A DNA stretch of 64,000 nt, from assembly GCF_011806425.1 (NCBI RefSeq), contig NZ_JAATOV010000001.1, positions 124,001 to 188,000 on the forward strand, given 5' to 3'. Positions 1 to 64,000 of the stretch are shown here, one piece after another (position 1 is the stretch's first letter; every line of letters starts with the position of its first letter). The stretch is from Thalassospira lucentensis. GTDB lineage: Bacteria; Pseudomonadota; Alphaproteobacteria; Rhodospirillales; Thalassospiraceae. The notes under the pieces were generated by a model. The model was not told the DNA's origin and made no database searches. It saw only the letters and a list, made by a program, of their open reading frames with translations. The position numbers were made by a program, and so were the translations under genes.

Positions 1-2
1 GT

Positions 3-563
3 GCGAAGCTTCCGACCGGAACGCCAGAGGACGCAGCACTTATTGTGATTGATGCACAGGAAGAATATCGGTCGGGCAGCTTGCAATTGGTGGGGCTTGA
101 TGCCGCCCTTGGCAACATTCAAAAGTTGCTGGCCCATTGGCGGGCGAAAGGCGGCAAAGTGATCAACATCCAGCATCACGCCAAAGGCCTTTTTGATCCA
201 TCAACCCCCTATGCCGCCATCGTTGACGAGGTTAAGCCGGGCGGCGATGAGCCGGTTCTGACCAAGGCCGTGCCGAATTCGTTTGGGGGCACGAACCTTG
301 ACGAGTTGCTGAAGGAAGCGGGCATCAAGCATGTGGTCCTGAGCGGCTTTATGACCCATGTCTGCGTTTCAACCACCGCACGGTTTGCCAATGAAATCGG
401 CTATGACGTGTCTGTGGTATCGGACGCCACCGCAACCCGTGACCTGCCAGATGCGACCACCGGCGATGTCATCCCCGCCGCCGAGCTACATCGGGCGGAA
501 TTGGCGATCCTGTCTGACACCTTTGCCAAGATTGTCACGACGGACGATGTGCTTAAGGCGTAA
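3..563 (+). CDS. Isochorismatase-family cysteine hydrolase (5' truncated)
   Basis: The reading frame is open to the left edge, so the true start lies outside the window; the first in-frame GTG at 45 falls inside the first beta strand and is not the start. The visible protein has the catalytic triad of the isochorismatase/nicotinamidase-like family: Asp in ALIVIDAQ, Lys in LTKAVPNSF, and the nucleophilic Cys in MTHVCVSTTARFA. Family members hydrolyse amides or vinyl ethers (nicotinamide, isochorismate, ureidoacrylate and others); the substrate cannot be named from sequence alone. It ends 89 bp before the convergent phaB, with a strong shared terminator between them. Confidence 0.85.
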   Translation, partial: AKLPTGTPEDAALIVIDAQEEYRSGSLQLVGLDAALGNIQKLLAHWRAKGGKVINIQHHAKGLFDPSTPYAAIVDEVKPGGDEPVLTKAVPNSFGGTNLDELLKEAGIKHVVLSGFMTHVCVSTTARFANEIGYDVSVVSDATATRDLPDATTGDVIPAAELHRAELAILSDTFAKIVTTDDVLKA

Positions 564-596
564 GTGCCCAGCATCATCGGTTCCCACCCAAAAGAA

Positions 597-626
597 ACGC
601 CCCGCAGAATGCTGCGGGGCGTTTTC
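597..626. terminator. Bidirectional Rho-independent terminator
   Basis: A perfect 11-bp stem (597-607 with 612-622, GC-rich) with loop AATG is followed by TTTT on the plus strand. It sits between the convergent hydrolase gene and phaB and can serve both. Confidence 0.85.
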
Positions 627-651
627 GTATTTGCCAGTTTATATTGGCTGA

Positions 652-1374
652 TCAGCACATGTGCTGGCCGCCATTGATCGACAGGCATGATCCGGTGATG
701 AAGCCGGAATTTGGGCCGCAAAGATAAAGGACTGCTTGTGCGATTTCATCGGCCTCGCCCAATCGACCGACCGGGATTTTGGCGATGATGCTTTCAAGGA
801 CCTTTTCAGGAACAGCCGCCACCATGTCGGTATTGATATAGCCCGGCGCGATGGTGTTGACCGTAATGCCCTTGCGCGCGGTTTCCTGTGCCAGGGCCTT
901 GGTAAAGCCGTGCACACCGGCCTTGGCGGCGGAATAGTTGGCCTGCCCCATCTGACCGGCCTGCCCGTTGATCGAGGAGATATTGACCACCCGGCCAAAG
1001 CCGCGCGCACGCATGCCTTCAAGCGCTGGTTTGGTCATATAAAATAGCGAACTGAGATTGGTTTCAATCACCGCATTCCATGCATCGACATCCATTTTAT
1101 GCATGAAGCCATCGCGGGTGATGCCAGCGTTGTTGACCAGAATATCGATCGGGCCAACTTCTTCTTCGATTTTCGCGATGCCATTGGCACAGGCATCTGC
1201 GTCTGCGACACTCCATTTAAAGGCCGGAATGCCGGTTTCATCGGTAAAGGCGCGTGCGGCGTCATCGTTGCCGCCATAGTTTGCAACGACGTTAAAGCCC
1301 GCCTTTTTGAGCGCCAAGCTGATGGATTTACCAATGCCGCGTGTCCCACCGGACACCAAAGCTGTCTTCGTCAT
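652..1374 (-). CDS. phaB: Acetoacetyl-CoA reductase PhaB
   Basis: Reduces acetoacetyl-CoA to (R)-3-hydroxybutyryl-CoA with NADPH, the second step of polyhydroxybutyrate synthesis in the cytoplasm. The 240-residue protein is a classical short-chain dehydrogenase: cofactor motif SGGTRGIGKS at residues 8-17, NNAG at 81-84, and catalytic Ser134, Tyr147 and Lys151 (ANYSAAKAG). Length is typical for PhaB. It lies 256 bp downstream of phaA on the same strand, so the two form a thiolase/reductase pair with or without an internal promoter. The start ATG at 1374 has a purine-rich AAAGGGAGG stretch just upstream. Confidence 0.95.
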   Translation of the reverse strand: MTKTALVSGGTRGIGKSISLALKKAGFNVVANYGGNDDAARAFTDETGIPAFKWSVADADACANGIAKIEEEVGPIDILVNNAGITRDGFMHKMDVDAWNAVIETNLSSLFYMTKPALEGMRARGFGRVVNISSINGQAGQMGQANYSAAKAGVHGFTKALAQETARKGITVNTIAPGYINTDMVAAVPEKVLESIIAKIPVGRLGEADEIAQAVLYLCGPNSGFITGSCLSINGGQHMC

Positions 1375-1630
1375 GATCGCCTCCCTTTAATTCGTTTATC
1401 AAAACCCTGATTGAATTGATTTCCGTCATTTGCCCTTCTACGACATGCGAAAAATTAACCCATAGGTAGATTTATAGACCTTATTTTGCCCTCCTTCCAT
1501 GATGCATATCAGTTTAAAACGTGATCTTTGGTCGTATCGGACACCCCAAAAAGGGGCCGAAAAGACAAACAGGACGCCCCCGTAAGAGGACGCCCTGCTG
1601 GTCATGAAGATTTATGAGGTGCTGCTTTTC

Positions 1631-2803
1631 TTAGCGTTCGACGCAAAGAGCAACCCCCATGCCACCACCAATGCAGAGCGTCGCGAGACCTTTTTTCGCG
1701 TCGCGCTTCTGCATTTCATGGAGCAAAGTGGTAAAGACGCGTGCACCCGATGCGCCAATCGGATGGCCCAGCGCAATCGCGCCGCCATTCACATTGACCT
1801 TATCGGTATCCCAGCCCATTTCGCGGTTGACCGCAATCGCCTGCGCGGCGAAGGCTTCGTTGGCTTCGATCAGGTCAAGATCACCCGCCGACCAACCGGC
1901 TTTTTCCAGTGCCTTTTTCGATGCCGGGATCGGGCCAGAGCCCATGATCGCCGGATCAACACCCGCCGTTGCCCAGCTTTTGATGGTTGCAAGCGGGGTC
2001 AGCCCACGTTTGGACGCCTCGGCAGCGGACATGACGACCAAGGCCGCAGCCCCGTCGTTAATCCCAGATGCGTTGCCCGCGGTTACCGTGCCTTCCTTAT
2101 CAAACGCCGGGCGGAGCTTGGACATGCCTTCGACGCTGGCGCCGTGACGCGGATATTCGTCCGCATCAAAGATGGTTTCACCCTTACGGTGGGCGATCGT
2201 GACAGGAGCAATTTCATCGTCAAAGCGGCCAGCCTTTTGGGCGGCTTCGGCTTTGTTTTGGGATGCGACGGCAAATTCGTCTTGTTCTTCGCGTGAAATG
2301 CCCCATTTGGCGGCGACATTTTCGGCGGTGTTGCCCATGTGATAGCCGTTAAAGGCACACCACAGGCCGTCCTTGATCATGCTGTCGATGAATTTGACAT
2401 CGCCCATTTTATGCCCGGCGCGCAAGTTTGCGACATGGGTGGAGTTGGACATGTTTTCCTGACCACCAGCGACGACGATATTGGCATCCCCGGTCATGAT
2501 TTGCTGGGCAGCCAATGCGACGGTGCGCAGGCCAGAGCCACAAACCTGATTGATCAGGAAGGCTGTTGCGCGCTCGGAAATGCCAGCCGCCATGGCGGCC
2601 TGACGTGCCGGGTTTTGCCCCTGACCGCCGGTAAGAACCTGCCCGAGAATGACTTCGTCAACAGCGTCACCTTCGATGCCAGCACGTTTGAGTGCGGCCT
2701 TGATGGCGACAGCGCCTAAATCATGGGCGGGGGTATTGGCAAGCGTACCGCTGAATGCGCCAATTGGCGTTCTGGCGGCACTTACAATTACGACGTCGGT
2801 CAT
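1631..2803 (-). CDS. phaA: Acetyl-CoA C-acetyltransferase PhaA
   Basis: Condenses two acetyl-CoA to acetoacetyl-CoA, feeding PhaB. The 390-residue thiolase shows the nucleophilic Cys88 (NQVCGSG), the EANEAFAAQ motif, His347 ([10 protein letters not shown]) and the C-terminal Cys377 (LCIGGGMG), all in the expected order and spacing for a biosynthetic class II thiolase. It is the first gene of the phaA-phaB pair. The synthase genes phaE-phaC and the regulator phaR lie 9 kb away, so PHB genes are in two nearby groups. Confidence 0.95.
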
Positions 2804-3396
2804 GAAACCCTCCGATTATATCTTGTTTACGTTTTTCCCCGGACCGGGCAACGATGTTTTTATCCACGCGCTTTGTGGTCCTGTTACGATCTTATCGCAC
2901 TGCAGCAAAATTCCAAGCACTGATCCCTCCCTCTTTCGGAGAGGATGACCTTCTTTTTGTCGGCTTTTCGTGGGCATCTTTGCTTTGGCCCAGCACGCGG
3001 ACGATCCCAAAGGCGGCGTTGCCCGCGCTGTTTGCAAAACGTTGCCCTTAGAGTGTGTGCTTATTGAGGCAATATCGCAACCCCAGTTGCAGATTTTGAC
3101 GGCATCACACGCCAAAATGACAGGCCGATTTTCCGCCAAATGCAGCCAAACAAATACGTTTTGGGGCTCTTTTATTCGTGTTGGGAAAACCCAATATGCC
3201 AATAAGGGAGTTAAACCCACGGTGGTGGGTGCGTGGTGGTTTCGCCGTAACTTCCGCGTAATTTCCCGGGGGGGTTAGGATTTAACCGCCTAAACCCGAT
3301 GCAAAGCGGTGGGATCCGTTGGGAAACGATGGTGAAGGGTACACAGAACAAAGAAAGGCAGATTTAGACGCAGCATGATCAAAGGCAGTCATTTGA
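2804..3396. other. Intergenic region between phaA and the receiver-HDOD gene
   Basis: A 593-bp non-coding stretch between divergent genes that should hold both promoters. It has several TGC/GCA motifs (for example CTGCAGCA near 2901 and TTTGCAAAACGTTGC near 3032) of the kind PhaR proteins bind, but I see no clear symmetric site. A 6-bp hairpin (ACCCAC/GTGGGT, about 3217-3232) is present. The 134-codon minus-strand frame here has no family resemblance and is not called. Confidence 0.5.
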
Positions 3397-4641
3397 ATGA
3401 GCAATATTCTATTTGTTGACGATGACGTTAATATTCTAAGCGGGTTACGCCGCCGAGCGCGCCGCGTGCATCCGGAATGGAATATTTCGTTCGTGACCAG
3501 TGGTGCCCAAGCCCTGTCTTTGTGTGATGAGCAAAGCTTTGACGTTGTTGTTTCTGACATGCGCATGCCCGGCATGGATGGTGCAGATTTACTGCATCAA
3601 CTTCAGGACAAAATCCCCGACACCGCCCGGATTATTTTATCGGGATATTCCGAAGACGACGCCATCCTTCGAACCGTTGGTCCCGCCCAACGATACCTTG
3701 CCAAACCGTGTGATGACGAAGTTCTGTTCGAAGCGCTTGAGCAGATGCTTGGCATTCGGAGCCTTTTGGCGAAAGCCGACATTCGAAGCATTATCGGCGG
3801 CATTGATGCGCTGGCGTCCCCGCCTGATACCTATACCCGGCTTGTGCAGGCCTTTGACGATCCCAAAACGGGCAATGATCAGATCGTTGCCATCGTGTCA
3901 TCGGATATCGCACTGACCGCCGAAGTTCTGAAGATGACAAATTCCGCCTATTTCGCGCTGCCCAACAAGATTACGTCAATTTCGCACGCGGTACGCATGA
4001 TCGGGGCGGATACATTGAAATCGCTGGCGATTTTCATTGGCCTGTTCAAAAGCTTTGACGGGCCGGATGCGGTTGTTGGGCGCATGAAAACATTGTGTCG
4101 GCGATCCCAACAAATGGGGATCGCCGCAGCACTCATCGGCGAGTACGAAAAACTCGGCAAGGATGCCTGCCAGTTGCTGCCATCCGTTGGCATGATGAGC
4201 CATATCGGCAGCCTGATCTTGTATCTTTACTATCACGCGCGGATGGACAAGGTCATTGCGCGGGTTGAGAAAGAAGGCATTTCGATTGTTGACGCCGAAC
4301 GTGATGAATTTGGCGCCGCCCATCCCGAAATTGGCGCGTATCTTTTGGGGCTTTGGGGATTTCCGGAAAGCCTGACCAACGCGGTAGCCCACCATCACGA
4401 CCCGGTCGCGTTCAACCAGACTGAAATGAACGAGTTAACCGCCCTTTATGCCGCACAGCATTTAACCCGTGAACTTAGCGCGCAGCATCGCCCGCAAGAT
4501 GGCGACGACGAAAACCCAGATGCACCGACCACTGAACCAGAAAGCACGATTGATATCGGCTATCTCGAAAAGATTGGGAAAGCCGACAGCTTGCCCGCTT
4601 GGCGGAAAATCGTTGCCACGGTCCTGAAAAGTTACCCGTAA
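3397..4641 (+). CDS. Response regulator with HDOD output domain
   Basis: Residues 1-115 form a receiver domain: acidic pair in LFVDDDVN, phospho-acceptor Asp54 in VVSDMRMPGMDG, and the conserved Lys in YLAKPCDD. Residues about 130-330 are an HDOD domain (SSDIALTAEVLKMTNSAYF and the helix around HAVRMIGADTLKSLAI), a non-catalytic relative of HD domains used in signalling proteins. The C-terminal 80 residues include an acidic, Pro-rich linker. It heads a plus-strand cluster with a second receiver protein 27 bp downstream and a histidine kinase, so the three likely form one two-component pathway. The output is unknown. Confidence 0.9.
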   Translation: MSNILFVDDDVNILSGLRRRARRVHPEWNISFVTSGAQALSLCDEQSFDVVVSDMRMPGMDGADLLHQLQDKIPDTARIILSGYSEDDAILRTVGPAQRYLAKPCDDEVLFEALEQMLGIRSLLAKADIRSIIGGIDALASPPDTYTRLVQAFDDPKTGNDQIVAIVSSDIALTAEVLKMTNSAYFALPNKITSISHAVRMIGADTLKSLAIFIGLFKSFDGPDAVVGRMKTLCRRSQQMGIAAALIGEYEKLGKDACQLLPSVGMMSHIGSLILYLYYHARMDKVIARVEKEGISIVDAERDEFGAAHPEIGAYLLGLWGFPESLTNAVAHHHDPVAFNQTEMNELTALYAAQHLTRELSAQHRPQDGDDENPDAPTTEPESTIDIGYLEKIGKADSLPAWRKIVATVLKSYP

Positions 4642-4668
4642 ATTTCATTAAGAGGGGAAGTGTCCAAA

Positions 4669-5847
4669 ATGGCCGACTATAAAGTTCTTTTTGTCGACGA
4701 TGACTCCAACCTTCTGATGGCGTTGCGCCGTCAACTGCGCGGAAAGTTCGATATGGTGACCGCGGCAGGCGGGGCCACCGGCCTTACCATGTTTGACGAA
4801 CACGACAATATCGCGGTTTGCGTTGCCGACATGCAGATGCCCGGCATGACCGGGCTTGAATTCCTTGAAAAGGTGCAAAAAGTCAGCCCCGATACTGTGC
4901 GCATCATGCTGACTGGCAATGCCGATCAGGCAACGGCGGTCAACGCGATCAACAAGGGGCAAATTTTTCGGTTTTTCTCCAAACCTTATGAGACCGAAGA
5001 CCTGCAACGCGCCCTGACGGATGGGTTGCGCCAGCACCAACTGATTACAGCAGAAAAGAGCCTTATTCAGGAAACGCTTGCGGGTAGTGTGAAGCTTTTG
5101 ACCGATGTGATGGCGCAGCTTAATCCGACGGTTTTTGGCCGGTCGATGAAAATGAAAAGCTGGTGTGATCTGATTTCCAAAGAGATCGGCTTTCCGCGGC
5201 CTTGGGAACTGGGCATTGCCGCATTGCTGTGCCCGATCGGGATCGTTGCCCTGCCGCCCGATATTCTTGCGCGGATGTCGGTTGGCAAGCGATTGCAGCC
5301 GCTGGAGCGTGACTTACTCAAACGCACGCCAGAAGTCGGCCATAAACTGATTAGCAATATCCCCCGCCTGGAAGCGGTGGCGGAAATTGTTCATTTCCAG
5401 AACCGCAATTTTGACGGCACCGGCTTTCCTGACGAAGGCCCGGTGGGCGAGGATATTCCGCTGGGTGCGCGCATCTTGCGGATCGTTCGGGATTTGGCAG
5501 AAGTCAGCTTTGGCGGCGAGCCAACCGACATTGATTTCGAACAGATCGGGCAAAAACCGCACCGTTATGACCCGGTTCTGTTTGAGAAAATCAGGAAGCT
5601 TTTGGCCGTCATCGATAACGATCAGGACCTGCCGCCCGAAGGGGTTGATATGACGCTTTCGATTGCGAACCTGCGCGAGGGTGATCTTTTGATGACCGAC
5701 CTTGAAACCGTGGACAACCATATCGTTTTAACCCACGGCAACTTTATCTCTGAAATGCAGCTCGCACGGATCAGAGTTTTCCAAAAAGCCCATGATTTTC
5801 GAGAGCCCGTAGACATCAAACGCGGCGTTAAAACGAGGACCGTGTGA
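4669..5847 (+). CDS. Response regulator with degenerate HD-GYP domain
   Basis: An RpfG-like layout of 392 residues: receiver domain 1-120 with phospho-acceptor Asp54 (VADMQMPGMTG) and Lys105 (FFSKPYE), then an HD-GYP fold at about 140-310. The catalytic HD pair is replaced by Cys188-Pro189 (AALLCPIG where AALLHDIG is usual) and GYP reads GFP (252-254), though DGTGFP and GEDIPLGARIL are kept. It is therefore unlikely to hydrolyse c-di-GMP. ATG 4669 was chosen over the in-frame GTG 4660 because AGGGG at 4653-4657 is about 11 nt from the ATG but overlaps the GTG spacing region. It overlaps the possible GTG start of the next frame. Confidence 0.85.
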   Translation: MADYKVLFVDDDSNLLMALRRQLRGKFDMVTAAGGATGLTMFDEHDNIAVCVADMQMPGMTGLEFLEKVQKVSPDTVRIMLTGNADQATAVNAINKGQIFRFFSKPYETEDLQRALTDGLRQHQLITAEKSLIQETLAGSVKLLTDVMAQLNPTVFGRSMKMKSWCDLISKEIGFPRPWELGIAALLCPIGIVALPPDILARMSVGKRLQPLERDLLKRTPEVGHKLISNIPRLEAVAEIVHFQNRNFDGTGFPDEGPVGEDIPLGARILRIVRDLAEVSFGGEPTDIDFEQIGQKPHRYDPVLFEKIRKLLAVIDNDQDLPPEGVDMTLSIANLREGDLLMTDLETVDNHIVLTHGNFISEMQLARIRVFQKAHDFREPVDIKRGVKTRTV

Positions 5848-5881
5848 TTTGTCAGGAAGGTACAAATCCAAGGGAGACAAA

Positions 5882-5902
5882 ATGGAACGCTGTTATGAAT
5901 GA
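5882..5902 (+). CDS. Possible leader peptide MERCYE
   Basis: The best ribosome binding site in this junction (AAGGGAGA, about 5869-5876) is spaced for ATG 5882, which is out of frame with the kinase and encodes only six residues before TGA. That stop overlaps the kinase ATG (ATGAATGA). It may couple translation to the kinase, or the site may serve the kinase ATG at longer spacing. Confidence 0.2.
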   Translation: MERCYE

Positions 5903-7448
5903 GCAAAATGTCGAAACCCAAGAAGATGCCGAGGCGATCGAGGATCAAAGCACCGAGATCGAAGAACAGGACGCCGCATTAGACGCGCAAAATGAAGACG
6001 CAGAAGTAGCGGCGAACGCCGCGCCAGACGCATCAAAAGACACCGTCGAAGATAAGAAAATTTTGCGCACGGATGCCGGTGGCCCTGAGACCAATGATCT
6101 GTTGCTGGCCGTCGATGAGATCACAACCGATGACGAAGTGCGCAGCCAGTTTCGCGCCCTTTTGCAGGAACAGCAAAAGCGCCAGCAGGAAACCACCCAG
6201 CGCCTTAAAACCATTCTTGATAGCGTGGTCGAGGGCATCTTGGTGGTGAATAATGGCGGGGTGATCGAGGATTTCAATAAATCGGCGACCGAAATCCTGC
6301 GTGCGGACGAGGATCAGCTTTTGGGCACGAATGTCGATATGATGTTTATCGACCGCAAGGCGACGTTGCGCCACCGCCTTTTGAACAAATGCATCAGCAT
6401 CCGAAGCGGGGTTTTGAAATACGATTACACGGAAACAATGGCCCAGCGCCAAGACGGCGATACTTTTCCGATGGAAATCACCATCAGCCCAGCCAACCTG
6501 ACCGGCGAGATGAACTATTTGTATATTTTCCGCGACATCACGCGGCGCAAACAGGCCGAAGAATCCCACAACAAGCTAGAAAGCGAACTGCGCGAAGCCT
6601 TAAAGCTTGAGGCAATTGGCCATCTGGCAGGCGGCATCGCGCATGAGATCAATACGCCAAGCCAATATATTCGCGACAATTTGAAATTCCTGAACGACGG
6701 ATATGGGGCGATTTCACGCATGCTGGGTCTTGCCATGCATGTATTGTGGGAACATCGCAACGAGTTGTCCGACAATGCGTTTTCGAAATTTGCCAAGCAA
6801 ATGCGTGATGCGGATCTTGAGTTTTTGCTTGATGAAATCCCCCACGCAACCCAGCAGTCACTTGATGGGATCAATCAGGTGGCCAAGATTGTGTTGTCGA
6901 TGAAGGAATTTTCCCACCCAAGCGGGGCCGAGAAAACCGCAACCGATATCAACCGTGTGCTTGAGAATGTGTTGGTGGTGTCACGCAATGAGTGGAAGCA
7001 CTATGCCAATATGGAAACCAAGATGGATGCGGAACTTCCACATATTCCGACCCATGTGAATGAGATTAATCAGGTGTTCCTGAACCTTATTGTCAATGCA
7101 GCCCAAGCCATTCACGCCGCCGGACGCACACCCGAAGAAGGGGAAATCACGGTTAAGACCACATCGCTTGATGACAGTATCCTGATCAGCATCAGCGATA
7201 ACGGATCAGGCATCGAGCCAGAAAACAGATCAAAAATCTTTAATCCGTTTTTCACCACCAAAGAGGTTGGCAAGGGAACGGGTCAGGGACTTGCGATTAC
7301 GCATGACATTGTCCAGACCCGCCATGGTGGGCGCATCTGGTTTGAGACACAGGTCAATAAGGGCACGACGTTCCATGTGCTGTTGCCCGCCGAAGACAGA
7401 ACCGGCCGCCAAGCGGATGGCAAAAAGAAAGCACCGACCCAAGCCTGA
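5895..7448 (+). CDS. PAS-domain sensor histidine kinase
   Basis: A 517-residue soluble kinase with no transmembrane segment. Order: acidic low-complexity N-terminus (1-60), a Gln-rich helical segment (80-105), a PAS domain (about 105-215, GILVVNNGGVIEDFNKSA), a PAC-like end (IFRDITRRKQ), a dimerisation helix with phospho-acceptor His250 (GGIAHEINTP), and an HATPase_c domain with N box (NLIVNAAQAI), DNGSGI, FNPFFTTK and GTGQGL. The start at ATG 5895 gives MNEQNVE; the frame is also open from GTG 5844, which overlaps the preceding stop. It probably phosphorylates the two upstream receiver proteins. Confidence 0.9.
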   Translation: MNEQNVETQEDAEAIEDQSTEIEEQDAALDAQNEDAEVAANAAPDASKDTVEDKKILRTDAGGPETNDLLLAVDEITTDDEVRSQFRALLQEQQKRQQETTQRLKTILDSVVEGILVVNNGGVIEDFNKSATEILRADEDQLLGTNVDMMFIDRKATLRHRLLNKCISIRSGVLKYDYTETMAQRQDGDTFPMEITISPANLTGEMNYLYIFRDITRRKQAEESHNKLESELREALKLEAIGHLAGGIAHEINTPSQYIRDNLKFLNDGYGAISRMLGLAMHVLWEHRNELSDNAFSKFAKQMRDADLEFLLDEIPHATQQSLDGINQVAKIVLSMKEFSHPSGAEKTATDINRVLENVLVVSRNEWKHYANMETKMDAELPHIPTHVNEINQVFLNLIVNAAQAIHAAGRTPEEGEITVKTTSLDDSILISISDNGSGIEPENRSKIFNPFFTTKEVGKGTGQGLAITHDIVQTRHGGRIWFETQVNKGTTFHVLLPAEDRTGRQADGKKKAPTQA

Positions 7449-7509
7449 TCCAAACCAAGTTAGGCGCAGGCATGTGCAGACCTGGGGGCCTGCGGCAAAC
7501 TATCGCCCG

Positions 7510-7827
7510 CTATACTCCGATGACGGCTTCGTCCTTGAGGGTTTCGGTCACGATATAGGTGCGATACCAGACGATGTTTTCATCCGCATCAAACAGGGTT
7601 TCGCAGAGTGCTGTATATTCGGCCATGTCCTGCATATGTAAAATCAAAACGCCGGTGACCTCGCCCGTCACGATATAGCATTGCCGAACAGCGGCAAGTT
7701 GGCGGGTTTTGGTAATAAAGTCCTGACGGTATTGATTGCCGTGGCGATGAAATTCAAGATTGATCACCGCCTTAAGCGGACGGCCAACCAAGGCCGGATC
7801 AACCACCGCCACGGTTTTTACGATCAC
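7510..7827 (-). pseudogene. Lrp/AsnC-family regulator, C-terminal half only
   Basis: The 105 residues match the hinge strand (VKTVAVVDPALVG) and the ligand-binding RAM/AsnC domain (VINLEFHRHG, CYIVTGEVTGVLILHMQD, VWYRTYIVTETLKD). The N-terminal helix-turn-helix, about 50 residues, is missing: reading upstream leads straight into the end of the MFS gene, whose stop TGA overlaps the only start GTG (GTGA, 7824-7827). Base composition changes at this point, from GC-rich core to AT-richer sequence. I infer that the left half was replaced by the MFS/MocR cassette. A natural stand-alone RAM-domain protein is the alternative. Confidence 0.75.
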
Positions 7828-8984
7828 TTTGATATGGATGTCTCAGGCAAGGGGCGCTTGATCCACATCGTAACAATTACGATGGTGGCTAAAAACTGCG
7901 CTATACCAAATAAGGTTAATGAGCTGAGCAGGCCAATCATGTCGGCGATAACGCCGCAAATAATTACCGGTACTGAAAAGCCAAGATAAGCGTAAACAAA
8001 CAATCCGGCTGTAGCCCGCGCACGGTTGAATGGTGCACGCAATGAAACCTCTGAGAGTGCCGCGAGATATGTAAAGCCATAACTTGAAGAACTTGTGATG
8101 CCTGTGCCAATAAGAACGAGGCTGATGTTGCCAACCACGACACCTGCAAGGAGCAAGACAAATCCGGCAGGTATCAGGAAAAAGCCGATTGCCAATGCAG
8201 TGCGATTTGAGAGCTTCCTCCCGATGGGCTGGCATATAAATCCCATAAAAATCGCCAGAAAAACGACCGCACCTGTCCACTGTTCATACCCGTGTCGCTT
8301 GAGTTCGAGTGGCACCACTGAAATAATCATTCCAGAAGTAGCCCAAGCAATAAACATTGCTAGGCCATATAGAGCGGTTCCTTCAGGGAAAACTGGCAGC
8401 CTCAACATTGATACACTTGTATCTTTGCTTGAACGAGGAAGCAGCACCGCTGCGATTAACAGGATCGATGCGAGAACTAGGAAAAATATGAAGCTCGCTG
8501 GAATGAACGTGTGGCCTTGGAAGTTGAGGCTGACCCCTGTTGCAAGTGCGCCACCTGAAAAACCCAAAGCAGTTGTCGTGGTCACGAGAAGAGCAGCATT
8601 TTTGGCGTGCTTTTCTCCTAGAAGCTCCGCCATGTACGCGGTACCCGCAGTCGTTGCAAGCCCTGTTCCGACGCCGAGCATCGCACGGGCAGCCATCAAA
8701 CTGTACCAATTCGGTGCAGCAGCTAGCAACGCCGTGGCTGCGCCACTCAATAATAACGCTAAAACAACTGGAAGACGTCGTCCAACCCGGTCCGATAGTC
8801 CGCCGAGCAACATGAGTGTTGGCATTAAACCAGCAACATAAGCAGCGAAAGCAGTTGTCACAGATATCGCGGTATACTGGGCTCCTTCAACATATGCACT
8901 ATATAGAGGAGCTTGTAGATTGACACTGAATGTCACAGCAAAAAGCACCATAGCTAGAAGACAAGACGCAGCAATTCTGAACAT
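7824..8984 (-). CDS. MFS transporter
   Basis: A 386-residue major facilitator protein with about 12 hydrophobic segments and motif A in the first inter-domain loop (GGLSDRVGRRLP). It belongs to the drug/metabolite exporter-like branch; the substrate is unknown. ATG 8984 is preferred over TTG 8993 because AGGG is spaced 9 nt before it. It is divergent from a MocR-type regulator across an 89-bp AT-rich gap, the usual layout of an exporter under a dedicated regulator. Both genes are richer in AT than their neighbours, pointing to acquisition from elsewhere. Confidence 0.88.
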   Translation of the reverse strand: MFRIAASCLLAMVLFAVTFSVNLQAPLYSAYVEGAQYTAISVTTAFAAYVAGLMPTLMLLGGLSDRVGRRLPVVLALLLSGAATALLAAAPNWYSLMAARAMLGVGTGLATTAGTAYMAELLGEKHAKNAALLVTTTTALGFSGGALATGVSLNFQGHTFIPASFIFFLVLASILLIAAVLLPRSSKDTSVSMLRLPVFPEGTALYGLAMFIAWATSGMIISVVPLELKRHGYEQWTGAVVFLAIFMGFICQPIGRKLSNRTALAIGFFLIPAGFVLLLAGVVVGNISLVLIGTGITSSSSYGFTYLAALSEVSLRAPFNRARATAGLFVYAYLGFSVPVIICGVIADMIGLLSSLTLFGIAQFLATIVIVTMWIKRPLPETSISK

Positions 8985-9017
8985 TTTAATCAACCCTAAA
9001 TAGTTGTTTCTGTTCGC

Positions 9018-9056
9018 TTGACATAAAATTTAATTTAATACAATATTTAAATTGTA
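9018..9056. promoter_or_regulatory. Divergent promoter/operator of the MFS-MocR pair
   Basis: TTGACA at 9018-9023 and TACAAT at 9039-9044 (15-nt spacing) resemble a plus-strand sigma-70 promoter for the MocR gene. TACAAT at 9039-9044 is also the left arm of a perfect inverted repeat with ATTGTA at 9051-9056. An operator overlapping the -10 box would suit autorepression by the GntR-type HTH. Inference from pattern only. Confidence 0.45.
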
Positions 9057-9073
9057 CTAAATACAGTGAAGCC

Positions 9074-10405
9074 ATGCCCAAAGCACATTACCTCAGACTT
9101 GCCAATATGGTTGCGGAAGAGATCCGCAATGGCGTCCGCCAGCCGGGAACGCAGATGCCAACGCATCGTGCCTTCGCCGAAAAACACGGTATTGCCTTGG
9201 CTACTGCCACGCGGACATATCGTCTCTTGGAAAGCCAGGGACTGATTGTTGGCGAGCAAGGTCGGGGGGTATTTGTTCGTGATATGGCGGTGCCGCTTTC
9301 ACTCGGTGTGGAGCAGAAGCCAGCCGATGGCCAGATTGACCTAGTCTTTAATATGCCGGGGGCGCCCTCCGATTCGCAGGTTCTTCGCACGGCTCTTAAA
9401 GCGCTTGCGAACAGAGGAGATCTAGACGCTTTTCTCCGCTACCAACCACATGGTGGTCGTCAGCACGAACGTAAAATCATTGCCAGTTATCTCAGCTCAA
9501 TGTTGGGAAATGTTCCGTTTGAGAGGTTGCTGTTAACCTCGGGCGCTCAACATGGTTTGGCCATCACTCTTTTCAGCTTGCTGCGTCGGGGCGATGCGGT
9601 TGGAACGGAACCATTGACTTACCCTGGATTCAAGACAGCAGCAGAGCTGCACGGCATCAGTCTTTTTTCTGTTCGCCGAGAAAGCCAGCCGTTTGATGCC
9701 GATCACCTTGAGCAGGTGTGTCGCGAAAAGAAACTTCGTGCACTTTATTTGATGCCGACAGTGCAAAACCCTCTAGGATCAGTCATGCCAGAGGACGAGC
9801 GCCAGCAAATTGTCTCTATCGCCCGCAAATATGACCTGCTGATCTTTGAGGACAGTGCATATGCGTTTCTTGAAACGAATCCGCCAATTAGTTTCTTCGA
9901 GCTTGCACCAGAGCGTACCATTTATATTGGTGGTTTCTCGAAAAACATCGCGACCGGATTGCGCCTTGGGTATGTCATCGCGCCGGATCAATATCTAGAA
10001 CGAATGATCTATGCGATTAGGGCGACAACTTGGAATGTTCCGGCTTTGATTTCCGCCATTATTTGCGGGTGGGTGCAAGACGGCACCCTCGCTGAGTTCG
10101 AGAAAGCCCGTCGCGCTGATGGCGCGCGCCGTCAGAATTTGTGCCGAGAAGTTCTGCGCGAGACGGAAATTGTGTCTCACCCAAATGCGGGATTCATCTG
10201 GTTGCCACTATCTCGGGGGTTAAGGGCTGAGCCAATTATCAGGGAAATTGCTGCAAATGGCGTAGCCGTGGCGGGAAGTGAGCCCTATGCCGTAACGGAG
10301 GCTGCACCTCATGCACTGCGTGTGGCTTTTGGCGGAATAGATATCCAAGAGTTACATCGGGCTCTTGAGATCATCCGTGATTGCATCGTTTCACAAGCAC
10401 GCTAG
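9074..10405 (+). CDS. MocR-type transcriptional regulator (GntR HTH + aminotransferase domain)
   Basis: The 443-residue protein has a GntR winged helix at about 1-75 (LANMVAEEIRNG, MPTHRAFAEKHG, TATRTYRLLESQGLIVGEQ) followed by a fold-type I aminotransferase-like domain. The PLP-binding Lys is in YIGGFSKNIATGLRLGY; NPLGSVMP and the ILIFEDSAYAFLE-like strand with the cofactor Asp are also present. MocR proteins bind PLP as an effector cofactor and usually regulate the adjacent divergent gene, here the MFS exporter. It does not look like PdxR, since no pdx genes are nearby. Confidence 0.92.
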   Translation: MPKAHYLRLANMVAEEIRNGVRQPGTQMPTHRAFAEKHGIALATATRTYRLLESQGLIVGEQGRGVFVRDMAVPLSLGVEQKPADGQIDLVFNMPGAPSDSQVLRTALKALANRGDLDAFLRYQPHGGRQHERKIIASYLSSMLGNVPFERLLLTSGAQHGLAITLFSLLRRGDAVGTEPLTYPGFKTAAELHGISLFSVRRESQPFDADHLEQVCREKKLRALYLMPTVQNPLGSVMPEDERQQIVSIARKYDLLIFEDSAYAFLETNPPISFFELAPERTIYIGGFSKNIATGLRLGYVIAPDQYLERMIYAIRATTWNVPALISAIICGWVQDGTLAEFEKARRADGARRQNLCREVLRETEIVSHPNAGFIWLPLSRGLRAEPIIREIAANGVAVAGSEPYAVTEAAPHALRVAFGGIDIQELHRALEIIRDCIVSQAR

Positions 10406-10620
10406 TTCAACTCAGACATTACTTACCGGACTAGGCGAAGATTGATGAGTTCGTGATGAGAGGTAACGATGCCATATTGCGCGACAATGCGCAAATTCGC
10501 CGCCCCGGTTGTGGGCCAACATGGCATGATCGGCGGACTTAAAACGCCGTGGCACCCGTTGCGAAAAACAGGTACACACGCAATTTCCGCAAGCCCCAAA
10601 CACCCAAATTGAGCCCCATC

Positions 10621-11601
10621 ATGACACGTACCGCGCGCCGATATTTAATTGATCTGATCAACCGCAGTCAGAAGCTGTTTGTGACCTTAATCAAGGTGAT
10701 GCTGCCGGTGATGATCATTGTGCGCATCGCCCAAGAGTTTGGCGCGATTGATGCGGCGTCCGAGCTGCTGAGCCCGATGATGGCGTTGATTGGCCTGCCG
10801 CCCGAGGCCGGATTGATTTGGGCGACCTGCGCGCTGGTCAGCATGTATGGCGCGGTTGGGGCGTTTATCGGGTTGGCGGGCACGCTTGATATGACAGGCG
10901 GGCAGCTTAGCGCGCTGTGTGCGATGATGCTGTTTGCCCATGGATTGCCCGTCGAACAGGCGATTGTCAAACGTGCGGGTGGCAGCTTCATCGCGACCAC
11001 GGCCCTTCGGGTTGGGGCGGCGATTGGCTATGGCGCGCTGGTCACATGGGTCAGCAACACGACCGGCTGGCTGTCTGAGCCGGTTGATTTTTCGTGGATG
11101 GCCGGCGGTGATGTCAGCGCGGCAGCGACCGGACTGGCCGGTTGGGGGGATTGGGCGGTTCAAACCATCAAGTCGCTGATTGTTAGCTTTGGGGTGATTT
11201 TGGCGCTTTTGGTGGTGCTTGACGCGATGAAGGTCACCGGGCTTACCGATAAATTTACCCGTGCGATGTTGCCGATCTTGCGTGTTTCGGGATTGTCGCG
11301 CGATGTGGCGCCGGTAACGACGATTGGCGTGTTGCTTGGCCTGACATATGGCGGGGCGTTGATCATTGATGAAGCGCGCAAGAACAACTACCGCAAGCGT
11401 ACGCTGTTTTTATCGCTGTGCTGGTTGTCTTTGTCGCATTCACTGATCGAGGATACGGCGATCATGTTTGCGCTTGGTGCCGATCTTTGGGTGATTTTGG
11501 TCGGGCGGGTGATCCTGACCCTGATCATTGTGGCGTTGCTGGCACGTTTGACGCTGCGCTGGGACCGGGAACCGGCACAATTGGCAACCGATACGGCTTG
11601 A
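10621..11601 (+). CDS. Nucleoside-recognition (Gate) domain membrane protein
   Basis: A 326-residue inner membrane protein with about eight to nine hydrophobic segments and two copies of the Gate/nucleoside-recognition type region (LIKVMLPVMIIVRIAQEFG and the later ISFGVILALLVVLDAMK-like segment; SLCWLSLSHSLIEDTAIMFALG). Related proteins include spore maturation SpmA/SpmB-like and YjiH-like proteins; the transported or sensed molecule is unknown. ATG 10621 is chosen because the upstream extension from 10549 is hydrophilic and poor in membrane character. Its stop is 32 bp from the convergent phaC stop. Confidence 0.8.
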   Translation: MTRTARRYLIDLINRSQKLFVTLIKVMLPVMIIVRIAQEFGAIDAASELLSPMMALIGLPPEAGLIWATCALVSMYGAVGAFIGLAGTLDMTGGQLSALCAMMLFAHGLPVEQAIVKRAGGSFIATTALRVGAAIGYGALVTWVSNTTGWLSEPVDFSWMAGGDVSAAATGLAGWGDWAVQTIKSLIVSFGVILALLVVLDAMKVTGLTDKFTRAMLPILRVSGLSRDVAPVTTIGVLLGLTYGGALIIDEARKNNYRKRTLFLSLCWLSLSHSLIEDTAIMFALGADLWVILVGRVILTLIIVALLARLTLRWDREPAQLATDTA

Positions 11602-11633
11602 TCACATCATTGGGAACGGGTGCGAAAGCGGCC

Positions 11634-12704
11634 CTATTGCATCAACCAATTGACCAAGGGCACCCATGTTGATTTTTGTGCCCGCGATCCGACCATCATG
11701 CCGACATGCCCGGCCGAGGGATGCAGTTCGGTGCGCAAATCTTTTGGCAGCACATCAAACAGCGCCTTGGCACTTTCGGGCGGCACGATCCGATCACTTT
11801 CGGGGATAACGGTGATTGTCGGGCAGCAAATATCCGCCGGGTTGATATCAATGCCGTCAATCTGCCATTCGCCCTTGGCCGGTTTGTTTTCGACATACCA
11901 TCCGATCAGGCAATCGGCCGCAACGCGGCGCGTTAACGGCACCCCATCATTGAGCCAATCTTCAAGGGCGACAAAATCACGGGCCTTGGCCGATTTGGTC
12001 GGCATCTTGTCAAAACGGCGGAACTTTTCGCCCATCATGAACGGGTCCAAGCTGGCAAACAGGCTTTGCAAGACATCGACCGGCAGGACGTCATGAATGG
12101 CCAGCATATGCGGCAAAGATGGTGCGAAAGCCGCCGCAATACGCGATTGGGTTGGGCCAGCGGCCATGAAGTCCCACGGGGTTGCCAAAAGGGCCAGCTT
12201 TTTGACCTGTGCCGGATCCAGCAAGGTTGCGGCCAAGGCCAGCACCCCGCCCATGCAATAGCCCATCATCGCAACCGGGCCACCGTTGATGTCCGCCACA
12301 TCCTGTAAGGCCATCACCAGCCGCCCAGCGATATAATCATCCAGCCCGAAATTCACTTCGTCCGGGCCGGGATAGCCCCAATCGACCAACAGCGGACGAT
12401 AACCCGATTTTGCGAGAAACCGTGCGAAGCTTCGTTTTTCATTGAGATCAAGGATATAGCCGCGATTGACCAAGGATGGCACCAGCAAGATAATCTCGCC
12501 ATCTTGCGCGTCTTTGTTGGGTGCGGTGACGCCGTAATCATAAATCTGGGTCGATCCGTCTTCCCAGATCACCGGCACATCATCGATGTTGCGGCGATAG
12601 TCATGACGTTGATAGGCGCGCACCCCATCATGAAAGCCGGCATGGCGATCAAAGGCCACGCGATCAAGCGCCTGCACGACATCATCGGGATGGTAGTTAT
12701 TCAT
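11634..12704 (-). CDS. phaC: Class III poly(3-hydroxyalkanoate) synthase subunit PhaC
   Basis: Polymerises (R)-3-hydroxyacyl-CoA into PHA at the granule surface. From ATG 12704 the protein is 356 residues, the usual class III length. It has the lipase-like box GYCMGG with catalytic Cys150, Asp304 (PESDRIVP) and His333 (SAGHVGMM); these fall within two residues of the triad of the Allochromatium vinosum enzyme (Cys149, Asp302, His331). The frame is open to 12905, but that longer start would overlap phaE by 209 bp and add a basic stretch foreign to the family. With ATG 12704 the overlap with phaE is 8 bp (ATGAATAA), typical of translational coupling. Confidence 0.88.
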   Translation of the reverse strand: MNNYHPDDVVQALDRVAFDRHAGFHDGVRAYQRHDYRRNIDDVPVIWEDGSTQIYDYGVTAPNKDAQDGEIILLVPSLVNRGYILDLNEKRSFARFLAKSGYRPLLVDWGYPGPDEVNFGLDDYIAGRLVMALQDVADINGGPVAMMGYCMGGVLALAATLLDPAQVKKLALLATPWDFMAAGPTQSRIAAAFAPSLPHMLAIHDVLPVDVLQSLFASLDPFMMGEKFRRFDKMPTKSAKARDFVALEDWLNDGVPLTRRVAADCLIGWYVENKPAKGEWQIDGIDINPADICCPTITVIPESDRIVPPESAKALFDVLPKDLRTELHPSAGHVGMMVGSRAQKSTWVPLVNWLMQ

Positions 12705-13527
12705 CTCCGTCAGGAGTTCCGCCGCCTGATCCCGGAGTTCGGCCTTCCAGGGCAGCAATTGTTTCTGAAAGATCGGCAATGCGGCGCGCGAGCTGAGCCA
12801 GCTCGTCATCTCGACTGCCATGTGCATCGGAAGCGGCCTTGGCCCTGCCCGCCTTTGGCGGGTTCTTTTGGGGGGATTTTGCTTTGGCGTTTGTGGATTG
12901 CTCATCGGTTTCCTGCCCCTTTGCCGGTTTTTGGCCGCCTGATTTTGACGATGACGTTTTGGTCGTGCTTACCGCATTTGGATTGTCAGCCTTGGGCGCA
13001 CCCGGCGACGGCGCATCTTGGGCGGTGGTTTTAGGATTTTCGGCCGCGGCTTTGTGTGGCTCGTCGCTCGGTGCGGCGGCGTTTGGCTTTGCGGTGGTGC
13101 TGGCCGGGTTGGTGGCAAACGGCATCACACCCGGAAAGGGTGCGGTGGGCAAATCGCGCGCCGCCTTGGCCATTTGATCCATCATCGATTTTAGCGGATT
13201 GGACGCATCAAGCCCGTCCATCAGCGGGTTTTTCATCATGTTGGCCGCCATGTCAGACGGCGTCATGCCGGGTTGCTGGCCCATTGCCATTTGCCCGATC
13301 AGATTGCCCCAGGCTTCAAACCCCTCGCCCATGCGCGAGGTATCCGCACCGAGCGAGGCATAAAGACGGCCAATCGCACTGGCGGCCTGTGTGCCATCCG
13401 CGGTGGCGGCGACCTGTTCACGCCACAGATCCAAGAACCGCTGTGCCAGATGGTCAAGCGCGTCGTCTTCGTCCTGTTCTGTGGCCGGGTCTTTGGTGTG
13501 ATCTTTGCCGGTTGTCTTTTGTGACAC
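12697..13527 (-). CDS. phaE: PHA synthase subunit PhaE-like protein
   Basis: The 276-residue product precedes and overlaps phaC. Residues 1-140 are helical and Met-rich (FLDLWREQVAA, MGEGFEAWGNLIGQMAMGQ, MMKNPLMDGLD), as in the PhaE family; residues 145-240 are a low-complexity Pro/Ala/Lys/Ser linker; residues 242-265 form a short heptad-like helix (ELAQLARRIADLSETIAALE). It is shorter than characterised PhaE proteins (about 360 residues). Assignment rests on the synteny with a class III-length phaC and on general character, since PhaE is poorly conserved. It is divergent from phaR. Confidence 0.65.
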   Translation of the reverse strand: MSQKTTGKDHTKDPATEQDEDDALDHLAQRFLDLWREQVAATADGTQAASAIGRLYASLGADTSRMGEGFEAWGNLIGQMAMGQQPGMTPSDMAANMMKNPLMDGLDASNPLKSMMDQMAKAARDLPTAPFPGVMPFATNPASTTAKPNAAAPSDEPHKAAAENPKTTAQDAPSPGAPKADNPNAVSTTKTSSSKSGGQKPAKGQETDEQSTNAKAKSPQKNPPKAGRAKAASDAHGSRDDELAQLARRIADLSETIAALEGRTPGSGGGTPDGDE

Positions 13528-13833
13528 CTATGCCGCCCCCTGATGATGTTTGGCGAGTTGTCTTTACTATAGAGAGATGCGCTGACGGGTAAAATGAAAA
13601 CCCTTGCTGCGCGGCAACACGCTTTATTCCGGGTTGTTTTTCGCACTGCACTTTGCGTTGAGGACTGGACACATTGGAAAAATCACGGCACTCTGTGGGT
13701 CGCCTGAGCAATTGCAAAATTGAAAATGCTGCGCAACATCGTAAATTGTGCATGCGCAAAGCGGGGTCGAAAGATGCCCATAATCAAAGTGCCAGGCAAA
13801 CGTCCGGGAAACAGGGAAGCAGGAAACACCGCC
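13528..13833. promoter_or_regulatory. Divergent phaE/phaR control region with TGC/GCA-rich motifs
   Basis: This 306-bp gap is dense in TGC/GCA words: TTGCTGCGCGGCAA (about 13602-13615), CGCACTGCACTTTGCG, ATGCTGCGCAACA (about 13727-13739) and TGTGCATGCGCAAAG (about 13746-13760). PhaR proteins of the alphaproteobacteria bind TGC-rich DNA and repress their own gene and granule genes, so these are candidate operators. This is inference; the sites were not tested by alignment. Confidence 0.45.
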
Positions 13834-14454
13834 ATGACCAACAAAAAATCTGACGATCAAGATCGCATTGTTATCAAGAAATACGCGAACCGCCGCCTCT
13901 ATAACACCGCGACGAGTTCCTATGTCACGCTTGATCACCTGTCGCAGATGGTCAAGGAAAACACCGACTTTGTGGTCTATGACGCCAAAACCGGTGACGA
14001 CATCACGCGCCCGGTCCTGACCCAGATTATCGTTGAAGAGGAAAGCAAGGGGCAGAACCTTTTGCCGATCAATTTCCTGCGTCAGCTGATCGGGTTTTAC
14101 GGCGACAGCCTGCAAGGGTTGGTGCCCGGTTACCTTGAACAATCCATGCAGTCATTTGCCCATAATCAGGAACAGATGCGCGAATATATGCAAGGCACGA
14201 TGAGCGGCATTTTCCCGTTTGGTCAGTTCGAAGAAATGAACAAACAGAATATGGCGCTGTTCGAACAGACGATGAAAATGTTTTCCCCGTTTGCCAAAGA
14301 AGGCGAAAACGGTGCCGCGGGCAATACGCCACATGCTGGCGCGTCCGCAGCAAGTCCTGCCAAAGCGGATGCATCGCTTGATGAGCTGAAAAGCCAGCTT
14401 GAAGCCATGCAAGCACAGCTTAATACGCTGGCGAATAGCAAGACCGACAAATAA
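13834..14454 (+). CDS. phaR: Polyhydroxyalkanoate synthesis repressor PhaR
   Basis: Binds DNA and nascent PHA granules and adjusts granule-protein expression to polymer level. The 206-residue protein has the N-terminal PHB-accumulation regulator domain (IVIKKYANRRLYNTATSSYV, residues about 12-31) and the following PHB_acc region (TRPVLTQIIVEEESKG, LPINFLRQLIGFYGDSLQG), then a Gln/Met-rich helix and a C-terminal coiled-coil-like helix (LDELKSQLEAMQAQLNTLA). ATG 13834 has AGGAA 9 nt upstream; the frame extends to 13720 but the extra residues are basic and not family-like. A strong terminator follows. Confidence 0.95.
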   Translation: MTNKKSDDQDRIVIKKYANRRLYNTATSSYVTLDHLSQMVKENTDFVVYDAKTGDDITRPVLTQIIVEEESKGQNLLPINFLRQLIGFYGDSLQGLVPGYLEQSMQSFAHNQEQMREYMQGTMSGIFPFGQFEEMNKQNMALFEQTMKMFSPFAKEGENGAAGNTPHAGASAASPAKADASLDELKSQLEAMQAQLNTLANSKTDK

Positions 14455-14476
14455 GTCGTTCAACACCCGAGATTTT

Positions 14477-14514
14477 AAAAGGCGGTGCCACGCGAAAGCG
14501 GCGCCGCCTTTTTT
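14477..14514 (+). terminator. Rho-independent terminator of phaR
   Basis: Stem AAGGCGGTGCC (14479-14489) with GGCGCCGCCTT (14500-14510), one G-T pair, followed by a run of six T (14509-14514). Confidence 0.9.
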
Positions 14515-14892
14515 ATGTCTGTGGTCCAGTTCACAGTTTGCCCCAACGCATTTTTCATGCGTCCGTGTGAGACACTTCACAGCACGCAAGCGATCCGAAA
14601 TCGCGTGAGGATCATCGTTTCGTCGGCAACAAGTACCGTGCCCATATAGGTGCCGAACCCAATGTTGCGGTGCGATGATGGGGTGCCATGATGGGGTGAA
14701 CGTTCTGCGATCTGAACCGATTCGCCCCACAACCGTTCGGCATCATTCCTGCATAAATTTTTCATTAACCCTTTTTGACCGTCCGACAGTGCTGTCAGGC
14801 GGCAATTTTTGCCGGGTATATGCCCGGTATCCTAAGCAACACAGGGAGTCTTCGCCCACACAGCCAGTTTTAACGCAACAACACCAGAAAAC
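14515..14892. other. Intergenic region without a recognisable gene
   Basis: About 380 bp between the phaR terminator and a small hypothetical gene. A 62-codon minus-strand frame (14577-14765) has no ribosome binding site or family resemblance. GCCGGGTATATGCCCGGTAT near 14812-14831 contains an inverted repeat (ATACCGGGC-type arms around TATAT) that could be an operator for the downstream gene. Otherwise I see nothing. Confidence 0.4.
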
Positions 14893-15249
14893 ATGACAGC
14901 CATAACACCGATCTCCATGCCCCTGGCCCGCAGGACAGATTCTGCGAGCACCGGAACGGATGGTCCTGCCGGGATTGGGATTGATATTCATGCGCAAATT
15001 TCGCCGGTCCGCGAAGTTGCGCAAAGTGGTGGCGTGTGGCTGCAACCCCATGATCTTGTGGGCAGTGCAGCATTCTGGACGCAACTATTGGGCCAGATAT
15101 TCCCTCAGGAAACCCTTTTGCAACCGCCGGTCATTCAGGAAATGCATGCCAGCTATGCGGCACATTCCACACCTTCTAGCATAGAAACGTACGACTTTTT
15201 TTCGCCTTCCGCACTAGACAAAGACAGCGCAATTGACCTATATAGCTAG
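14893..15249 (+). CDS. Small hypothetical protein
   Basis: A 118-residue frame with no domain I recognise. It has no signal peptide or membrane segment; the central part (GVWLQPHDLVGSAAFWTQLL) is amphipathic and the C-terminus is acidic. No clear ribosome binding site precedes ATG 14893. Codon use is compatible with a real gene of this genome, and it fills the space between phaR and the XRE regulator on the same strand, but evidence is weak. Confidence 0.4.
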   Translation: MTAITPISMPLARRTDSASTGTDGPAGIGIDIHAQISPVREVAQSGGVWLQPHDLVGSAAFWTQLLGQIFPQETLLQPPVIQEMHASYAAHSTPSSIETYDFFSPSALDKDSAIDLYS

Positions 15250-15416
15250 CTTCTGGCGGATTGCTGTAACGATTATCTGACCAACGTTCAGATACAATTC
15301 AACAACCCAAGGGTCAAAAATGACGTGCGGGGAGTTGTTCATTGGGCAAAATCAAATAAGCCCAACGGCATCCAAAGTGGGGTTAAAATAACTGGCGGTT
15401 GATAACGGATTATATC

Positions 15417-15812
15417 ATGACTGAGAATGTCTCAAACGAAGAACCGAAACGCGCAAATCGCGCAACTGACACTGACCGTTATGTTGGTCAGCGTATCCGT
15501 GAACGTCGCATCATGCTGGGCCTTTCCCAGCAGCAGATGGCTGACCTTATTGGCGTAACCTACCAGCAGGCTCATAAATACGAGCGCGGCATTAACCGCA
15601 TCTCGGCTGGTCGCCTTTATGAAATCTCCCAAGTTCTGGGTGTTCCTGTCAGCTACTTCTATGAAGGCCTTGACGGTAACCAGGCTTCCGAGCTTAACGC
15701 GCGTCAGCGTATGTGCCTTGAACTGGCTCGTAACTTTGCCAGCATCAAACACGAAAAGCATCAAGAAGCCCTGAGCCAGATGGCTCGTGCGCTTGCCGAT
15801 CAGGCCGCTTAA
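15417..15812 (+). CDS. XRE-family HTH regulator (PraR/PhrR-like)
   Basis: A 131-residue regulator with an N-terminal HTH_3 domain at residues 22-82 (GQRIRERRIMLGLSQQQMAD, then GVTYQQAHKYERGINRISAG). The C-terminal helix pair (ARQRMCLELARNFASI, ALSQMARALADQ) is like small alphaproteobacterial repressors of the PraR/PhrR/SinR-like group, which control biofilm, symbiosis or stress genes in rhizobia. ATG 15417 is taken because the residues upstream of it are not conserved-looking. It is a single-gene unit with its own terminator. Confidence 0.88.
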   Translation: MTENVSNEEPKRANRATDTDRYVGQRIRERRIMLGLSQQQMADLIGVTYQQAHKYERGINRISAGRLYEISQVLGVPVSYFYEGLDGNQASELNARQRMCLELARNFASIKHEKHQEALSQMARALADQAA

Positions 15813-15839
15813 TTCCGATTAACGGATTGAGCGCCACCG

Positions 15840-15879
15840 AAAAAAAGGCTGTCCCGCAATTTGGGGCAGCCTTTTTTTT
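15840..15879 (+). terminator. Rho-independent terminator of the XRE gene
   Basis: A-tract, stem AAGGCTGTCCC with GGGGCAGCCTT (one mismatch-pair), loop GCAATTT, then eight T. The A-tract on the left lets it work on both strands. Confidence 0.9.
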
Positions 15880-15942
15880 GTGCCTTGTCGACTGGGCCGG
15901 TCTTTGGGAAGCTAATCACCACCACACCACAACAAGGCCCAC

Positions 15943-16569
15943 ATGATGCGCGACATCGATTTTGACATGCTTGATCGCGGACGACAGGCCCGCAATTACC
16001 GCACCATCGCGCAGACAATCGCACTTGCCGATCAGGGCAACGTGATCCTTGATCCGTTTTCGACCCTGATTGCGACGAACGCCGTGATTGGAACGGGCAA
16101 TGTGTTTTATCCCAACACGACATTTAGCGCAGACACGCCGGGCACAGTTTGCATTGGCAACGGGAACGTCTTTTATCCCGGCACGGCCATAACCGCGACG
16201 ACCGGAAAAATCAGCATCGGCAATGAGAACCTGTTTGGCGAGGGATCGGTGTGCATCGCGACCAATCGGGTCGGTGCGGAGATCATCATCGGGTCGCAGG
16301 TTCGCTTTCGGGGTTTTATCGACATTGGCGGCACCTGCCATCTGGGGGATGGCGGCCAAATCTTGGGGCAGATCAGTGTGGTTAATGTCTGGCTTGGGGC
16401 GGGTGGATCATTCGCGCATCCGATTGCCGATGAACGCGGTGCCGTTTTAAAGGGACATGGACGCGCGACGGACATCCGGCTTGAAACCGGGCAAGTTATT
16501 GCGGGTGATGGCAGATTTACGCATGCGGACAGGCGTATGCAGTCGCATTACCATCCTGAGGCAAAATAA
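15943..16569 (+). CDS. Left-handed beta-helix (hexapeptide-repeat) protein
   Basis: The 208-residue protein is built of imperfect hexapeptide repeats ([ILV]-G-x-x-x-x), seen in AVIGTGNVFYPNTTF, TVCIGNGNVFYPGTAI, KISIGNENLFGEGSVCI and EIIIGSQVRFRGFIDIGG. Repeated NVFYP units suggest a gamma-carbonic anhydrase/dynactin p25-like helix rather than a known acetyltransferase. The C-terminus (QSHYHPEAK) is polar. No partner gene points to a function: proB is convergent downstream. ATG 15946 is an equally possible start. Confidence 0.75.
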   Translation: MMRDIDFDMLDRGRQARNYRTIAQTIALADQGNVILDPFSTLIATNAVIGTGNVFYPNTTFSADTPGTVCIGNGNVFYPGTAITATTGKISIGNENLFGEGSVCIATNRVGAEIIIGSQVRFRGFIDIGGTCHLGDGGQILGQISVVNVWLGAGGSFAHPIADERGAVLKGHGRATDIRLETGQVIAGDGRFTHADRRMQSHYHPEAK

Positions 16570-16614
16570 TCAGCCCCAAAAGGCGCAAATCGCTGTGCGG
16601 CCAGCCAGAGGGTT

Positions 16615-17736
16615 TTACCCCTCTGTCACCACCAGATCATCGGAATGAATAACGGCATTGCCGCGTGTAAAGCCAAGGGTGGCTTCGATATCGCCCGAGG
16701 CATGGCCCATCAACAGGCGGGTTTCTTCGGCACCGTAGGACGTGATGCCGCGTGCGACCTCATCACCCTTGTCATCAAGCACGCGAACGGCGTCACCATG
16801 CTTAAAACCGCCATCAACGCCACTGATACCGGCCGCCAAAAGGTTTTTGCCGGCGCGCATCGCCTTGGCGGCCCCTGCATCGACAATAATCACGCCAGAT
16901 GCCTTAAGCGAGGTCGCAATCCAATGGCGGCGTGCCGCCAATGGTGTGTCGCTTGGCAGGAAGACCGTATTGGGGGCGCCATCAAGCTGCGCCTTGAGCG
17001 GATGATAGATTGTGCCGCGTGCAATGATCATGCGGCAGCCCGATTTCATCGCGATTTCGGCGGCCTGTAATTTGGTCACCATCCCGCCGGAGCTATACAT
17101 GGTCGGGGCCGCACCTGCCATTCCCATGATATCGGACGTCAGTTCGCGGACTTCGGGGATCAATTGCGCATCCGGGTTCTTGCGCGGATCAGCGGTATAA
17201 AGCCCATCAATATCTGACAACAATACAAGCGTATCGGCCGAGATCATGTGCGCGACCTTTGCGCCCAGGCGATCATTATCGCCAAAGCGGATTTCTTCGG
17301 TCGCCACCGTATCGTTTTCGTTGATCAGCGGCACAGCACCATGGGCGAGCAACGCGTTCAAGGTGCCGCGCGCATTAAGATAGCGACGGCGGCCTTCCAT
17401 ATCCTCAAGCGTTACCAGCACCTGCGCCATGGTCAGGCCATTGCGGCCAAGCGCTTCTTGCCAGACTTGTGACAGGCTGATTTGGCCAGTTGCGGCGGCG
17501 GCCTGCTTATCGGCCAGACTGATGGTGCGGTGATCAAGCCCAAGCAGGCGACGGCCCATGGCGATCGCGCCACTGGAAACCACGATGACCTCTACCCCGC
17601 GTTCGCGCAAAAGGGCGATATCATCGGCCAATGCTTCGAGCCACGCCCGGCGGAGCTTGCCGGTGGTTTCATCGACCAAAAGGGCCGAGCCGACCTTAAT
17701 GATCAGGCGTTTTGCGTCCGCGAGTGCGGGTTTCAT
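16615..17736 (-). CDS. proB: Glutamate 5-kinase ProB
   Basis: Phosphorylates L-glutamate in the first committed step of proline synthesis. The 373-residue protein has the amino-acid kinase domain (RLIIKVGSALLVD, VVSSGAIAMGRRLL, LINENDTVATEEIRFGDND, LSDIDGLYTADP) and a C-terminal PUA domain (about 285-365, GVIIVDAGAAKAM, HGDAVRVLD). ATG 17736 has GCGAGGG 7 nt upstream; starts further up would overlap obgE. It follows obgE by 31 bp, as in many alphaproteobacteria. Confidence 0.95.
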   Translation of the reverse strand: MKPALADAKRLIIKVGSALLVDETTGKLRRAWLEALADDIALLRERGVEVIVVSSGAIAMGRRLLGLDHRTISLADKQAAAATGQISLSQVWQEALGRNGLTMAQVLVTLEDMEGRRRYLNARGTLNALLAHGAVPLINENDTVATEEIRFGDNDRLGAKVAHMISADTLVLLSDIDGLYTADPRKNPDAQLIPEVRELTSDIMGMAGAAPTMYSSGGMVTKLQAAEIAMKSGCRMIIARGTIYHPLKAQLDGAPNTVFLPSDTPLAARRHWIATSLKASGVIIVDAGAAKAMRAGKNLLAAGISGVDGGFKHGDAVRVLDDKGDEVARGITSYGAEETRLLMGHASGDIEATLGFTRGNAVIHSDDLVVTEG

Positions 17737-17767
17737 TGCTGTGCCCTCGCTGTTTGGGCTTTCGCCC

Positions 17768-18832
<1,065 letters not shown>

Positions 18833-18904
18833 TTATCTTTGCGATCCCGGCGCGCAAGGGGGCTGCGCCTCAACAGGACCATAAATTCTATATTACATAA
18901 AACA

Positions 18905-18932
18905 AGGGAGGAATGATTGCTCATTCCTCCCT
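18905..18932. terminator. Hairpin terminator/attenuator after rpmA
   Basis: Perfect 12-bp stem AGGGAGGAATGA (18905-18916) with TCATTCCTCCCT (18921-18932), loop TTGC. On the minus strand TTGTTTTATG follows, giving a moderate T-tract. It can end or reduce rplU-rpmA transcription before obgE. Confidence 0.75.
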
Positions 18933-18970
18933 CGAAAATCTTGCTACGTATCGCGTAGCCGACGGGAGGC

Positions 18971-19231
18971 TTACGCCTCTGCCGGAACGATGGTTACGTA
19001 AGTACGACCCTTGAAGCCCGACTTGAACAGGACGGAACCGTCCACAGTCGCAAACAGGGTGTGGTCTTTGCCAACGCCGACATTGTCGCCCGGGTGGTAC
19101 TTGGTGCCACGCTGACGAACGAGGATGTTGCCTGCGACAACTGCCTGACCACCGAATTTTTTCACGCCAAGACGGCGACCTTCGGAGTCGCGACCGTTGC
19201 GCGAACTACCACCAGCTTTCTTATGAGCCAT
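18971..19231 (-). CDS. rpmA: 50S ribosomal protein L27
   Basis: 86 residues with the conserved N-terminus [20 protein letters not shown] that reaches the peptidyl transferase centre, and [15 protein letters not shown]. There is no cleavable N-terminal extension of the Firmicutes type. It lies 35 bp after rplU and is surely cotranscribed with it. Confidence 0.98.
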
Positions 19232-19266
19232 GAAACTCTCCTAAAACTGCATCTCAACCTGATAAA

Positions 19267-19578
19267 TCAGGCTGTGATGTCCTTGATGCGCAGAACAGTC
19301 AGGTTCTGGCGATGACCATTTTTACGACGGTAGTTATGCCGGCGCTTTTTCTTGAAAACGATCACCTTGTCGCCCTTGGCCTGTTCGAGAACTTCTGCGT
19401 TAACAAAAGCACCTTTGAGCAACGGAGCACCAACTTTCGGCGCACCATCGCCAGCAACCATGAGAACTTCTTCAAGTTTCACAGTGTCACCGGCCTGGGC
19501 AGCGATCTTTTCGACTTTGATAACGTCGTTGGTAGCAACTTTATACTGTTTGCCACCAGTTTTGATGATTGCGTACAT
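19267..19578 (-). CDS. rplU: 50S ribosomal protein L21
   Basis: 103 residues starting [14 protein letters not shown], with the C-terminal RNA-binding [15 protein letters not shown] signature. First gene of the rplU-rpmA unit. The ATG is preceded by AGGAAG. Confidence 0.98.
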
Positions 19579-20007
19579 CTAAAACTTCCTGAAAAAACAT
19601 TCTGGAATCAAAACGCGCGCTTCGGTGTCGCTGCTAACTGATACCGAACCGCTGCGAAGAACGGGTGAATTACCGTTTTTGGCCCTAAGAGTCAACTCCA
19701 AAGCGTGATGAGACGTCGGCTTTGGGATGGTTTGCGCGCATGGCAGCCCGGCAATTGTGCCAGATCATGGTGGGGCGCCTAGATTGCCCCGCAGAACCGG
19801 CGCGGATGGTGATGTTCGCGCCCAATGAACCGCGGCGTCATGCAGCGATCGCGCCCCTACTCCGACCGGCCAACAGGTTGAATAACCCGGCCGCATGACG
19901 CGCGCGGGGCGGAAGAAGACAAAAGAGTTGGCAAAAATACGTTTTCCCTCTTGCAATCTGGCGCGAGGATGGGTAAACACCGCCTCGAACGCCAAGACCA
20001 CACATGC
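19579..20007. other. rplU leader and tRNA upstream region
   Basis: About 430 bp between rplU and the tRNA. It holds the rplU promoter region and a leader with an inverted repeat (TTCGGT/ACCGAA, about 19621-19650) that might form a regulatory hairpin. Several minus-strand frames here are antisense-of-tRNA artefacts. No protein gene is supported. Confidence 0.5.
19667..19695 (-). promoter_or_regulatory. Candidate sigma-70 promoter of rplU
   Basis: On the minus strand TTGACT (19690-19695) is followed after 17 nt by TAATTC (19667-19672), about 90 nt before the rplU start. The -35 is good and the -10 is weak. Confidence 0.4.
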
Positions 20008-20097
<90 letters not shown>

Positions 20098-20346
20098 TTT
20101 TCCACATCAAGTCTAGAACAAAAATGCACTCTATCGCAATGTTAAGCAGCATTTCGTGAAGTAACGAGCACAATCTGGCATGTGAAAACATTTTAGCAAG
20201 CACTCTTTAAGCCTTATAAAATGGCCCTACCCAAGCGAAGCACTATCGCTTCAATGCCTCAGGTTATGTTGACATACTTGATTCCTTAAAGATCTGTAAT
20301 ATGCTTAAAGGTAACCTCTACGGAGATGCCCCCTGGCGAGATTGCT

Positions 20347-20990
20347 GATGGAAGAAGCTAAGTCGGCATTTTTTTTTGAGCCTTTTCTCTTGGCGATACA
20401 TGAGCGTGGTGGCCGTCGAGCCTCAGATCATCGCCGCGTTCTCGATGCGATCTTCTGAATTGCGCGGACGAGTTCACCGTGGCGAGGCCTACCCTAAGAA
20501 TCCGGCAAGTGATCCGGTCTCATCACTTGGCTGCGGGCGCAAAAGGGGCGTCAAAAGAAGGTTTTGGCCACTCAACGCGGTGGCTTTACGACCAAGATTC
20601 ACCTCGTTGCCAACGCTCACAGACTGCCTGTCAGTGCGGAAACAAGCGGCGGAGAAGCTTCTGACCTCAAGGACTTCGATATTCTGGTGGATAAATATTT
20701 GCCGAAAGCCAAGGTTTTTCTGACTGATTAAAGATTATGACAACAACCATATTCGTAGCGTGATCGACATACAGACGGCACCTGTGCTCTTCCAGATGAA
20801 ACCAATAGAAAAGCACCAATCAAGACCGAGCTATAACCTAGTGCTTTGCTAAATCACTTTGAGCGCGGCCCCATAAGCTCGAATACCGGAGACGGCTGGC
20901 ACCCCGGCAAGATAAAACCACAGAAAGCTATCTCGGCTTCATTCACATTCTTTCGGTTCGCTTATGGCTCACAAGTTTGTCAAAATGTCC
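20347..20990 (+). pseudogene. Decayed IS5-family (IS427-like) transposase
   Basis: Fragments in several frames read as one transposase: FEPFLLAIHERGGRRASDHR then VLDAIF with an internal TGA, IARTSSPWRGLP, RGGFTTKIHLVANAHRLPVS and AETSGGEASDLKDFDILVDK from 20573, a one-base insertion at about 20730 (LTD then KDYDNNHIRSVID), and a C-terminal piece RRRLAPRQDKTTESYLGFIH near 20890-20950. Part of the middle, including the last catalytic block, is deleted. The element has stop codons, frameshifts and a deletion, so it is inactive. Terminal repeats are not recognisable. It marks the left edge of the glycan region. Confidence 0.75.
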
Positions 20991-21235
20991 TAGTTGACGC
21001 TTGCAACCATACAATTATAACGAAATCAAATTCCGCGTAACCTTAAGGAAAGACCTCATCATGTTTTTGGGTTGATGCCCCCCCGCGAATACGGTTATTA
21101 CATTTTCGACTTTAAAACACCCACAGTGAAAAAGTATCTTTGATACATAATCCCCGGAGCAAGACGACACTATCGCATGACACTGAGCTATCGAAACTTT
21201 GACAACCAACGCTCATATAAAGGTTAAGACCAATT

Positions 21236-22276
21236 ATGGTTACGTCCGTTCTTGTCACCGGTGGAATTGGTTACGTTGGATCTCACGTTGCAGTCGAGCT
21301 CATCGAGAAAGGATTCGATGTTCATTTAGTCGACAACTTCTCAAATAGCAGCGTTCAGCAGCTTGATGGGATACGCCAAATCATATCACCAAGTAAAAGT
21401 GTTTCCTTTTATGAAGCAAACATCGGCGATACCGAAAAAATTCAAAAGATACTAAGAGAACAAAATATCAAGGCGGTCATCCATTGCGCGGGAGACAAGT
21501 CGGTGGCTGAATCTGTACTCATGCCACTGAAATATTACGACAATAACGTCGGATCCAGCATATCTCTTTTCAAAGCAATGGAAAGTTGCGGCGTCTCCAT
21601 ACTTATCTTTTCGTCGTCCGCTACAGTTTATGGCATTCCAAAAGGGATAGCCATCTCCGAACAAGCGCAGACAGCTCCCGTAAACCCTTACGGCAAAACC
21701 AAACTTACGATTGAGAATATTTTGAATGATCTTTGTCGTTCCGGAAGTAAATGGAAGACGATGAATTTACGGTATTTCAATCCGGCGGGCGCCCATGTGA
21801 GCGGGCTCATCGGGGACAGGTTCGATAATCATCCAAGCAATCTGTTTCCAATCATTTGCCAGGTTCTTACTGGGAAGAGAGAAAACCTGTCCGTATATGG
21901 CAACAATTACGATACAGCCGATGGCACAGGGGAACGAGATTATATTCACATATGCGACCTAGCCAAAGCTCATGTGGAAGCGCTACAGTTTTTGTTGCAA
22001 AGCCACAACAGCCCCATACCCGGCGCACTAAACCTGGGAATAGGGAAAAGTGTATCAGTCCTTGAAGTCATCAGGGCTTTCGAGGATAGCTGCAACCTTC
22101 AAATCCCTTATAAAATTGAGACACAACGCCCAGGTGACATCGGGAAATACTTTGCAGATCCGAGAGCGGCACAAAAAAACCTATCCTGGACCCCTCAAAA
22201 GTCACTAAAAGATATGTGCCGGGATACATGGAGATGGGCTCAGAATTCTGCGTCCACCACCGTCGACGAAAATTAA
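21236..22276 (+). CDS. galE: UDP-glucose 4-epimerase
   Basis: Interconverts UDP-Glc/UDP-Gal (or their N-acetyl forms) for glycan synthesis. The 346-residue extended short-chain dehydrogenase has the NAD motif VTGGIGYVGSHVA, SSSATVYG with the catalytic Ser/Thr, PYGKTK with the catalytic Tyr and Lys, and NLRYFNPAGAH, all typical of GalE. First gene of the plus-strand glycan cluster; methyltransferase 28 bp downstream. The lower GC content relative to the core begins here. Confidence 0.92.
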   Translation: MVTSVLVTGGIGYVGSHVAVELIEKGFDVHLVDNFSNSSVQQLDGIRQIISPSKSVSFYEANIGDTEKIQKILREQNIKAVIHCAGDKSVAESVLMPLKYYDNNVGSSISLFKAMESCGVSILIFSSSATVYGIPKGIAISEQAQTAPVNPYGKTKLTIENILNDLCRSGSKWKTMNLRYFNPAGAHVSGLIGDRFDNHPSNLFPIICQVLTGKRENLSVYGNNYDTADGTGERDYIHICDLAKAHVEALQFLLQSHNSPIPGALNLGIGKSVSVLEVIRAFEDSCNLQIPYKIETQRPGDIGKYFADPRAAQKNLSWTPQKSLKDMCRDTWRWAQNSASTTVDEN

Positions 22277-22303
22277 TTATTTGATACTAGAGAGAAAAAT
22301 ATA

Positions 22304-23029
22304 GTGACAAATTCAAAATCAGAAGAACATTTTGACGATTGGCGAAAGAAAATAGACAGTTCTTCACAAAAAGATGCTGACTTCCTGTCATACTTTGACA
22401 CATCAGGAAGCGTTGAAGAGGCTTTTTGCCAAGGATATTGGGACTTTGCTCACCACATCCTTAAAGATGATCTTCTACCCCTAATTGGGGAGCCATTCAA
22501 CTGCTCAGCACTTGAAATCGGATTTGGTGGCGGTCGCTTACTCAACGCATCCAGTCGCTTTTTCAATCATGTCTATGGCGTTGATATTCACGAAAACTTT
22601 GACAAAGTCTCCGAGTTTTTAGCTTCGCGCGACGTCGAAAACTTTACCTTACTCAAGGGAGATGGAAAAACCATTCCACTTGAAGACAACAGTGTCGACT
22701 TTATTTATAGTTTCATCGTGCTTCAACATCTTCCCACGATTGATATTCTTGAAAGCTATCTTCACGAGGTCAAACGAATCTTAAAACCGGGAAAGGCAGC
22801 CTGTCTTTATATCGGACACCTGCCATTCAATCTTCACGGCATAAAGTATCTCGATATTAACACCCGAAAAGTAGATACCACCCGCGAAAACACACTGCTT
22901 TTGCGACCACAAACAACCAAAAAGCTGTTGAAGAAAGCAGAACTTCATCTTGTCGCAAGTGGGCGCCCGCGCAAGAAGCCATGGAGACAGGATCTTGGCG
23001 CTCAGCATTATGTGATTGTTACGGCGTAA
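22304..23029 (+). CDS. Class I SAM-dependent methyltransferase
   Basis: A 241-residue Methyltransf_11-type enzyme: motif I ALEIGFGGGRLL, acidic motif VYGVDIHENF, motif for adenine binding GDGKTIPLEDNSVDFIYS, and LHEVKRILKPGKA. GTG start with AGAGAG 7 nt upstream. The substrate is probably a glycan or lipid-linked sugar from context. The ABC exporter gene starts 2 bp after its stop. Confidence 0.85.
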   Translation: MTNSKSEEHFDDWRKKIDSSSQKDADFLSYFDTSGSVEEAFCQGYWDFAHHILKDDLLPLIGEPFNCSALEIGFGGGRLLNASSRFFNHVYGVDIHENFDKVSEFLASRDVENFTLLKGDGKTIPLEDNSVDFIYSFIVLQHLPTIDILESYLHEVKRILKPGKAACLYIGHLPFNLHGIKYLDINTRKVDTTRENTLLLRPQTTKKLLKKAELHLVASGRPRKKPWRQDLGAQHYVIVTA

Positions 23030-23031
23030 TA

Positions 23032-24915
23032 ATGTCCAAGCAAGAAACTTCCCCCAAGAGCAAACACCAGAGTATTTTTACGCTATTCAGCATATGGCGT
23101 CGACTTACAGCCATTGCCAACGTTTCCAAACTACAGATTTTATTGGTTGCAAGTGCCTCCACAGCGGCAGCTTTCAGCGAGTTCTTCACAATCGCCTTAA
23201 TCCAGCCTGTTATCGCGCTCTTTTCCGGCGCGGATCTTGATCGCGAGAATTTATTCTTTATTCAAGCTAAACTGGTCTCAAAATTAGAAGATCTAAGTTC
23301 AAAAGAGAGAATTATCGCGATCTTAGCTATGCTGCTTTTACTTCAGATTCTTCGTGAAGTATTCTTGTACCTTGCTGAGTTTCAATCAATACGTATCAGA
23401 ACCCAGTTTGAACTTAATATACGCCGACTGAATTACAAAAAGACTTTACAGATCCCTATCAGCAAATTCCTATCTCTATCATCTGGCGTCACACACAGCA
23501 TAATAAACTCATATCCAAGAAGCGCCGCCGGATTTGTGTTCAGTTTCATTTCCATGATCCCAACACTAACCATGCTGTCGGTCTATATTGCAATGATGAT
23601 CAATGTCGAATGGAGGCTGTTCGCGTTGGTCGGTGTCGTATCAATATTGATTATGCTTTGCATGAAAGCGGCGTATGTTCACCAGACACAATTTGGGCAG
23701 CTAATGCGGCAGGGGCTTGTTGAAACATCTACAAAAGCAAACGAACTTATTTACGCTCTTCCTGTTGTTCGGTCATTCAATCAAGAAAGTAGCGCCCTTC
23801 ATTCTTATATGAAAATCGCCTCTAGGTTCTTGAAAGCAAATGAGTTAAGCGCGTACCTAAATGCCGCCCTTGGCCCATTGCAACGCGCAATTTCGTTTAT
23901 ACTTATTTTAGGCGCCATGGTCGTTTATTATTCTGTATCTGAGATAAACGAGCTAAAGTTCCTTTCAACCTTAATTCTTTTCATGTTTATCCTGACAAGA
24001 ATTAACGGCCCTCTTACGGCCCTGAACATGCAACGCGCGGGCCTTTCGCAATTGCAGCCAACAATGACAGACTTGCTGGATTTCCTTTCAACAAGCAACG
24101 AGCGCACCGGTGGCCAAGAAGTCAAAACAATCCGCAACATCCGCTTTAATGACGTTGGGTTTTCTTATGATTCGCATGAAGCCACGATCAGAAATGTTTC
24201 GTTTTCGATAGAGCGTGGCGATTTCATTGGGATTGTAGGCCCCTCAGGCGCCGGAAAAACAACATTGATTAACCTGCTCTCGAGCTTTGAAACTCCAACG
24301 ACCGGGCAGATTCTTGTCGATGACACCGACTTAAACAAGTTGGAACTTAAATCGTGGCGAAAGCAGATATCGATCGTTCCACAAAAGCCATATATCTTCG
24401 ATCTTTCAATCCGCGAAAACATCCGATATGGCAACCCTGACGCCTCAGATGCCGAAGTTATTTCTGCCGCAAAGCTAGCAAATGCTCACGACTTTATCGA
24501 GCGCCTTCAAGGTGGCTACAACAGCTTAGCCGGTGAAAACGGTAACTCGCTCTCAGGCGGACAAGTACAAAGACTGGCAATTGCGAGAGCATTGCTCACC
24601 AAACCAGAAGTACTGGTTCTAGACGAAGCGACAAGTGCGCAAGACACGCAGTCCGAAAGCAAGATCAAGGAAACGATTGAAAACCTCCGAGGGAACATGA
24701 CAATCATTGTCATCGCTCACCGACTATCAACAATAGTAGATGCCAGCAGGATATATGTACTGCAAAGCGGTGAAGTTGTTGAACAAGGTACCCATCGCGA
24801 ACTGATGGGAATCAACGGCCTATATCAAAAACTGTACGAACTCAGTGTTAAAAAAGACAATTCGATTGATGCCGCCAAATACTCTGGCGCGCTAGGTGAG
24901 GGGGATTTCAAATGA
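23032..24915 (+). CDS. ABC exporter (fused permease-ATPase)
   Basis: A 627-residue half-transporter of the MsbA/PglK type: about five to six transmembrane helices in residues 20-340, then an ATPase with Walker A GPSGAGKTT, signature LSGGQVQRLAIARA, Walker B VLVLDEATSAQD and the H-loop IVIAHRLST. It would act as a homodimer in the inner membrane. In a glycan cluster with no Wzx, a PglK-like role flipping a lipid-linked oligosaccharide is the natural inference; lipid A or peptide export are alternatives. ATG 23032 was chosen over the frame opening at 22981. It overlaps the next gene by 4 bp (ATGA). Confidence 0.9.
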   Translation: MSKQETSPKSKHQSIFTLFSIWRRLTAIANVSKLQILLVASASTAAAFSEFFTIALIQPVIALFSGADLDRENLFFIQAKLVSKLEDLSSKERIIAILAMLLLLQILREVFLYLAEFQSIRIRTQFELNIRRLNYKKTLQIPISKFLSLSSGVTHSIINSYPRSAAGFVFSFISMIPTLTMLSVYIAMMINVEWRLFALVGVVSILIMLCMKAAYVHQTQFGQLMRQGLVETSTKANELIYALPVVRSFNQESSALHSYMKIASRFLKANELSAYLNAALGPLQRAISFILILGAMVVYYSVSEINELKFLSTLILFMFILTRINGPLTALNMQRAGLSQLQPTMTDLLDFLSTSNERTGGQEVKTIRNIRFNDVGFSYDSHEATIRNVSFSIERGDFIGIVGPSGAGKTTLINLLSSFETPTTGQILVDDTDLNKLELKSWRKQISIVPQKPYIFDLSIRENIRYGNPDASDAEVISAAKLANAHDFIERLQGGYNSLAGENGNSLSGGQVQRLAIARALLTKPEVLVLDEATSAQDTQSESKIKETIENLRGNMTIIVIAHRLSTIVDASRIYVLQSGEVVEQGTHRELMGINGLYQKLYELSVKKDNSIDAAKYSGALGEGDFK

Positions 24916-25664
24916 ATATTCAACGTTGGCATCAACGCTTTAAAAACTTACCATATCTGTTAACGCCCCCGATTGTTTCATTACTAAAAAACAAATGGCG
25001 GGACCGGGACAGAATATTGCCAGATATTCCGGACCACGAGCTTTACAAACCTGTTTTCAGCCCCTGGCTTGGCAATGGTGAATTTGGTGGCATCCGCGAT
25101 CATATGTCTCGTTTTACCCTTGTTTCTCCAGACCGCGCTTGGGTACTCTATAAACTGGCAATAAACGCAAAAAACCTTAAAGGTGATTTCGTCGAGTGCG
25201 GAGTATACAAAGGCGGAACAGCGCACTTACTCGCACACACACTGCAGAATAGAGATGTTCGGCTGCACCTGTTTGACACGTTTTCGGGAATGCCACAAAC
25301 GAATAAAGAATTCGACAAACACCGAGAAGGAGACTTCGTCGACACATCTCTTGAAACTGTAAAGAAAAATATTAATTACAGTGAAAATGTATTATTCTAT
25401 GAGGGGTATATTCCAGATACGTTCGAAAACATAGATGTTAAATATGTATCCCTCCTGCATATTGACTTAGATATTCATGATAGCATAATTAACACACTAG
25501 ATTTCTTCTACAATTCTGTTTTACCAGGCGGATTTATTATTTTTGACGATTATGGCTTTGAGTCCTGTTATGGCGCTAGACTTGCCGTTGATAAGTTCTT
25601 CTCGGACAAACCTGAAGAACCTATTTGCTTAAGCACAGGTCAAGCGCTTGTGATAAAGTCATAG
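24912..25664 (+). CDS. TylF/MycF-type sugar O-methyltransferase
   Basis: The 250-residue protein carries the TylF/MycF family hallmarks: FVECGVYKGGTAHLLAHTL, LHLFDTFSGMP, the metal-site region LLHIDLDIHDS and GGFIIFDDYGF. MycF and TylF methylate deoxysugar hydroxyls in macrolides using SAM and Mg2+; here a surface-glycan sugar is the likely acceptor. Translationally coupled to the ABC exporter. Confidence 0.88.
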   Translation: MNIQRWHQRFKNLPYLLTPPIVSLLKNKWRDRDRILPDIPDHELYKPVFSPWLGNGEFGGIRDHMSRFTLVSPDRAWVLYKLAINAKNLKGDFVECGVYKGGTAHLLAHTLQNRDVRLHLFDTFSGMPQTNKEFDKHREGDFVDTSLETVKKNINYSENVLFYEGYIPDTFENIDVKYVSLLHIDLDIHDSIINTLDFFYNSVLPGGFIIFDDYGFESCYGARLAVDKFFSDKPEEPICLSTGQALVIKS

Positions 25665-25706
25665 TCGACACAAAATCGAGCACTTCCATCGCACCAAGAG
25701 TCCAAA

Positions 25707-26216
25707 ATGCTGTTTCGTGAAAATCTAGTTATCCGTCAGATGGAACATCGTGACATAGAGAACGCTCGCTTGTTACACAATCATCCATCTGTGCTTAAGT
25801 TTTTGACTGATGTGCGCCTTATTAGCGAGGCAGAACAAGAAAACTGGTTTAAAGCCGTATCAACCTCAAAGTCGGCAAGGCGCCTTGTCGTTGAAGAAGA
25901 TACAGGTGCTTTTGTGGGCGTCTTCAGGCTGGATGCGATTGATCTGCAAAACAGAAATGCCATGGTCGGGCTGGACATCACTCCCGAGAAACGTGGATTA
26001 GGCTATGCCACCATTACTTTTGAAGCAATGTTCAACTACTTGTTTGGCGCTATGGGATTGCACCGACTTTCACTTGTAACAATGGTCAACAATACGGTGG
26101 CAGTTAACTTGTATAAAAAGCTCGGCTTTGTTGAAGAAGGCTTACACAAAGAAGCAATTTATAGAGACGGGAGTTTCGTCGATTTACGGGCGTTTGCATT
26201 GGTAAAGCAAAAATGA
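25707..26216 (+). CDS. GNAT acetyltransferase, PseH/RimJ-like
   Basis: 169 residues of GNAT fold: MVGLDITPEKRGLGYATITF gives the acetyl-CoA pyrophosphate loop (RGLGYA), and LVTMVNNTVAVNLYKKLGFVEEG is the RimJ/PseH-like C-terminal part. PseH acetylates the 4-amino group of a nucleotide-activated 4-amino-4,6-dideoxy sugar. A PseB-like dehydratase and DegT aminotransferase 10 kb downstream could supply such a sugar. Overlaps the next gene by 4 bp. Confidence 0.8.
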   Translation: MLFRENLVIRQMEHRDIENARLLHNHPSVLKFLTDVRLISEAEQENWFKAVSTSKSARRLVVEEDTGAFVGVFRLDAIDLQNRNAMVGLDITPEKRGLGYATITFEAMFNYLFGAMGLHRLSLVTMVNNTVAVNLYKKLGFVEEGLHKEAIYRDGSFVDLRAFALVKQK

Positions 26217-26821
26217 CCACTCGAGAAAAATCATGGCTCCATAAAGCCGCCTCTAACGGCACCCCTTTGCCCCTTAAACGCTTACTAGGCGCTACATTTG
26301 CCGGTTTTCAAAAACACCTACTGCGCTTTAACAGGTCCCTATTTTTCAGCAACGATTTACGGATGAGGATCTATAGATGGCTGGGCATCAAAGCCGACAA
26401 ACACAGCATTATCTGGTGCGGGGCACACATAAATCATCCAAAACTTATTCAGATTGGCGAGAATTCAATCGTTGGCCCTCGCACAGTGATGCTTTCACAA
26501 GGCGGAATCGTCATTGGTAAGAATGTAAACATATCAGGTTTCAGCTTTATCATCTCACAGGAACACAACGTTTCAAGCCCCAGCCTTGAAACAACCCTTG
26601 CAACTGTGAAGATAGATGACTTTGCGTGGCTTGCTACAAATGTCACAATTTTACCTGGTGTTCATGTTGGCAAAGGAGCCCTTGTTGCAGCCGGCGCTGT
26701 GGTTACAAAGGACGTTCCTCCCCACACGGTAGTCGGCGGTAATCCAGCACGGAAAATTGGCATGCGCGCAGAGACCTTTTCTTACTCGACCAAAGATGAC
26801 AAGGGCTTGAAATGGCTTTAG
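26213..26821 (+). CDS. Hexapeptide-repeat O-acetyltransferase (WcaF/CysE-like)
   Basis: A 202-residue left-handed beta-helix acyltransferase: repeats HPKLIQIGENSIVGPRTVML and GGIVIGKNVNISG, the catalytic His in SQEHNV, and the typical end KGALVAAGAVVTKDVPPHTV followed by GGNPARKIG. It resembles colanic-acid/maltose-type O-acetyltransferases and probably decorates a cluster-encoded glycan. The stop overlaps the next start by 10 bp. Confidence 0.87.
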   Translation: MTTREKSWLHKAASNGTPLPLKRLLGATFAGFQKHLLRFNRSLFFSNDLRMRIYRWLGIKADKHSIIWCGAHINHPKLIQIGENSIVGPRTVMLSQGGIVIGKNVNISGFSFIISQEHNVSSPSLETTLATVKIDDFAWLATNVTILPGVHVGKGALVAAGAVVTKDVPPHTVVGGNPARKIGMRAETFSYSTKDDKGLKWL

Positions 26822-27696
26822 AGAACACATCCGACAACTTAGATGACGTTCTGTTTGTTGTGGTGACATGCACCCGGGACTCCTCGCGCGAAAAAGCCCT
26901 AAACAAACTTGTCTCCTCGATTAACAAAGAAAATCGGAAAGGCCTTTTCGGTCGAAACGTTCTGTTTTTCGATAATGCATCTACGTCCATCTCCCCGCTC
27001 AAGAGTTTGGAGACAGATTCAGTATTTGCATTATCGAGTAACAATATTGGCTACTGGTCCGCATTACATTGGGCTACTCAGAATGCTAGCGATATATTTC
27101 ATAATGATTTCAAGTATATACATCCGATTGAATCCGACCTTGTTCTTTACAACATTGAAAGACTTACCGAAGCCAAATCATTTTTAGACCAGAATGATGC
27201 CTATTCTACCGTTCGGACTCAAGAGTTCTCAGTCAGGCAAAAACAGCGTTTCCTAAAGAATAGCGGAACACTCTTTCCGGTTAGGCGTTCTCGGGTTGCG
27301 CCGTTTCATGGGGTCACTGGCAAAGATATATCTATCGACAAAACTGATTGTGAAAACAAACCCAACATTTATACAAGCGAATGGCACGCAAAGGTGCCCG
27401 CGCTTCATCGTATGGATGTATTCAAGGACGTCCTCGAAATACTGGCAAGTAATGGGAATATTACAGAGTTGATGTTCATGGAAAGGATGTATGAGAAATC
27501 AAAAAGAGTTGGACTGCTAGATAAGGGAATATACTATTGTAATTTGGGAACCCGCTTCTGGCCGTGGGAGAAGAAGTGGTTGACTGGAAGTTGGTCAGAT
27601 GCACAAACCCTCAAGAAGCACGGATACCTATCATCTCGACATAGCAAAATGATAGGTTCTTTCCCTGATATCGAGATTGTAGATACATTGACTTAA
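26812..27696 (+). CDS. GT-A-like glycosyltransferase of unknown family
   Basis: The 294-residue protein starts with a Rossmann-like strand (DVLFVVVTCTRDSS), has LFFDNAS and ALSSNNIGYWSALHWATQNA, a pattern like GT2-type rhamnosyltransferases (NxGyxxAxNxG), and HPIESDLVLYN where a DxD-like site could lie. I do not recognise a named family. Location between an acetyltransferase and an LpxD-like gene supports a glycan role. Confidence 0.55.
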   Translation: MALENTSDNLDDVLFVVVTCTRDSSREKALNKLVSSINKENRKGLFGRNVLFFDNASTSISPLKSLETDSVFALSSNNIGYWSALHWATQNASDIFHNDFKYIHPIESDLVLYNIERLTEAKSFLDQNDAYSTVRTQEFSVRQKQRFLKNSGTLFPVRRSRVAPFHGVTGKDISIDKTDCENKPNIYTSEWHAKVPALHRMDVFKDVLEILASNGNITELMFMERMYEKSKRVGLLDKGIYYCNLGTRFWPWEKKWLTGSWSDAQTLKKHGYLSSRHSKMIGSFPDIEIVDTLT

Positions 27697-27793
27697 CGGC
27701 TGCGGCTGTAAAGGCAATAGCAACTATGCGTGTTCGCTTTGGTGTACATTCTGCCGGTTAGTTTAGTTCACTCCAAAATGATGATTGTGAGAA

Positions 27794-28675
27794 ATGGACC
27801 TATCTACACTATCAAACCATGCGCAAATTCAGGTCGTAATTGACGGCACATTCCAGGAGCTCGGGTTCCTTAACCGTAGGGCAAGAAACTCTCTCACTCC
27901 GGTTTACGATGAACGATATCTAAAAATTGCACAAGATGACAAGAATGTAGCATGCATTCTCACAACCGAGGCGCTTTCACCACTCATCGCAGACTCGCAT
28001 CCTCACGCAGTCTGTTCGAAACCCCTTGAAACATTTTTTGATATTCACAACTTCTTGCTGAGTACAGATTTTTATTCACCCGGCCAGAAAACGACAATCT
28101 CTCCAACTGCGCAGATCCACCCAACGGCATATATCGACGCAACAGATGTAGTCATTGGAGAACGATCAATCGTGGGGCCAAATACCGTTATCCTGTCAGG
28201 GAGCGAAATTGGCGATGATTGCTCAATTGGACCAAATAGCACGATCGGGTATGACGGGTTTGAGATTAGAGAACTGGCCGGCAAGACGTGTTGCATCCGG
28301 CACGGTGGAAAAGTCGTTGTAAACAACAATGTGGATATTCAGGCTAATTGTTCGATTGCGAAGTCCGTGTTCAATGCACCAACAACCATAGGTGAAGACT
28401 GCAAGATCGGACATATGGTATTTATCTCACATGGGGTAGCCCTCGATAGGGGCTGCAAAGTTGGAGCCAATGCTGTAATTTCAGGATCCTGTATAATTGG
28501 CCAAGATTGCTGGATCGGCCCGAATGTAGCAATATCAAATGGCCTAAATATAGACAGCGGCTGCTTCATCTCTATCGGGTCTGTCGTCATAAATGACCTG
28601 CCAATCGGAAGTCATGTCACCGGTAACTTTGCAATTGATCACAAGATCTTCCTTAAAAAAATGGCAATTGGATAG
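27794..28675 (+). CDS. LpxD-like hexapeptide N-acyltransferase
   Basis: The 293-residue protein has a short N-terminal domain (1-95) followed by about 28 hexapeptide-type repeats (TTISPTAQIHPTAYIDATDV, VVIGERSIVGPNTVILSGSE, GEDCKIGHMVFISHGV). The layout, with a non-repeat N-domain and an interrupting loop at YDGFEIRELAGKTC, follows LpxD, which moves a hydroxyacyl group from acyl carrier protein to the 3-amino group of UDP-GlcN. A housekeeping LpxD would sit near lpxA/fabZ, so this copy is probably dedicated to an amino sugar of the cluster. The nearby ACP fusion makes an ACP-dependent reaction attractive. Confidence 0.75.
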   Translation: MDLSTLSNHAQIQVVIDGTFQELGFLNRRARNSLTPVYDERYLKIAQDDKNVACILTTEALSPLIADSHPHAVCSKPLETFFDIHNFLLSTDFYSPGQKTTISPTAQIHPTAYIDATDVVIGERSIVGPNTVILSGSEIGDDCSIGPNSTIGYDGFEIRELAGKTCCIRHGGKVVVNNNVDIQANCSIAKSVFNAPTTIGEDCKIGHMVFISHGVALDRGCKVGANAVISGSCIIGQDCWIGPNVAISNGLNIDSGCFISIGSVVINDLPIGSHVTGNFAIDHKIFLKKMAIG

Positions 28676-28798
28676 ATGCTACTTCTGCATCTTCTATCGA
28701 TCTGGGGCTTACACGGCATAGTGCAATTACAAAAGCCTGGATCGCATGTTATCTCTATGAGGACAGCAACCTTCGAACTTACCGATGCCTGCTTTCTG

Positions 28799-28829
28799 AG
28801 GTGTAACAAACCAATGTACAATTACACCT
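28799..28829 (+). other. Stem-loop between LpxD-like and CgeB-like genes
   Basis: AGGTGTAA (28799-28806) pairs with TTACACCT (28822-28829) across a 15-nt loop, with no T-run. It lies in a 174-bp gap without another gene. It may be a weak terminator or a processing site. Confidence 0.35.
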
Positions 28830-28849
28830 AGCAGCACATTAGTTCAGAA

Positions 28850-29842
28850 ATGGAAAACATACATAACTCTCATTTAGAGAGCGACGAGCTCCAAAATAAG
28901 AAAGTGATTTTTGTGGTTAACAAACAAAAAATTATACTTATTTATGAAGATAAGAAACAAATAAATTCAGATTGCTTCATTAAACAACTTCATATTGTGC
29001 TGAAAGACAATTTTGACCTCCAGTATGTCTCAGCAAACGACCTGATTAACGGAGAGTATAATACACCCCCACATGGCGTAAAAATGCTTTCTGTACTGCG
29101 CTTGAGAAGCTGGCGACCACTTCTCCCATACCTTGCCAAAATTTCTGAGACTTCTGAACTGTATATGTACGACCAAGACCCTTGGGAAGCGTATCACGAC
29201 AACGGAGCTTGCCGTGGTATATATGAATTACTCCAATCACTTATCCGCGTTGAATCCTTTCTGGTAACTTCTAAATGGTGGTGTGATCATATTGCCAACC
29301 AAACAGAGGCAACGGTAAAATTTGTGCGGATGGGGGCAATCCCTCAGAATTGCGATCCGGGAAAACCATTTACCAAACGCAAACACGAAATTGGTTTTCA
29401 AGGCACAGTTCATCCTCATCGGCAAAAATTTTTCGATGAGCTCGAAAAAACAAGCGGCTTGCACACTGAAATTTTGGAACGGGTTGATTTCGAAACTTTC
29501 CTGAAAACCGTTCAAGAAGTTGGCATTTATTTATATGACGACCATGCATCACTGACCGTCCAAGGCGAACCAACCAGCTTCCACGGCCTGTGGGGAAAAT
29601 GTCTCACAGTTGCAGGACGCGGCTGCTTTGTCATCAGGAATGATGACCTAAGCCGTGCAGCTTACAACATAGACGAAATCCCGACCGTCTTTCCATATAA
29701 GGATAGATCGGAAATTCCTAAGTTGGTAGAACATATCAGGCGCATGCCCGAAGAGGAACGTTGGCGACGCATGAACAAAGCTGTCGAGATCATCAAAAAT
29801 CGCCAAGACTGGCAAACCGTCGTATCAGCCATCAACGCGTAA
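28850..29842 (+). CDS. CgeB-like glycosyltransferase
   Basis: A 330-residue protein whose C-terminal half resembles the Glyco_trans_1_2/CgeB family: IGFQGTVHPHRQKFFDEL, VGIYLYDDHASLTVQGEPTS, FHGLWGKCLTVAGRGCFVIR and VFPYKDRSEIPKLVEHI. The N-terminal half (YLAKISETSELYMYDQDPWE) is compatible with a GT-B acceptor domain. The AMP-ligase gene starts 17 bp downstream. Confidence 0.7.
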   Translation: MENIHNSHLESDELQNKKVIFVVNKQKIILIYEDKKQINSDCFIKQLHIVLKDNFDLQYVSANDLINGEYNTPPHGVKMLSVLRLRSWRPLLPYLAKISETSELYMYDQDPWEAYHDNGACRGIYELLQSLIRVESFLVTSKWWCDHIANQTEATVKFVRMGAIPQNCDPGKPFTKRKHEIGFQGTVHPHRQKFFDELEKTSGLHTEILERVDFETFLKTVQEVGIYLYDDHASLTVQGEPTSFHGLWGKCLTVAGRGCFVIRNDDLSRAAYNIDEIPTVFPYKDRSEIPKLVEHIRRMPEEERWRRMNKAVEIIKNRQDWQTVVSAINA

Positions 29843-29858
29843 AACACAGGTCGAGAAC

Positions 29859-31304
29859 ATGATCATCAATCTACCGGAACGAACTCGAATCTCACTCATT
29901 ACCGAGGATAAATCTTTATCTTCGCAAGAGCTGTCCAAAGAGGCATTAAATATAGCCACTCAGTTGCAGCGTTTCGGTATTGGGAAAGGCGACCTCGTTG
30001 TGATCATTGCCTCCTACCAACCAAGCTTCTTCTCCACATTGTTCGGCGCCTGGAGAGCAGGCGCGTGCGTCGCTTGCGTAAACTCCTCGATCACACTTAG
30101 CGAAATCAACAACATCTGCAACTTTGTTAAGGCCAAAGCGATTGTTGGTGCGGGTAATCTAGCATTCGAAGAGGCTCCTGCTGCACCGTATATAGATACA
30201 ACGCAAGAATCTGAGTCCTCGCATCCCTTCACAGAGGTTGTGGAACACGGATTGGATGATGATGCCCTGATGCTTTTCACATCAGGCACAACGGGAACAC
30301 CCAAAGGGGTCACACACTCATTCCGATCATTGTTTGCTCGCATCGCGATTAACCGTGAAGAAATCGGCGATGAAGTACTCCGTAACACTTTGAGTCCCTT
30401 GCCCACACATTTTGGACATGGTTTGATTGGGAATTGCCTTACTGCAATTTTTGCCGGCGCTCATTTACGGATTGTGCCAGGTGTGTCTGTCGAAATAGCG
30501 AGCAATTTTGGCAAATTGCTAGACGAACATGAAATTAGCTTCATGAGCTCAGTCCCGGCTATGTGGCGCATAATTACGCGCCTTTCAAGCGGACCGGAGA
30601 AACAATACCTTCGGCGCGTGCATGTTGGGTCCGCCCCTCTTTCATCAGATTTATGGGGGGATATTGCCAAATGGTGCTCACTAGATTCCATCTGGAATGT
30701 GTATGGGATTACAGAGGCTTGTAACTGGATCGGCGGCCGGACCTATATACGCGGTGTGGCAGAAGATGGCCTTATTGGCAAAGCATGGGGCGGAAGTTAT
30801 GCAGTTAAGCTTGACGATGGCAGCATCCAAAACCATGGGAAAGGCGAGCTTCTAGTTCAAACGCCAACCTTAATGCGCGGTTACTTTGATCGACCAGAAA
30901 CGACGGCTGAAGCCCTTCAGAGCGGCTGGTTTCACACAGGAGACATCGCCGTCATTGATGAAATGGGAAATGCGAAACTGATCGGCCGCCAAAAAAACGA
31001 AATCAATAGAGCCGGGTTAAAAATTCATCCTGAAGATATCGATATCTTGCTTGAAAAGCATAAAGATATCAAAGAAGCATGTGCATTCCCAGTGTCAGAT
31101 CCTCTAGCTGGTCAAATTGTCGGCGTCGCGATCGTCCCTGAAGACAGCAGTAACTTTGATCTCGCAACAGTGAAAACCCACTGTCGAGAAAACCTCATCC
31201 CGGAAAAGAACCCGGATAGATGGTTTGTCGTAGATGGCATTCCAAAGACCGATCGTGGGAAAATAAACCGCGAAAATGTCGCAAACTTCTGCCTGAACGA
31301 ATAA
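29859..31304 (+). CDS. AMP-forming acyl-CoA/acyl-ACP ligase (ANL family)
   Basis: A 481-residue adenylating enzyme with the ATP loop LFTSGTTGTPKGVTHS, the A5 motif NVYGITEA, A7 GWFHTGDIAVID, hinge LIGRQKNEINRAGLKIHPED and the catalytic C-terminal Lys in PKTDRGKINR. It activates a carboxylic acid as acyl-AMP and passes it to a thiol, CoA or a carrier protein. The next gene encodes an N-terminal carrier-protein domain, so loading of that ACP is a reasonable inference. The acid substrate cannot be read from sequence. Confidence 0.9.
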   Translation: MIINLPERTRISLITEDKSLSSQELSKEALNIATQLQRFGIGKGDLVVIIASYQPSFFSTLFGAWRAGACVACVNSSITLSEINNICNFVKAKAIVGAGNLAFEEAPAAPYIDTTQESESSHPFTEVVEHGLDDDALMLFTSGTTGTPKGVTHSFRSLFARIAINREEIGDEVLRNTLSPLPTHFGHGLIGNCLTAIFAGAHLRIVPGVSVEIASNFGKLLDEHEISFMSSVPAMWRIITRLSSGPEKQYLRRVHVGSAPLSSDLWGDIAKWCSLDSIWNVYGITEACNWIGGRTYIRGVAEDGLIGKAWGGSYAVKLDDGSIQNHGKGELLVQTPTLMRGYFDRPETTAEALQSGWFHTGDIAVIDEMGNAKLIGRQKNEINRAGLKIHPEDIDILLEKHKDIKEACAFPVSDPLAGQIVGVAIVPEDSSNFDLATVKTHCRENLIPEKNPDRWFVVDGIPKTDRGKINRENVANFCLNE

Positions 31305-31735
31305 TTATCTTATTTATCCCGACGACAAGAATAGTTGTTTCAAAGGTAAATCCTGCAGATTATTTTCTGCAGGATTTACTGTATCGACAGACCATACTAT
31401 CCAAAACTGAAGATCATTGCTTACGATAATCATTGGCTACAGCATCACAACTAAATGAGAACAGTAGCCCCCTAAGTCAGTTATCTGCCATGCCCACCAC
31501 GCTTCTCTAAGTCAATATATCGCGTCCCGAAATGGTAAAGAACGATGAGATATTGACCGCCTTTAGAGGCGGCTTTCGGCTATAAATCCACCTTGATTTA
31601 TGTCGCCCAGATAATTATGTTGCCACCATTCACTACCTTAAAGATTTTGGCTCACAGCCTTTTGTTAATCACTTAAATACAAAAATTAATACACGACAAT
31701 ATCTCGATATTTTAGAATAAAAAGGCGGAACAGGA
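31305..31735. other. Intergenic region in the glycan cluster
   Basis: This 431-bp gap is the longest in the cluster. It contains a long perfect hairpin (31346-31379) and a short one (CCGCC/GGCGG, 31557-31572). The last 100 bp are very AT-rich and may hold a promoter for the ACP-lyase gene. No gene is supported; scrambled similarity to an insertion element is possible but I cannot show it. Confidence 0.5.
31346..31379. terminator. Long perfect stem-loop downstream of the AMP-ligase
   Basis: GTAAATCCTGCAGA (31346-31359) pairs perfectly with TCTGCAGGATTTAC (31366-31379), loop TTATTT. There is no T-tract on either side beyond short runs, so it may end transcription inefficiently, or stabilise the upstream mRNA. 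Confidence 0.5.
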
Positions 31736-32884
31736 ATGAATAATCTTAAAGAAATATCAAAAAATATCGTTGCTGACGCCCTTAATCTTGACCAAAGCGA
31801 AGTCCATGATGATGCCAGCTCGGCCACAATTCGTCAGTGGGATAGCTTGGCCTTAATCAGGATTATTGTGGGCATAGAAAAAATTATTGGCGAAGAACTC
31901 CCTCGGGATATTTCCTCTAAATTATCATCTATAAAAGATGTCGAGCGCACACTAGGTTTATATTTGCAAAAACCCTCCGAGCTGAACTCTGACAGTGAAG
32001 CCGTTGAACTTCATCAAAACACCGGACAGAGTTATGGTGAGCAGCTCCGCTCGAGAATGAAAACCGGAAAAATACTTCCGCTCATTGGGGTATTTGATCA
32101 GTTTTCCGCCTCGCTTGCTGGCAGAGAATTCGAAGGCATATTTTGTTCAGGCTATGGCTTTGCTGCAAGCTACTACGGGCTTCCCGACGAAGGCTACATA
32201 GCATGGCCGGATATCGTCAACTATGTTGAGAGAATGCGGGCCATTTTACCCGAAAACCACATTGTCGTAGATATCGATGAGGGATACGGTGACGCGAACA
32301 TTGCTGCAACTGTCGCAACAAGGCTAGAACGCGTTGGAGCGTCTGCAGTTATACTTGAAGATCAACGACGTCCAAAACAATGCGGTCACCTTGAAGGTAA
32401 AGAGGTTATGCCCGTCGATGACTATATCCGCCGACTAGATGCAGTCCTTACCGCACGCGACGAGATGTTCGTTGTCGCCCGCTCCGACAGCACAAACTTT
32501 GAAGATGGGCTAAAACGCGTCTCAACATATGCAAATGTTGGTGCCGACGCAATCATGCTGGAAGGTTTGTCGTCCGTTGAGGATGTCTCACGCGTACGGG
32601 ATGCTGTGAAATCTGACGCCTATATCGTGGTCAACTTAATTGCTGGCGGGAAAACTCCGCCTGTTTCACTTACTGAATTAAAGTCCAAGGGCGCAGATTT
32701 AGTCATCTATAGTACGCCATGTCTTTTCCATGCACATGAAGCAATCCAAAACGGTTTAAAAGCACTCAAGGCAAACGATGGAAAATTAATCCCTGATCAA
32801 TCAGGAATTGGCTTTATGGACAACATTAATCTCTTTAGAGATAACGTAGTGAAGCTCCTAAACAAGTCGTCCTCTAAAAGGTGA
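31736..32884 (+). CDS. Acyl carrier protein fused to isocitrate lyase/PEP mutase-family enzyme
   Basis: Residues 1-75 are an acyl carrier-like domain (IVADALNLDQSEV, TIRQWDSLALIRIIVGIEKI) with Ser37 as the likely phosphopantetheine site. Residues about 100-375 are an isocitrate lyase/PEP mutase-superfamily barrel: metal-site VDIDEGYGD (Asp179, Asp181), ILEDQRRPKQCGHLEGKEVM with catalytic-type Cys216-Gly-His, and FVVARSD. The PKxCGH loop matches C-C lyases (isocitrate, 2-methylisocitrate) and oxaloacetate-type hydrolases rather than PEP mutases (EDKxxPKxNS). The carrier suggests that the substrate or product is a tethered acyl thioester. The ligase gene lies upstream; the next gene starts directly after its stop. 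Confidence 0.85.
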   Translation: MNNLKEISKNIVADALNLDQSEVHDDASSATIRQWDSLALIRIIVGIEKIIGEELPRDISSKLSSIKDVERTLGLYLQKPSELNSDSEAVELHQNTGQSYGEQLRSRMKTGKILPLIGVFDQFSASLAGREFEGIFCSGYGFAASYYGLPDEGYIAWPDIVNYVERMRAILPENHIVVDIDEGYGDANIAATVATRLERVGASAVILEDQRRPKQCGHLEGKEVMPVDDYIRRLDAVLTARDEMFVVARSDSTNFEDGLKRVSTYANVGADAIMLEGLSSVEDVSRVRDAVKSDAYIVVNLIAGGKTPPVSLTELKSKGADLVIYSTPCLFHAHEAIQNGLKALKANDGKLIPDQSGIGFMDNINLFRDNVVKLLNKSSSKR

Positions 32885-33124
32885 ATGAAGATGAAACCGT
32901 CTTTCTGTAAAATGGCCTTACTGTCCGGTGCAGCACTTTTGACGCTCACCAGCCCGGCGTATGCTTACCTCGACCCTGGAACCGGTTCCATTATCCTGCA
33001 GGCTGTGGTTGGGGCCGTCGCAGCTCTCAGCGTCGGCTTTGCTGCAGCACGCCAACAGATCAAGGCATTCTTCGCTAAATTATTCGGCAAAGACAAAGAC
33101 CCAAACAGCCCAGAAGACGAATAA
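32885..33124 (+). CDS. Small exported protein with YLDPGTGS motif
   Basis: 79 residues: a signal peptide ending near TLTSPAYA (residues 1-27), immediately followed by YLDPGTGSIILQAVVGAVAA, one hydrophobic segment, and a charged tail (AKLFGKDKDPNSPEDE). The YLDPGTGS motif recurs in small proteins encoded near polysaccharide and sulfatase-like genes; I know of no proven function. It begins at the base after the stop of the ACP-lyase gene, with the AAAAGG of that gene's end as ribosome site, so the two are cotranslated. ATG 32891 is an alternative start. Confidence 0.85.
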   Translation: MKMKPSFCKMALLSGAALLTLTSPAYAYLDPGTGSIILQAVVGAVAALSVGFAAARQQIKAFFAKLFGKDKDPNSPEDE

Positions 33125-33163
33125 TTTACGATTTCAAGAACCCGCTTCTGATAATTAAGGCAC

Positions 33164-34561
33164 ATGATGACAGCAATTGTTCCCGGATCCTTTAGAGATC
33201 GAAATGGTAGAGTTGTAAGACACGAGAACCGTATCTTCAGAACACTATCAGATACCGCCTACCAGACGATTTCTGAGATGACGAAAACTGGGACATTGGA
33301 AATGCTCATGTCAGAGAATAACCTCTGGCCAGCTACCTTGAAGAATGCTGATGAGGTTCCAAAGGAAATTGTTGATCTAAGCCCCAGCGGAAGAGTCTTG
33401 GAACATCCCGAGATTTCTTTCATTTCCCACCCCTACGAGTGGTCATTTTCACAGCTAAAGTCCGCTGCAATTACGCATTTAAACCTTCATCTTTCTGCTC
33501 TTAAACTTGGCTATAATTTAGCGGATGGTTCTGCCTATAATATTCAGTTCATTGGCACAAAAGCTTACTTCATCGATACGCTTTCTTTAATTGAATATAA
33601 TGACGGAGATTATTGGGATGGGTACCGGCAGTTCGTCGAACAATTCCTGTGCCCATTACTCCTACGCTGCAAATTAGGAACCCCATTCAACTCATGGTTT
33701 AGGGGTGAACTAGAAGGAATTCCTGTCGGGGAATTTGCAAAACTCGCGCGGATGCGTGATTTTTTCTCTCCCGTAATGCTTTTTCATGTGATTTTGCATG
33801 CGCACCTCCAAAGCAAGCACTCTGATGCACGTGAAAACGCAAAAAAAACTAACCTTTCCTTCAGCAAGACTAAACTTAGAAATCTTTTATTGAGTTTAAA
33901 AAACACGATCATGGCGCTTAAACTACCAGCCGGAGGAAGCTCGGAATGGGGAGACTATGAACACGACAATAGTTACACCAATGAAGAAACTCAAAAAAAG
34001 AAAGATTTGATTGCAAACTTCATTACCCGAACCGAATCAAAAACGGTCTGGGACTTAGGATGCAACTCCGGATTGTTCAGCGAGGCAGCTTTACAAGGCG
34101 GAGCAACTCAAGCTATCGGGTTTGACATCGACCATAATGCTCTAGAAGCCGCCTTCAATCGTGCGAAAAGCAAAAAAATAAATTTGCTCCCGCTGTATTT
34201 CAACGCAATGAACCCGAGCCCGAACCAAGGCTGGATGCAATCGGAACGACTAGGTTTTTCTGACCGCAAAAATGCGGACAGTATCTTGGCGCTTGCTTTC
34301 ATTCATCACTTAGTAGTTGGAAGAAATGCTCTTCTTACAGATGTTGTAAATTGGTTGATAAGCTTAGCACCAAACGGTGTAATAGAATTTGTTCCCAAAT
34401 CAGACCCGATGATACAACGCATGCTCGCGACGCGCGAGGATATATTCAATGACTACACAAAAGAGAACTTCATTATAGCCATTGAAAGAAATGCAAAAAT
34501 TGAAAATAGAGAAGTAGTATCACAATCGGGAAGAGAATTATTCTTCTACAGGAAAAAATAA
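33164..34561 (+). CDS. NoeA-like two-part SAM methyltransferase
   Basis: 465 residues. The N-terminal 280 contain YEWSFSQLKSAAITHLNLHL and an aspartate-rich FIDTLSLIEYNDGDYWDGYR, which look kinase-like or unknown; the C-terminal part is a class I methyltransferase (VWDLGCNSGLFSEAALQGG, AIGFDIDHNALEAA, DSILALAFIHHLVVGRN). This two-part layout is like nodulation protein NoeA and related proteins; NoeA's exact reaction is not settled. It shares a TAATG overlap with the membrane sulfatase-like gene and follows the YLDPGTGS gene by 39 bp. Confidence 0.75.
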   Translation: MMTAIVPGSFRDRNGRVVRHENRIFRTLSDTAYQTISEMTKTGTLEMLMSENNLWPATLKNADEVPKEIVDLSPSGRVLEHPEISFISHPYEWSFSQLKSAAITHLNLHLSALKLGYNLADGSAYNIQFIGTKAYFIDTLSLIEYNDGDYWDGYRQFVEQFLCPLLLRCKLGTPFNSWFRGELEGIPVGEFAKLARMRDFFSPVMLFHVILHAHLQSKHSDARENAKKTNLSFSKTKLRNLLLSLKNTIMALKLPAGGSSEWGDYEHDNSYTNEETQKKKDLIANFITRTESKTVWDLGCNSGLFSEAALQGGATQAIGFDIDHNALEAAFNRAKSKKINLLPLYFNAMNPSPNQGWMQSERLGFSDRKNADSILALAFIHHLVVGRNALLTDVVNWLISLAPNGVIEFVPKSDPMIQRMLATREDIFNDYTKENFIIAIERNAKIENREVVSQSGRELFFYRKK

Positions 34562-36087
34562 TGACCAACATTGCACTGCCTATCATATCTTTGCTTGCAA
34601 TTTGTCTATGGCCTTTCAACAACTTCTTGGACACCAACCTCGGTGAGTTGAGGAAAGCTGATATTTTTTCTATTTGGCAACCTCTTTTGTTTTGTTTATT
34701 TGTTTTTTCAATTCTGTTGATCGTCACATTAGCTGTACGCGCAATAACCAAACGGCATTTTCATTCGATTTTTAGTGCAGGTCTTGTATTAGTTGGAATT
34801 TTCTTCTTTTTTAAACCGGCATATCAACTCAGCGGAAACATCATAACTGCGATTGGTTTTGAGCGCGGTGCGATTATAGGTGTGCTGATTTTCGCATGTT
34901 TGGTCTGCGCAATTGCTGGCACTCTCTCGCGATTTGAAATCACTCGAAAGAGCCTGTACTTTGGTATCGTAGTAGCTTCATTCACACCTTTGATTATGAA
35001 TCTACCAAGCTTGGCTTCAAGCATCTTCTTCGAGCCGGAAACAAACACGAAGATTGAGGAACGGATATCTCCGGTTGTGGAGAACAATTTGCCAAACATC
35101 TACTATATTGTATCAGATGGGATGATCGGTGAAAGAGGATACCAAACTGTTACCGGTCAAAGCCTTCTTCCCTTTGTCCAATCTATGGAAACACTAGGGT
35201 TCTCTTATATTCCAGAAGCGCGGTCTAATTACATAGCTTCGGCTTCCAGTATCGGAAGTCTTTTTCATTTAGACTATTTTAGGGATGAAAACTCCGATCA
35301 ATCGGCGCTGCCGAACAGCAGCTACTTCCCGGCAATCACATACCGGAAGCAGCCTTCGGAATTATTTCGGAAATTGCGCAGCCTAGGCTACGATCTTAAC
35401 ATGTCCGGGAGCTGGTACAGCGGCTGCCGCAAAGTCCATATGGATTGCATTAATCGGGAACAATTTCATCCGAACCGCGAAGCTCAAATTTTGATATCGC
35501 GGACACCGCTGCCATTAATCTATCCAGCTGTCCTCGACAAGAAAATTGACTCAATTACGCCGGTAACAGAATATCTCGAAAAGCTTGTTGAAAAGCGAAC
35601 GGAAAGTGAGCATCCGCAGTTTACATTTATCCATCACATGCAACCTCACAGCCCGTGGTATGTAGATGGGGAATGTAACCGCATCAATGTAAGCGCCTAC
35701 AATGATGGACGACTTTATCAGTACAGTGTTGAATGCATTGAGAAAACAGTCACTACGTTCATGACCAAACTTTCAGTGCTGGATCCGAACGCAATCGTTG
35801 TACTGCATGGTGATCATGGCTGGCTTTTGAATGATCAGGCGCCTGGTATTCCAGAATATGAATGGTCCGATGATTTGATCGACCAAAGATCAGAGATACT
35901 AAACATCATTAAAAGCCCTGAAGAATGTAAAAAATGGCTGAAAGATGATTTAGGGCCGATAAATACTTTGAGGTTTGTTTTATCCTGCGTTCAAAGAAAA
36001 GCCCCAGAATACCTAGAAGAAAAGCTTTTGGTTCCCGGCCAAAATTACGAGAAAGACCTCAAGTTAATCCGGCGACGCATAGGATAA
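34561..36087 (+). CDS. Membrane-anchored sulfatase-like hydrolase/transferase
   Basis: 508 residues with about four N-terminal transmembrane helices (1-150) and a periplasmic alkaline-phosphatase-superfamily domain. Metal-binding elements are NIYYIVSDGMIGERGY (first Asp), FIHHMQPHSPW and IVVLHGDHGWL (Asp-His). The usual sulfatase formylglycine motif CxPxR is absent; Ser or Thr after the DGM strand (around YIASASSIGS) may act as nucleophile, as in phosphoglycerol or phosphoethanolamine transferases. I infer transfer or removal of a charged group on an exported glycan. It closes a tight four-gene run from 31736. Confidence 0.78.
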   Translation: MTNIALPIISLLAICLWPFNNFLDTNLGELRKADIFSIWQPLLFCLFVFSILLIVTLAVRAITKRHFHSIFSAGLVLVGIFFFFKPAYQLSGNIITAIGFERGAIIGVLIFACLVCAIAGTLSRFEITRKSLYFGIVVASFTPLIMNLPSLASSIFFEPETNTKIEERISPVVENNLPNIYYIVSDGMIGERGYQTVTGQSLLPFVQSMETLGFSYIPEARSNYIASASSIGSLFHLDYFRDENSDQSALPNSSYFPAITYRKQPSELFRKLRSLGYDLNMSGSWYSGCRKVHMDCINREQFHPNREAQILISRTPLPLIYPAVLDKKIDSITPVTEYLEKLVEKRTESEHPQFTFIHHMQPHSPWYVDGECNRINVSAYNDGRLYQYSVECIEKTVTTFMTKLSVLDPNAIVVLHGDHGWLLNDQAPGIPEYEWSDDLIDQRSEILNIIKSPEECKKWLKDDLGPINTLRFVLSCVQRKAPEYLEEKLLVPGQNYEKDLKLIRRRIG

Positions 36088-36142
36088 AGTGCGTCTTATC
36101 GGCCCAAAAAAGAAATTACTGTGAACAAGGACTCACCGTCTC

Positions 36143-37168
36143 ATGGAACAACTTCAAAACAAAAAGATCCTCATCATTGGTGGCACCGGCTCTCTTGGAA
36201 AAGCGCTCGTTCGCCGGTTATCAAACAACAACCATCTAGTTGTTGTTTCAAGAGATGAATTAAAACAATGGACCATGCGGAACGATTTGACTGCCGGGCA
36301 AAGTGTTTCGTTCGCTGTATGCGATATGCGCGACCGCCAACGCCTTGAAGAAGTTGTCCTTACAGAGCTTCCCGATGTTATCGTTGTGGCGGCCGCTCTT
36401 AAACAAGTTGACACTTGTGAACGTGCTCCAAGTGAAAGCATCAAAACAAACATTACCGGCGTACAAAACCTCGTCGAGGTTGTCGAACGAAATCTTGATC
36501 GCATGTCAAACCTTGAGTCTGTTGTGATGGTTTCAACGGACAAGGCATGTGAACCGACGAATGTATATGGCATGTCAAAAGCGATCGCCGAACGAATTGT
36601 GACCAGTCGAGGCCAGCTACATAAGACTCCACGATTTGTTGCAGTTCGTTATGGCAATGTGCTTGAGTCGCGTGGCAGTATTATTCCGCTTTTCCGATAC
36701 CAAGCAGAACATGCCGCAGCCTTCACTCTTACCCATGACGGCATGACCCGCTTTGTGATGACGCTTGATGAAAGTATCGATCTGATCGTTGCAGCTGCCA
36801 AACATGCAGAAAGTGGAGAGACATGGTTACCCACAATTCGTTCGATGCGTGTAAGGGACCTCGCCGAGATTTTCTCTCGTATGTACAATAAACCAATCAA
36901 GGTTACAGGGATCCGCCCAGGCGAAAAACTTCATGAAATGTTGATCTCTGAAACGGAATCCCTGCGATTGATGTCAAAAAATGGATTCCACGTTTTGAAA
37001 TCAGCAATGGACACGATCCCCGACAACTTCAAAATGATTGAATATTCTAGTGAACACGACTGCCTCTCGCAGAATGATCTTGAGAAATATCTGAATTCTC
37101 TTGGGATCCTTTCCGGAGATATGGACAAATTTGTAGGCACCAAAATCGAAGAAATCCGTCCAAGCTAA
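36143..37168 (+). CDS. PseB/CapE-like nucleotide-sugar 4,6-dehydratase
   Basis: 341-residue extended short-chain dehydrogenase of the polysaccharide CapD/PseB group without membrane domains: ILIIGGTGSLGKALVRRL, AAALKQVDTCERAP, MVSTDKACEPTNVYGMSKAI with the Tyr-x3-Lys, and VRYGNVLESRGSIIP. PseB and CapE form a 4-keto-6-deoxy UDP-HexNAc from UDP-GlcNAc. The DegT aminotransferase 19 bp downstream would aminate C4. FlaA1/PglF relatives are the alternative. Confidence 0.88.
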   Translation: MEQLQNKKILIIGGTGSLGKALVRRLSNNNHLVVVSRDELKQWTMRNDLTAGQSVSFAVCDMRDRQRLEEVVLTELPDVIVVAAALKQVDTCERAPSESIKTNITGVQNLVEVVERNLDRMSNLESVVMVSTDKACEPTNVYGMSKAIAERIVTSRGQLHKTPRFVAVRYGNVLESRGSIIPLFRYQAEHAAAFTLTHDGMTRFVMTLDESIDLIVAAAKHAESGETWLPTIRSMRVRDLAEIFSRMYNKPIKVTGIRPGEKLHEMLISETESLRLMSKNGFHVLKSAMDTIPDNFKMIEYSSEHDCLSQNDLEKYLNSLGILSGDMDKFVGTKIEEIRPS

Positions 37169-37187
37169 TTTGTGAAAGCTGTTCGCT

Positions 37188-38342
37188 ATGTCTAGTTCAA
37201 TCTCCTATCCCTTATTCAAAGTTTACCTTGAAAAAGAAACCGCACTTTCAGGTTTGGCTGATGTTTTTGACAGCGGCTTCATCAATGAAGGTATCCAAGT
37301 TAATGAATTGAAAGAGCAGCTTAAGGGAGTATTCAAGGATGATAACATTATCCTTATGAATAGCTGCACTTCGGCACTTACCGTGGCGATGAAACTCGCT
37401 GGCTTAAAGCCGGGGAAAAACATTGTGACATCTCCGATGACTTGTATCGCCTCCAATACACCAATCATTAATTTAGGAGGTGAAATCAAGTGGGCTGACG
37501 TTTCCCCGGAAACAGGAATGGTAACAGCTGAAACAATATCCAAAGAGATTGATGAAAACACCGTCGCGGTTCTGTATGTGAACTGGGGTGGCGTTCCTGC
37601 CAATCTGACCGACATCCAATCCGTTGCCAAACAGCATGGCGTGAAAGTCATTCAAGATGCCGCTCACGCGTTCATGGCAGAATTTGATGGCAAACCAATA
37701 AACCATTTTGCCGACTTCACTTGCTATAGCTTCCAAGCAATCAAACATTTCACTTGTGGCGACGGAGGGGCATTAGTCTGCCAAAGTGATCGCGATTATC
37801 ACGCCGCACAGAAACTTAAATGGTTTGGGTATGACCGTGAGAAGGCCAAAGACGAAAAAGGGAACTGGAAAGCACAGCAAGCTGACGCAGACATCCAAGA
37901 AGGTGATGTTGGTTTTAAATTTAACATGAACAACGTGTCGGCAGCCATAGGGTTAGCCCAATTGCCCAAAATGCCTGAAATTGTTGCGCAACATCGAGAC
38001 AATGCAGCGACTTATGATAAAGCATTTGCACAGTCATCTAAAATCCGACCAATCAACCGCGTTCAGGGTAGCAATCCGTCATTCTGGGTATATACGTGTA
38101 TTTTGGACAACAGTGTTGACCGAGATAAGTTCATAGACAAACTCGCATCTGAAGGCATTCACTCAGGACAAGTGCATGTCCCAAATGACGACTATAGTTG
38201 CTTTAACAAGTACCGAAAGCCACTTCCGGGGGTTCGTAAATTCTCGGAACATCAAATCTCGATCCCATGTGGTTGGTGGATAACCCGTCAGGATGCCGAG
38301 AAGATAGCACACACAGTTCTTACTCTTCTTGGCGAGAAGTAA
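37188..38342 (+). CDS. DegT/DnrJ/EryC1/StrS-family sugar aminotransferase
   Basis: A 384-residue PLP enzyme: LMNSCTSALTVAMKLAG, VIQDAAHAFMAEFDG and the PLP Lys in CYSFQAIKHFTCGDGGALV, with FKFNMNNVSAAIGLAQL. It would transfer an amino group to the keto-sugar made by the preceding dehydratase, as PseC or PglE do. No pseI, pseG or pseF is in the window, so pseudaminic acid itself is not supported; a 4-amino-4,6-dideoxy hexose is. Confidence 0.9.
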   Translation: MSSSISYPLFKVYLEKETALSGLADVFDSGFINEGIQVNELKEQLKGVFKDDNIILMNSCTSALTVAMKLAGLKPGKNIVTSPMTCIASNTPIINLGGEIKWADVSPETGMVTAETISKEIDENTVAVLYVNWGGVPANLTDIQSVAKQHGVKVIQDAAHAFMAEFDGKPINHFADFTCYSFQAIKHFTCGDGGALVCQSDRDYHAAQKLKWFGYDREKAKDEKGNWKAQQADADIQEGDVGFKFNMNNVSAAIGLAQLPKMPEIVAQHRDNAATYDKAFAQSSKIRPINRVQGSNPSFWVYTCILDNSVDRDKFIDKLASEGIHSGQVHVPNDDYSCFNKYRKPLPGVRKFSEHQISIPCGWWITRQDAEKIAHTVLTLLGEK

Positions 38343-38355
38343 ATCAAGAGTAACT

Positions 38356-39171
38356 ATGGACACTGCACCTAAGATTCTTGTCGGCACTATGGCATGCGGA
38401 GAAAAAGAGTTCCCCGCATGCCAACAGGCGATCGCGGCTCAAAAGTACGTTGTTGTCAGGCACTATGTGATTGAAAACAAACCAGAAATTTTTGCTCACC
38501 AAGAGCTATTCCAGTACTGGAATGAGAATCGCTCCGATTTTGATCTTTTCGTTAAAATTGATGGTGATACCGTCCTTGAAAAGGACGACAGTCTATTTAA
38601 ATTATGGAAGATCTTCAGCACAGATAGTGAAATTTCTGCGGTTCAGACAGGATTGTTAGACTATTTCAGCAATCAGATGATTTCTGGATTGAACTCATTC
38701 TCCCCAGAAGTTTCCTTTTCAATACCAACAGACCCCTTATTTTGTGACCGCATAGAAGAAGTAGGCCACAAGAAGATACTAAAGCCAAAAGATACGTTAG
38801 ATATCTTCCCCATTGCACGACATTGTCTTTATCCCTCCCCTAAACAGGCGTTTCACTTTGGCTACCGTCGTTGGTCAAAAGGTCAATTGAATATTGTCCG
38901 TAATTGCCTTGATGCCTGGAAAAATGCCCCTGAGACAGGTCGGCTATGGGCCCTAATGGGGGTGCGCGCGTCGTTTCATTCAAGGATTGAAGACGCTTCG
39001 TACAACAACCCAGAATTCGTTAAGATGTTTAATAACGCGGAGCAAGAATATCATTCCCCATCCTTCGATCACGAAGAAATTTCGAAAGAAATCGAACACA
39101 TACTCTCGGGATATCTCCCGCTTCGTTTAAAGAGATTTATTAAAAGATCACTTCCACTTTTACAGAGATAG
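38356..39171 (+). CDS. Putative GT-A glycosyltransferase-like protein
   Basis: 271 residues. KILVGTMACGEKEFPACQQA is a GT-A-type first strand, and LFVKIDGDTVLEKDD holds a DxD-like nucleotide-sugar/metal site. The rest (AFHFGYRRWSKGQLNIVRN) is not familiar. ATG 38356 has AGAG 7 nt upstream; the frame from TTG 38329 would overlap the aminotransferase gene. Context supports a glycan role. Confidence 0.6.
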   Translation: MDTAPKILVGTMACGEKEFPACQQAIAAQKYVVVRHYVIENKPEIFAHQELFQYWNENRSDFDLFVKIDGDTVLEKDDSLFKLWKIFSTDSEISAVQTGLLDYFSNQMISGLNSFSPEVSFSIPTDPLFCDRIEEVGHKKILKPKDTLDIFPIARHCLYPSPKQAFHFGYRRWSKGQLNIVRNCLDAWKNAPETGRLWALMGVRASFHSRIEDASYNNPEFVKMFNNAEQEYHSPSFDHEEISKEIEHILSGYLPLRLKRFIKRSLPLLQR

Positions 39172-39187
39172 ATCAATGGGGGAATAA

Positions 39188-40255
39188 GTGGGACTTGGTG
39201 GAGATTTAATGTTGTCCGCAAGTATTGCGGAATACTGTAAATACAGCGGAAACAAAATTGCCCTTGTGGCCAAACCAAAATTGTCTGACTTACTGAGCGG
39301 CAGACTGTACCGTCCGCTTGCCGAGAACACATTGTCCCCGGTATTTCACGAGAACCCTTACCTACACGATGTTTCCAACGAACGCTCGACTTTCACAATT
39401 CCGCTCAGCAACAGCGTTGATACACTCTTTGAGAAGACTATCAATCGCTTAAGTCTGCGCGACGCGTTTGACAATTACCTTCAAAAGAAATGCTTCCACC
39501 ACGCAAAGTCCACAGGTGTAAGGTATCTTTACAAAGACGATATTCGCTTCAGTTATGCAGAATCGGTTGATGATACCAAAATGATTTGGAGAGATTCCCC
39601 GAATGCAGTAGCAGCAACTCTCTCTGGATTCCTTGATCCCGAACGCCCTCCTATAAAGCACCCCCAAATTAAGCCAGCGTTCTATGGGCTAGAAACTGAA
39701 CGACCCTACGTTGAGAAATTATTGGCTAAGCACAACCTGAACAACAACGACTTTATTGTGCTGGAACCATCTACAAACGCAGAATGGTTCTCGAACTTGA
39801 GAGCCTGGATGCCCGCGCGTTGGCAACTGTTAGTAAATCAATTAAAAGAAAGCTACCCAGGGCTAAGCATCGTCCGCATAGGAGTCCCCGACACACTTGT
39901 ACTTGATGGTGTTATAGATATCCGTGGAACCACAACATTCCGCCAAGCGGCGTTGCTAATGCAAAGCTGCCGGCTATTTATAGGCACTGAAGGGGGATTG
40001 ATGCATGCGGCAAGAGCAGTCGAAGCAAAGGCAGTGATTCTTTGGGGCGGATTGACGGACCCAAGCTTCGCTGGGTATCCGGATTCACACATGATTTTAC
40101 ATTCACCTGTAGCATGCGCGCCTTGTGGCTTGCTCGGCAATTGCCCTCATGATGTAAAATGCATGAAAAACATCAGCACCGAAAATACTTATAAAGCTGT
40201 CACAGACGCTTTAGGAAGCTACCGTCCCGGTATAATCGAAGTATCCAAGAATTGA
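39188..40255 (+). CDS. Glycosyltransferase family 9-like (heptosyltransferase fold)
   Basis: 355 residues with the GT9 N-terminal pattern GLGGDLMLSASIAEYC and C-terminal FIGTEGGLMHAARAVEAKAV followed by ILWGGLTDPSFAGYP. A Cys-rich CAPCGLLGNCPHDVKCMKNI stretch near the end (Cys-Pro-rich) is like that in ADP-heptose transferases (C-x2-C-x5-6-C-x5-C), here four cysteines. GTG start with GGGGGA just upstream. It probably adds a heptose-like sugar to LPS or a related glycan. Confidence 0.82.
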   Translation: MGLGGDLMLSASIAEYCKYSGNKIALVAKPKLSDLLSGRLYRPLAENTLSPVFHENPYLHDVSNERSTFTIPLSNSVDTLFEKTINRLSLRDAFDNYLQKKCFHHAKSTGVRYLYKDDIRFSYAESVDDTKMIWRDSPNAVAATLSGFLDPERPPIKHPQIKPAFYGLETERPYVEKLLAKHNLNNNDFIVLEPSTNAEWFSNLRAWMPARWQLLVNQLKESYPGLSIVRIGVPDTLVLDGVIDIRGTTTFRQAALLMQSCRLFIGTEGGLMHAARAVEAKAVILWGGLTDPSFAGYPDSHMILHSPVACAPCGLLGNCPHDVKCMKNISTENTYKAVTDALGSYRPGIIEVSKN

Positions 40256-40328
40256 TTTTCGACATCGACAAAAAAGCTATGACAATCAATATTCCCTTTA
40301 AAATATTGCGTAGAAATTTGGGTGTTTC

Positions 40329-41405
40329 ATGATTTCCCCTTCGAACACTTCAGATACCGCCAATGCCGTTAATCCACTTGTGAGTGTGATTATGGCTAAT
40401 TTCAATGGCGGTATTTATCTTAAGGACTGTGTCGAAAGTGTTTTAAATCAAACATATGATAATCTTGAGTTTATCATTGTTGATGACTGCTCAACAGATG
40501 AAAGTTTTGAATATTTAGATAATATAGATGACAAAAGAATTGTTTTAATTAAAAACGCTTCAAATATCGGACAAACCAAGTCATTAAATAAGGCCATTTC
40601 AAAATCATCGGGGCAGTATCTGGCAAGAATGGATTCCGACGATATTTGCTATCCGGAAAGATTATTTGAACAAGTCAGATTTTTTGAACAGAACCCCGAG
40701 ATATCTATTTTAGGAGCACAAGCAACCATCATAGATCATAATGGTAAACTGATTGGGCAAACATTTCTCCCGAAAGAGAGCGTAAGCATTTGGGCTTTTT
40801 GTTTTTTTTCAAACCCTTTTGTCCATCCATCAATTATGATCCGGCGCACGATATTACCTGCAAACAAGATGCTGTATAGTGACCAATACATCAATCAGGA
40901 TTTTGAATTATGGTCGCGGATCTTGACTAGATCCAATGCCGCAAATCTACCGAGGCAACTGTTATACTATAGACAGCACCCGTCAAATATGACGACCCGT
41001 CACTATCACGAAAACTTAAAGAACACTTGTAACATCATAAGAGAACGTTTTGCTCGAGAAGGCTCAACAAGCGTGGAGTTTTCAAATATAATCCCAATTA
41101 TAACGTATGTCTTCGGAGACCGGCGGGAAGCAGACGCTCAGAATATCAATCGCGCGTTTCTAGGTCACCAATTGTTGGATATGGTGAATAAATTAGGCGG
41201 TGAAAGAAATCAGCTTTCAGAGTTCCACGCTTTGATAATATACCGTATACTTCAGTCTTGCATATATCCACGAGGATTCGATTCCATTTTTTGCCGAATA
41301 CATCTATTTGCACGAGCTTTTAAATTGAACCCGAAAGAAACAATAAAAACATTAAAATATTTTATTAAAAAGATACTGAAAAATTTACCATTAAAAGAAG
41401 GCTGA
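40329..41405 (+). CDS. Glycosyltransferase family 2
   Basis: 358 residues with the GT-A signature: VSVIMANFNGGIYLKDCVES, LEFIIVDDCSTDESFEYL, and the metal-binding DxD in YLARMDSDDICYPERL. The C-terminal DFELWSRI is typical of inverting GT2. Product linkage unknown. Confidence 0.9.
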   Translation: MISPSNTSDTANAVNPLVSVIMANFNGGIYLKDCVESVLNQTYDNLEFIIVDDCSTDESFEYLDNIDDKRIVLIKNASNIGQTKSLNKAISKSSGQYLARMDSDDICYPERLFEQVRFFEQNPEISILGAQATIIDHNGKLIGQTFLPKESVSIWAFCFFSNPFVHPSIMIRRTILPANKMLYSDQYINQDFELWSRILTRSNAANLPRQLLYYRQHPSNMTTRHYHENLKNTCNIIRERFAREGSTSVEFSNIIPIITYVFGDRREADAQNINRAFLGHQLLDMVNKLGGERNQLSEFHALIIYRILQSCIYPRGFDSIFCRIHLFARAFKLNPKETIKTLKYFIKKILKNLPLKEG

Positions 41406-41410
41406 TTATT

Positions 41411-42361
41411 ATGTTCAAAAAATTACGACATAAATTTTACGGCGCTGAATACAGTATTATTCACGAATTTCGTCCACCGCCATATGGCGGTGGTAACCAA
41501 TTTCTTCTAGCGGTGAAACATGAACTTGAACGCAGAGGCATTGACGTCTGCGCCGGTCAAATAGGAAAAAACACACGAAAAGTTTTGTTTAATTCATTTA
41601 ACTTCGACATGAATTGGCTCCGGGAACAACTCCATTCCAGGCAAAGCCGAAATATTAAAACCGTGCATCGCGTGGACGGTCCTATTTCTGCTTATCGCGG
41701 CAAAGACTTTGAGATCGATAAGAAAATACTCGAAATCAACCGCGAACTCGCCGATGCCACAGTCTTCCAAAGTCAGTTTAGCCTTAAGAAACATGAAGAA
41801 ATTGGATTGGACTTTGGCCCTAACACGCATGTCATAATGAATGCGGTAAACTCTTCGATCTTCTACCCTAGTGCATCTAAAACAGACATAACGAATTTAT
41901 CCGGAAAGATTAGGATTGTTGCCACAAGCTGGTCGGACAATGCCCGAAAGGGTGCTGAGACATATAAATGGATTGACGACAACCTTGATTTTTCGAAGTA
42001 CGAGATGACATTCGTTGGAAATATCAAGGGACAGTATAAGAATATACGCATAGTACCAGCCGTTCCATCTAATCAACTAGCGTCGCACTTGCGAGATAGT
42101 CATATTTACATTACCGCGAGCATAAATGACCCTTGCTCCAACGCTTTGACCGAAGCATTGTCCTGTGGACTGCCTGCTCTGTACAAAAACTCCGGCGGCC
42201 ATCCCGAGATCGTCAAGTCAGGTGGGCTTGGGTTTGAGAGTGCTGAAGAAATACCTGCCCTATTGGAAAAGCTCGTCGAAAATTACGACCAGTATCGAAC
42301 CCAAATAGATGTACCTACAATTGAGAACGTAACCGACAAATACTGTAAAATATTCAACTAA
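41411..42361 (+). CDS. Glycosyltransferase family 4-like
   Basis: 316 residues with a GT-B layout: FRPPPYGGGNQFLLAVKHEL near the N-terminus, HVIMNAVNSSIFYPS in the linker, and the donor-binding region SHIYITASINDPCSNALTEA followed by LSCGLPALYKNSGGHPEI (E-x7-E-like). Five bases separate it from the preceding GT2 gene; the ribosome site AGAAGG is inside the gap. Confidence 0.82.
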   Translation: MFKKLRHKFYGAEYSIIHEFRPPPYGGGNQFLLAVKHELERRGIDVCAGQIGKNTRKVLFNSFNFDMNWLREQLHSRQSRNIKTVHRVDGPISAYRGKDFEIDKKILEINRELADATVFQSQFSLKKHEEIGLDFGPNTHVIMNAVNSSIFYPSASKTDITNLSGKIRIVATSWSDNARKGAETYKWIDDNLDFSKYEMTFVGNIKGQYKNIRIVPAVPSNQLASHLRDSHIYITASINDPCSNALTEALSCGLPALYKNSGGHPEIVKSGGLGFESAEEIPALLEKLVENYDQYRTQIDVPTIENVTDKYCKIFN

Positions 42362-42375
42362 AAGAGCTCAAACTC

Positions 42376-43176
42376 GTGCAAAAAGACTATTTACCCATTG
42401 AAGCTGATCTTGAAGAAAAATCAGAAATTGAACGCGTCGACGCCTTTTGGAGTAGCGTGTGGCAAGATTTGGCCATTACATCTGACCTCGTCCAAAAGAA
42501 GATTGAAGCAAGTGACGAATATCGCGTCATTTCAGACTATCTGAGCGAACTTCCAGCCGGCGCCTCTTTCCTTGATGGCGGCTGCGGTATGGGGGAATGG
42601 GTAAATTATTTGCATAGACGAGGCTTCAAACCAACCGATCTTGACATGTCTTCATCAACTATCTCGCGTTTGAAAAAAGAATTTCCTAACCTTCAGTGGG
42701 AAACTGGAGACATCAACAAGCTTAGTCACACCGATAAAAGCTTTGATGCGTATATTTCATGGGGCACATTTGAACATTTTGAGGCAGGCCTTAGCACCCC
42801 CATATCAGAAGCCTATCGGATCCTAAAACCGGGTGGATTTCTGTTTATAACCGTACCTCAAGATAGCCTACGCTTATTTTTCCAAAAATATCACGGGGAC
42901 TGGAACAACACGCATCAAGATGCCGGAAAAAAATATGCGTTCTACCAATGGCGGTTAACAAAAAGAGAAATTGCCTTTGAGGTTAAGCAGCAACCTTTTA
43001 TTATAAAATCGATCCCCCAAATACACAAAACTCAGGGTATCGGGCGCCTTTTCACTGGATTAACAAAAATGAACACTTCCGGTCCGATTACAGCAAGAAT
43101 AGTTAAGCTACTCTCTTATTACGCGGGGCATAGTCGCTGGCCATATGCTATTTGTTGTAGCCCAAAAGCCATATGA
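42376..43176 (+). CDS. Class I SAM-dependent methyltransferase
   Basis: 266 residues of Methyltransf_11/23 type: FLDGGCGMGEWVNYLHRRG, TDLDMSSSTISRL, ETGDINKLSHTDKSFDAYIS and EAYRILKPGGFLFITVP. GTG start. Acts presumably on a glycan or a lipid-linked intermediate. Confidence 0.83.
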   Translation: MQKDYLPIEADLEEKSEIERVDAFWSSVWQDLAITSDLVQKKIEASDEYRVISDYLSELPAGASFLDGGCGMGEWVNYLHRRGFKPTDLDMSSSTISRLKKEFPNLQWETGDINKLSHTDKSFDAYISWGTFEHFEAGLSTPISEAYRILKPGGFLFITVPQDSLRLFFQKYHGDWNNTHQDAGKKYAFYQWRLTKREIAFEVKQQPFIIKSIPQIHKTQGIGRLFTGLTKMNTSGPITARIVKLLSYYAGHSRWPYAICCSPKAI

Positions 43177-43233
43177 CTGAGTCAGTAAGATTGAGAACAG
43201 AGAACATTTCATAAGTATAGCAAGTTGATTCCC

Positions 43234-44142
43234 ATGAGCCGTAAAATTATTAATGTACATGTTGCTGTCGATTTTGGTGCAAGAGAATATTATAACTATT
43301 TGGTAGATAACTTTACGCATACTGCTAAGGACTCTGAACGGTTGTTCTTTTTTTGCTACGCGCTCGATTCAGAAGCTTTTAATCACTTCAGAAAAGATGC
43401 GCGGCTATCAGGCTGCTTCGAAGTATATAAGATGCCAGGCGCATACAGGCTCCGCACACTTAACGATTGGCGCATTTTCCTTCGTGCCAAAATCACGCAA
43501 AATGCAAGCCTTGGCGGGTCAAATGGTCATGCTGCAGGCCTAAACAGAATAATGAGGACCCTCCCCAATCTGGCCGGACACAACATTATAGCAGACAGTG
43601 ATGTAGCGGTTATCCAGAAAGGATGGGACGAAATAATAGAAGAGGAACTCACTGACGTCGACGTTATTGGCACTCCTTATGAACCCATCGGGGGATTTAG
43701 CTCAGGCACGTCAAAAATCCAAACGTATAAAGATTTTCCCAATCCGATTTGGCTCGCCATAAAAGATGGGTGTGACATTTCGGGCATGAACTGGATGCCT
43801 CTAAAAGAAAAGAACATCGCGATCAAATCACAGGACGATTCAGACCTATACAACCTTCCTATCGGCTATGAGGTTGTTCGAGATGTGGGATGGCGCTTCC
43901 CGCAGTTTTGCAAAGAACACAACATCAAAGCCAAGGCATTTCGACAGATTAAGCCTAGCTCCGCTGAAATTCAGGTTCTACGAACCGGAAAAGATTACAA
44001 TGAGGAGTATCAGCTGGATGGAAAGGCATTTGTTGGTCATCAAAGAGGTGGATCCCGGCATGCATTTCGTGCCACCGATATCTCTAAATCTTTCTATGAA
44101 TGTGTAGAGAAGGAAGTAGGAAGTAGGAAGAATGACGTCTGA
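43234..44142 (+). CDS. Putative GT-A-like protein of unknown function
   Basis: 302 residues, no family I can name. INVHVAVDFGAREYYNYLVD opens the protein, HNIIADSDVAVIQKGWDEII has a DSD motif like GT-A metal sites, and VDVIGTPYEPIGGFS follows. ATG 43234 preferred to TTG 43225. The 3' end has a tandem GAAGTAG repeat (about 44108-44130) altering the C-terminal residues. Followed by 207 bp without a gene. Confidence 0.5.
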   Translation: MSRKIINVHVAVDFGAREYYNYLVDNFTHTAKDSERLFFFCYALDSEAFNHFRKDARLSGCFEVYKMPGAYRLRTLNDWRIFLRAKITQNASLGGSNGHAAGLNRIMRTLPNLAGHNIIADSDVAVIQKGWDEIIEEELTDVDVIGTPYEPIGGFSSGTSKIQTYKDFPNPIWLAIKDGCDISGMNWMPLKEKNIAIKSQDDSDLYNLPIGYEVVRDVGWRFPQFCKEHNIKAKAFRQIKPSSAEIQVLRTGKDYNEEYQLDGKAFVGHQRGGSRHAFRATDISKSFYECVEKEVGSRKNDV

Positions 44143-44349
44143 CGTTAGGCAGGCCTAAATGATTTTGGCACCTAAAGCTCCGGACAAATAATCGCATATT
44201 TCATAAAAGCATTTTGCGTTGTTTCACGTTCGATTTTAATAGCTTAATGCTGTTTGTGCATACTGAAATATCTCATTATACGCTCGTTGCAAACAGAAAA
44301 CACGCCCATGACAAACATTCCATCAGCACCTATCGCGTAAAATAACAAC

Positions 44350-45498
44350 ATGCATATTATAGTTTATCTAGACCAAGGAACCACTCTAAGCCTATTTGAC
44401 AAAGTAGGTACATTAGAAAGAGAAATGGCTGTCTACAAGAAACTAGCGAATCGTCAACACAAGATCACGATTTTGACGTGGTCAAAGGGCGAGGACAAAA
44501 AATATGTGGATAAATTTCCTGATTTTGACATTAAAGTTAATGATACTTACCTTCCAAATCGGGTCTGGATGATTTATCAAATTTTATTCTTAAAAAAAGA
44601 TGCCTCACAATCAGATATGGTAATATTATCAAACCAATTATTCGGGTCTTATATTGCTGCTATTTTCGCAAGTATTCGTCGCATCCCGTTCCTTCTAAGA
44701 TTTGGCTATCTAAACTCATTACAAGACGCTCATAACTACGGAAAGTTATCTAAAAAATATCTTTTTAGTTATATCAATGAATTTTTTTCAATGCGCCTAG
44801 CATCAAAAATAATCACAACAACGACAACAATTTCAAGCGCGGTAAAATCACTTAATAAGTCACTAACCTCAAAGCTACACGTGCTCCCAAATTACGTAGA
44901 TAGCTCTACGTTTTTTCCTATTTCCTCAGACAACCTCATTAGAATTAAAACACAACCCCATGCTGATAAGTTTCAAATAGTAACGACAGCAAGATTATCA
45001 TACCCGAAAAGACACGATTTAATTATTGAAGCAATTAGCAAGCTATCAAATGTAAAACTTATATGTGTTGGTGATGGGCCGGATAAAGAAAATCTTCAAA
45101 ACCTATCTTCTCAACTCAACACCGATGTCGAATTTGTTGGTAGAGTTAAGAATGATGAATTACTACATATCTACCACAACAGTCACGTATTTGTGTTGTT
45201 CTCCGATTATGAGGGGCACCCAAAATCACTGATTGAAGCGATGGCGTGTCGAATTGCTGTCGTTGGATCAAATGTGATCGGCATCTCCGATGTGCTTGAA
45301 GATCAACACACGGGACTTCTAACAGGTCTAAATGCCACTGAACTCGCAGAAGCCCTCGAGAAACTTCAGCTTGACGAGAAGCTCCGATTATCTCTCGCTG
45401 ATAATGCCTATGACCACGCGAAGTCTTATCATTTAGACAATTACGTAGAGCAAATCGAAAACATATTGCAACAGACGGCCATACAATATGCGCGCTAA
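44350..45498 (+). CDS. Glycosyltransferase family 4
   Basis: 382 residues, GT-B. The C-terminal donor domain shows FQIVTTARLSYPKRHDLIIE, LICVGDGPDKENLQNLSSQL, VFVLFSDYEGHPKSLIEAMA (E-x7-E) and VLEDQHTGLLTGLNATELAE. Very AT-rich N-terminal half. Overlaps the next GT4 gene by 11 bp. Confidence 0.92.
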   Translation: MHIIVYLDQGTTLSLFDKVGTLEREMAVYKKLANRQHKITILTWSKGEDKKYVDKFPDFDIKVNDTYLPNRVWMIYQILFLKKDASQSDMVILSNQLFGSYIAAIFASIRRIPFLLRFGYLNSLQDAHNYGKLSKKYLFSYINEFFSMRLASKIITTTTTISSAVKSLNKSLTSKLHVLPNYVDSSTFFPISSDNLIRIKTQPHADKFQIVTTARLSYPKRHDLIIEAISKLSNVKLICVGDGPDKENLQNLSSQLNTDVEFVGRVKNDELLHIYHNSHVFVLFSDYEGHPKSLIEAMACRIAVVGSNVIGISDVLEDQHTGLLTGLNATELAEALEKLQLDEKLRLSLADNAYDHAKSYHLDNYVEQIENILQQTAIQYAR

Positions 45499-46663
45499 GG
45501 TATTGATTGTAGTAGGCAGCTTAGATCGCGGGGGATGTGAAAAGCATTTACTAACAACACTTCCTCTTCTATCTGAGAAGGGTTATAATTTTGATATATT
45601 TACTCTTTCTCATGCTGGCACAATGGAAGAAGATTTCAAATCATCGGGAATCAATGTTATTCCATTGTGGTATAAAAACACACCAAGACGTAAAAACGGA
45701 ATTCTCTCTCGCCTATTTAGACTAATCGTTGTATCACTGCAATTTTCTTACAGTATATTGACCACCCCCTATAGTATTATCCATTTTTTCTTGCCTGCCA
45801 GTTATTGGCTAGGTGCTCCGTTATCTTTCATATTCAGCAACGCTAAACGCGTTATGAGCAGAAGAAGTTTAAATGACTACTTAAGTCATAGACCTTTTAT
45901 TCGCCAGTTTGAGAGTTTTCTACACAGAAGAATGCATTTTATTTTAGGAAATTCAAAATCAGTCGTAGACCAGCTTATAGCCGAGGGTTCACCACCTAAT
46001 AAAACGGGTTTAATCTATAACGGTGTGAGCGCCCCCGTAAGCTCAACCAATCCTTCTACCCTGCGGCAAGCATTGGGCATTCCCGAAAGCAGTTTAGTTT
46101 TGGTAATTGTAGCAAACCTCATTGCATATAAGGGGCATATCGATCTCTTGAAGGCGATGGCGCAAGTATCCTCAAATACTCAAACTGACTGGAAGCTTTT
46201 AATTGTCGGGAGAGATGACGGGATGTTACCAGAACTGTTACGCTACGCAGAAAGTGCAAACATCGGTGAAAATGTTATGTACTTAGGTTCACGCCAAGAT
46301 ATTGCCGACATTTATGCGGCATCAGACATCGGTTTACTGGTCTCGCATCAAGAAGGTTTTTCTAATGCCATATTAGAAGGCATGGCAGCCGGACTACCGA
46401 TGGTCGTTACGAATGTTGGTGGAAATGCTGAAGCTGTAACCCATAGAATTACAGGCCTTGTGGTTCCACCTATGATTCCAAGTGTACTTTCTGAAGCCAT
46501 CCAAGAACTTCTTTCAAATCCAGTTACAAGGAAAGAGATGGGAGACCAAGGAAAGAAAAAGGTTCATTCTCTTTTTTCCCTGAAGAACTGCGTTAATTCC
46601 TACGATGAAGTATACAAAAAATTGCTATCAGCCCCCCTGGATAGCCCATTAAAGAAGCGCTAA
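45488..46663 (+). CDS. Glycosyltransferase family 4
   Basis: 391 residues, GT-B. KVLIVVGSLDRGGCEKHLLT at the start and IGLLVSHQEGFSNAILEGMA with GLPMVVTNVGGNAEAV in the donor domain. Coupled to the preceding GT4 and followed after 4 bp by asnB. Confidence 0.93.
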   Translation: MRAKVLIVVGSLDRGGCEKHLLTTLPLLSEKGYNFDIFTLSHAGTMEEDFKSSGINVIPLWYKNTPRRKNGILSRLFRLIVVSLQFSYSILTTPYSIIHFFLPASYWLGAPLSFIFSNAKRVMSRRSLNDYLSHRPFIRQFESFLHRRMHFILGNSKSVVDQLIAEGSPPNKTGLIYNGVSAPVSSTNPSTLRQALGIPESSLVLVIVANLIAYKGHIDLLKAMAQVSSNTQTDWKLLIVGRDDGMLPELLRYAESANIGENVMYLGSRQDIADIYAASDIGLLVSHQEGFSNAILEGMAAGLPMVVTNVGGNAEAVTHRITGLVVPPMIPSVLSEAIQELLSNPVTRKEMGDQGKKKVHSLFSLKNCVNSYDEVYKKLLSAPLDSPLKKR

Positions 46664-46667
46664 CAAA

Positions 46668-48629
46668 ATGTGTGGAATTGCAGGCTTTCTAGATAACCGC
46701 CGGAACAAAAACCCTGAGGAACTTGAGGACATCGCCCTAAGAATGGGCGAACAAATTCATTACCGAGGCCCCGATGCAGCGGCTGCATGGTCAGACGCGG
46801 CGGCAGGCGTTGCGCTAGCACACCGACGTCTGTCAATTATAGACCTCTCGCCCGCTGGCAACCAGCCAATGTCTTCTAGCTGCAATCGCTTTGTCACCGT
46901 TTATAATGGTGAAATTTATAATTCCAACGAACTGCGCGACGATCTTCGCAGGCTTGGCAGATCAACTTTTCGCGGCCATTCCGACACTGAAGTAATGCTT
47001 GAGGGGTTCTCCGCATGGGGAGTAAAGGAAACTCTCAAGAGATTAATAGGCATGTTTGCAATCGCAGTTTGGGATCGCAAAGAACAAAACCTAACCCTTG
47101 TTCGTGACCGGCTGGGAATAAAACCACTTTATTGGTCAATCCAGAACGGACAGCTATTTTTCGGCTCCGAACTCAAAGCGCTCTATGCCCATCCAGATTG
47201 GAAAGGCGATTTAAACAAAGACGCTCTGACTTCCTTTTTACGACATAACTATATTCCTAGCCCACATTCCGTAAGCAAGAACACGCAAAAATTAGAGCCT
47301 GGGCATTTACTTACGTTTAGCAGCCAACTTTCCGACACACCGAAGATTGAAGCATATTGGTCACTAGAAGATACAATTCTCCAGGGCCAATCCAAATGCT
47401 TCTCAGGCACTGACGAGCAATTAATAGACCAGCTACATGAACTACTCAGTGATGCTGTTCAACGAAGAATGATCTCAGATGTTCCAATAGGTGCATTTCT
47501 TTCCGGAGGGATCGATTCATCTACCGTAACCGCATTAATGCAAGAGCACTCGCCTAATCCAGTACGAACCTTTTCGATCGGATTCGAGGAAAATGCGTTT
47601 AACGAAGCGCCTCATGCAGCTGCAGTGGCCAAACATTTGGGCACAGATCACACCGAGTTCTATGTATCACCTGCCGAAGCCCGCGATGTGATTCCAAAAC
47701 TTGCAACGATGTTTGACGAGCCGTTTTCCGACTCATCGCAAATTCCCACATATCTGGTTTCTCAAATGACCAAAGAGCACGTGACGGTGGCTTTAAGCGG
47801 TGATGGTGGAGATGAACTTTTTGCCGGATACAGTCGATATACAAAAGCTCTGAAGCTGCATCAGGCAGCCAACAAGGTACCAGGCTTCGCGAAACGTGGG
47901 TTTAACCACCTGCTATCTTCGCTAACAACAGAGGCATTTATGTCTTCGACTGAGCACTTGCCATATGCAAACCATCTGAAGCTTACACTTGGCCGCGCGC
48001 AAAAGCTGCGCAATTTACTGCGTGACGGTAGGGAAGATCTATATCGTGGCCTTGTAAGCCATTGGTCAGCCCCATCAACTTTGATACCGGGTTCGTGTGA
48101 GCCCAAAGCAAGTATCTGGGACAATTCCAGTCAATCGTTGACGCCAAATTATCTGGACTGGATGCGCTACGTAGACAGCAAAACCTATCTTCCCGACGAC
48201 ATCCTAACAAAGGTAGATCGAGCAAGTATGTCTGTATCCCTTGAGGCAAGAGTACCAATTTTGGATCATCGTGTCGTCGAGTTCGCCTGGAGACTTAATC
48301 AAGATCATTTGATTAAGAAAAAAGTAGATAAATGGCCCTTGCGGCAAATCCTAAATAAATACGTACCAGAAGCAATCACAGACCGCCCCAAAATGGGCTT
48401 TGGAGTTCCCATTGGAAGTTGGCTTCGCGGCCCACTCAAAGAATGGGCAGAAAACCTACTCGATCCCACGACAATCGCCAAACATGGAATCCTATCACCC
48501 GCACCGGTTCGACAAAAGTGGCTAGAACATCTCGCCGGAGACGCTGACTGGCAATATTATCTTTGGGATATATTAATGCTTCAAGCTTGGTGTGAAACCT
48601 ACAAGGACACAAATTTTCATGATCTGTAA
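46668..48629 (+). CDS. asnB: Asparagine synthase (glutamine-hydrolysing)
   Basis: 653 residues: an N-terminal Ntn glutaminase domain with catalytic Cys2 (MCGIAGFLDN, RGPDAAAAW) and a C-terminal synthase domain with PP-loop AFLSGGIDSSTVTAL and ALSGDGGDELFAGYSRY. AsnB-like enzymes are common in O-antigen and exopolysaccharide clusters (WbpS-type), where they probably amidate a uronic acid rather than make free asparagine. Last gene of the plus-strand run. Confidence 0.92.
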   Translation: MCGIAGFLDNRRNKNPEELEDIALRMGEQIHYRGPDAAAAWSDAAAGVALAHRRLSIIDLSPAGNQPMSSSCNRFVTVYNGEIYNSNELRDDLRRLGRSTFRGHSDTEVMLEGFSAWGVKETLKRLIGMFAIAVWDRKEQNLTLVRDRLGIKPLYWSIQNGQLFFGSELKALYAHPDWKGDLNKDALTSFLRHNYIPSPHSVSKNTQKLEPGHLLTFSSQLSDTPKIEAYWSLEDTILQGQSKCFSGTDEQLIDQLHELLSDAVQRRMISDVPIGAFLSGGIDSSTVTALMQEHSPNPVRTFSIGFEENAFNEAPHAAAVAKHLGTDHTEFYVSPAEARDVIPKLATMFDEPFSDSSQIPTYLVSQMTKEHVTVALSGDGGDELFAGYSRYTKALKLHQAANKVPGFAKRGFNHLLSSLTTEAFMSSTEHLPYANHLKLTLGRAQKLRNLLRDGREDLYRGLVSHWSAPSTLIPGSCEPKASIWDNSSQSLTPNYLDWMRYVDSKTYLPDDILTKVDRASMSVSLEARVPILDHRVVEFAWRLNQDHLIKKKVDKWPLRQILNKYVPEAITDRPKMGFGVPIGSWLRGPLKEWAENLLDPTTIAKHGILSPAPVRQKWLEHLAGDADWQYYLWDILMLQAWCETYKDTNFHDL

Positions 48630-48648
48630 AATATGGAGTCGCCGCCTT

Positions 48649-49509
48649 CTACTCCATTAATCGCGTAGCTATTGCATATCCCCTATCTTGCCCAGCTTCG
48701 ATAAGATCAACCTTATAGTTTGCCTGCCGAGAAATTTCCTCTACCGCAGAAACAACCCCAGGGAAATGAGCCGGCGTTACATCATCAAACACAATCATGT
48801 CCCCCTTTTTTTGATGTTTCTGCACAAAGCTGAACTCCGCCAAAACATCTTCAAACGTATGACTTGCATCAAGAAATGCAAAGTTAATACGCGGAAATGC
48901 AAGACTACTAACCGCGGATAATGTTTCCTGTTGGACAAAAATGACTGATGACAAATATTCTTTCCAAGGATTCAAAATTTCTCTGCGCGACTTTCTCCCA
49001 TCTAAATCATCTACACAGTTCCAAAACATAGGAACATCATGAGGCAATATATCCACGGTAGTAATTACACCTTGAACATTTTTATCTCTTAATGCTTTGG
49101 ACATACAAACTGCAGAAAACCCTCTTGCTGTTCCCGTTTCAAACACGTAAACGCAATCATTAGATGACCCTCTATTTTTCAGATAGTAAGAGAATACCGA
49201 GTACAACAATCTTCCATGCTGATAGTTAAGCTCAGCATCTTTCACCACAACTTGCGTATGGAAAGCGACTTCATCCAGCCAGCACTTATCAATAGATTCT
49301 CCATACGTTTTCTCAACATTGTCAATTTCGGGAAAACTCGCTCTCGCCGCTTCCTGAGCCAATTGGAGGAAAAACTCACGTGGTCTTCCAGCTGCACTCC
49401 CAAGTGGATCCGCGCCGAGCCTTTCAATCGCATTAAACTTTCGTAATTTTAAAATGTGCGCAATAAGGTTACGTATTGGAGCCAGGATAAGCTGAGTAAT
49501 AATATACAT
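48649..49509 (-). CDS. Class I SAM methyltransferase (Methyltransf_24-like), membrane-associated
   Basis: 286 residues. An N-terminal hydrophobic helix (YIITQLILAPIRNLIAHILK) may anchor it; the catalytic part has DCVYVFETGTARGFSAVCMS, VITTVDILPHDV, INFAFLDASHTFEDVLAEFS and KGDMIVFDDVTPAHFPGV, typical of the CmcI/TylF-like Methyltransf_24 group. ATG 49509 chosen over TTG 49521. Only glycan-region gene on the minus strand and the right edge of the low-GC region. Confidence 0.8.
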   Translation of the reverse strand: MYIITQLILAPIRNLIAHILKLRKFNAIERLGADPLGSAAGRPREFFLQLAQEAARASFPEIDNVEKTYGESIDKCWLDEVAFHTQVVVKDAELNYQHGRLLYSVFSYYLKNRGSSNDCVYVFETGTARGFSAVCMSKALRDKNVQGVITTVDILPHDVPMFWNCVDDLDGRKSRREILNPWKEYLSSVIFVQQETLSAVSSLAFPRINFAFLDASHTFEDVLAEFSFVQKHQKKGDMIVFDDVTPAHFPGVVSAVEEISRQANYKVDLIEAGQDRGYAIATRLME

Positions 49510-49577
49510 AAGGGCCAACAACCATAATACTTTGCCGACGATCCAGCAAAACAGTTCAAGAACAAACGATATCTTAT

Positions 49578-50018
49578 TTATAATGCATCGTCAGCGCGTG
49601 AAACCGCAGCAAACACCCGCAAAGTCTCCTCACTGACGTGATGCTCGATGCCTTCGGCATCGAACTCTGCTGTGTCTGGATCAACGCCGATCGAGACGAG
49701 GAAGTTATAGACGATCTGGTGGCGGTCGCGGCATTTTTTTGCGAGCGTTTCGCCTTTTTCTGTCAGGAAGATCGAGCGATAGGGGCGCGAGGTGACATAG
49801 CCGTCGCGCTCCAGGCGTTTGATGGTGTTGTTGACCGTTGCGGCAGTCACGCCAAAGCGTTCCGCAAGGGCGACGGAGCGTGCTTCACCTTCTTCATGGA
49901 TCAAATCACTGATCATTTCGACGTAATCTTCGGTGACCTCGCGGGCATGTGCATCGCGCAGGCGGGCAAAGACTTCGGCCTTGTTATGGCGCGGGTTTAA
50001 CGTCGGCTTATCGCCCAT
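49578..50018 (-). CDS. mntR: Manganese-responsive regulator MntR (DtxR family)
   Basis: 146 residues: winged helix (YVEMISDLIHEEGEARSVAL, GVTAATVNNTIKRLERDGYV) and the metal-binding dimerisation part (KCRDRHQIVYNFLVSIGVDP, EGIEHHVSEET) with the His/Glu/Cys set of DtxR/MntR proteins. ATG 50018 has GGAGAG 5 nt upstream. Divergent from mntABCD, which it likely represses when Mn2+ is high. Confidence 0.9.
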   Translation of the reverse strand: MGDKPTLNPRHNKAEVFARLRDAHAREVTEDYVEMISDLIHEEGEARSVALAERFGVTAATVNNTIKRLERDGYVTSRPYRSIFLTEKGETLAKKCRDRHQIVYNFLVSIGVDPDTAEFDAEGIEHHVSEETLRVFAAVSRADDAL

Positions 50019-50077
50019 CGGTCTCTCCAAACAGTATCTCTGAAATCTTCATAACAACTAAGTGTTCAAAAAGCAAT

Positions 50078-50091
50078 TTAGCCTTGACTAA
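50078..50091. promoter_or_regulatory. Candidate MntR operator
   Basis: TTAG-N6-CTAA (TTAGCCTTGACTAA) lies midway between mntR and mntA, inside an AT-rich block. Its symmetry and TAGCC/CTAA words recall MntR boxes, but only this one site was seen. Confidence 0.35.
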
Positions 50092-50159
50092 CTTTGAAAG
50101 TCCGCACATAGATAGTGGATATTCAGACGAATGATTTTAATTTGCTGTCGGGACCCTTT

Positions 50160-51146
50160 ATGACCTTTCTTTATGCCGCACGCCGCCTTTTCCTGATCGC
50201 GACAGTCGTTGTCGCAACCGCCATTGCTGGCGCCTTTGCCAGTGCCAATATGGCCGTGGCCAAGCCACTGAACGTGGTTGCAACGACATCCATGATCGCC
50301 GATGCGGCACGACAAGTTGCCGGGGATCGGGCGGACGTTACCGCGTTGATGGGCCCAGGCGTTGATCCGCATTCTTATCGTCAAACCCGAAGCGACATTG
50401 CCGCCATGGCACGTGCCGACCTTGTTTTGTGGCATGGCTTGTATCTTGAGGCGCAGCTTGAAGAGTTCTTCCTTGATCTGGAAAAACGCCGCAATGTGGT
50501 CGCGGTTGGCGAAGCCATCGCCAAGGATAACCTCTTGGGGCACGCATCCTACGAAGGGCGTTATGATCCGCATATCTGGATGGACCCGCAGCTTTGGCAG
50601 ACCGTCGTGTTGGCCGTGCGCGATGCGCTGATCAAAACCGATCCCGAGGGTGAAGCCACCTATCTCGGCAATGCGGACACCCACATTGCCGAGATTAAAA
50701 AACTGATTGAGTATATGAAATCAGTTACCACCAGCGTCCCGGAAAAAAGCCGTGTATTGTTAACCGCCCATGATGCGTTTAGCTATTTCGGACGCGGCTA
50801 TGATTTCGAGGTTCTGGGCATTCAGGGCATTTCAACGGAATCCGAAGCGGGCCTGCGCCGGGTTGAGCAATTGGTCGATATCATTGTTGATCGCAATATT
50901 TCCGCAGTGTTCGTCGAAAGCTCCGTCCCGGAACGCAATGTCCGTGCCCTGATCGAAGGGGCCGAAGCCCGCGGCCAAGCGGTTAAGATTGGTGGCACGC
51001 TGTTTTCCGATGCGATGGGCGAACCAGGGACCTATGAAGGGACGTATATTGGCATGATTGACCACAACACGACCCTGATTACCCGGGCACTGGGCGGCGA
51101 TGCGCCAGAAACCGGTATGCAGGGTAAACTTGCGCCCACGTCATAA
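50160..51146 (+). CDS. mntA: Manganese/zinc ABC transporter substrate-binding protein
   Basis: 328 residues with an N-terminal signal peptide (RRLFLIATVVVATAIAGAFA). Cluster A-I metal ligands are in order: His in GVDPHSYRQT, His in YDPHIWMDP, Glu in FVESSVPERN and Asp in TLFSDAMG, as in PsaA/MntC-type Mn2+ binders. The Zn-type His-rich loop of ZnuA is missing, which with mntR favours manganese. ATG 50160 gives a normal signal peptide; GTG 50115 would add 15 residues. Confidence 0.9.
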   Translation: MTFLYAARRLFLIATVVVATAIAGAFASANMAVAKPLNVVATTSMIADAARQVAGDRADVTALMGPGVDPHSYRQTRSDIAAMARADLVLWHGLYLEAQLEEFFLDLEKRRNVVAVGEAIAKDNLLGHASYEGRYDPHIWMDPQLWQTVVLAVRDALIKTDPEGEATYLGNADTHIAEIKKLIEYMKSVTTSVPEKSRVLLTAHDAFSYFGRGYDFEVLGIQGISTESEAGLRRVEQLVDIIVDRNISAVFVESSVPERNVRALIEGAEARGQAVKIGGTLFSDAMGEPGTYEGTYIGMIDHNTTLITRALGGDAPETGMQGKLAPTS

Positions 51147-51238
51147 CGTAAAAGCCGCCGAATATATTGCGGACCGACCGATCTGATCCGGAACATTGAT
51201 CAGATTATGGATTACGGAAGAGACACAAAGGACATCTG

Positions 51239-52039
51239 ATGCGACAAGCCGAACTGATTGCCCAAGCCGGAAAGATCGTAGACGTCGCGGGAAAAGATGC
51301 ACCGCTGACGGTGCGTGGCCTGACGGTTTCATATGGCAATAAGCCGGCGGTGTTTTCAGTCGATGCGTCCATCCCGGCCGGGTCGATGACTGCGATTATC
51401 GGTCCCAATGGCGCGGGCAAGTCGACCTTTCTAAAAGGAACCCTTGGCGTGGTGCCGCGCCTGTCGGGGGAAGTGCGCATTTTTGGTAAGCCCTTCCACG
51501 AAGCCCGCGATCGCGTTGCCTATGTGCCCCAGCGTGCCAGCGTTGATTGGGATTTTCCCGCACGGGTGATTGATGTGGTCCTGATGGGTCTTTATGGATC
51601 GGTCGGGCTGTTCCGCATGTGGCGCGCCCGCCACCGCCAGCAGGCAATGGCCTGCCTTGACCGGGTGGGTATGGCCGATTTCGCCGACCGTCAGATCGGC
51701 CAACTTTCTGGTGGCCAGCAACAGCGCGTCTTTCTGGCGCGTGCGTTGGCGCAAAATGCCGAGTTTTACCTGCTTGATGAGCCGTTTGCCGGGGTCGATG
51801 CCGCAACGGAGCGCGCGATTGTCACCGTTCTAAAGGACTTAAAAGCCGAGGGCCGCACAGTTGTTTGCGTGCATCATGACCTGTCGACTGTGAACGAATA
51901 TTTTGATCGGGTGTTGCTGATCAATGTGCGCCGCATCGCCGAAGGTCCGGTAGAGACAACCTTTACCGCCGAGCACCTTCAGGAAACATATGGCGGGCGG
52001 TTGGCCGAAACGCATATCAATGATTTGCGCCTTGCGTAG
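51239..52039 (+). CDS. mntB: Manganese ABC transporter ATP-binding protein
   Basis: 266 residues: Walker [11 protein letters not shown]-loop [13 protein letters not shown] (typical of Mn/Zn transporters), signature [15 protein letters not shown], Walker [13 protein letters not shown] and switch His in [15 protein letters not shown] lies just before the ATG. Energises uptake with the two following permeases. Confidence 0.94.
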
Positions 52040-52093
52040 GGTGGAGCGTTACATGACCGCCACCGCCCCCAACATCCCCGCCGAGAACGCTTC

Positions 52094-53314
52094 ATGAGCT
52101 TTGTTGATTACTTCATCAGCGCGCTTTTCCTACAAGCTGGCTATAACAGCGCGCTTGTCGCCGTTGGCGCCGGGCTTTTGGGGCTGTCGGCGGGCAGTGC
52201 CGGGGCGTTTATTTTCCTGCGCAAACGCGCCTTGGTATCCGATGCGATCAGTCATGCCACCCTGCCCGGTGTTGGTTTGGCGTTTATGATCATGGTGGCA
52301 TTTGGCAGTGATGGCCGCTGGTTGCCGGGATTAATCATCGGTTCGGCCATTTCATCGGCAATCGGTTTGATCCTGGTGGAGTGGATCACGCGCAAAACCC
52401 GTCTGACCGAAGATGCGGCGATTGGTGCGGTGCTATCGGTGTTTTTCGGGTTTGGCATTGTCCTTTTGACGATCATTCAAACCATGTCATCAGGTCGTCA
52501 GGCCGGTTTGGAAAACTTCCTGTTGGGGGCCACCGCCGGGATGCTGATTTCCGAGGCCACCACGATTGCGATTGCCGGTGCCCTTGCCGCCGGGTTTGTT
52601 TTCTTGCTGCGTCGGCCCATGACGCTGGTGGCGTTTGACCCGGAATATGCCGCGACCACCGGGGTCAATGTGCGCAATATCGATCTGGCAATGATGGGTT
52701 TGGCCCTTATTGTCACCGTCATCGGGCTTAAGATTGTGGGTCTGATCCTGATTGTGGCGCTTTTGATTATCCCGCCGGTTACCGCCCGGCTTTGGACCAA
52801 TCAGGTCGGGAAGATGATCGGTATTTCGGCCCTTGTCGGCGGTGTTTCAGGCTATATCGGGGCGGTTCTATCCGCCGCCGAAGCATCCATCCCCACCGGG
52901 CCGATCATTGTTTTGGTGGCGTTTGGCTTTTTCATGATTTCGGCCCTGTTTTCACCGTTGCGCGGGGCGTTGGCATCGGCCCTTCGGCATCATAAGTTCC
53001 AGCGCCGCGTGCATCGTCGGCAGGGGCTTTTGGCACTGGCACGGCGTGAACCGATTTATGACGGGCTGACCTTACGCATTTTGCGCCGGTCGGGCATGAT
53101 CCGGCGCGACGGGGTTGCGACCCTGCGCGGGCGGGCAGCATCGGAAAAGGCATCCCGCGATGAAGCACGCTGGGCCGTGGCCCGGCGGATTTTGCCCGAT
53201 GATTCCGCGATTGAACGCTATGACGGGTTAACCCCGATCGAACAAATGATGACATCCGATCAGATTGCCGAGATTGACCGCATGATCGCCGAGCAGAACG
53301 GAGCTAAGGCATGA
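52094..53314 (+). CDS. mntC: Manganese ABC transporter permease with C-terminal extension
   Basis: 406 residues. Residues 1-290 are an ABC-3 family permease with about eight helices (FLRKRALVSDAISHATLPGV is the family hallmark). The remaining about 115 residues are cytoplasmic, basic and helical (LALARREPIYDGLTLRILRR, GMIRRDGVATLRGRA) and resemble a winged-helix-like tail; B. subtilis MntC is likewise long. It overlaps the second permease by 4 bp (ATGA). Confidence 0.9.
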   Translation: MSFVDYFISALFLQAGYNSALVAVGAGLLGLSAGSAGAFIFLRKRALVSDAISHATLPGVGLAFMIMVAFGSDGRWLPGLIIGSAISSAIGLILVEWITRKTRLTEDAAIGAVLSVFFGFGIVLLTIIQTMSSGRQAGLENFLLGATAGMLISEATTIAIAGALAAGFVFLLRRPMTLVAFDPEYAATTGVNVRNIDLAMMGLALIVTVIGLKIVGLILIVALLIIPPVTARLWTNQVGKMIGISALVGGVSGYIGAVLSAAEASIPTGPIIVLVAFGFFMISALFSPLRGALASALRHHKFQRRVHRRQGLLALARREPIYDGLTLRILRRSGMIRRDGVATLRGRAASEKASRDEARWAVARRILPDDSAIERYDGLTPIEQMMTSDQIAEIDRMIAEQNGAKA

Positions 53315-54261
53315 TCAATGATCTGATAACCGCCCTTGGCGCGGAGTTTGTTCAGCTGAGCTTAACACCGATCCTGATTGGTGTTTTGGCCGCTATTGCC
53401 TGTGCGCTGCCAGGTAATTTCCTGTTGCTGCGCCGACAAGCGTTGATTGGCGATGCGATCAGCCATGTGGTGTTGCCCGGCATTGTGGCCGCGTTTTTAG
53501 TGACCGGCACCATTAGCGCCATTCCGATGATGCTGGGTGCCGGGGCGGCGGCAATTGTCGCCGTGGTGATGATCGAGGTCGTCAAACGTCTGGGCCGGGT
53601 TGAACCGGGGGCGGCGATGGGATTGGTGTTTACCACCCTGTTTGCCGCGGGTGTGTTGCTGCTTGAAATGACCGATACCAGTTCGGTGCATATTGATGTA
53701 CAGCATGCGCTTTTGGGCAATCTTGAAAGCCTGATCTGGTTTGATGCCGAAGGTTGGTCATCGCTTCTTGATCCGCAAGCACTTGCCACCCTGCCGCCAC
53801 AGTTGCCGCGATTGGCGATTGTGTTGGTCGGGATCATGCTTTTTATCGGGTTGTTTTGGAAAGAGTTGAAAATTTCGACCTTTGACGCGGCCTTTGCCGG
53901 GGCGATTGGCATTCGCACCGGGATACTTGGCTTTGCACTTGTGGTCTGTACGGCGATTGCCGCCGTTGCGGCCTTTGATGCGGTCGGGTCGATCATTGTC
54001 ATTGCGATGTTTGTCTGCCCGCCAGCCAGTGCGCGCCTGATGACCAATCAGTTGGGCCGACAAGTTGCATGGTCCGTCCTGTTTGCGACGATTTCCGCAA
54101 TTTTGGGATATGTGTTTGCCGGATATGGGCCGGGCTGGTTTGGATCGCCCTATGCGGTCAGTGCCGCGGGCATGATTGCCACCATTTCGGGGATCATTAT
54201 GCTTTTGACCTGTTTGTTCGGCCCACAGCGCAAACGCACCGGCCAACAGGCCGAGGCATAA
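53311..54261 (+). CDS. mntD: Manganese ABC transporter permease
   Basis: 316 residues, ABC-3 family permease with about eight membrane helices and the hallmark LLRRQALIGDAISHVVLPGI. It lacks the extension of MntC, so the two form a heterodimeric channel, as in MntCD/SitCD systems. Confidence 0.9.
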   Translation: MINDLITALGAEFVQLSLTPILIGVLAAIACALPGNFLLLRRQALIGDAISHVVLPGIVAAFLVTGTISAIPMMLGAGAAAIVAVVMIEVVKRLGRVEPGAAMGLVFTTLFAAGVLLLEMTDTSSVHIDVQHALLGNLESLIWFDAEGWSSLLDPQALATLPPQLPRLAIVLVGIMLFIGLFWKELKISTFDAAFAGAIGIRTGILGFALVVCTAIAAVAAFDAVGSIIVIAMFVCPPASARLMTNQLGRQVAWSVLFATISAILGYVFAGYGPGWFGSPYAVSAAGMIATISGIIMLLTCLFGPQRKRTGQQAEA

Positions 54262-54327
54262 GTGCCTTTGCCGTAACCGCGCAAAATTGCCCTAGCCCAA
54301 CCCGTGCGAAACGCACATACTTGGCGG

Positions 54328-55293
54328 ATGCAAATTGGTTGGTTGGCGAAACATTTCGGGATGATGACCGGTGTAATCGGCGCAGCGGTAACTGTGCTGG
54401 TGTCTTTTGGGATATCGGCATATGCCCAAACACCCACGTCACCAGCGCCGGTTATCGCAAAAATCCAGAGTGATTTAAGCGCCTATGGCGATATTGATCT
54501 TTATGTTTTTAAGGATCGCCAAGCGTTTCTCGATATTATGGATCGGACGATTGGCCTTAAGAACATTGCCAATCCAGATACGACATTTGCCAAACTGCCC
54601 AGATCGCCCTTTACCATTACCGGGCGGCAAAATGGCAAGCAAATCCCATCATGCCAGATTTTCGTGCCCGCCAATATCGCGCCCAACAGCGGCAACGAGA
54701 TTTTTGCACAATTGATGCGCGGCTGGTTCGGACCCGATTTAACCTATGGCAGCAGTGCGGAACTGACATTTGAATGGCTATTGCGCCATGAAGCGCGGCA
54801 TTGCATGCCCGATCATTATGGCGACGTGGAAAGCCATGGTGATGAGGTTGACGCCGATATTTTCGCCTTCAATGCGCTGAGCGAAACCATAGCGAATACC
54901 GAGCTTCGCAATGGGCTTCGCGCCGATATCATTGCGTTTCGCATGATTACATCGGCTATTTTCGCCGATAACAGCCATATGATCGGACTTTCAGTCAAAT
55001 ATGGCCTTAAAAACACGGCGAAATCCGAAAACCTGACCGCAGATGACGAGATTTCCGCATTTCGGGCGGCAAGGAAGCTTATTTTCGAGCGGGCAAAGGC
55101 GCGCGCAGCTGGGATTAATCCGACCAACCTTGAACTGATCCGTACGGTAAGCGCATTACGTGCTGAAACCAAGACCGGCGCGCTGAACCCCGGATCATCA
55201 AGGGTATCGGAAATCCTGATCGATCTTGATGATGCGATTGCCCATCTTGCCCCACGGCTACACACATCTGTCGCCAACCTGCCAACGGATTAA
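54328..55293 (+). CDS. Exported hypothetical protein with HEXXH motif
   Basis: 321 residues with a signal-like segment (MTGVIGAAVTVLVSFGISAY, cleavage after AYA). Residues HEARH fit the HEXXH zinc-protease motif, followed by HCMPDHYGDVESHGDEVDAD with further possible ligands. No named peptidase family is recognised. It follows mntD after a 66-bp gap on the same strand but need not be functionally linked. Starts at GTG 54304 or ATG 54361 are possible. Confidence 0.65.
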   Translation: MQIGWLAKHFGMMTGVIGAAVTVLVSFGISAYAQTPTSPAPVIAKIQSDLSAYGDIDLYVFKDRQAFLDIMDRTIGLKNIANPDTTFAKLPRSPFTITGRQNGKQIPSCQIFVPANIAPNSGNEIFAQLMRGWFGPDLTYGSSAELTFEWLLRHEARHCMPDHYGDVESHGDEVDADIFAFNALSETIANTELRNGLRADIIAFRMITSAIFADNSHMIGLSVKYGLKNTAKSENLTADDEISAFRAARKLIFERAKARAAGINPTNLELIRTVSALRAETKTGALNPGSSRVSEILIDLDDAIAHLAPRLHTSVANLPTD

Positions 55294-55318
55294 GTCAGTG
55301 CGTCTGGGCGCATGTGCA

Positions 55319-56398
55319 TCACGGCGCATGTGCTGCTTTGCGCCAGAAAGTCATCGCAAGACATTGGTCACGTTCCAGCCCGATCTCTTTGCGCCAATAG
55401 CGATGAAGCGGTTTGTAGTCTTCTTGCTCCACCCCGGCCCAGCAAAACACGTTTCGTTTGGCATGCGGGATGTCAATCGCGCGCACGGCATCCTGAATAA
55501 GGCTGCGCTCAACATTCGTATTGGTTTCGCCATCACGCAACAGCCATTGAATTTCGACTGCACTTTTGGTGGTGATATCGATGATGTCGTCTTTGCCGCC
55601 AACTTCGATCACCGCATGACCGGCAACGTTGGGAGACAGATTTTCAAGGTAGCGGCCAATGGCCGGCAATGCGGTTTCATCGCCCGCGAACAACACCCAA
55701 TCGGCATTTGGTAGCGCGTTGCCAAAGGGTCCGGTGATCGCCGCCAGATCCCCCGGTGCGGCATGCAGGGCAAAGGACGAGCCCGGCCTATTATCGCCGT
55801 GAATGACGAAATCGACATCCATCCAGCCCGCATCAACATCGATGTTGCGAATGGTGTAAACGCGTTGTTCGACCGCTTTATCCCCACTTGGCCAGACCGG
55901 CAGTCCGTTATCGGCCAGAGTTGGCCATTCCGGATTTTGATCACCGCGTTGTGGGATCAAAAGACGAATGTGTATGCCATCAATGTCATAGGCACCAAGA
56001 TCATCACCATGCAGCCGAACGCGGCGCATATGCGGTGAAAGGTCGCGGGTCGCGCCGACCGTCAAAACACGGAAATTGGGCAAACGGCCGTTATTTTTGC
56101 CCGCCCCTTGCCAGCGGCAATCAAGTTTGGCGTCGGGCAAGGCGGCCTGAAGCAGCGATATGACCGCGAATTTAAGTTGAACCACCCCGGCATCATTATT
56201 CGCCCCGACTTCGATATCCAAGCCGTCGTCGGTGCTGGCAAGATTGATGTGACCAATCGATACCGACACCCGAATGGCCGATGCATCGCCGATCACCTCG
56301 CAATCGTGGCTTTTGTAATAGTCCGCAGCGCGCGTGATAAGGGCTGCACTATCAGGCAGGGCAATGCGCGTTTTAGCTGTCAAAACAGGTGTTGGCAT
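55319..56398 (-). CDS. DUF2218 / siderophore-interacting ferric reductase
   Basis: 359 residues. Residues 1-95 are a DUF2218 domain (LITRAADYYKSHDCEVIGDA); residues 110-355 are the siderophore-interacting FAD-binding fold (RRVRLHGDDLGAYDIDG, VYTIRNIDVDAGWMDVDFVI, GPFGNALPNADWVLFAGDET, ALPAIGRYLENL). SIP enzymes release iron from ferric siderophores by NADPH-dependent reduction in the cytoplasm. The promoter region has a Fur-like box, so expression in iron limitation is likely. Confidence 0.9.
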   Translation of the reverse strand: MPTPVLTAKTRIALPDSAALITRAADYYKSHDCEVIGDASAIRVSVSIGHINLASTDDGLDIEVGANNDAGVVQLKFAVISLLQAALPDAKLDCRWQGAGKNNGRLPNFRVLTVGATRDLSPHMRRVRLHGDDLGAYDIDGIHIRLLIPQRGDQNPEWPTLADNGLPVWPSGDKAVEQRVYTIRNIDVDAGWMDVDFVIHGDNRPGSSFALHAAPGDLAAITGPFGNALPNADWVLFAGDETALPAIGRYLENLSPNVAGHAVIEVGGKDDIIDITTKSAVEIQWLLRDGETNTNVERSLIQDAVRAIDIPHAKRNVFCWAGVEQEDYKPLHRYWRKEIGLERDQCLAMTFWRKAAHAP

Positions 56399-56443
56399 GG
56401 GGCTCTCAAACGGTGGGGCGGGTCATGAAATGTGTTGCAGCTA

Positions 56444-56474
56444 TTGATAATAAAAATGCGTTTCATTCTCAATA
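56444..56474 (-). promoter_or_regulatory. Candidate Fur box upstream of the ferric reductase gene
   Basis: On the minus strand TTGAGAATGAAACGCATTT continues into TTATTATCAA, a partly symmetric AT-rich element resembling the GATAATGATAATCATTATC consensus. A second TGAGAATTTTTATT lies beside it (56464-56485). Position 46-76 bp before the start suits repression by Fur or Irr. Confidence 0.5.
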
Positions 56475-56606
56475 AAAATTCTCATTTAAATCATATCCAT
56501 CATGTTAAATGTTGGATCAGATAAACCATCAAACGCCGCTGCCCTTCGCGCACCGTGCTGATCAAGTGCAGCGTGACAAAAGACACTGAAAGTTAAAGAC
56601 CCGACC

Positions 56607-57458
56607 ATGCATGACAAAATCCGCCGCCTGAAACCGTCTGAATTTCCCGAAGCTGTAAAATGGGCTGCCAAGGAAGGCTGGAATCCCGGCTGCGCTGATG
56701 CCGAGATATTTTTCAACGCCGATCCGGAAGGTTTTTGGGGCGCGTTTGATAAAAAGGGCATGGCTGCCGTCATTTCGGCTGTGCAGTACAGTTCGGATTT
56801 CGGCTTTGTCGGGTTTTATATTTGCCGCGAAGACCGCCGTGGATCGGGCTTGGGATACCGTTTGTGGCAAACGGTTTTGCAAGACAGTGTGATGAAAACC
56901 ATCGGCCTTGATGGTGTTGTTGACCAACAAGAGAATTACACAAAATCCGGGTTTGAATTCGCCCATCGCAATATCCGCTTTGGCGGTGTTGTTAAGGCCC
57001 CTGCCCCAAACGACGCCGACCTGTTTGATCTGTTGATTGATGATATCGCGGTCGTTGATGCGTTTGAGCAAACCTGCAATCTGTTTGGTGAAAGCCGGAT
57101 TGAGTTCCTGCGTGGCTGGATCGGCAATGAAAACCATACCGCCATGGGTCTGAAAGGCCCGATGGGGCTGCGTGGCTATGGCGTGATCCGCCCCTGTGAA
57201 GAAGGTCATAAGGTCGGACCACTTTTTGCCCCAACCCAGGAAGACGCCAAAATCCTGTTTGAGGCGCTTTTGGCAAGTCGCGCCGACCAAAGTGGTAAGG
57301 TATTTTTGGATGTGCCGGAACCCAATCAAGCCGCACTTGCCCTTGCCACCGGCTATGACATGCAGCCCGAATTCGAAACGGCACGCATGTATAAAGGCGA
57401 TGCCCCGACGCTTGATCTGAACATGATCTATGGGATTTCATCGTTCGAGCTGGGCTGA
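56607..57458 (+). CDS. GNAT acetyltransferase with C-terminal YitH/Acetyltransf_18 domain
   Basis: 283 residues. Residues 1-130 are GNAT (VGFYICREDRRGSGLGYRLW has the CoA loop), and residues 145-280 are the second GNAT-like domain of the YitH group (HTAMGLKGPMGLRGYGVIRP, DAKILFEALL, VFLDVPEPNQAALALATGYD). Substrate unknown. It is divergent from the ferric reductase and shares its control region. Confidence 0.85.
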   Translation: MHDKIRRLKPSEFPEAVKWAAKEGWNPGCADAEIFFNADPEGFWGAFDKKGMAAVISAVQYSSDFGFVGFYICREDRRGSGLGYRLWQTVLQDSVMKTIGLDGVVDQQENYTKSGFEFAHRNIRFGGVVKAPAPNDADLFDLLIDDIAVVDAFEQTCNLFGESRIEFLRGWIGNENHTAMGLKGPMGLRGYGVIRPCEEGHKVGPLFAPTQEDAKILFEALLASRADQSGKVFLDVPEPNQAALALATGYDMQPEFETARMYKGDAPTLDLNMIYGISSFELG

Positions 57459-57825
57459 GTTTCAGCCCTGCGACGAGATTTATGGTGCGACACCGTTAAG
57501 AGTCTGGCGATAAAGATTAATTGCCGGAATCATAGTGTCGACTAGACCAATGTCAGTTTTTTAAAATCGGAGAAACGCAGAGTTCCAGACCATCAGACGT
57601 CGTGGTGCGAAAAGTTGTTATATTTTTTATGGAAAAAGGATGTCGCAGCCCCCAACTGTCTTGAGAGGGGATATTCGACATTTAAACCATAATCATTACC
57701 CGCTGACACTTTTTCGCCCGACATCTGTGAAGCGACGCATCGTCCCGGTATCCGGGCTCAGAGATTTTCGCGACGCCCGATCAGGTCATGGACAACAGAT
57801 ATAACGCCGGACACCAGAAACCGAT
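57459..57825. other. Intergenic region upstream of motA
   Basis: 367 bp without a gene. GGCGATAA near 57507-57514 resembles the sigma-28 -10 element (GCCGATAA), but a matching -35 TAAA at correct spacing is not evident, and it is 300 bp from motA. A TTTTTTATGG-rich segment near 57623 may be a promoter. Nothing else stands out. Confidence 0.4.
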
Positions 57826-58596
57826 ATGGATATAGCGACACTCATTGGGATACTTGCGGGATCGGGCGTGATTGTTGGCGCCATCCTGCTTGGCGGCAAC
57901 CTTGGTGCGTTTGTCGACATACCATCCATTATGGTGGTGTTTGGCGGAACGGCCGCAGCGACACTGATTAAATTTCCGATGCGCGATGTGATCAAGTCGC
58001 TCAAGATCGGCATTGGCATCGCGTTTAAAAACCCCAAGGAAGACCCGCTTTCGATCTATGAAAAAGCCATCGAGCTTTCGGGTCTTGTGCGCAAAAACGG
58101 CCTGCTTGGCCTGGAAACTGCCGAGGTTGAAAACGAGATCATGGCACGCGGCATTCGCATGTGTGTCGATGGTCATAGCGGCGAAGTTATCCGAAGCTCG
58201 ATCTCAAGCGAGGTCGAAAAATCCATTCAGAATGATGAACTTGGCGAACTGATGTTTCGTGGTATCGGTGATACCGCACCGGCATTTGGCATGATCGGCA
58301 CCTTGGTCGGTCTGGTGCAGATGCTGGCCAACCTTTCTGATCCGGATGCGATTGGCCCGGCAATGGCGATTGCAATGCTGACGACGTTTTATGGCGCGGT
58401 GTTGGCCAACCTGATTGCCCTTCCGATTGCCGACAAGCTGGCCCTTAAGGTCGAGCAGCTTAAAAACACCAAGCAATTGATTATTGAATCAGTCGTCCAA
58501 ATTCAGGCCAGCCAAAGCCCGATGGTGATGAAAGAAATTCTGGGCCCGTATTTGCCCGGTGGTGTTCCCAAAGATGCCGAAGGCGAAGGGGAATAA
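57826..58596 (+). CDS. motA: Flagellar stator protein MotA/PomA
   Basis: 256 residues with four transmembrane segments: 1-22, 30-50, and the pair around GDTAPAFGMIGTLVGLVQML and AIAMLTTFYGAVLANLIALP. Conserved prolines are in TAPAFG and ALPIAD; the cytoplasmic loop between helices 2 and 3 holds charged residues for rotor contact. Length (about 255) and sequence are nearer PomA, the Na+-type stator of vibrios, than E. coli MotA (295). Followed by motB after 39 bp. Confidence 0.92.
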   Translation: MDIATLIGILAGSGVIVGAILLGGNLGAFVDIPSIMVVFGGTAAATLIKFPMRDVIKSLKIGIGIAFKNPKEDPLSIYEKAIELSGLVRKNGLLGLETAEVENEIMARGIRMCVDGHSGEVIRSSISSEVEKSIQNDELGELMFRGIGDTAPAFGMIGTLVGLVQMLANLSDPDAIGPAMAIAMLTTFYGAVLANLIALPIADKLALKVEQLKNTKQLIIESVVQIQASQSPMVMKEILGPYLPGGVPKDAEGEGE

Positions 58597-58635
58597 TCAT
58601 GGTATTGGCCGTTATCTGGAACATGGATTAGGTCC

Positions 58636-59589
58636 ATGGCAAAGAAACCCGCAGCAGGCGCACCCGCATGGATGGCGACATTTGCCGATCTGATGTCGTT
58701 GCTGCTTGTTTTGTTTGTTCTTTTGCTGACATTCGCAGAGATGGATGTCATCCGGTACAAGCAGATCGCCGGATCGGTCAAAGCCGCATTTGGGTTTTCC
58801 AAGGAAGACCAACTTGCCGGTGTGATTGAATTGGATGGGTCGATCGTTGGTAAGTCCCTAAAGGCGCCAACCCCCGATACGCCGCGCGTTGTTTCGGAAA
58901 TTCCCAAGGCCGAAACACCTAAAGTCGAGATTGAACAATCCGACAGCAAAGAAGAAAAAGCCGAAGCGCTTGAAGAAACGCTCAACACCGTGCTTGAAAA
59001 TATGGGCCTTGAGGATGAGGTGGGTCTGGAGCGCATTGACGGCGAAGTGGTGATGAGCTTTCCCGATGAACTGGCTTTTCCGTCGGGATCATCAGGCATG
59101 ACCGAAGAATTTGCCGCCGCCCTTGATCGAATTGCGCCCGTCCTGAACCAAACCAACGGCGAAATTCACATCGCCGGTCATACCGATAATATTCCGGTGT
59201 CTGCATCATCGCCCTATATATCCAACTGGGATCTTTCGGCGGCGCGTGCGACGGCGGTTTTACACCATATGATCGATCTTGATGGCACCGATCCAACACG
59301 GATGGTTATTCAGGGCTATGGCGACAGCCGCCCGGTCGCATCAAATGACACACCGGAAGGACGATCAAAGAACCGACGGGTCGAGATCACCATCCAAATG
59401 GTCGAAAGCAACAAGCCGACCGGCGGAAACAGTGCCCCATCTGGCGAAAACAGTGGCAATGCGACGCCCGCCACCCCAAGTGAAGAGTCTTCTGTTGGCG
59501 ACGACGCAGCGCAAGATGATCAAACCACCCCGGAACAAGCCACATCAAACCGGCGTCGGACATTTAGCATTCCAAGCAGCAACCCGTGA
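58636..59589 (+). CDS. motB: Flagellar stator protein MotB/PomB
   Basis: 317 residues: a short basic N-terminus, one transmembrane helix with the ion-binding Asp18 (WMATFADLMSLLLVLFVLLL), an acidic linker, and an OmpA/MotB peptidoglycan-binding domain (EIHIAGHTDNIPV, NWDLSAARATAVLHHM, GYGDSRPVASND, KNRRVEI). ATFADLMSLL and LLLTFAEMD are close to Na+-type PomB. A Ser/Thr/Pro/Gln-rich tail of about 60 residues follows the OmpA domain. Confidence 0.93.
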   Translation: MAKKPAAGAPAWMATFADLMSLLLVLFVLLLTFAEMDVIRYKQIAGSVKAAFGFSKEDQLAGVIELDGSIVGKSLKAPTPDTPRVVSEIPKAETPKVEIEQSDSKEEKAEALEETLNTVLENMGLEDEVGLERIDGEVVMSFPDELAFPSGSSGMTEEFAAALDRIAPVLNQTNGEIHIAGHTDNIPVSASSPYISNWDLSAARATAVLHHMIDLDGTDPTRMVIQGYGDSRPVASNDTPEGRSKNRRVEITIQMVESNKPTGGNSAPSGENSGNATPATPSEESSVGDDAAQDDQTTPEQATSNRRRTFSIPSSNP

Positions 59590-59690
59590 CGGGGCCGCAA
59601 AGGGAAAATTGCACCGTCGAGACAGACAAGAATGATACCCATGACGGACCGGCTTATCCGTACCATGGCAACAACAGGAATTGACGCATC

Positions 59691-61136
59691 ATGACGGTGC
59701 AAGACAACAACAATAAAACAATTCTTTATGCCGATTACAGCGAACGCAACAGTCTCTCCGCGAAGGAGGCGATTGAACCGCTGGGTTTTGCCGATTTCAT
59801 TACCTGTGATGACCGTGACCAAACCGTCGATCTTGTGAATACCTTAAAACCCGACATCGTGCTTGTGGGCCTTTACCTTGATGGGATGCGCGGCATTTCA
59901 ACAATCCGGGCCATTCGTGACAGTGCAACGGCGGTAAACCATCACGGCAAGGACGTCATCATTTTGCTGGGTGCGCCAAAACTGGATCGGCGTGCCATGC
60001 GCGATGCTGTTGAAGCCGGGATCGAAGGCGTTTTCCGCCAACCGGTTGACCCTGCACGGCTCCGCAAGATCATTACATCGGTGCTTGAAAATCCCCGTCG
60101 TTTTGTTCTGAAAGATGATTATTTTGGCCCGGCCCGGCCAGAGGACATCGCCACCGAGGAAGGCGAACAAACCAGTAGCCGCCGACCAGTTTCCGCGTCC
60201 GTCACCTTAAAACCAAGCGTCATAAAGCGCGGCCAGGTAACACGGCCAAGCGCATTGGCATCCCAAGGGGGGCAAACCTTTGATGAAGCGGAACTTGCCA
60301 GCGTGCCCGAAGATGATCTTGCGGCGCATAAGGAACGCAGCATCAAAGCAGCAATTGCCGCACGTGAGCTTTTAAAACCAGATCCGGTTGCCAAAAAGCC
60401 AAAACCAGCTGCTAGCAAAAAGGCCAAAGAAAAACCAACGCCGCCTGTGTCGGTCGCAGACATCCCGGAGGCCAAAGAACCTGCCAAAGCGGAGCTAGAG
60501 CCCGCGACCGCAGTAGAAGCCCCGCCAAAAGACCCAAAACCGATCCCGGCCGTTGCGAAAAAAGCGGCCGCAAAGAGCGAACCGGAAGCCGAGACAGAGG
60601 TCGAACAGCAAGAAAATACCGACCAGCTGGTTGAAATCGATCTTCAGGAAGCCTTGGTCGATCATAGGCTTTGGGTCGATACCGGTGGCAAGGAAGGATC
60701 GGTCATGTCGATTGACCATGCCGATCTGCGTGATTCCGATCTTGAAGGCGTTGATCTTAGCCGCTGTGGGCTAAGGTTTGCGTCGTTTAAGAATGCCAAT
60801 TGCAAGCAAGCCGTCCTGCGACGCTGCGACCTCACGGCTGCTGATTTTGTTGATAGCAATTTGGAAAGTGCCAACCTAGCGGCCAGCCGCCTTTCGGGCG
60901 CGCGGTTTAATTCGGCAATCCTGCACAATACCGTGTTTTTGGGATCGGATTTGTCCAACGCCAATTTCAACGGCATGCAGTTTGTGAATTGCGATTTTAG
61001 TGGCACCAACCTTGCCGGGGCTGATTTCCGCGATGCGGATTTAACCAGTGTACGGGGCCTGTTCGCCGAACAGATTCAGCGCGCACGCGTGAATGTGAAT
61101 ACGCGTCTGCCAAGTAGTTTGAAATTGCGTGAATAA
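59691..61136 (+). CDS. Pseudo-receiver protein with pentapeptide repeats
   Basis: 481 residues in three parts. Residues 1-130 have a CheY-like fold, but the phospho-acceptor position is Gly60 (DIVLVGLYLDGMRG) and the conserved Lys is Gln (VFRQPVDP), so it should not be phosphorylated. Residues 150-315 are a disordered Lys/Ala/Pro-rich linker. Residues about 335-470 are pentapeptide repeats (ADLRDSDLEGVDLSRCGLRF, CDLTAADFVDSNLESANLAA, NLAGADFRDADLTSV), a right-handed beta helix. It follows motAB and may be a flagellar or chemotaxis accessory; no function is known to me. Confidence 0.85.
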   Translation: MTVQDNNNKTILYADYSERNSLSAKEAIEPLGFADFITCDDRDQTVDLVNTLKPDIVLVGLYLDGMRGISTIRAIRDSATAVNHHGKDVIILLGAPKLDRRAMRDAVEAGIEGVFRQPVDPARLRKIITSVLENPRRFVLKDDYFGPARPEDIATEEGEQTSSRRPVSASVTLKPSVIKRGQVTRPSALASQGGQTFDEAELASVPEDDLAAHKERSIKAAIAARELLKPDPVAKKPKPAASKKAKEKPTPPVSVADIPEAKEPAKAELEPATAVEAPPKDPKPIPAVAKKAAAKSEPEAETEVEQQENTDQLVEIDLQEALVDHRLWVDTGGKEGSVMSIDHADLRDSDLEGVDLSRCGLRFASFKNANCKQAVLRRCDLTAADFVDSNLESANLAASRLSGARFNSAILHNTVFLGSDLSNANFNGMQFVNCDFSGTNLAGADFRDADLTSVRGLFAEQIQRARVNVNTRLPSSLKLRE

Positions 61137-61188
61137 TCACGGGCTAATGCAAAGGCCCAAGCCGCTGCCCAAGGCCTCGCAACCGTGT

Positions 61189-61701
61189 CTAGACGTCACA
61201 TGTCATATGCAAGCTGGGAAATGTGACGTCGGGGCCAAAGGACACCTCAATCGGGCCGATTAACGTAAATCCCAACTTTTCATAAAATTTGCGGGCTGAC
61301 AGTGTTGCATACGCATCAAATCGGGTTGCGCCATAAGATGCCTTTGCGTCGCGGACACAGTGGTTAAACAGCATCTTGCCCAGTCCCTGACCGGTAAAAT
61401 CCGGGTCAACGGCAAAATGGCGCACATGCACCCACCCGGGCTTAACCGGCTCATCTGGGGCGCCGGGGCGGGTTGCGGTCCATCCGCCGGCGGCAATAAC
61501 GCGTGTGCTTGCGTCCTTGACCACATAATAGCTGCCCGATGAAATCAGTTCCGGTCTGGCAAAGGATAAGAACGGCATGGCGCGCGCCAGGACATCGGGC
61601 GCATAGTCATTTTTCAGAAGCTGGGAATAAGAACGGGCAAACAATGCGCTGATCGCCTCGGCATCGGAAAGAGACGCGTTTTCGATGATGCGATCCGTCA
61701 T
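61189..61701 (-). CDS. GNAT-family N-acetyltransferase
   Basis: 170 residues: AGGWTATRPGAPDEPVKPGW, then VRHFAVDPDFTGQGLGKMLF with the acetyl-CoA loop (GQGLGK), and YATLSARKFYEKLGFTLIGP. Substrate unknown. It follows mutL by 12 bp on the minus strand, so they are likely cotranscribed. Its 3' end lies inside a 10-bp inverted repeat. Confidence 0.88.
   Translation of the reverse strand: MTDRIIENASLSDAEAISALFARSYSQLLKNDYAPDVLARAMPFLSFARPELISSGSYYVVKDASTRVIAAGGWTATRPGAPDEPVKPGWVHVRHFAVDPDFTGQGLGKMLFNHCVRDAKASYGATRFDAYATLSARKFYEKLGFTLIGPIEVSFGPDVTFPSLHMTCDV
61192..61230. repeat. Inverted repeat at the GNAT 3' end
   Basis: GACGTCACAT (61192-61201) and ATGTGACGTC (61221-61230) are perfect 10-bp arms around a 19-nt loop; the repeat overlaps the last codons of the acetyltransferase. 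No T-run follows, so a terminator role is uncertain. Confidence 0.6.
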
Positions 61702-61713
61702 TGGTTTTCGTCC

Positions 61714-63660
61714 TTATCTGCGGCCAAACATCTTTTCGATGTCATGAAGTTTGAGCTCAACATAGGTCGGGCGACCGTGGTTGCACTGCCCGGAATGCGG
61801 GGTGGCTTCCATTTGGCGCAGCAACGCATTCATTTCATCGGCGTTTAATTTACGGCCCGACCGCACCGATCCGTGGCATGCCATGGTCGCACAGACATAC
61901 ATCAGCCGATCTTTCAGCAACATGCCCTGGCCCAGTTCGGCGATTTCATCGGCCATGTCGCGTACAAGCGCGCCAACATCCACCTTGCCCAGCATGGCCG
62001 GGACTTCACGCACCACAATCGCACCGGGGCCAAAGGGTTCGACAACAAGCCCCAGTTCGGCAAATTCTTCGGCCCTGTCGGCAATGCGATCCGCCGATGC
62101 TTCGTCAAGTTCGACCACCTCGGGCAATAGTAACCCTTGGCGTTTGACGCCGTTTTCGGCCAGATCGGCCTTCATGCGTTCATAGACAATACGTTCATGG
62201 GCGGCATGCTGATCGACAATCACCAAGCCGTCGCGGGTTTGGGCAATGATATAGTTGGCGTGGACCTGCCCACGGGCGGCCCCCAGCGGATGATCGACGA
62301 ATTTGGTATCATCCGTCATGTCAATGCGTGCCGATGGCCCAGCCGCGCCATAACCGCCAGCAAGGGCCGCGGCCGCCGCACCAGCAAACCCGCCATCCGG
62401 GTCCGGCGTTCCGGCGAAATCGCGCCCCCGATCGAACAACCCGCCATAACCCGACGTGCCACCATCGGCCATCGGGGCCTGTGCGCCGTAATTGCGTTCG
62501 ATTGCCGCGTGGCTGGGGGTGTTTGCCTGATACTGGCCAATGTTAAAGCCACCGCCGCCAGACGAGTGTGATCCACCATCATATGGCAGGCTGGGGCCTT
62601 CGCCCTCACGCCGTACCGCGCCAAGCGCCATATCGGCAACCGTGGTGGATGCCCGGTGCCCTGCCCCGGCCAACGCATGTTTCAGTGCGCCGACAATCAG
62701 GCCGCGCACCATGCCCGGATCGCGGAAACGGACTTCGGTTTTGCCGGGGTGAACGTTAACGTCGACATCGCGCGGGCTAAGTTCAAAGAATAGCGCCAAC
62801 AACGGATGCCGATCCCGTGCGAGGAAATCTTGATAGGCGCCGCGAACGGCCCCTTGCAGAAGCCTATCCTTGACCGGGCGGCCATTGACAAACATGAACT
62901 GCATCTGTGCATTTCCGCGGTTTAACGTCGGCACCCCGGCATAGCCGGTCAGTTTGATGCCTTCGCGTTCGGCATTGATCTGAAGCGCGTTGTCCTGAAA
63001 TTCGCGGCCCATCACCGCACCAAGACGTTTAAGCCGCGCATCAAACAGATCACCTTCACAGGCCGGGTAATTTAGGATCGTTTTGTTGTTATCACCCGAC
63101 AGGGTAAAGCCAACATCGGGCCGTGCCATCGCCAGACGGTCCATGATTTCGCGCGCATACATTTGCTCGGTACGCGCAGTTTTCAGGAACTTTAACCGGG
63201 CCGGCGTGGCATAGAAAAGATCGCGGACTTCGACCCGGGTGCCATAAGGATGGGCTGCGGGCTCGGGTTCGCCCTTGGCCCCGCCTTCGATCAGAAGTGT
63301 CCAGGCGCTGTCGGCACCGCGGACACGGCTGGTCAATCGCATCCGCGAGACCGAGCCAATAGAGGGCAATGCTTCGCCGCGAAAGCCCATAAAGCCGATG
63401 TTAAACAGATCATCATCAGGCAGCTTTGACGTGGCGTGACGTTCGACCGAAAGGGCGAGTTCCTCGGGCGTCATGCCCTTGCCATCATCGCTGATCGACA
63501 AAAGCGTGCGCCCACCATCGCGCAGATTGACATCAACCTTTGTTGCCCCGGCATCCAGCGCGTTTTCCACCAGTTCCTTAAGCGCAGCTGCAGGCCGTTC
63601 AACCACCTCACCGGCGGCAATCTGGTTGATCAGGTTCTGGGGAAGGACGCGCAAAGTCAT
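61714..63660 (-). CDS. mutL: DNA mismatch repair protein MutL
   Basis: 648 residues. N-terminal GHKL ATPase: [42 protein letters not shown] and the transducer domain ending [13 protein letters not shown] variable Gly-rich linker (about 340-450) is followed by the dimerisation domain with [18 protein letters not shown] and [17 protein letters not shown], then [15 protein letters not shown] at the end. The metal-dependent endonuclease signature (DQHAxxER) and CNHGRPT are kept, so MutL here has endonuclease motifs, unlike E. coli MutL. Confidence 0.95.
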
Positions 63661-63749
63661 TTAGCTGGGTGCTCGTGATGTTGGGTGTTTTGAATTTTAA
63701 GTTTTGATTTTGGAGTTTTTACACTGATTGGGATGAACCTATCAAAGCA

Positions 63750-63783
63750 CAAAGCGCGGCGAAATCTCTTTCGCCGCGCTTTG
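63750..63783. terminator. Strong hairpin terminator between M16 peptidase gene and mutL
   Basis: Perfect 15-bp stem CAAAGCGCGGCGAAA (63750-63764) with its complement (63769-63783), loop TCTC. The stem's A/T edges give short T runs on both strands. It ends the minus-strand peptidase gene 22 bp after its stop. Confidence 0.85.
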
Positions 63784-63804
63784 ACCATTTAGATGGGCGT
63801 TGGC

Positions 63805-64000
63805 TTAGAACGTCAAATCGCCTTCGGGCTTGCCGACCACGGTGACGGTGACATTGGCCGGGTCCATCAGCTTGGCCGCGACACGGTTCACGTCATCAAG
63901 CGTAACCGCATCAACAAGGCTGTTGCGGCGATCCAAGAAGTCCTTACCGAGGTCTTCTTTTTGCATGCCCACCAGCATTCCCGACAGATTGCCAAGGCTG
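63805..64000 (-). CDS. M16-family (pitrilysin-like) peptidase, C-terminal end
   Basis: The frame runs from the right edge to TAA at 63805-63807; only the last 65 residues are visible. They read LGKDFLDRRNSLVDAVTLDD then VNRVAAKLMDPANVTVTVVG and KPEGDLTF, the usual end of the second M16 domain (the VNxxAxxxLxPxxxxxxxVG pattern). The active-site motif HXXEH is outside the window. In alphaproteobacteria M16 genes often occur in pairs. Confidence 0.8.
   Translation of the reverse strand, partial: SLGNLSGMLVGMQKEDLGKDFLDRRNSLVDAVTLDDVNRVAAKLMDPANVTVTVVGKPEGDLTF

Follow-up and report, generated by a model that had tools for sequence, protein, structure and literature searches.

Why should an acyl carrier domain and a carbon-carbon lyase share one polypeptide within a surface-glycan locus? 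The window, the 64,000-nucleotide stretch of Thalassospira lucentensis DNA analyzed here, contains at 31736–32884 a single uninterrupted frame of 382 residues in which an acyl carrier domain is followed by a lyase domain; this and all protein-coding features of the window named below lie on the forward strand. The frame, profile matches (ACP profile, E 9.6e-17; prpB model, 8.7e-45) and residues bear out the preliminary description, which had placed at these coordinates a carrier-like domain, with Ser37 in QWDSLAL, joined to a lyase with a PKQCGH loop. An AGGA-type ribosome site precedes the ATG. Around the beginning of the lyase just one further ATG is in frame, at codon 108; it has no AGGA-type site and lies within the first helix of the lyase. 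Thus, given the single frame, the plausible ribosome site and the lack of a good internal start, we read 31736–32884 as one fused protein. The 432-bp gap upstream of the fusion contains no remnant of a GNAT gene, and promoter-like sites were fewer than in shuffled sequence. No such fusion occurs in the remaining 28 genomes of the genus.

The carrier domain spans residues 8–74 (31757–31957). A profile built from 14 ACPs encoded beside related ligases at other loci, with the window sequence left out, matches these residues at E 9.6e-17, compared with a best value of 0.047 among 1000 shuffles. The NCBIfam ACP models match the fusion N terminus at E 5e-5, below the model cut-off, and Pfam PP-binding does so at E 0.0017, just short of its cut-off. 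Ser37 (codon 31844–31846) sits within the ACP profile match in a DSL-type motif, WDSLAL, of which WDS is kept across all related ACPs. In the AF2 model of the fusion, for which an alignment of six rows was used, the lyase domain is modeled well and the ACP shows the four-helix pattern at low confidence; we draw no docking claim from it. By these sequence criteria the N-terminal domain is an acyl carrier, with phosphopantetheine predicted at Ser37.

Pfam PEP_mutase (5.6e-33) assigns the lyase domain, residues 100–370 (32033–32845), to the isocitrate lyase/PEP mutase superfamily. The TIGR02317 prpB model matches at 8.7e-45, but its 153 bits are far under the equivalog cut-off of 354, and the domain is not classed as a methylisocitrate lyase. 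The nearest solved relative, by sequence and by fold, is the petal death protein (Foldseek best match 1zlp, E 7e-22). Petal death protein, 2,3-dimethylmalate lyase and methylisocitrate lyase have the same fold and catalytic residues as the fusion lyase but, unlike it, are without a carrier domain, and where methylisocitrate lyase reads NLTEFGSTP the fusion lyase reads NLIAGGKTP. The PKQCGH catalytic loop occupies residues 213–218 (32372–32389), including Cys216 and His218, and its P, C, G and H are invariant in the alignment, as are D151, D179, D181, E208, C216, H218, R249 and N300 across six relatives. The K-x-C-G-H loop, the metal- and carboxylate-binding residues and the fold place the domain in the lyase branch of the superfamily. 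The mechanism and the roles of the corresponding ICL and MICL catalytic residues have been described (PMC7609661). Because the metal, carboxylate and acid/base residues are invariant in the six relatives, the domain is expected to be catalytically active.

Close standalone homologues of the lyase are found in Aestuariispira and on Streptomycetaceae plasmids, with no ACP seen alongside; the plasmid proteins are 45–50% identical. A Kitasatospora match extends as far as query residue 56, and its additional N-terminal sequence lacks WDS. Apart from the fusion, 297 genomes of the order contain just one strong lyase match, which is unfused and has no ACP seen beside it, and 298 additional genomes sampled across the phylum yielded no further lyase at E 1e-80. 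Viral contigs held no relative of the lyase, and phages only distant lyases without an ACP part. On an Embleya plasmid (L014:11995–12855) a standalone homologue lies, by eye, near SbnA-like, ATP-grasp-like and siderophore-synthetase-like genes, and at L003:1474–3755 an unfused homologue is convergent with an AAE3-like ligase gene. The occurrence of close homologues with no ACP alongside points to a soluble, free acid as the ancestral substrate, which favors a role for the lyase in acid supply.

The gene at 29859–31304 encodes an ANL AMP-forming ligase, as the preliminary description had said of the gene upstream of the fusion (Pfam AMP-binding, 6e-55). The product contains both PF00501 and PF13193, and the catalytic lysine, K468, is invariant. 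Its family recurs beside ACP genes, and from this adjacency we predict that the ligase transfers its acid to the carrier rather than to CoA. The nearest solved relative is the oxalyl-CoA synthetase AAE3. This likeness hints at oxalate as the loaded acid; we did not adopt that candidate, as AAE3 His214, an oxalate contact, aligns with Phe185 of the ligase, so that a pocket residue differs.

Two small-genome alphaproteobacteria from an order other than that of the window organism show how ligase, carrier and lyase are related. In the first, G615 (1.4 Mb, from the class sample), the ligase gene is followed by a gene for a separate 77-residue ACP (QWDSIAY) and one for a lyase 53% identical to that of the fusion. 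Successive genes overlap by ~10 nt, and a sulfatase-like gene follows with the same overlap. The second, G686, of the same order as G615, carries the same ligase–ACP–lyase block, again with ~10-nt overlaps. The recurrence of adjacency and overlaps in two distant genomes indicates that the three genes belong together, and since ACP and lyase are separate overlapping genes there, the best reading of the window gene is that two conserved neighbors, probably coupled in translation, have become fused.

Ligase and carrier also recur together without a lyase. A ligase profile gave 13 strong matches in 385 genomes of the class, to which the order sample added two. At 12 loci, counted apart from the window, G615 and G686, the ligase gene is followed by genes for a GNAT and a small ACP (L016, L017, L034–L036 and L038–L044; in L036 the ACP precedes the GNAT), and no lyase was seen beside the ligase in any of them. 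At L037 the ligase stands without GNAT and without ACP. The earlier proposal that ligase, ACP and lyase form one set is thus upheld by the overlapping blocks of G615 and G686 and, for ligase and ACP, by 12 more loci. PseB/PseC-like genes lie in the cluster in the window, G615 and G686 and in 2 of the 12 cassette loci (those of G084 and G574). The lyase-linked ligases of the window, G615 and G686 form one clade (support 98/99). The ACP-linked lyases also group together, with moderate support (83/89) to be read with caution, as the AT-rich rows are compositionally unusual. The simplest reading is that an ANL ligase–ACP acyl-transfer cassette is the core and the older unit; the lyase looks to have been added once, in a single glycan-island lineage.

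What the lyase does beside a carrier is a separate matter. It might act on the acyl group while this is tethered to the ACP, cleaving, extending or condensing it before the product passes to an amino sugar. The overlap of lyase and ACP genes in two genomes, their fusion in a third, and the confinement of the link to one ligase clade and, with moderate support, to one lyase group would fit such chemistry. However, characterized members of the isocitrate lyase/PEP mutase family use free di- and tricarboxylates, which they bind in a closed site with Mg, close homologues occur with no ACP alongside, and the catalytic residues are identical in ACP-linked and ACP-free lyases. We consider tethered chemistry decidedly unlikely. 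More probably the lyase would supply the acid, cleaving or forming a 2-hydroxy or 2-oxo dicarboxylic acid, and the fusion would hold acid supply and loading together.

The surroundings of the fusion suggest where the acyl group may go. The gene lies in a low-GC glycan island (21236–48629), recognized by composition, synteny and a nearby tRNA-Ser gene (20008–20097). Most island genes have homologues in the island of G615 and, as far as contigs extend, in that of G686. A probable glycosyltransferase (28850–29842), CgeB-like by eye, is kept in the island, as synteny shows, and has no Pfam match. Directly 3′ of the fusion a small membrane protein of 79 residues containing YLDPGTGS (32885–33124) likewise has no Pfam match; a weak homologue (30 bits) is encoded in L057. 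Next come a methyltransferase-domain protein (33164–34561; Pfam and synteny), not found in the G615 and G686 stretches, and a sulfatase/alkaline-phosphatase superfamily protein (34561–36087; Pfam Sulfatase, 5.4e-10), whose homologue is the gene that overlaps the lyase gene in both relatives. The dehydratase/aminotransferase pair expected downstream is present 3.3 kb past the fusion. It consists of a PseB-like UDP-GlcNAc 4,6-dehydratase (36143–37168; TIGR03589, 7.1e-77) and a PseC-like aminotransferase (37188–38342; TIGR03588, 6.8e-63); at 258 of 408 and 213 of 424 bits both are below cut-off and are called PseB/PseC-like only.

The islands of G615 and G686 each include an AcpS gene (L058:16043–16447 and L066:6432–6875) between island glycosyltransferase genes, whereas the AcpS gene of the window genome sits elsewhere. 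As these are the sole AcpS genes detected in each of the two genomes, their position is consistent with modification of the island ACP without proving it, and does not mark them as dedicated to that carrier. Some relatives carry AcpS at pdxJ-acpS-lepB-rnc instead, and some also near glycan-type genes. The G615 contig further encodes a cytidylyltransferase–PEP mutase, a phosphonopyruvate decarboxylase and an alcohol dehydrogenase (L057:5531–9067), by eye a likely phosphonate route.

Three acyltransferases of the island are candidates for the step from carrier to sugar. The first is a PseH-like GNAT (25707–26216) that scores 73.6 bits with TIGR03585, against a cut-off of 93.1; it is only 17–21% identical to the cassette GNATs and is not adjacent to the ligase. 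The second is a WcaF-like hexapeptide acetyltransferase (26213–26821; NCBIfam PRK10502, 4.5e-30), and the third an LpxD-like left-handed β-helix acyltransferase (27794–28675) recognized by its hexapeptide repeats. All three are kept in 3/3 islands, so the user of acyl-ACP is not singled out; we favor the GNAT as the putative acyl-ACP:amino-sugar N-acyltransferase. The preliminary description had instead suggested the LpxD-like protein for this role. β-Helix acyltransferases such as LpxD and PglD transfer acyl groups to sugar amines, and the LpxD-like gene is present in 3/3 lyase islands; in the window it precedes the ligase by 1.2 kb. Its co-occurrence says little, because the three islands share most of their genes, and in G615 and G686, where the ligase adjoins the ACP–lyase pair, the LpxD-like gene is present but 9–10 kb from the ligase. 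It was not seen in the ligase–GNAT–ACP loci, and its product scores below the LpxD (125 of 207 and 110 of 242 bits, NCBIfam) and NeuD/PglD cut-offs and showed no LpxD N-terminal domain in a Pfam scan. Transfer from the carrier to the sugar amine by the LpxD-like protein rather than the GNAT is thus not supported over the GNAT at 25707, and we regard it as unlikely.

Taken together, we propose, with about an even chance of being right, that the locus encodes a module for ACP-dependent acyl transfer, carried in a surface-glycan island of lateral origin. A phosphopantetheinyl transferase would modify Ser37 of the carrier, and the ANL ligase would adenylate a small carboxylic acid and load it. An acyltransferase, most likely the PseH-like GNAT, would then move the acyl group onto the 4-amino group of the UDP-4-amino-4,6-dideoxy sugar that the PseB/PseC-like enzymes would produce, and the acylated sugar would enter the glycan. 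Some cassettes lie outside glycan loci. At three of them, L040, L042 and L043, an ATP-grasp-like gene precedes the cassette and sugar genes are not found close by; these may belong to a small-molecule pathway with the same carrier logic, so that the acceptor need not be a sugar. In line with these cassettes, and with the siderophore-like setting of the Embleya lyase homologue, ligase, ACP and lyase of the window could form a separate small-molecule pathway that travels in the island and has no part in glycan acylation. Against this, the set is kept with amino-sugar genes across two distant lineages and two of the GNAT cassettes also occur with PseB/PseC-like genes; we judge a separate pathway quite improbable and retain the acyl-transfer module.

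Parts of this scheme have counterparts in known systems. DltA/DltC D-alanylation likewise relies on an AMP-forming ligase that charges its own small carrier protein to modify the cell surface, but that system uses an amino-acid substrate and a membrane acyltransferase and has neither lyase nor GNAT. The viosamine island of Pseudomonas syringae (vioA, vioB, vioS, vioR, acp) resembles the present locus in that its ACP is encoded alongside a sugar aminotransferase and the acyltransferase VioB, all within a glycosylation island whose 4-amino sugar is N-acylated (PMC3927599). There a ketosynthase and a reductase are credited with the acyl chain, and, unlike here, no ANL ligase, lyase or fusion is among its listed genes (PMC3927599). 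ACP-based N-acylation of an amino sugar in a glycosylation island therefore has a precedent, and what is well supported here is the adjacency of ligase and ACP and of ACP and lyase. No description of an ACP–lyase fusion or of a ligase–GNAT–ACP cassette was found in the literature searched (mostly without subscription papers), nor are the enzyme families joined here described together in it. The locus looks like a real but undescribed route that attaches a special acid to a surface sugar.

The ligase gene with its GNAT and ACP offers a testable genetic signature of carrier-dependent acylation in alphaproteobacteria. Most of the glycan island (the window; L015, L021, L057, L058 and L066) is common to a 4.5-Mb genome and to assemblies of 1.4 and 0.9 Mb, which suggests that a whole surface-glycan locus moved by lateral transfer between large- and small-genome lineages. 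Should the lyase prove to work on a tethered substrate, the isocitrate lyase/PEP mutase superfamily would gain a new mode of action.

Follow-up and report, generated by a model that had tools for sequence, protein, structure and literature searches.

An acyl carrier protein domain fused to an isocitrate lyase/PEP mutase-superfamily barrel in a surface-polysaccharide gene cluster of Thalassospira lucentensis

We found a gene in Thalassospira lucentensis in which an acyl carrier protein (ACP) domain is joined to a barrel of the isocitrate lyase (ICL)/PEP mutase superfamily. This finding adds a carrier-domain fusion to the superfamily, for which we know of no previous case, and connects a deep barrel subfamily, as yet unnamed, with a ligase and a carrier in what is probably the synthesis of a sugar coat. 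No report of an ACP-isocitrate lyase fusion was found in the open-access literature (weak evidence of absence), and both the fusion and the barrel family are apparently undescribed. Our best explanation of the whole is a ligase-ACP-barrel module, fused in this species, in which an acid, most likely oxalate, would be made, loaded onto the carrier and put on an amino sugar; we place it just short of an even chance.

The fused gene

The gene lies on the forward strand at 31736-32884 of the window, by which we mean the whole stretch of 64,000 nucleotides analysed (contig NZ_JAATOV010000001.1, positions 124,001 to 188,000). It is a single open reading frame of 382 amino acids with an ATG start and an upstream Shine-Dalgarno-like sequence, AGGAA. 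The frame is continuous across the whole linker, many stops occur in both alternative frames, and the first ATG from which a separate second domain could start is Met108, with none earlier between the domains. As the frame is open throughout and no inter-domain ATG precedes Met108, the two domains read as one gene. The initial annotation, made from the sequence alone, had proposed this fusion and named a frameshift between the domains as the finding that would speak against it; profiles, the AlphaFold2 (AF2) fold and the single frame bear the proposal out.

A second fused copy was not found in the genomes, contigs and plasmids searched, so that the fused form is known from one genome only. This would be expected if the fusion were an assembly error or an accident and the domains worked as separate proteins, as in a related genome, G379, described below. 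We consider such an origin very improbable, given the continuous frame over the linker, the closed alternative frames and the lack of a separate barrel start. The gene module would stand regardless.

The carrier domain and the linker

The carrier domain (residues 1-78; 31736-31969, forward strand) was recognised from profile matches, its AF2 fold and its occurrence as a separate gene elsewhere. Its matches to the NCBIfam acyl carrier protein models have E values of about 5e-5 and scores of 19-23 bits, under the cutoffs of 66-106, and it matches acyl carrier proteins in the PDB at E 1e-3. In two further genomes, G379 and G450, the same domain is encoded by its own gene of 77 amino acids beside the barrel orthologue; thus, the weak match is not due to chance. 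The separate carrier orthologue of G450 scores above the PF00550 cutoff (22.1 against 20.8).

The initial annotation had suggested checking the N-terminus for a four-helix carrier fold. AF2 modelled residues 1-81 (pLDDT 82) as a carrier fold, with helices at residues 2-16, 37-51, 57-60 and 66-77. In a Foldseek search, the best matches of this model were acyl carrier proteins (E about 2e-3, probability 1.00, TM about 0.7-0.8), the modest E value being due to the small size of the domain. In the full-length model, the carrier part has low confidence because the alignment used for it contained no carrier sequences; a joint alignment misplaced the carriers, and barrels and carriers were handled as two separate models. 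Ser37 in the motif WDSL (codon 31844-31846, forward strand), the predicted phosphopantetheine site, is invariant in two carrier alignments and is located where helix 2 begins in the AF2 model. We class residues 1-78 as carrier-like on their predicted fold and regard them as a divergent carrier. One AcpS above the cutoff is present in the window genome. In G379, an AcpS gene (L024, 5043-5447) is located within the polysaccharide cluster, and it is the sole AcpS match in that assembly, which is 89% complete.

The linker (about residues 79-99; 31970-32032, forward strand) had been described as acidic and probably flexible. In the full-length model, pLDDT is below 50 over residues 66-93, and residues 78-99 include four acidic residues and one basic residue. 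From the low pLDDT and this composition, the linker is predicted to be flexible and only mildly acidic.

The barrel

Residues 100-382 (32033-32884, forward strand) form the barrel, as judged from profiles, alignments and the AF2 model. They match PF13714 with an E value of 5.6e-33 (114.9 bits against a cutoff of 31.5), the PrpB model TIGR02317 with 8.7e-45 (153.1 bits against 354.4), and the PEP mutase model TIGR02320 with 83.8 bits against 319.55. The catalytic loop reads EDQRRPKQCGH, the KxCGH lyase type, just as the initial annotation stated. All the lyase catalytic residues, including the metal-binding Asp and Glu residues and the Arg, are kept in the alignment; on the alignments and the model, the metal and catalytic residues are D121, D179, D181, E208, K214, C216 (codon 32381-32383, forward strand), H218, R249 and N300.

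The AF2 pLDDT is mostly 85-97 across residues 100-300, and the model matches structures of the superfamily with Z scores of about 28-35. Oxaloacetate acetylhydrolase (3m0j; Z 34.6, rmsd 2.3 over 279 residues) is among the closest structural matches, tied with PrpB and dimethylmalate lyase, and the best sequence match in the PDB is the petal death protein. By these comparisons, the barrel belongs to the lyase branch of the superfamily. A role as a PEP mutase in phosphonate synthesis was excluded by the loop, which is not EDKxxPKxNS, and by the model scores. A PrpB role was excluded by the score; a PrpB-like paralogue is encoded elsewhere in the genome, at C8:252944.

The barrel subfamily

Close relatives of the barrel share 43-60% identity with it and score above 250 bits, whereas other members of the superfamily score about 105-130 bits. 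We found such relatives in Aestuariispira insulae, in G379 and G450 (small alphaproteobacterial genomes of a single family), in G889 (a genome of the same order as the window), and on large actinomycete plasmids (Kitasatospora, Streptomyces and Embleya). Within the genus of the window, all 28 genomes listed lack the subfamily barrel, and searches of phages, of viral contigs and of a sample of Pseudomonadota yielded hardly any further members. A search of genome contigs with the single protein gave one close and one distant relative. In a tree of 28 sequences, which contained no oxaloacetate hydrolase sequence, the nine subfamily members form one clade on a long stem with support of 100/100, and the window barrel groups with those of G379 and G450 (99/96). 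The subfamily thus appears, from these sequence comparisons, to be deep, separate and rare, and it is unnamed.

Several members are standalone barrels. No carrier gene was found within 10-14 kb of those in Aestuariispira and the actinomycetes, which are up to 60% identical to the window barrel, and no homologue of the window ligase was found in the Aestuariispira genome at E<=1e-30. In G889 (L041, 10918-16086), the standalone barrel has as neighbours the genes of an LpxL-like acyltransferase and an oxalate-CoA ligase, together with a flippase-like gene; these surroundings do not make up a full polysaccharide cluster. On the Kitasatospora plasmid, a NAT_N-domain (PF18082) acyltransferase gene (L018, 13068-13874) is located directly upstream of the barrel gene. 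The standalone barrels of the Embleya plasmids have an IucA/IucC siderophore synthetase gene (L020) or an NRPS gene (L021) no more than about 14 kb away. Near such genes, the actinomycete members may use the acid differently.

The gene module and its cluster

The fused gene is part of a surface-polysaccharide cluster at 21236-46663 (forward strand), delimited by its GC content and by comparison with G379, which shares it nearly gene for gene: nearly every gene has a reciprocal best hit there, including many glycosyltransferase-like genes. At 43.5%, the GC content of the cluster is below the 54% of its two flanks, and therefore the cluster was likely acquired, with the fused unit, by horizontal transfer.

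Upstream of the fused gene is an AMP-forming acyl ligase gene (29859-31304, forward strand; PF00501, E 6e-55), a conserved neighbour in G379 and G450 that is predicted to load the carrier. The cluster also includes, all on the forward strand, an LpxD-like hexapeptide acyltransferase (27794-28675), a candidate acyl-ACP-dependent sugar acyltransferase; a polysaccharide dehydratase/epimerase (36143-37168; PF02719) of a putative amino-sugar pathway; and a DegT-type sugar aminotransferase (37188-38342), the best model for which is PseC, below the cutoff. The ligase, the barrel, the LpxD-like enzyme, the dehydratase and the aminotransferase are reciprocal best hits, the LpxD-like enzyme in the clusters of both G379 and G450. 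Profiles and cluster comparison further identified a PseH-like GNAT acetyltransferase (25707-26216, forward strand; below the cutoff) and a WcaF-like hexapeptide acetyltransferase (26213-26821, forward strand). No other acid-forming enzyme was recognised within the cluster.

In G379 and G450, the gene order is AMP-ligase, separate 77-amino-acid ACP and barrel, with overlaps of 11 nt. As this unit is conserved with separate genes in a cluster of nearly the same gene content, the fusion in the window is best read, on gene order, as the joining of two genes whose products were already partners.

Some features of the clusters were noted in passing. Between the ligase and the fused gene in the window, 431 nt (31305-31735) contain no clear gene and are possibly the remnant of an insertion; G379 has an 11-nt overlap. 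Downstream of the fused gene (32885-33124) is a small secreted-looking protein with the motif YLDPGTGS, and a relative of it is located elsewhere in the G379 cluster (L025, 15894-16082). The end of the G379 cluster (L025, 12331-15867) contains a phosphonate-like module, whose parts were named by eye: a PEP mutase-cytidylyltransferase-like fusion and two genes resembling those of phosphonopyruvate decarboxylase and alcohol dehydrogenase. In G450, a formyltransferase-like gene, also named by eye, is located just before the ligase (L028, 4557-5318); it is missing from the window cluster.

A proposed route from acid to sugar

In the sequence of steps that we infer, together with the acid, the sugar and the acyl position, the barrel would cleave a free 2-oxo or 2-hydroxy diacid and release a small acid; the likeliest substrate is oxaloacetate and the likeliest product oxalate. 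A phosphopantetheinyl transferase would arm Ser37, and the ligase (29859-31304) would adenylate the acid and load it onto the carrier. The LpxD-like acyltransferase (27794-28675) would then transfer the acyl group to the amino sugar produced by the dehydratase and the aminotransferase of the cluster, and the acylated sugar would enter the surface polysaccharide. The general logic, in which the barrel supplies an acid, the ligase loads it and the acyltransferase uses the acyl group, seems to us about as probable as its opposite, whichever acid is made.

The initial annotation had instead pointed to aldol or retro-aldol chemistry on a thioester, with the barrel acting on a carrier-bound acyl group. 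The covalent fusion and the gene order are consistent with this, and the linker would allow the carrier to reach the barrel. However, the closely related standalone barrels have no carrier nearby, one of these genomes, that of Aestuariispira, also shows no homologue of the window ligase at E<=1e-30, and the residues of the free-acid pocket are kept; to our knowledge, the known members of the superfamily act on free acids. For the first three of these reasons, the barrel probably makes a free acid, and we regard thioester chemistry as unlikely. The carrier can be explained without the barrel acting on it because the AMP-ligase and the LpxD-like acyltransferase are its conserved partners.

The candidate acid

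The identity of the acid was approached from Ser326 of the barrel (codon 32711-32713, forward strand), which alignments and a position argument place at the marker-serine column of oxaloacetate hydrolases. In the profile alignment, the oxaloacetate hydrolase 3lye and the petal death protein have Ser in this column, dimethylmalate lyase and 4iqd have Pro, and 3eoo has Cys. In a further alignment, the ten paralogues taken from related genomes all have Pro, Cys or Ala there, and each subfamily member seen, that of G889 included, has Ser. The column was placed by combining residue offsets given in two papers with a structural alignment, and its position is accurate to within a few residues. Residues Val39-Gly331 of the Sclerotinia enzyme were modelled on 3lye, and 3lye 69-356 aligned to residues 93-379 of the window protein, which puts number 281 at the Ser326 column; the two other candidate serines are about 20 residues off. 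The barrel also resembles oxaloacetate hydrolase in having Glu-Gly, at residues 276-277. As the subfamily is deep and separate, the shared serine may be convergent.

The ligases also bear on the acid. The best PDB match of the window ligase is an oxalate-CoA ligase (E 4e-50), and it scores 174 bits to plant AAE3. At the oxalate contacts of AAE3, which we take to be His214, Ser289 and His319, it has Phe, Ser and Asn; its PDB match is thus a weak argument for oxalate, as two of the three positions differ. A plain oxalate-CoA ligase was excluded by the score and these two residues. A search of plasmid records for the window ligase gave no match at E 1e-60. In G889, the gene 50 nt from the barrel gene has oxalate-CoA ligases as all four of its top PDB matches (E 2e-125 to 6e-75) and scores 423 bits to AAE3; the two genes run convergently rather than as one operon, and the other genes of the cluster are missing there.

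Based on Ser326, the oxalate-CoA ligase neighbour in G889 and the PDB matches of the window ligase, oxalate is the lead candidate, though a tentative one. It is rather doubtful, but to our mind worth stating, that oxalyl-ACP derived from oxaloacetate serves to decorate an amino sugar of the surface polysaccharide with an oxalyl (oxamic acid) group. An equally doubtful possibility is that the same module carries another acid, the barrel being an alkylmalate-type lyase, like the petal death protein or dimethylmalate lyase, and giving pyruvate, glyoxylate or another small acid. The petal death protein, the top PDB sequence match, has the same serine and shows both hydrolase and alkylmalate lyase activity; two presumed pocket positions of the ligase differ from AAE3; and the NRPS and siderophore surroundings of the actinomycete members have no obvious use for oxalate. 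Against this, the marker serine is present in all members seen and the G889 neighbour is an oxalate-CoA ligase.

We know of no N-oxalyl sugar in bacteria, and no report of oxalyl-ACP was found in the open-access literature (weak evidence of absence). A plant activity O-oxalylates glucosamine, not at N (PMC6099474). If oxalate is the product, bacteria would have a route by way of an oxalyl-carrier and a sugar substituent that is strongly acidic, which were not found in the literature searched; if the oxalyl-ACP reading is true, both the carrier-bound acyl group and the sugar substituent would be new, and made by an undescribed ICL/PEP mutase subfamily.

Comparison with known systems

Among the enzymes that resemble the barrel, PrpB shares its fold, KxCGH loop and metal ligands; however, the window barrel has Ser for Pro or Cys at the specificity column and scores far under the family cutoff. 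Oxaloacetate acetylhydrolase (3lye, 3m0j) and the petal death protein (1zlp) share the fold, the catalytic residues and the marker Ser, but they are only about 26-29% identical to the window barrel, which falls in a separate subfamily, and these known enzymes have no carrier domain.

With regard to sugar acylation, the rfbKLMNO genes of Vibrio cholerae O1 encode an ACP, an AMP-ligase and an acyltransferase for the N-acyl side chain of perosamine; unlike in the window, the acid comes from other enzymes and there is no ICL/PEP mutase barrel. In Flavobacterium psychrophilum (wfpD/wfpG), an O-polysaccharide-specific ACP is predicted to feed an N-acyltransferase acting on a 4-amino sugar; in contrast to the window, the acyl group comes from ketoacyl synthases and a reductase, and we know of no ligase-barrel pair there (PMC6519341).

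The arrangement of domains has a counterpart in siderophore synthesis. EntB has its carrier at the C-terminus. Its lyase domain makes the acid, which is activated by EntE and then passed to the carrier domain of the same protein (PMC11308372); we take this, like the Flavobacterium ACP, as a precedent for the proposed module. As in the window, a lyase-type acid-maker is fused to a carrier and the AMP-ligase is separate, but the enzyme fold is unrelated and the product is a siderophore. An engineered route to dencichine combines an oxaloacetate hydrolase, an oxalyl-CoA synthetase and an acyltransferase (PMC9485241). That route is designed, uses CoA instead of a carrier protein and has an amino acid as the acceptor, whereas its order of steps to an N-oxalyl product is the one proposed here.
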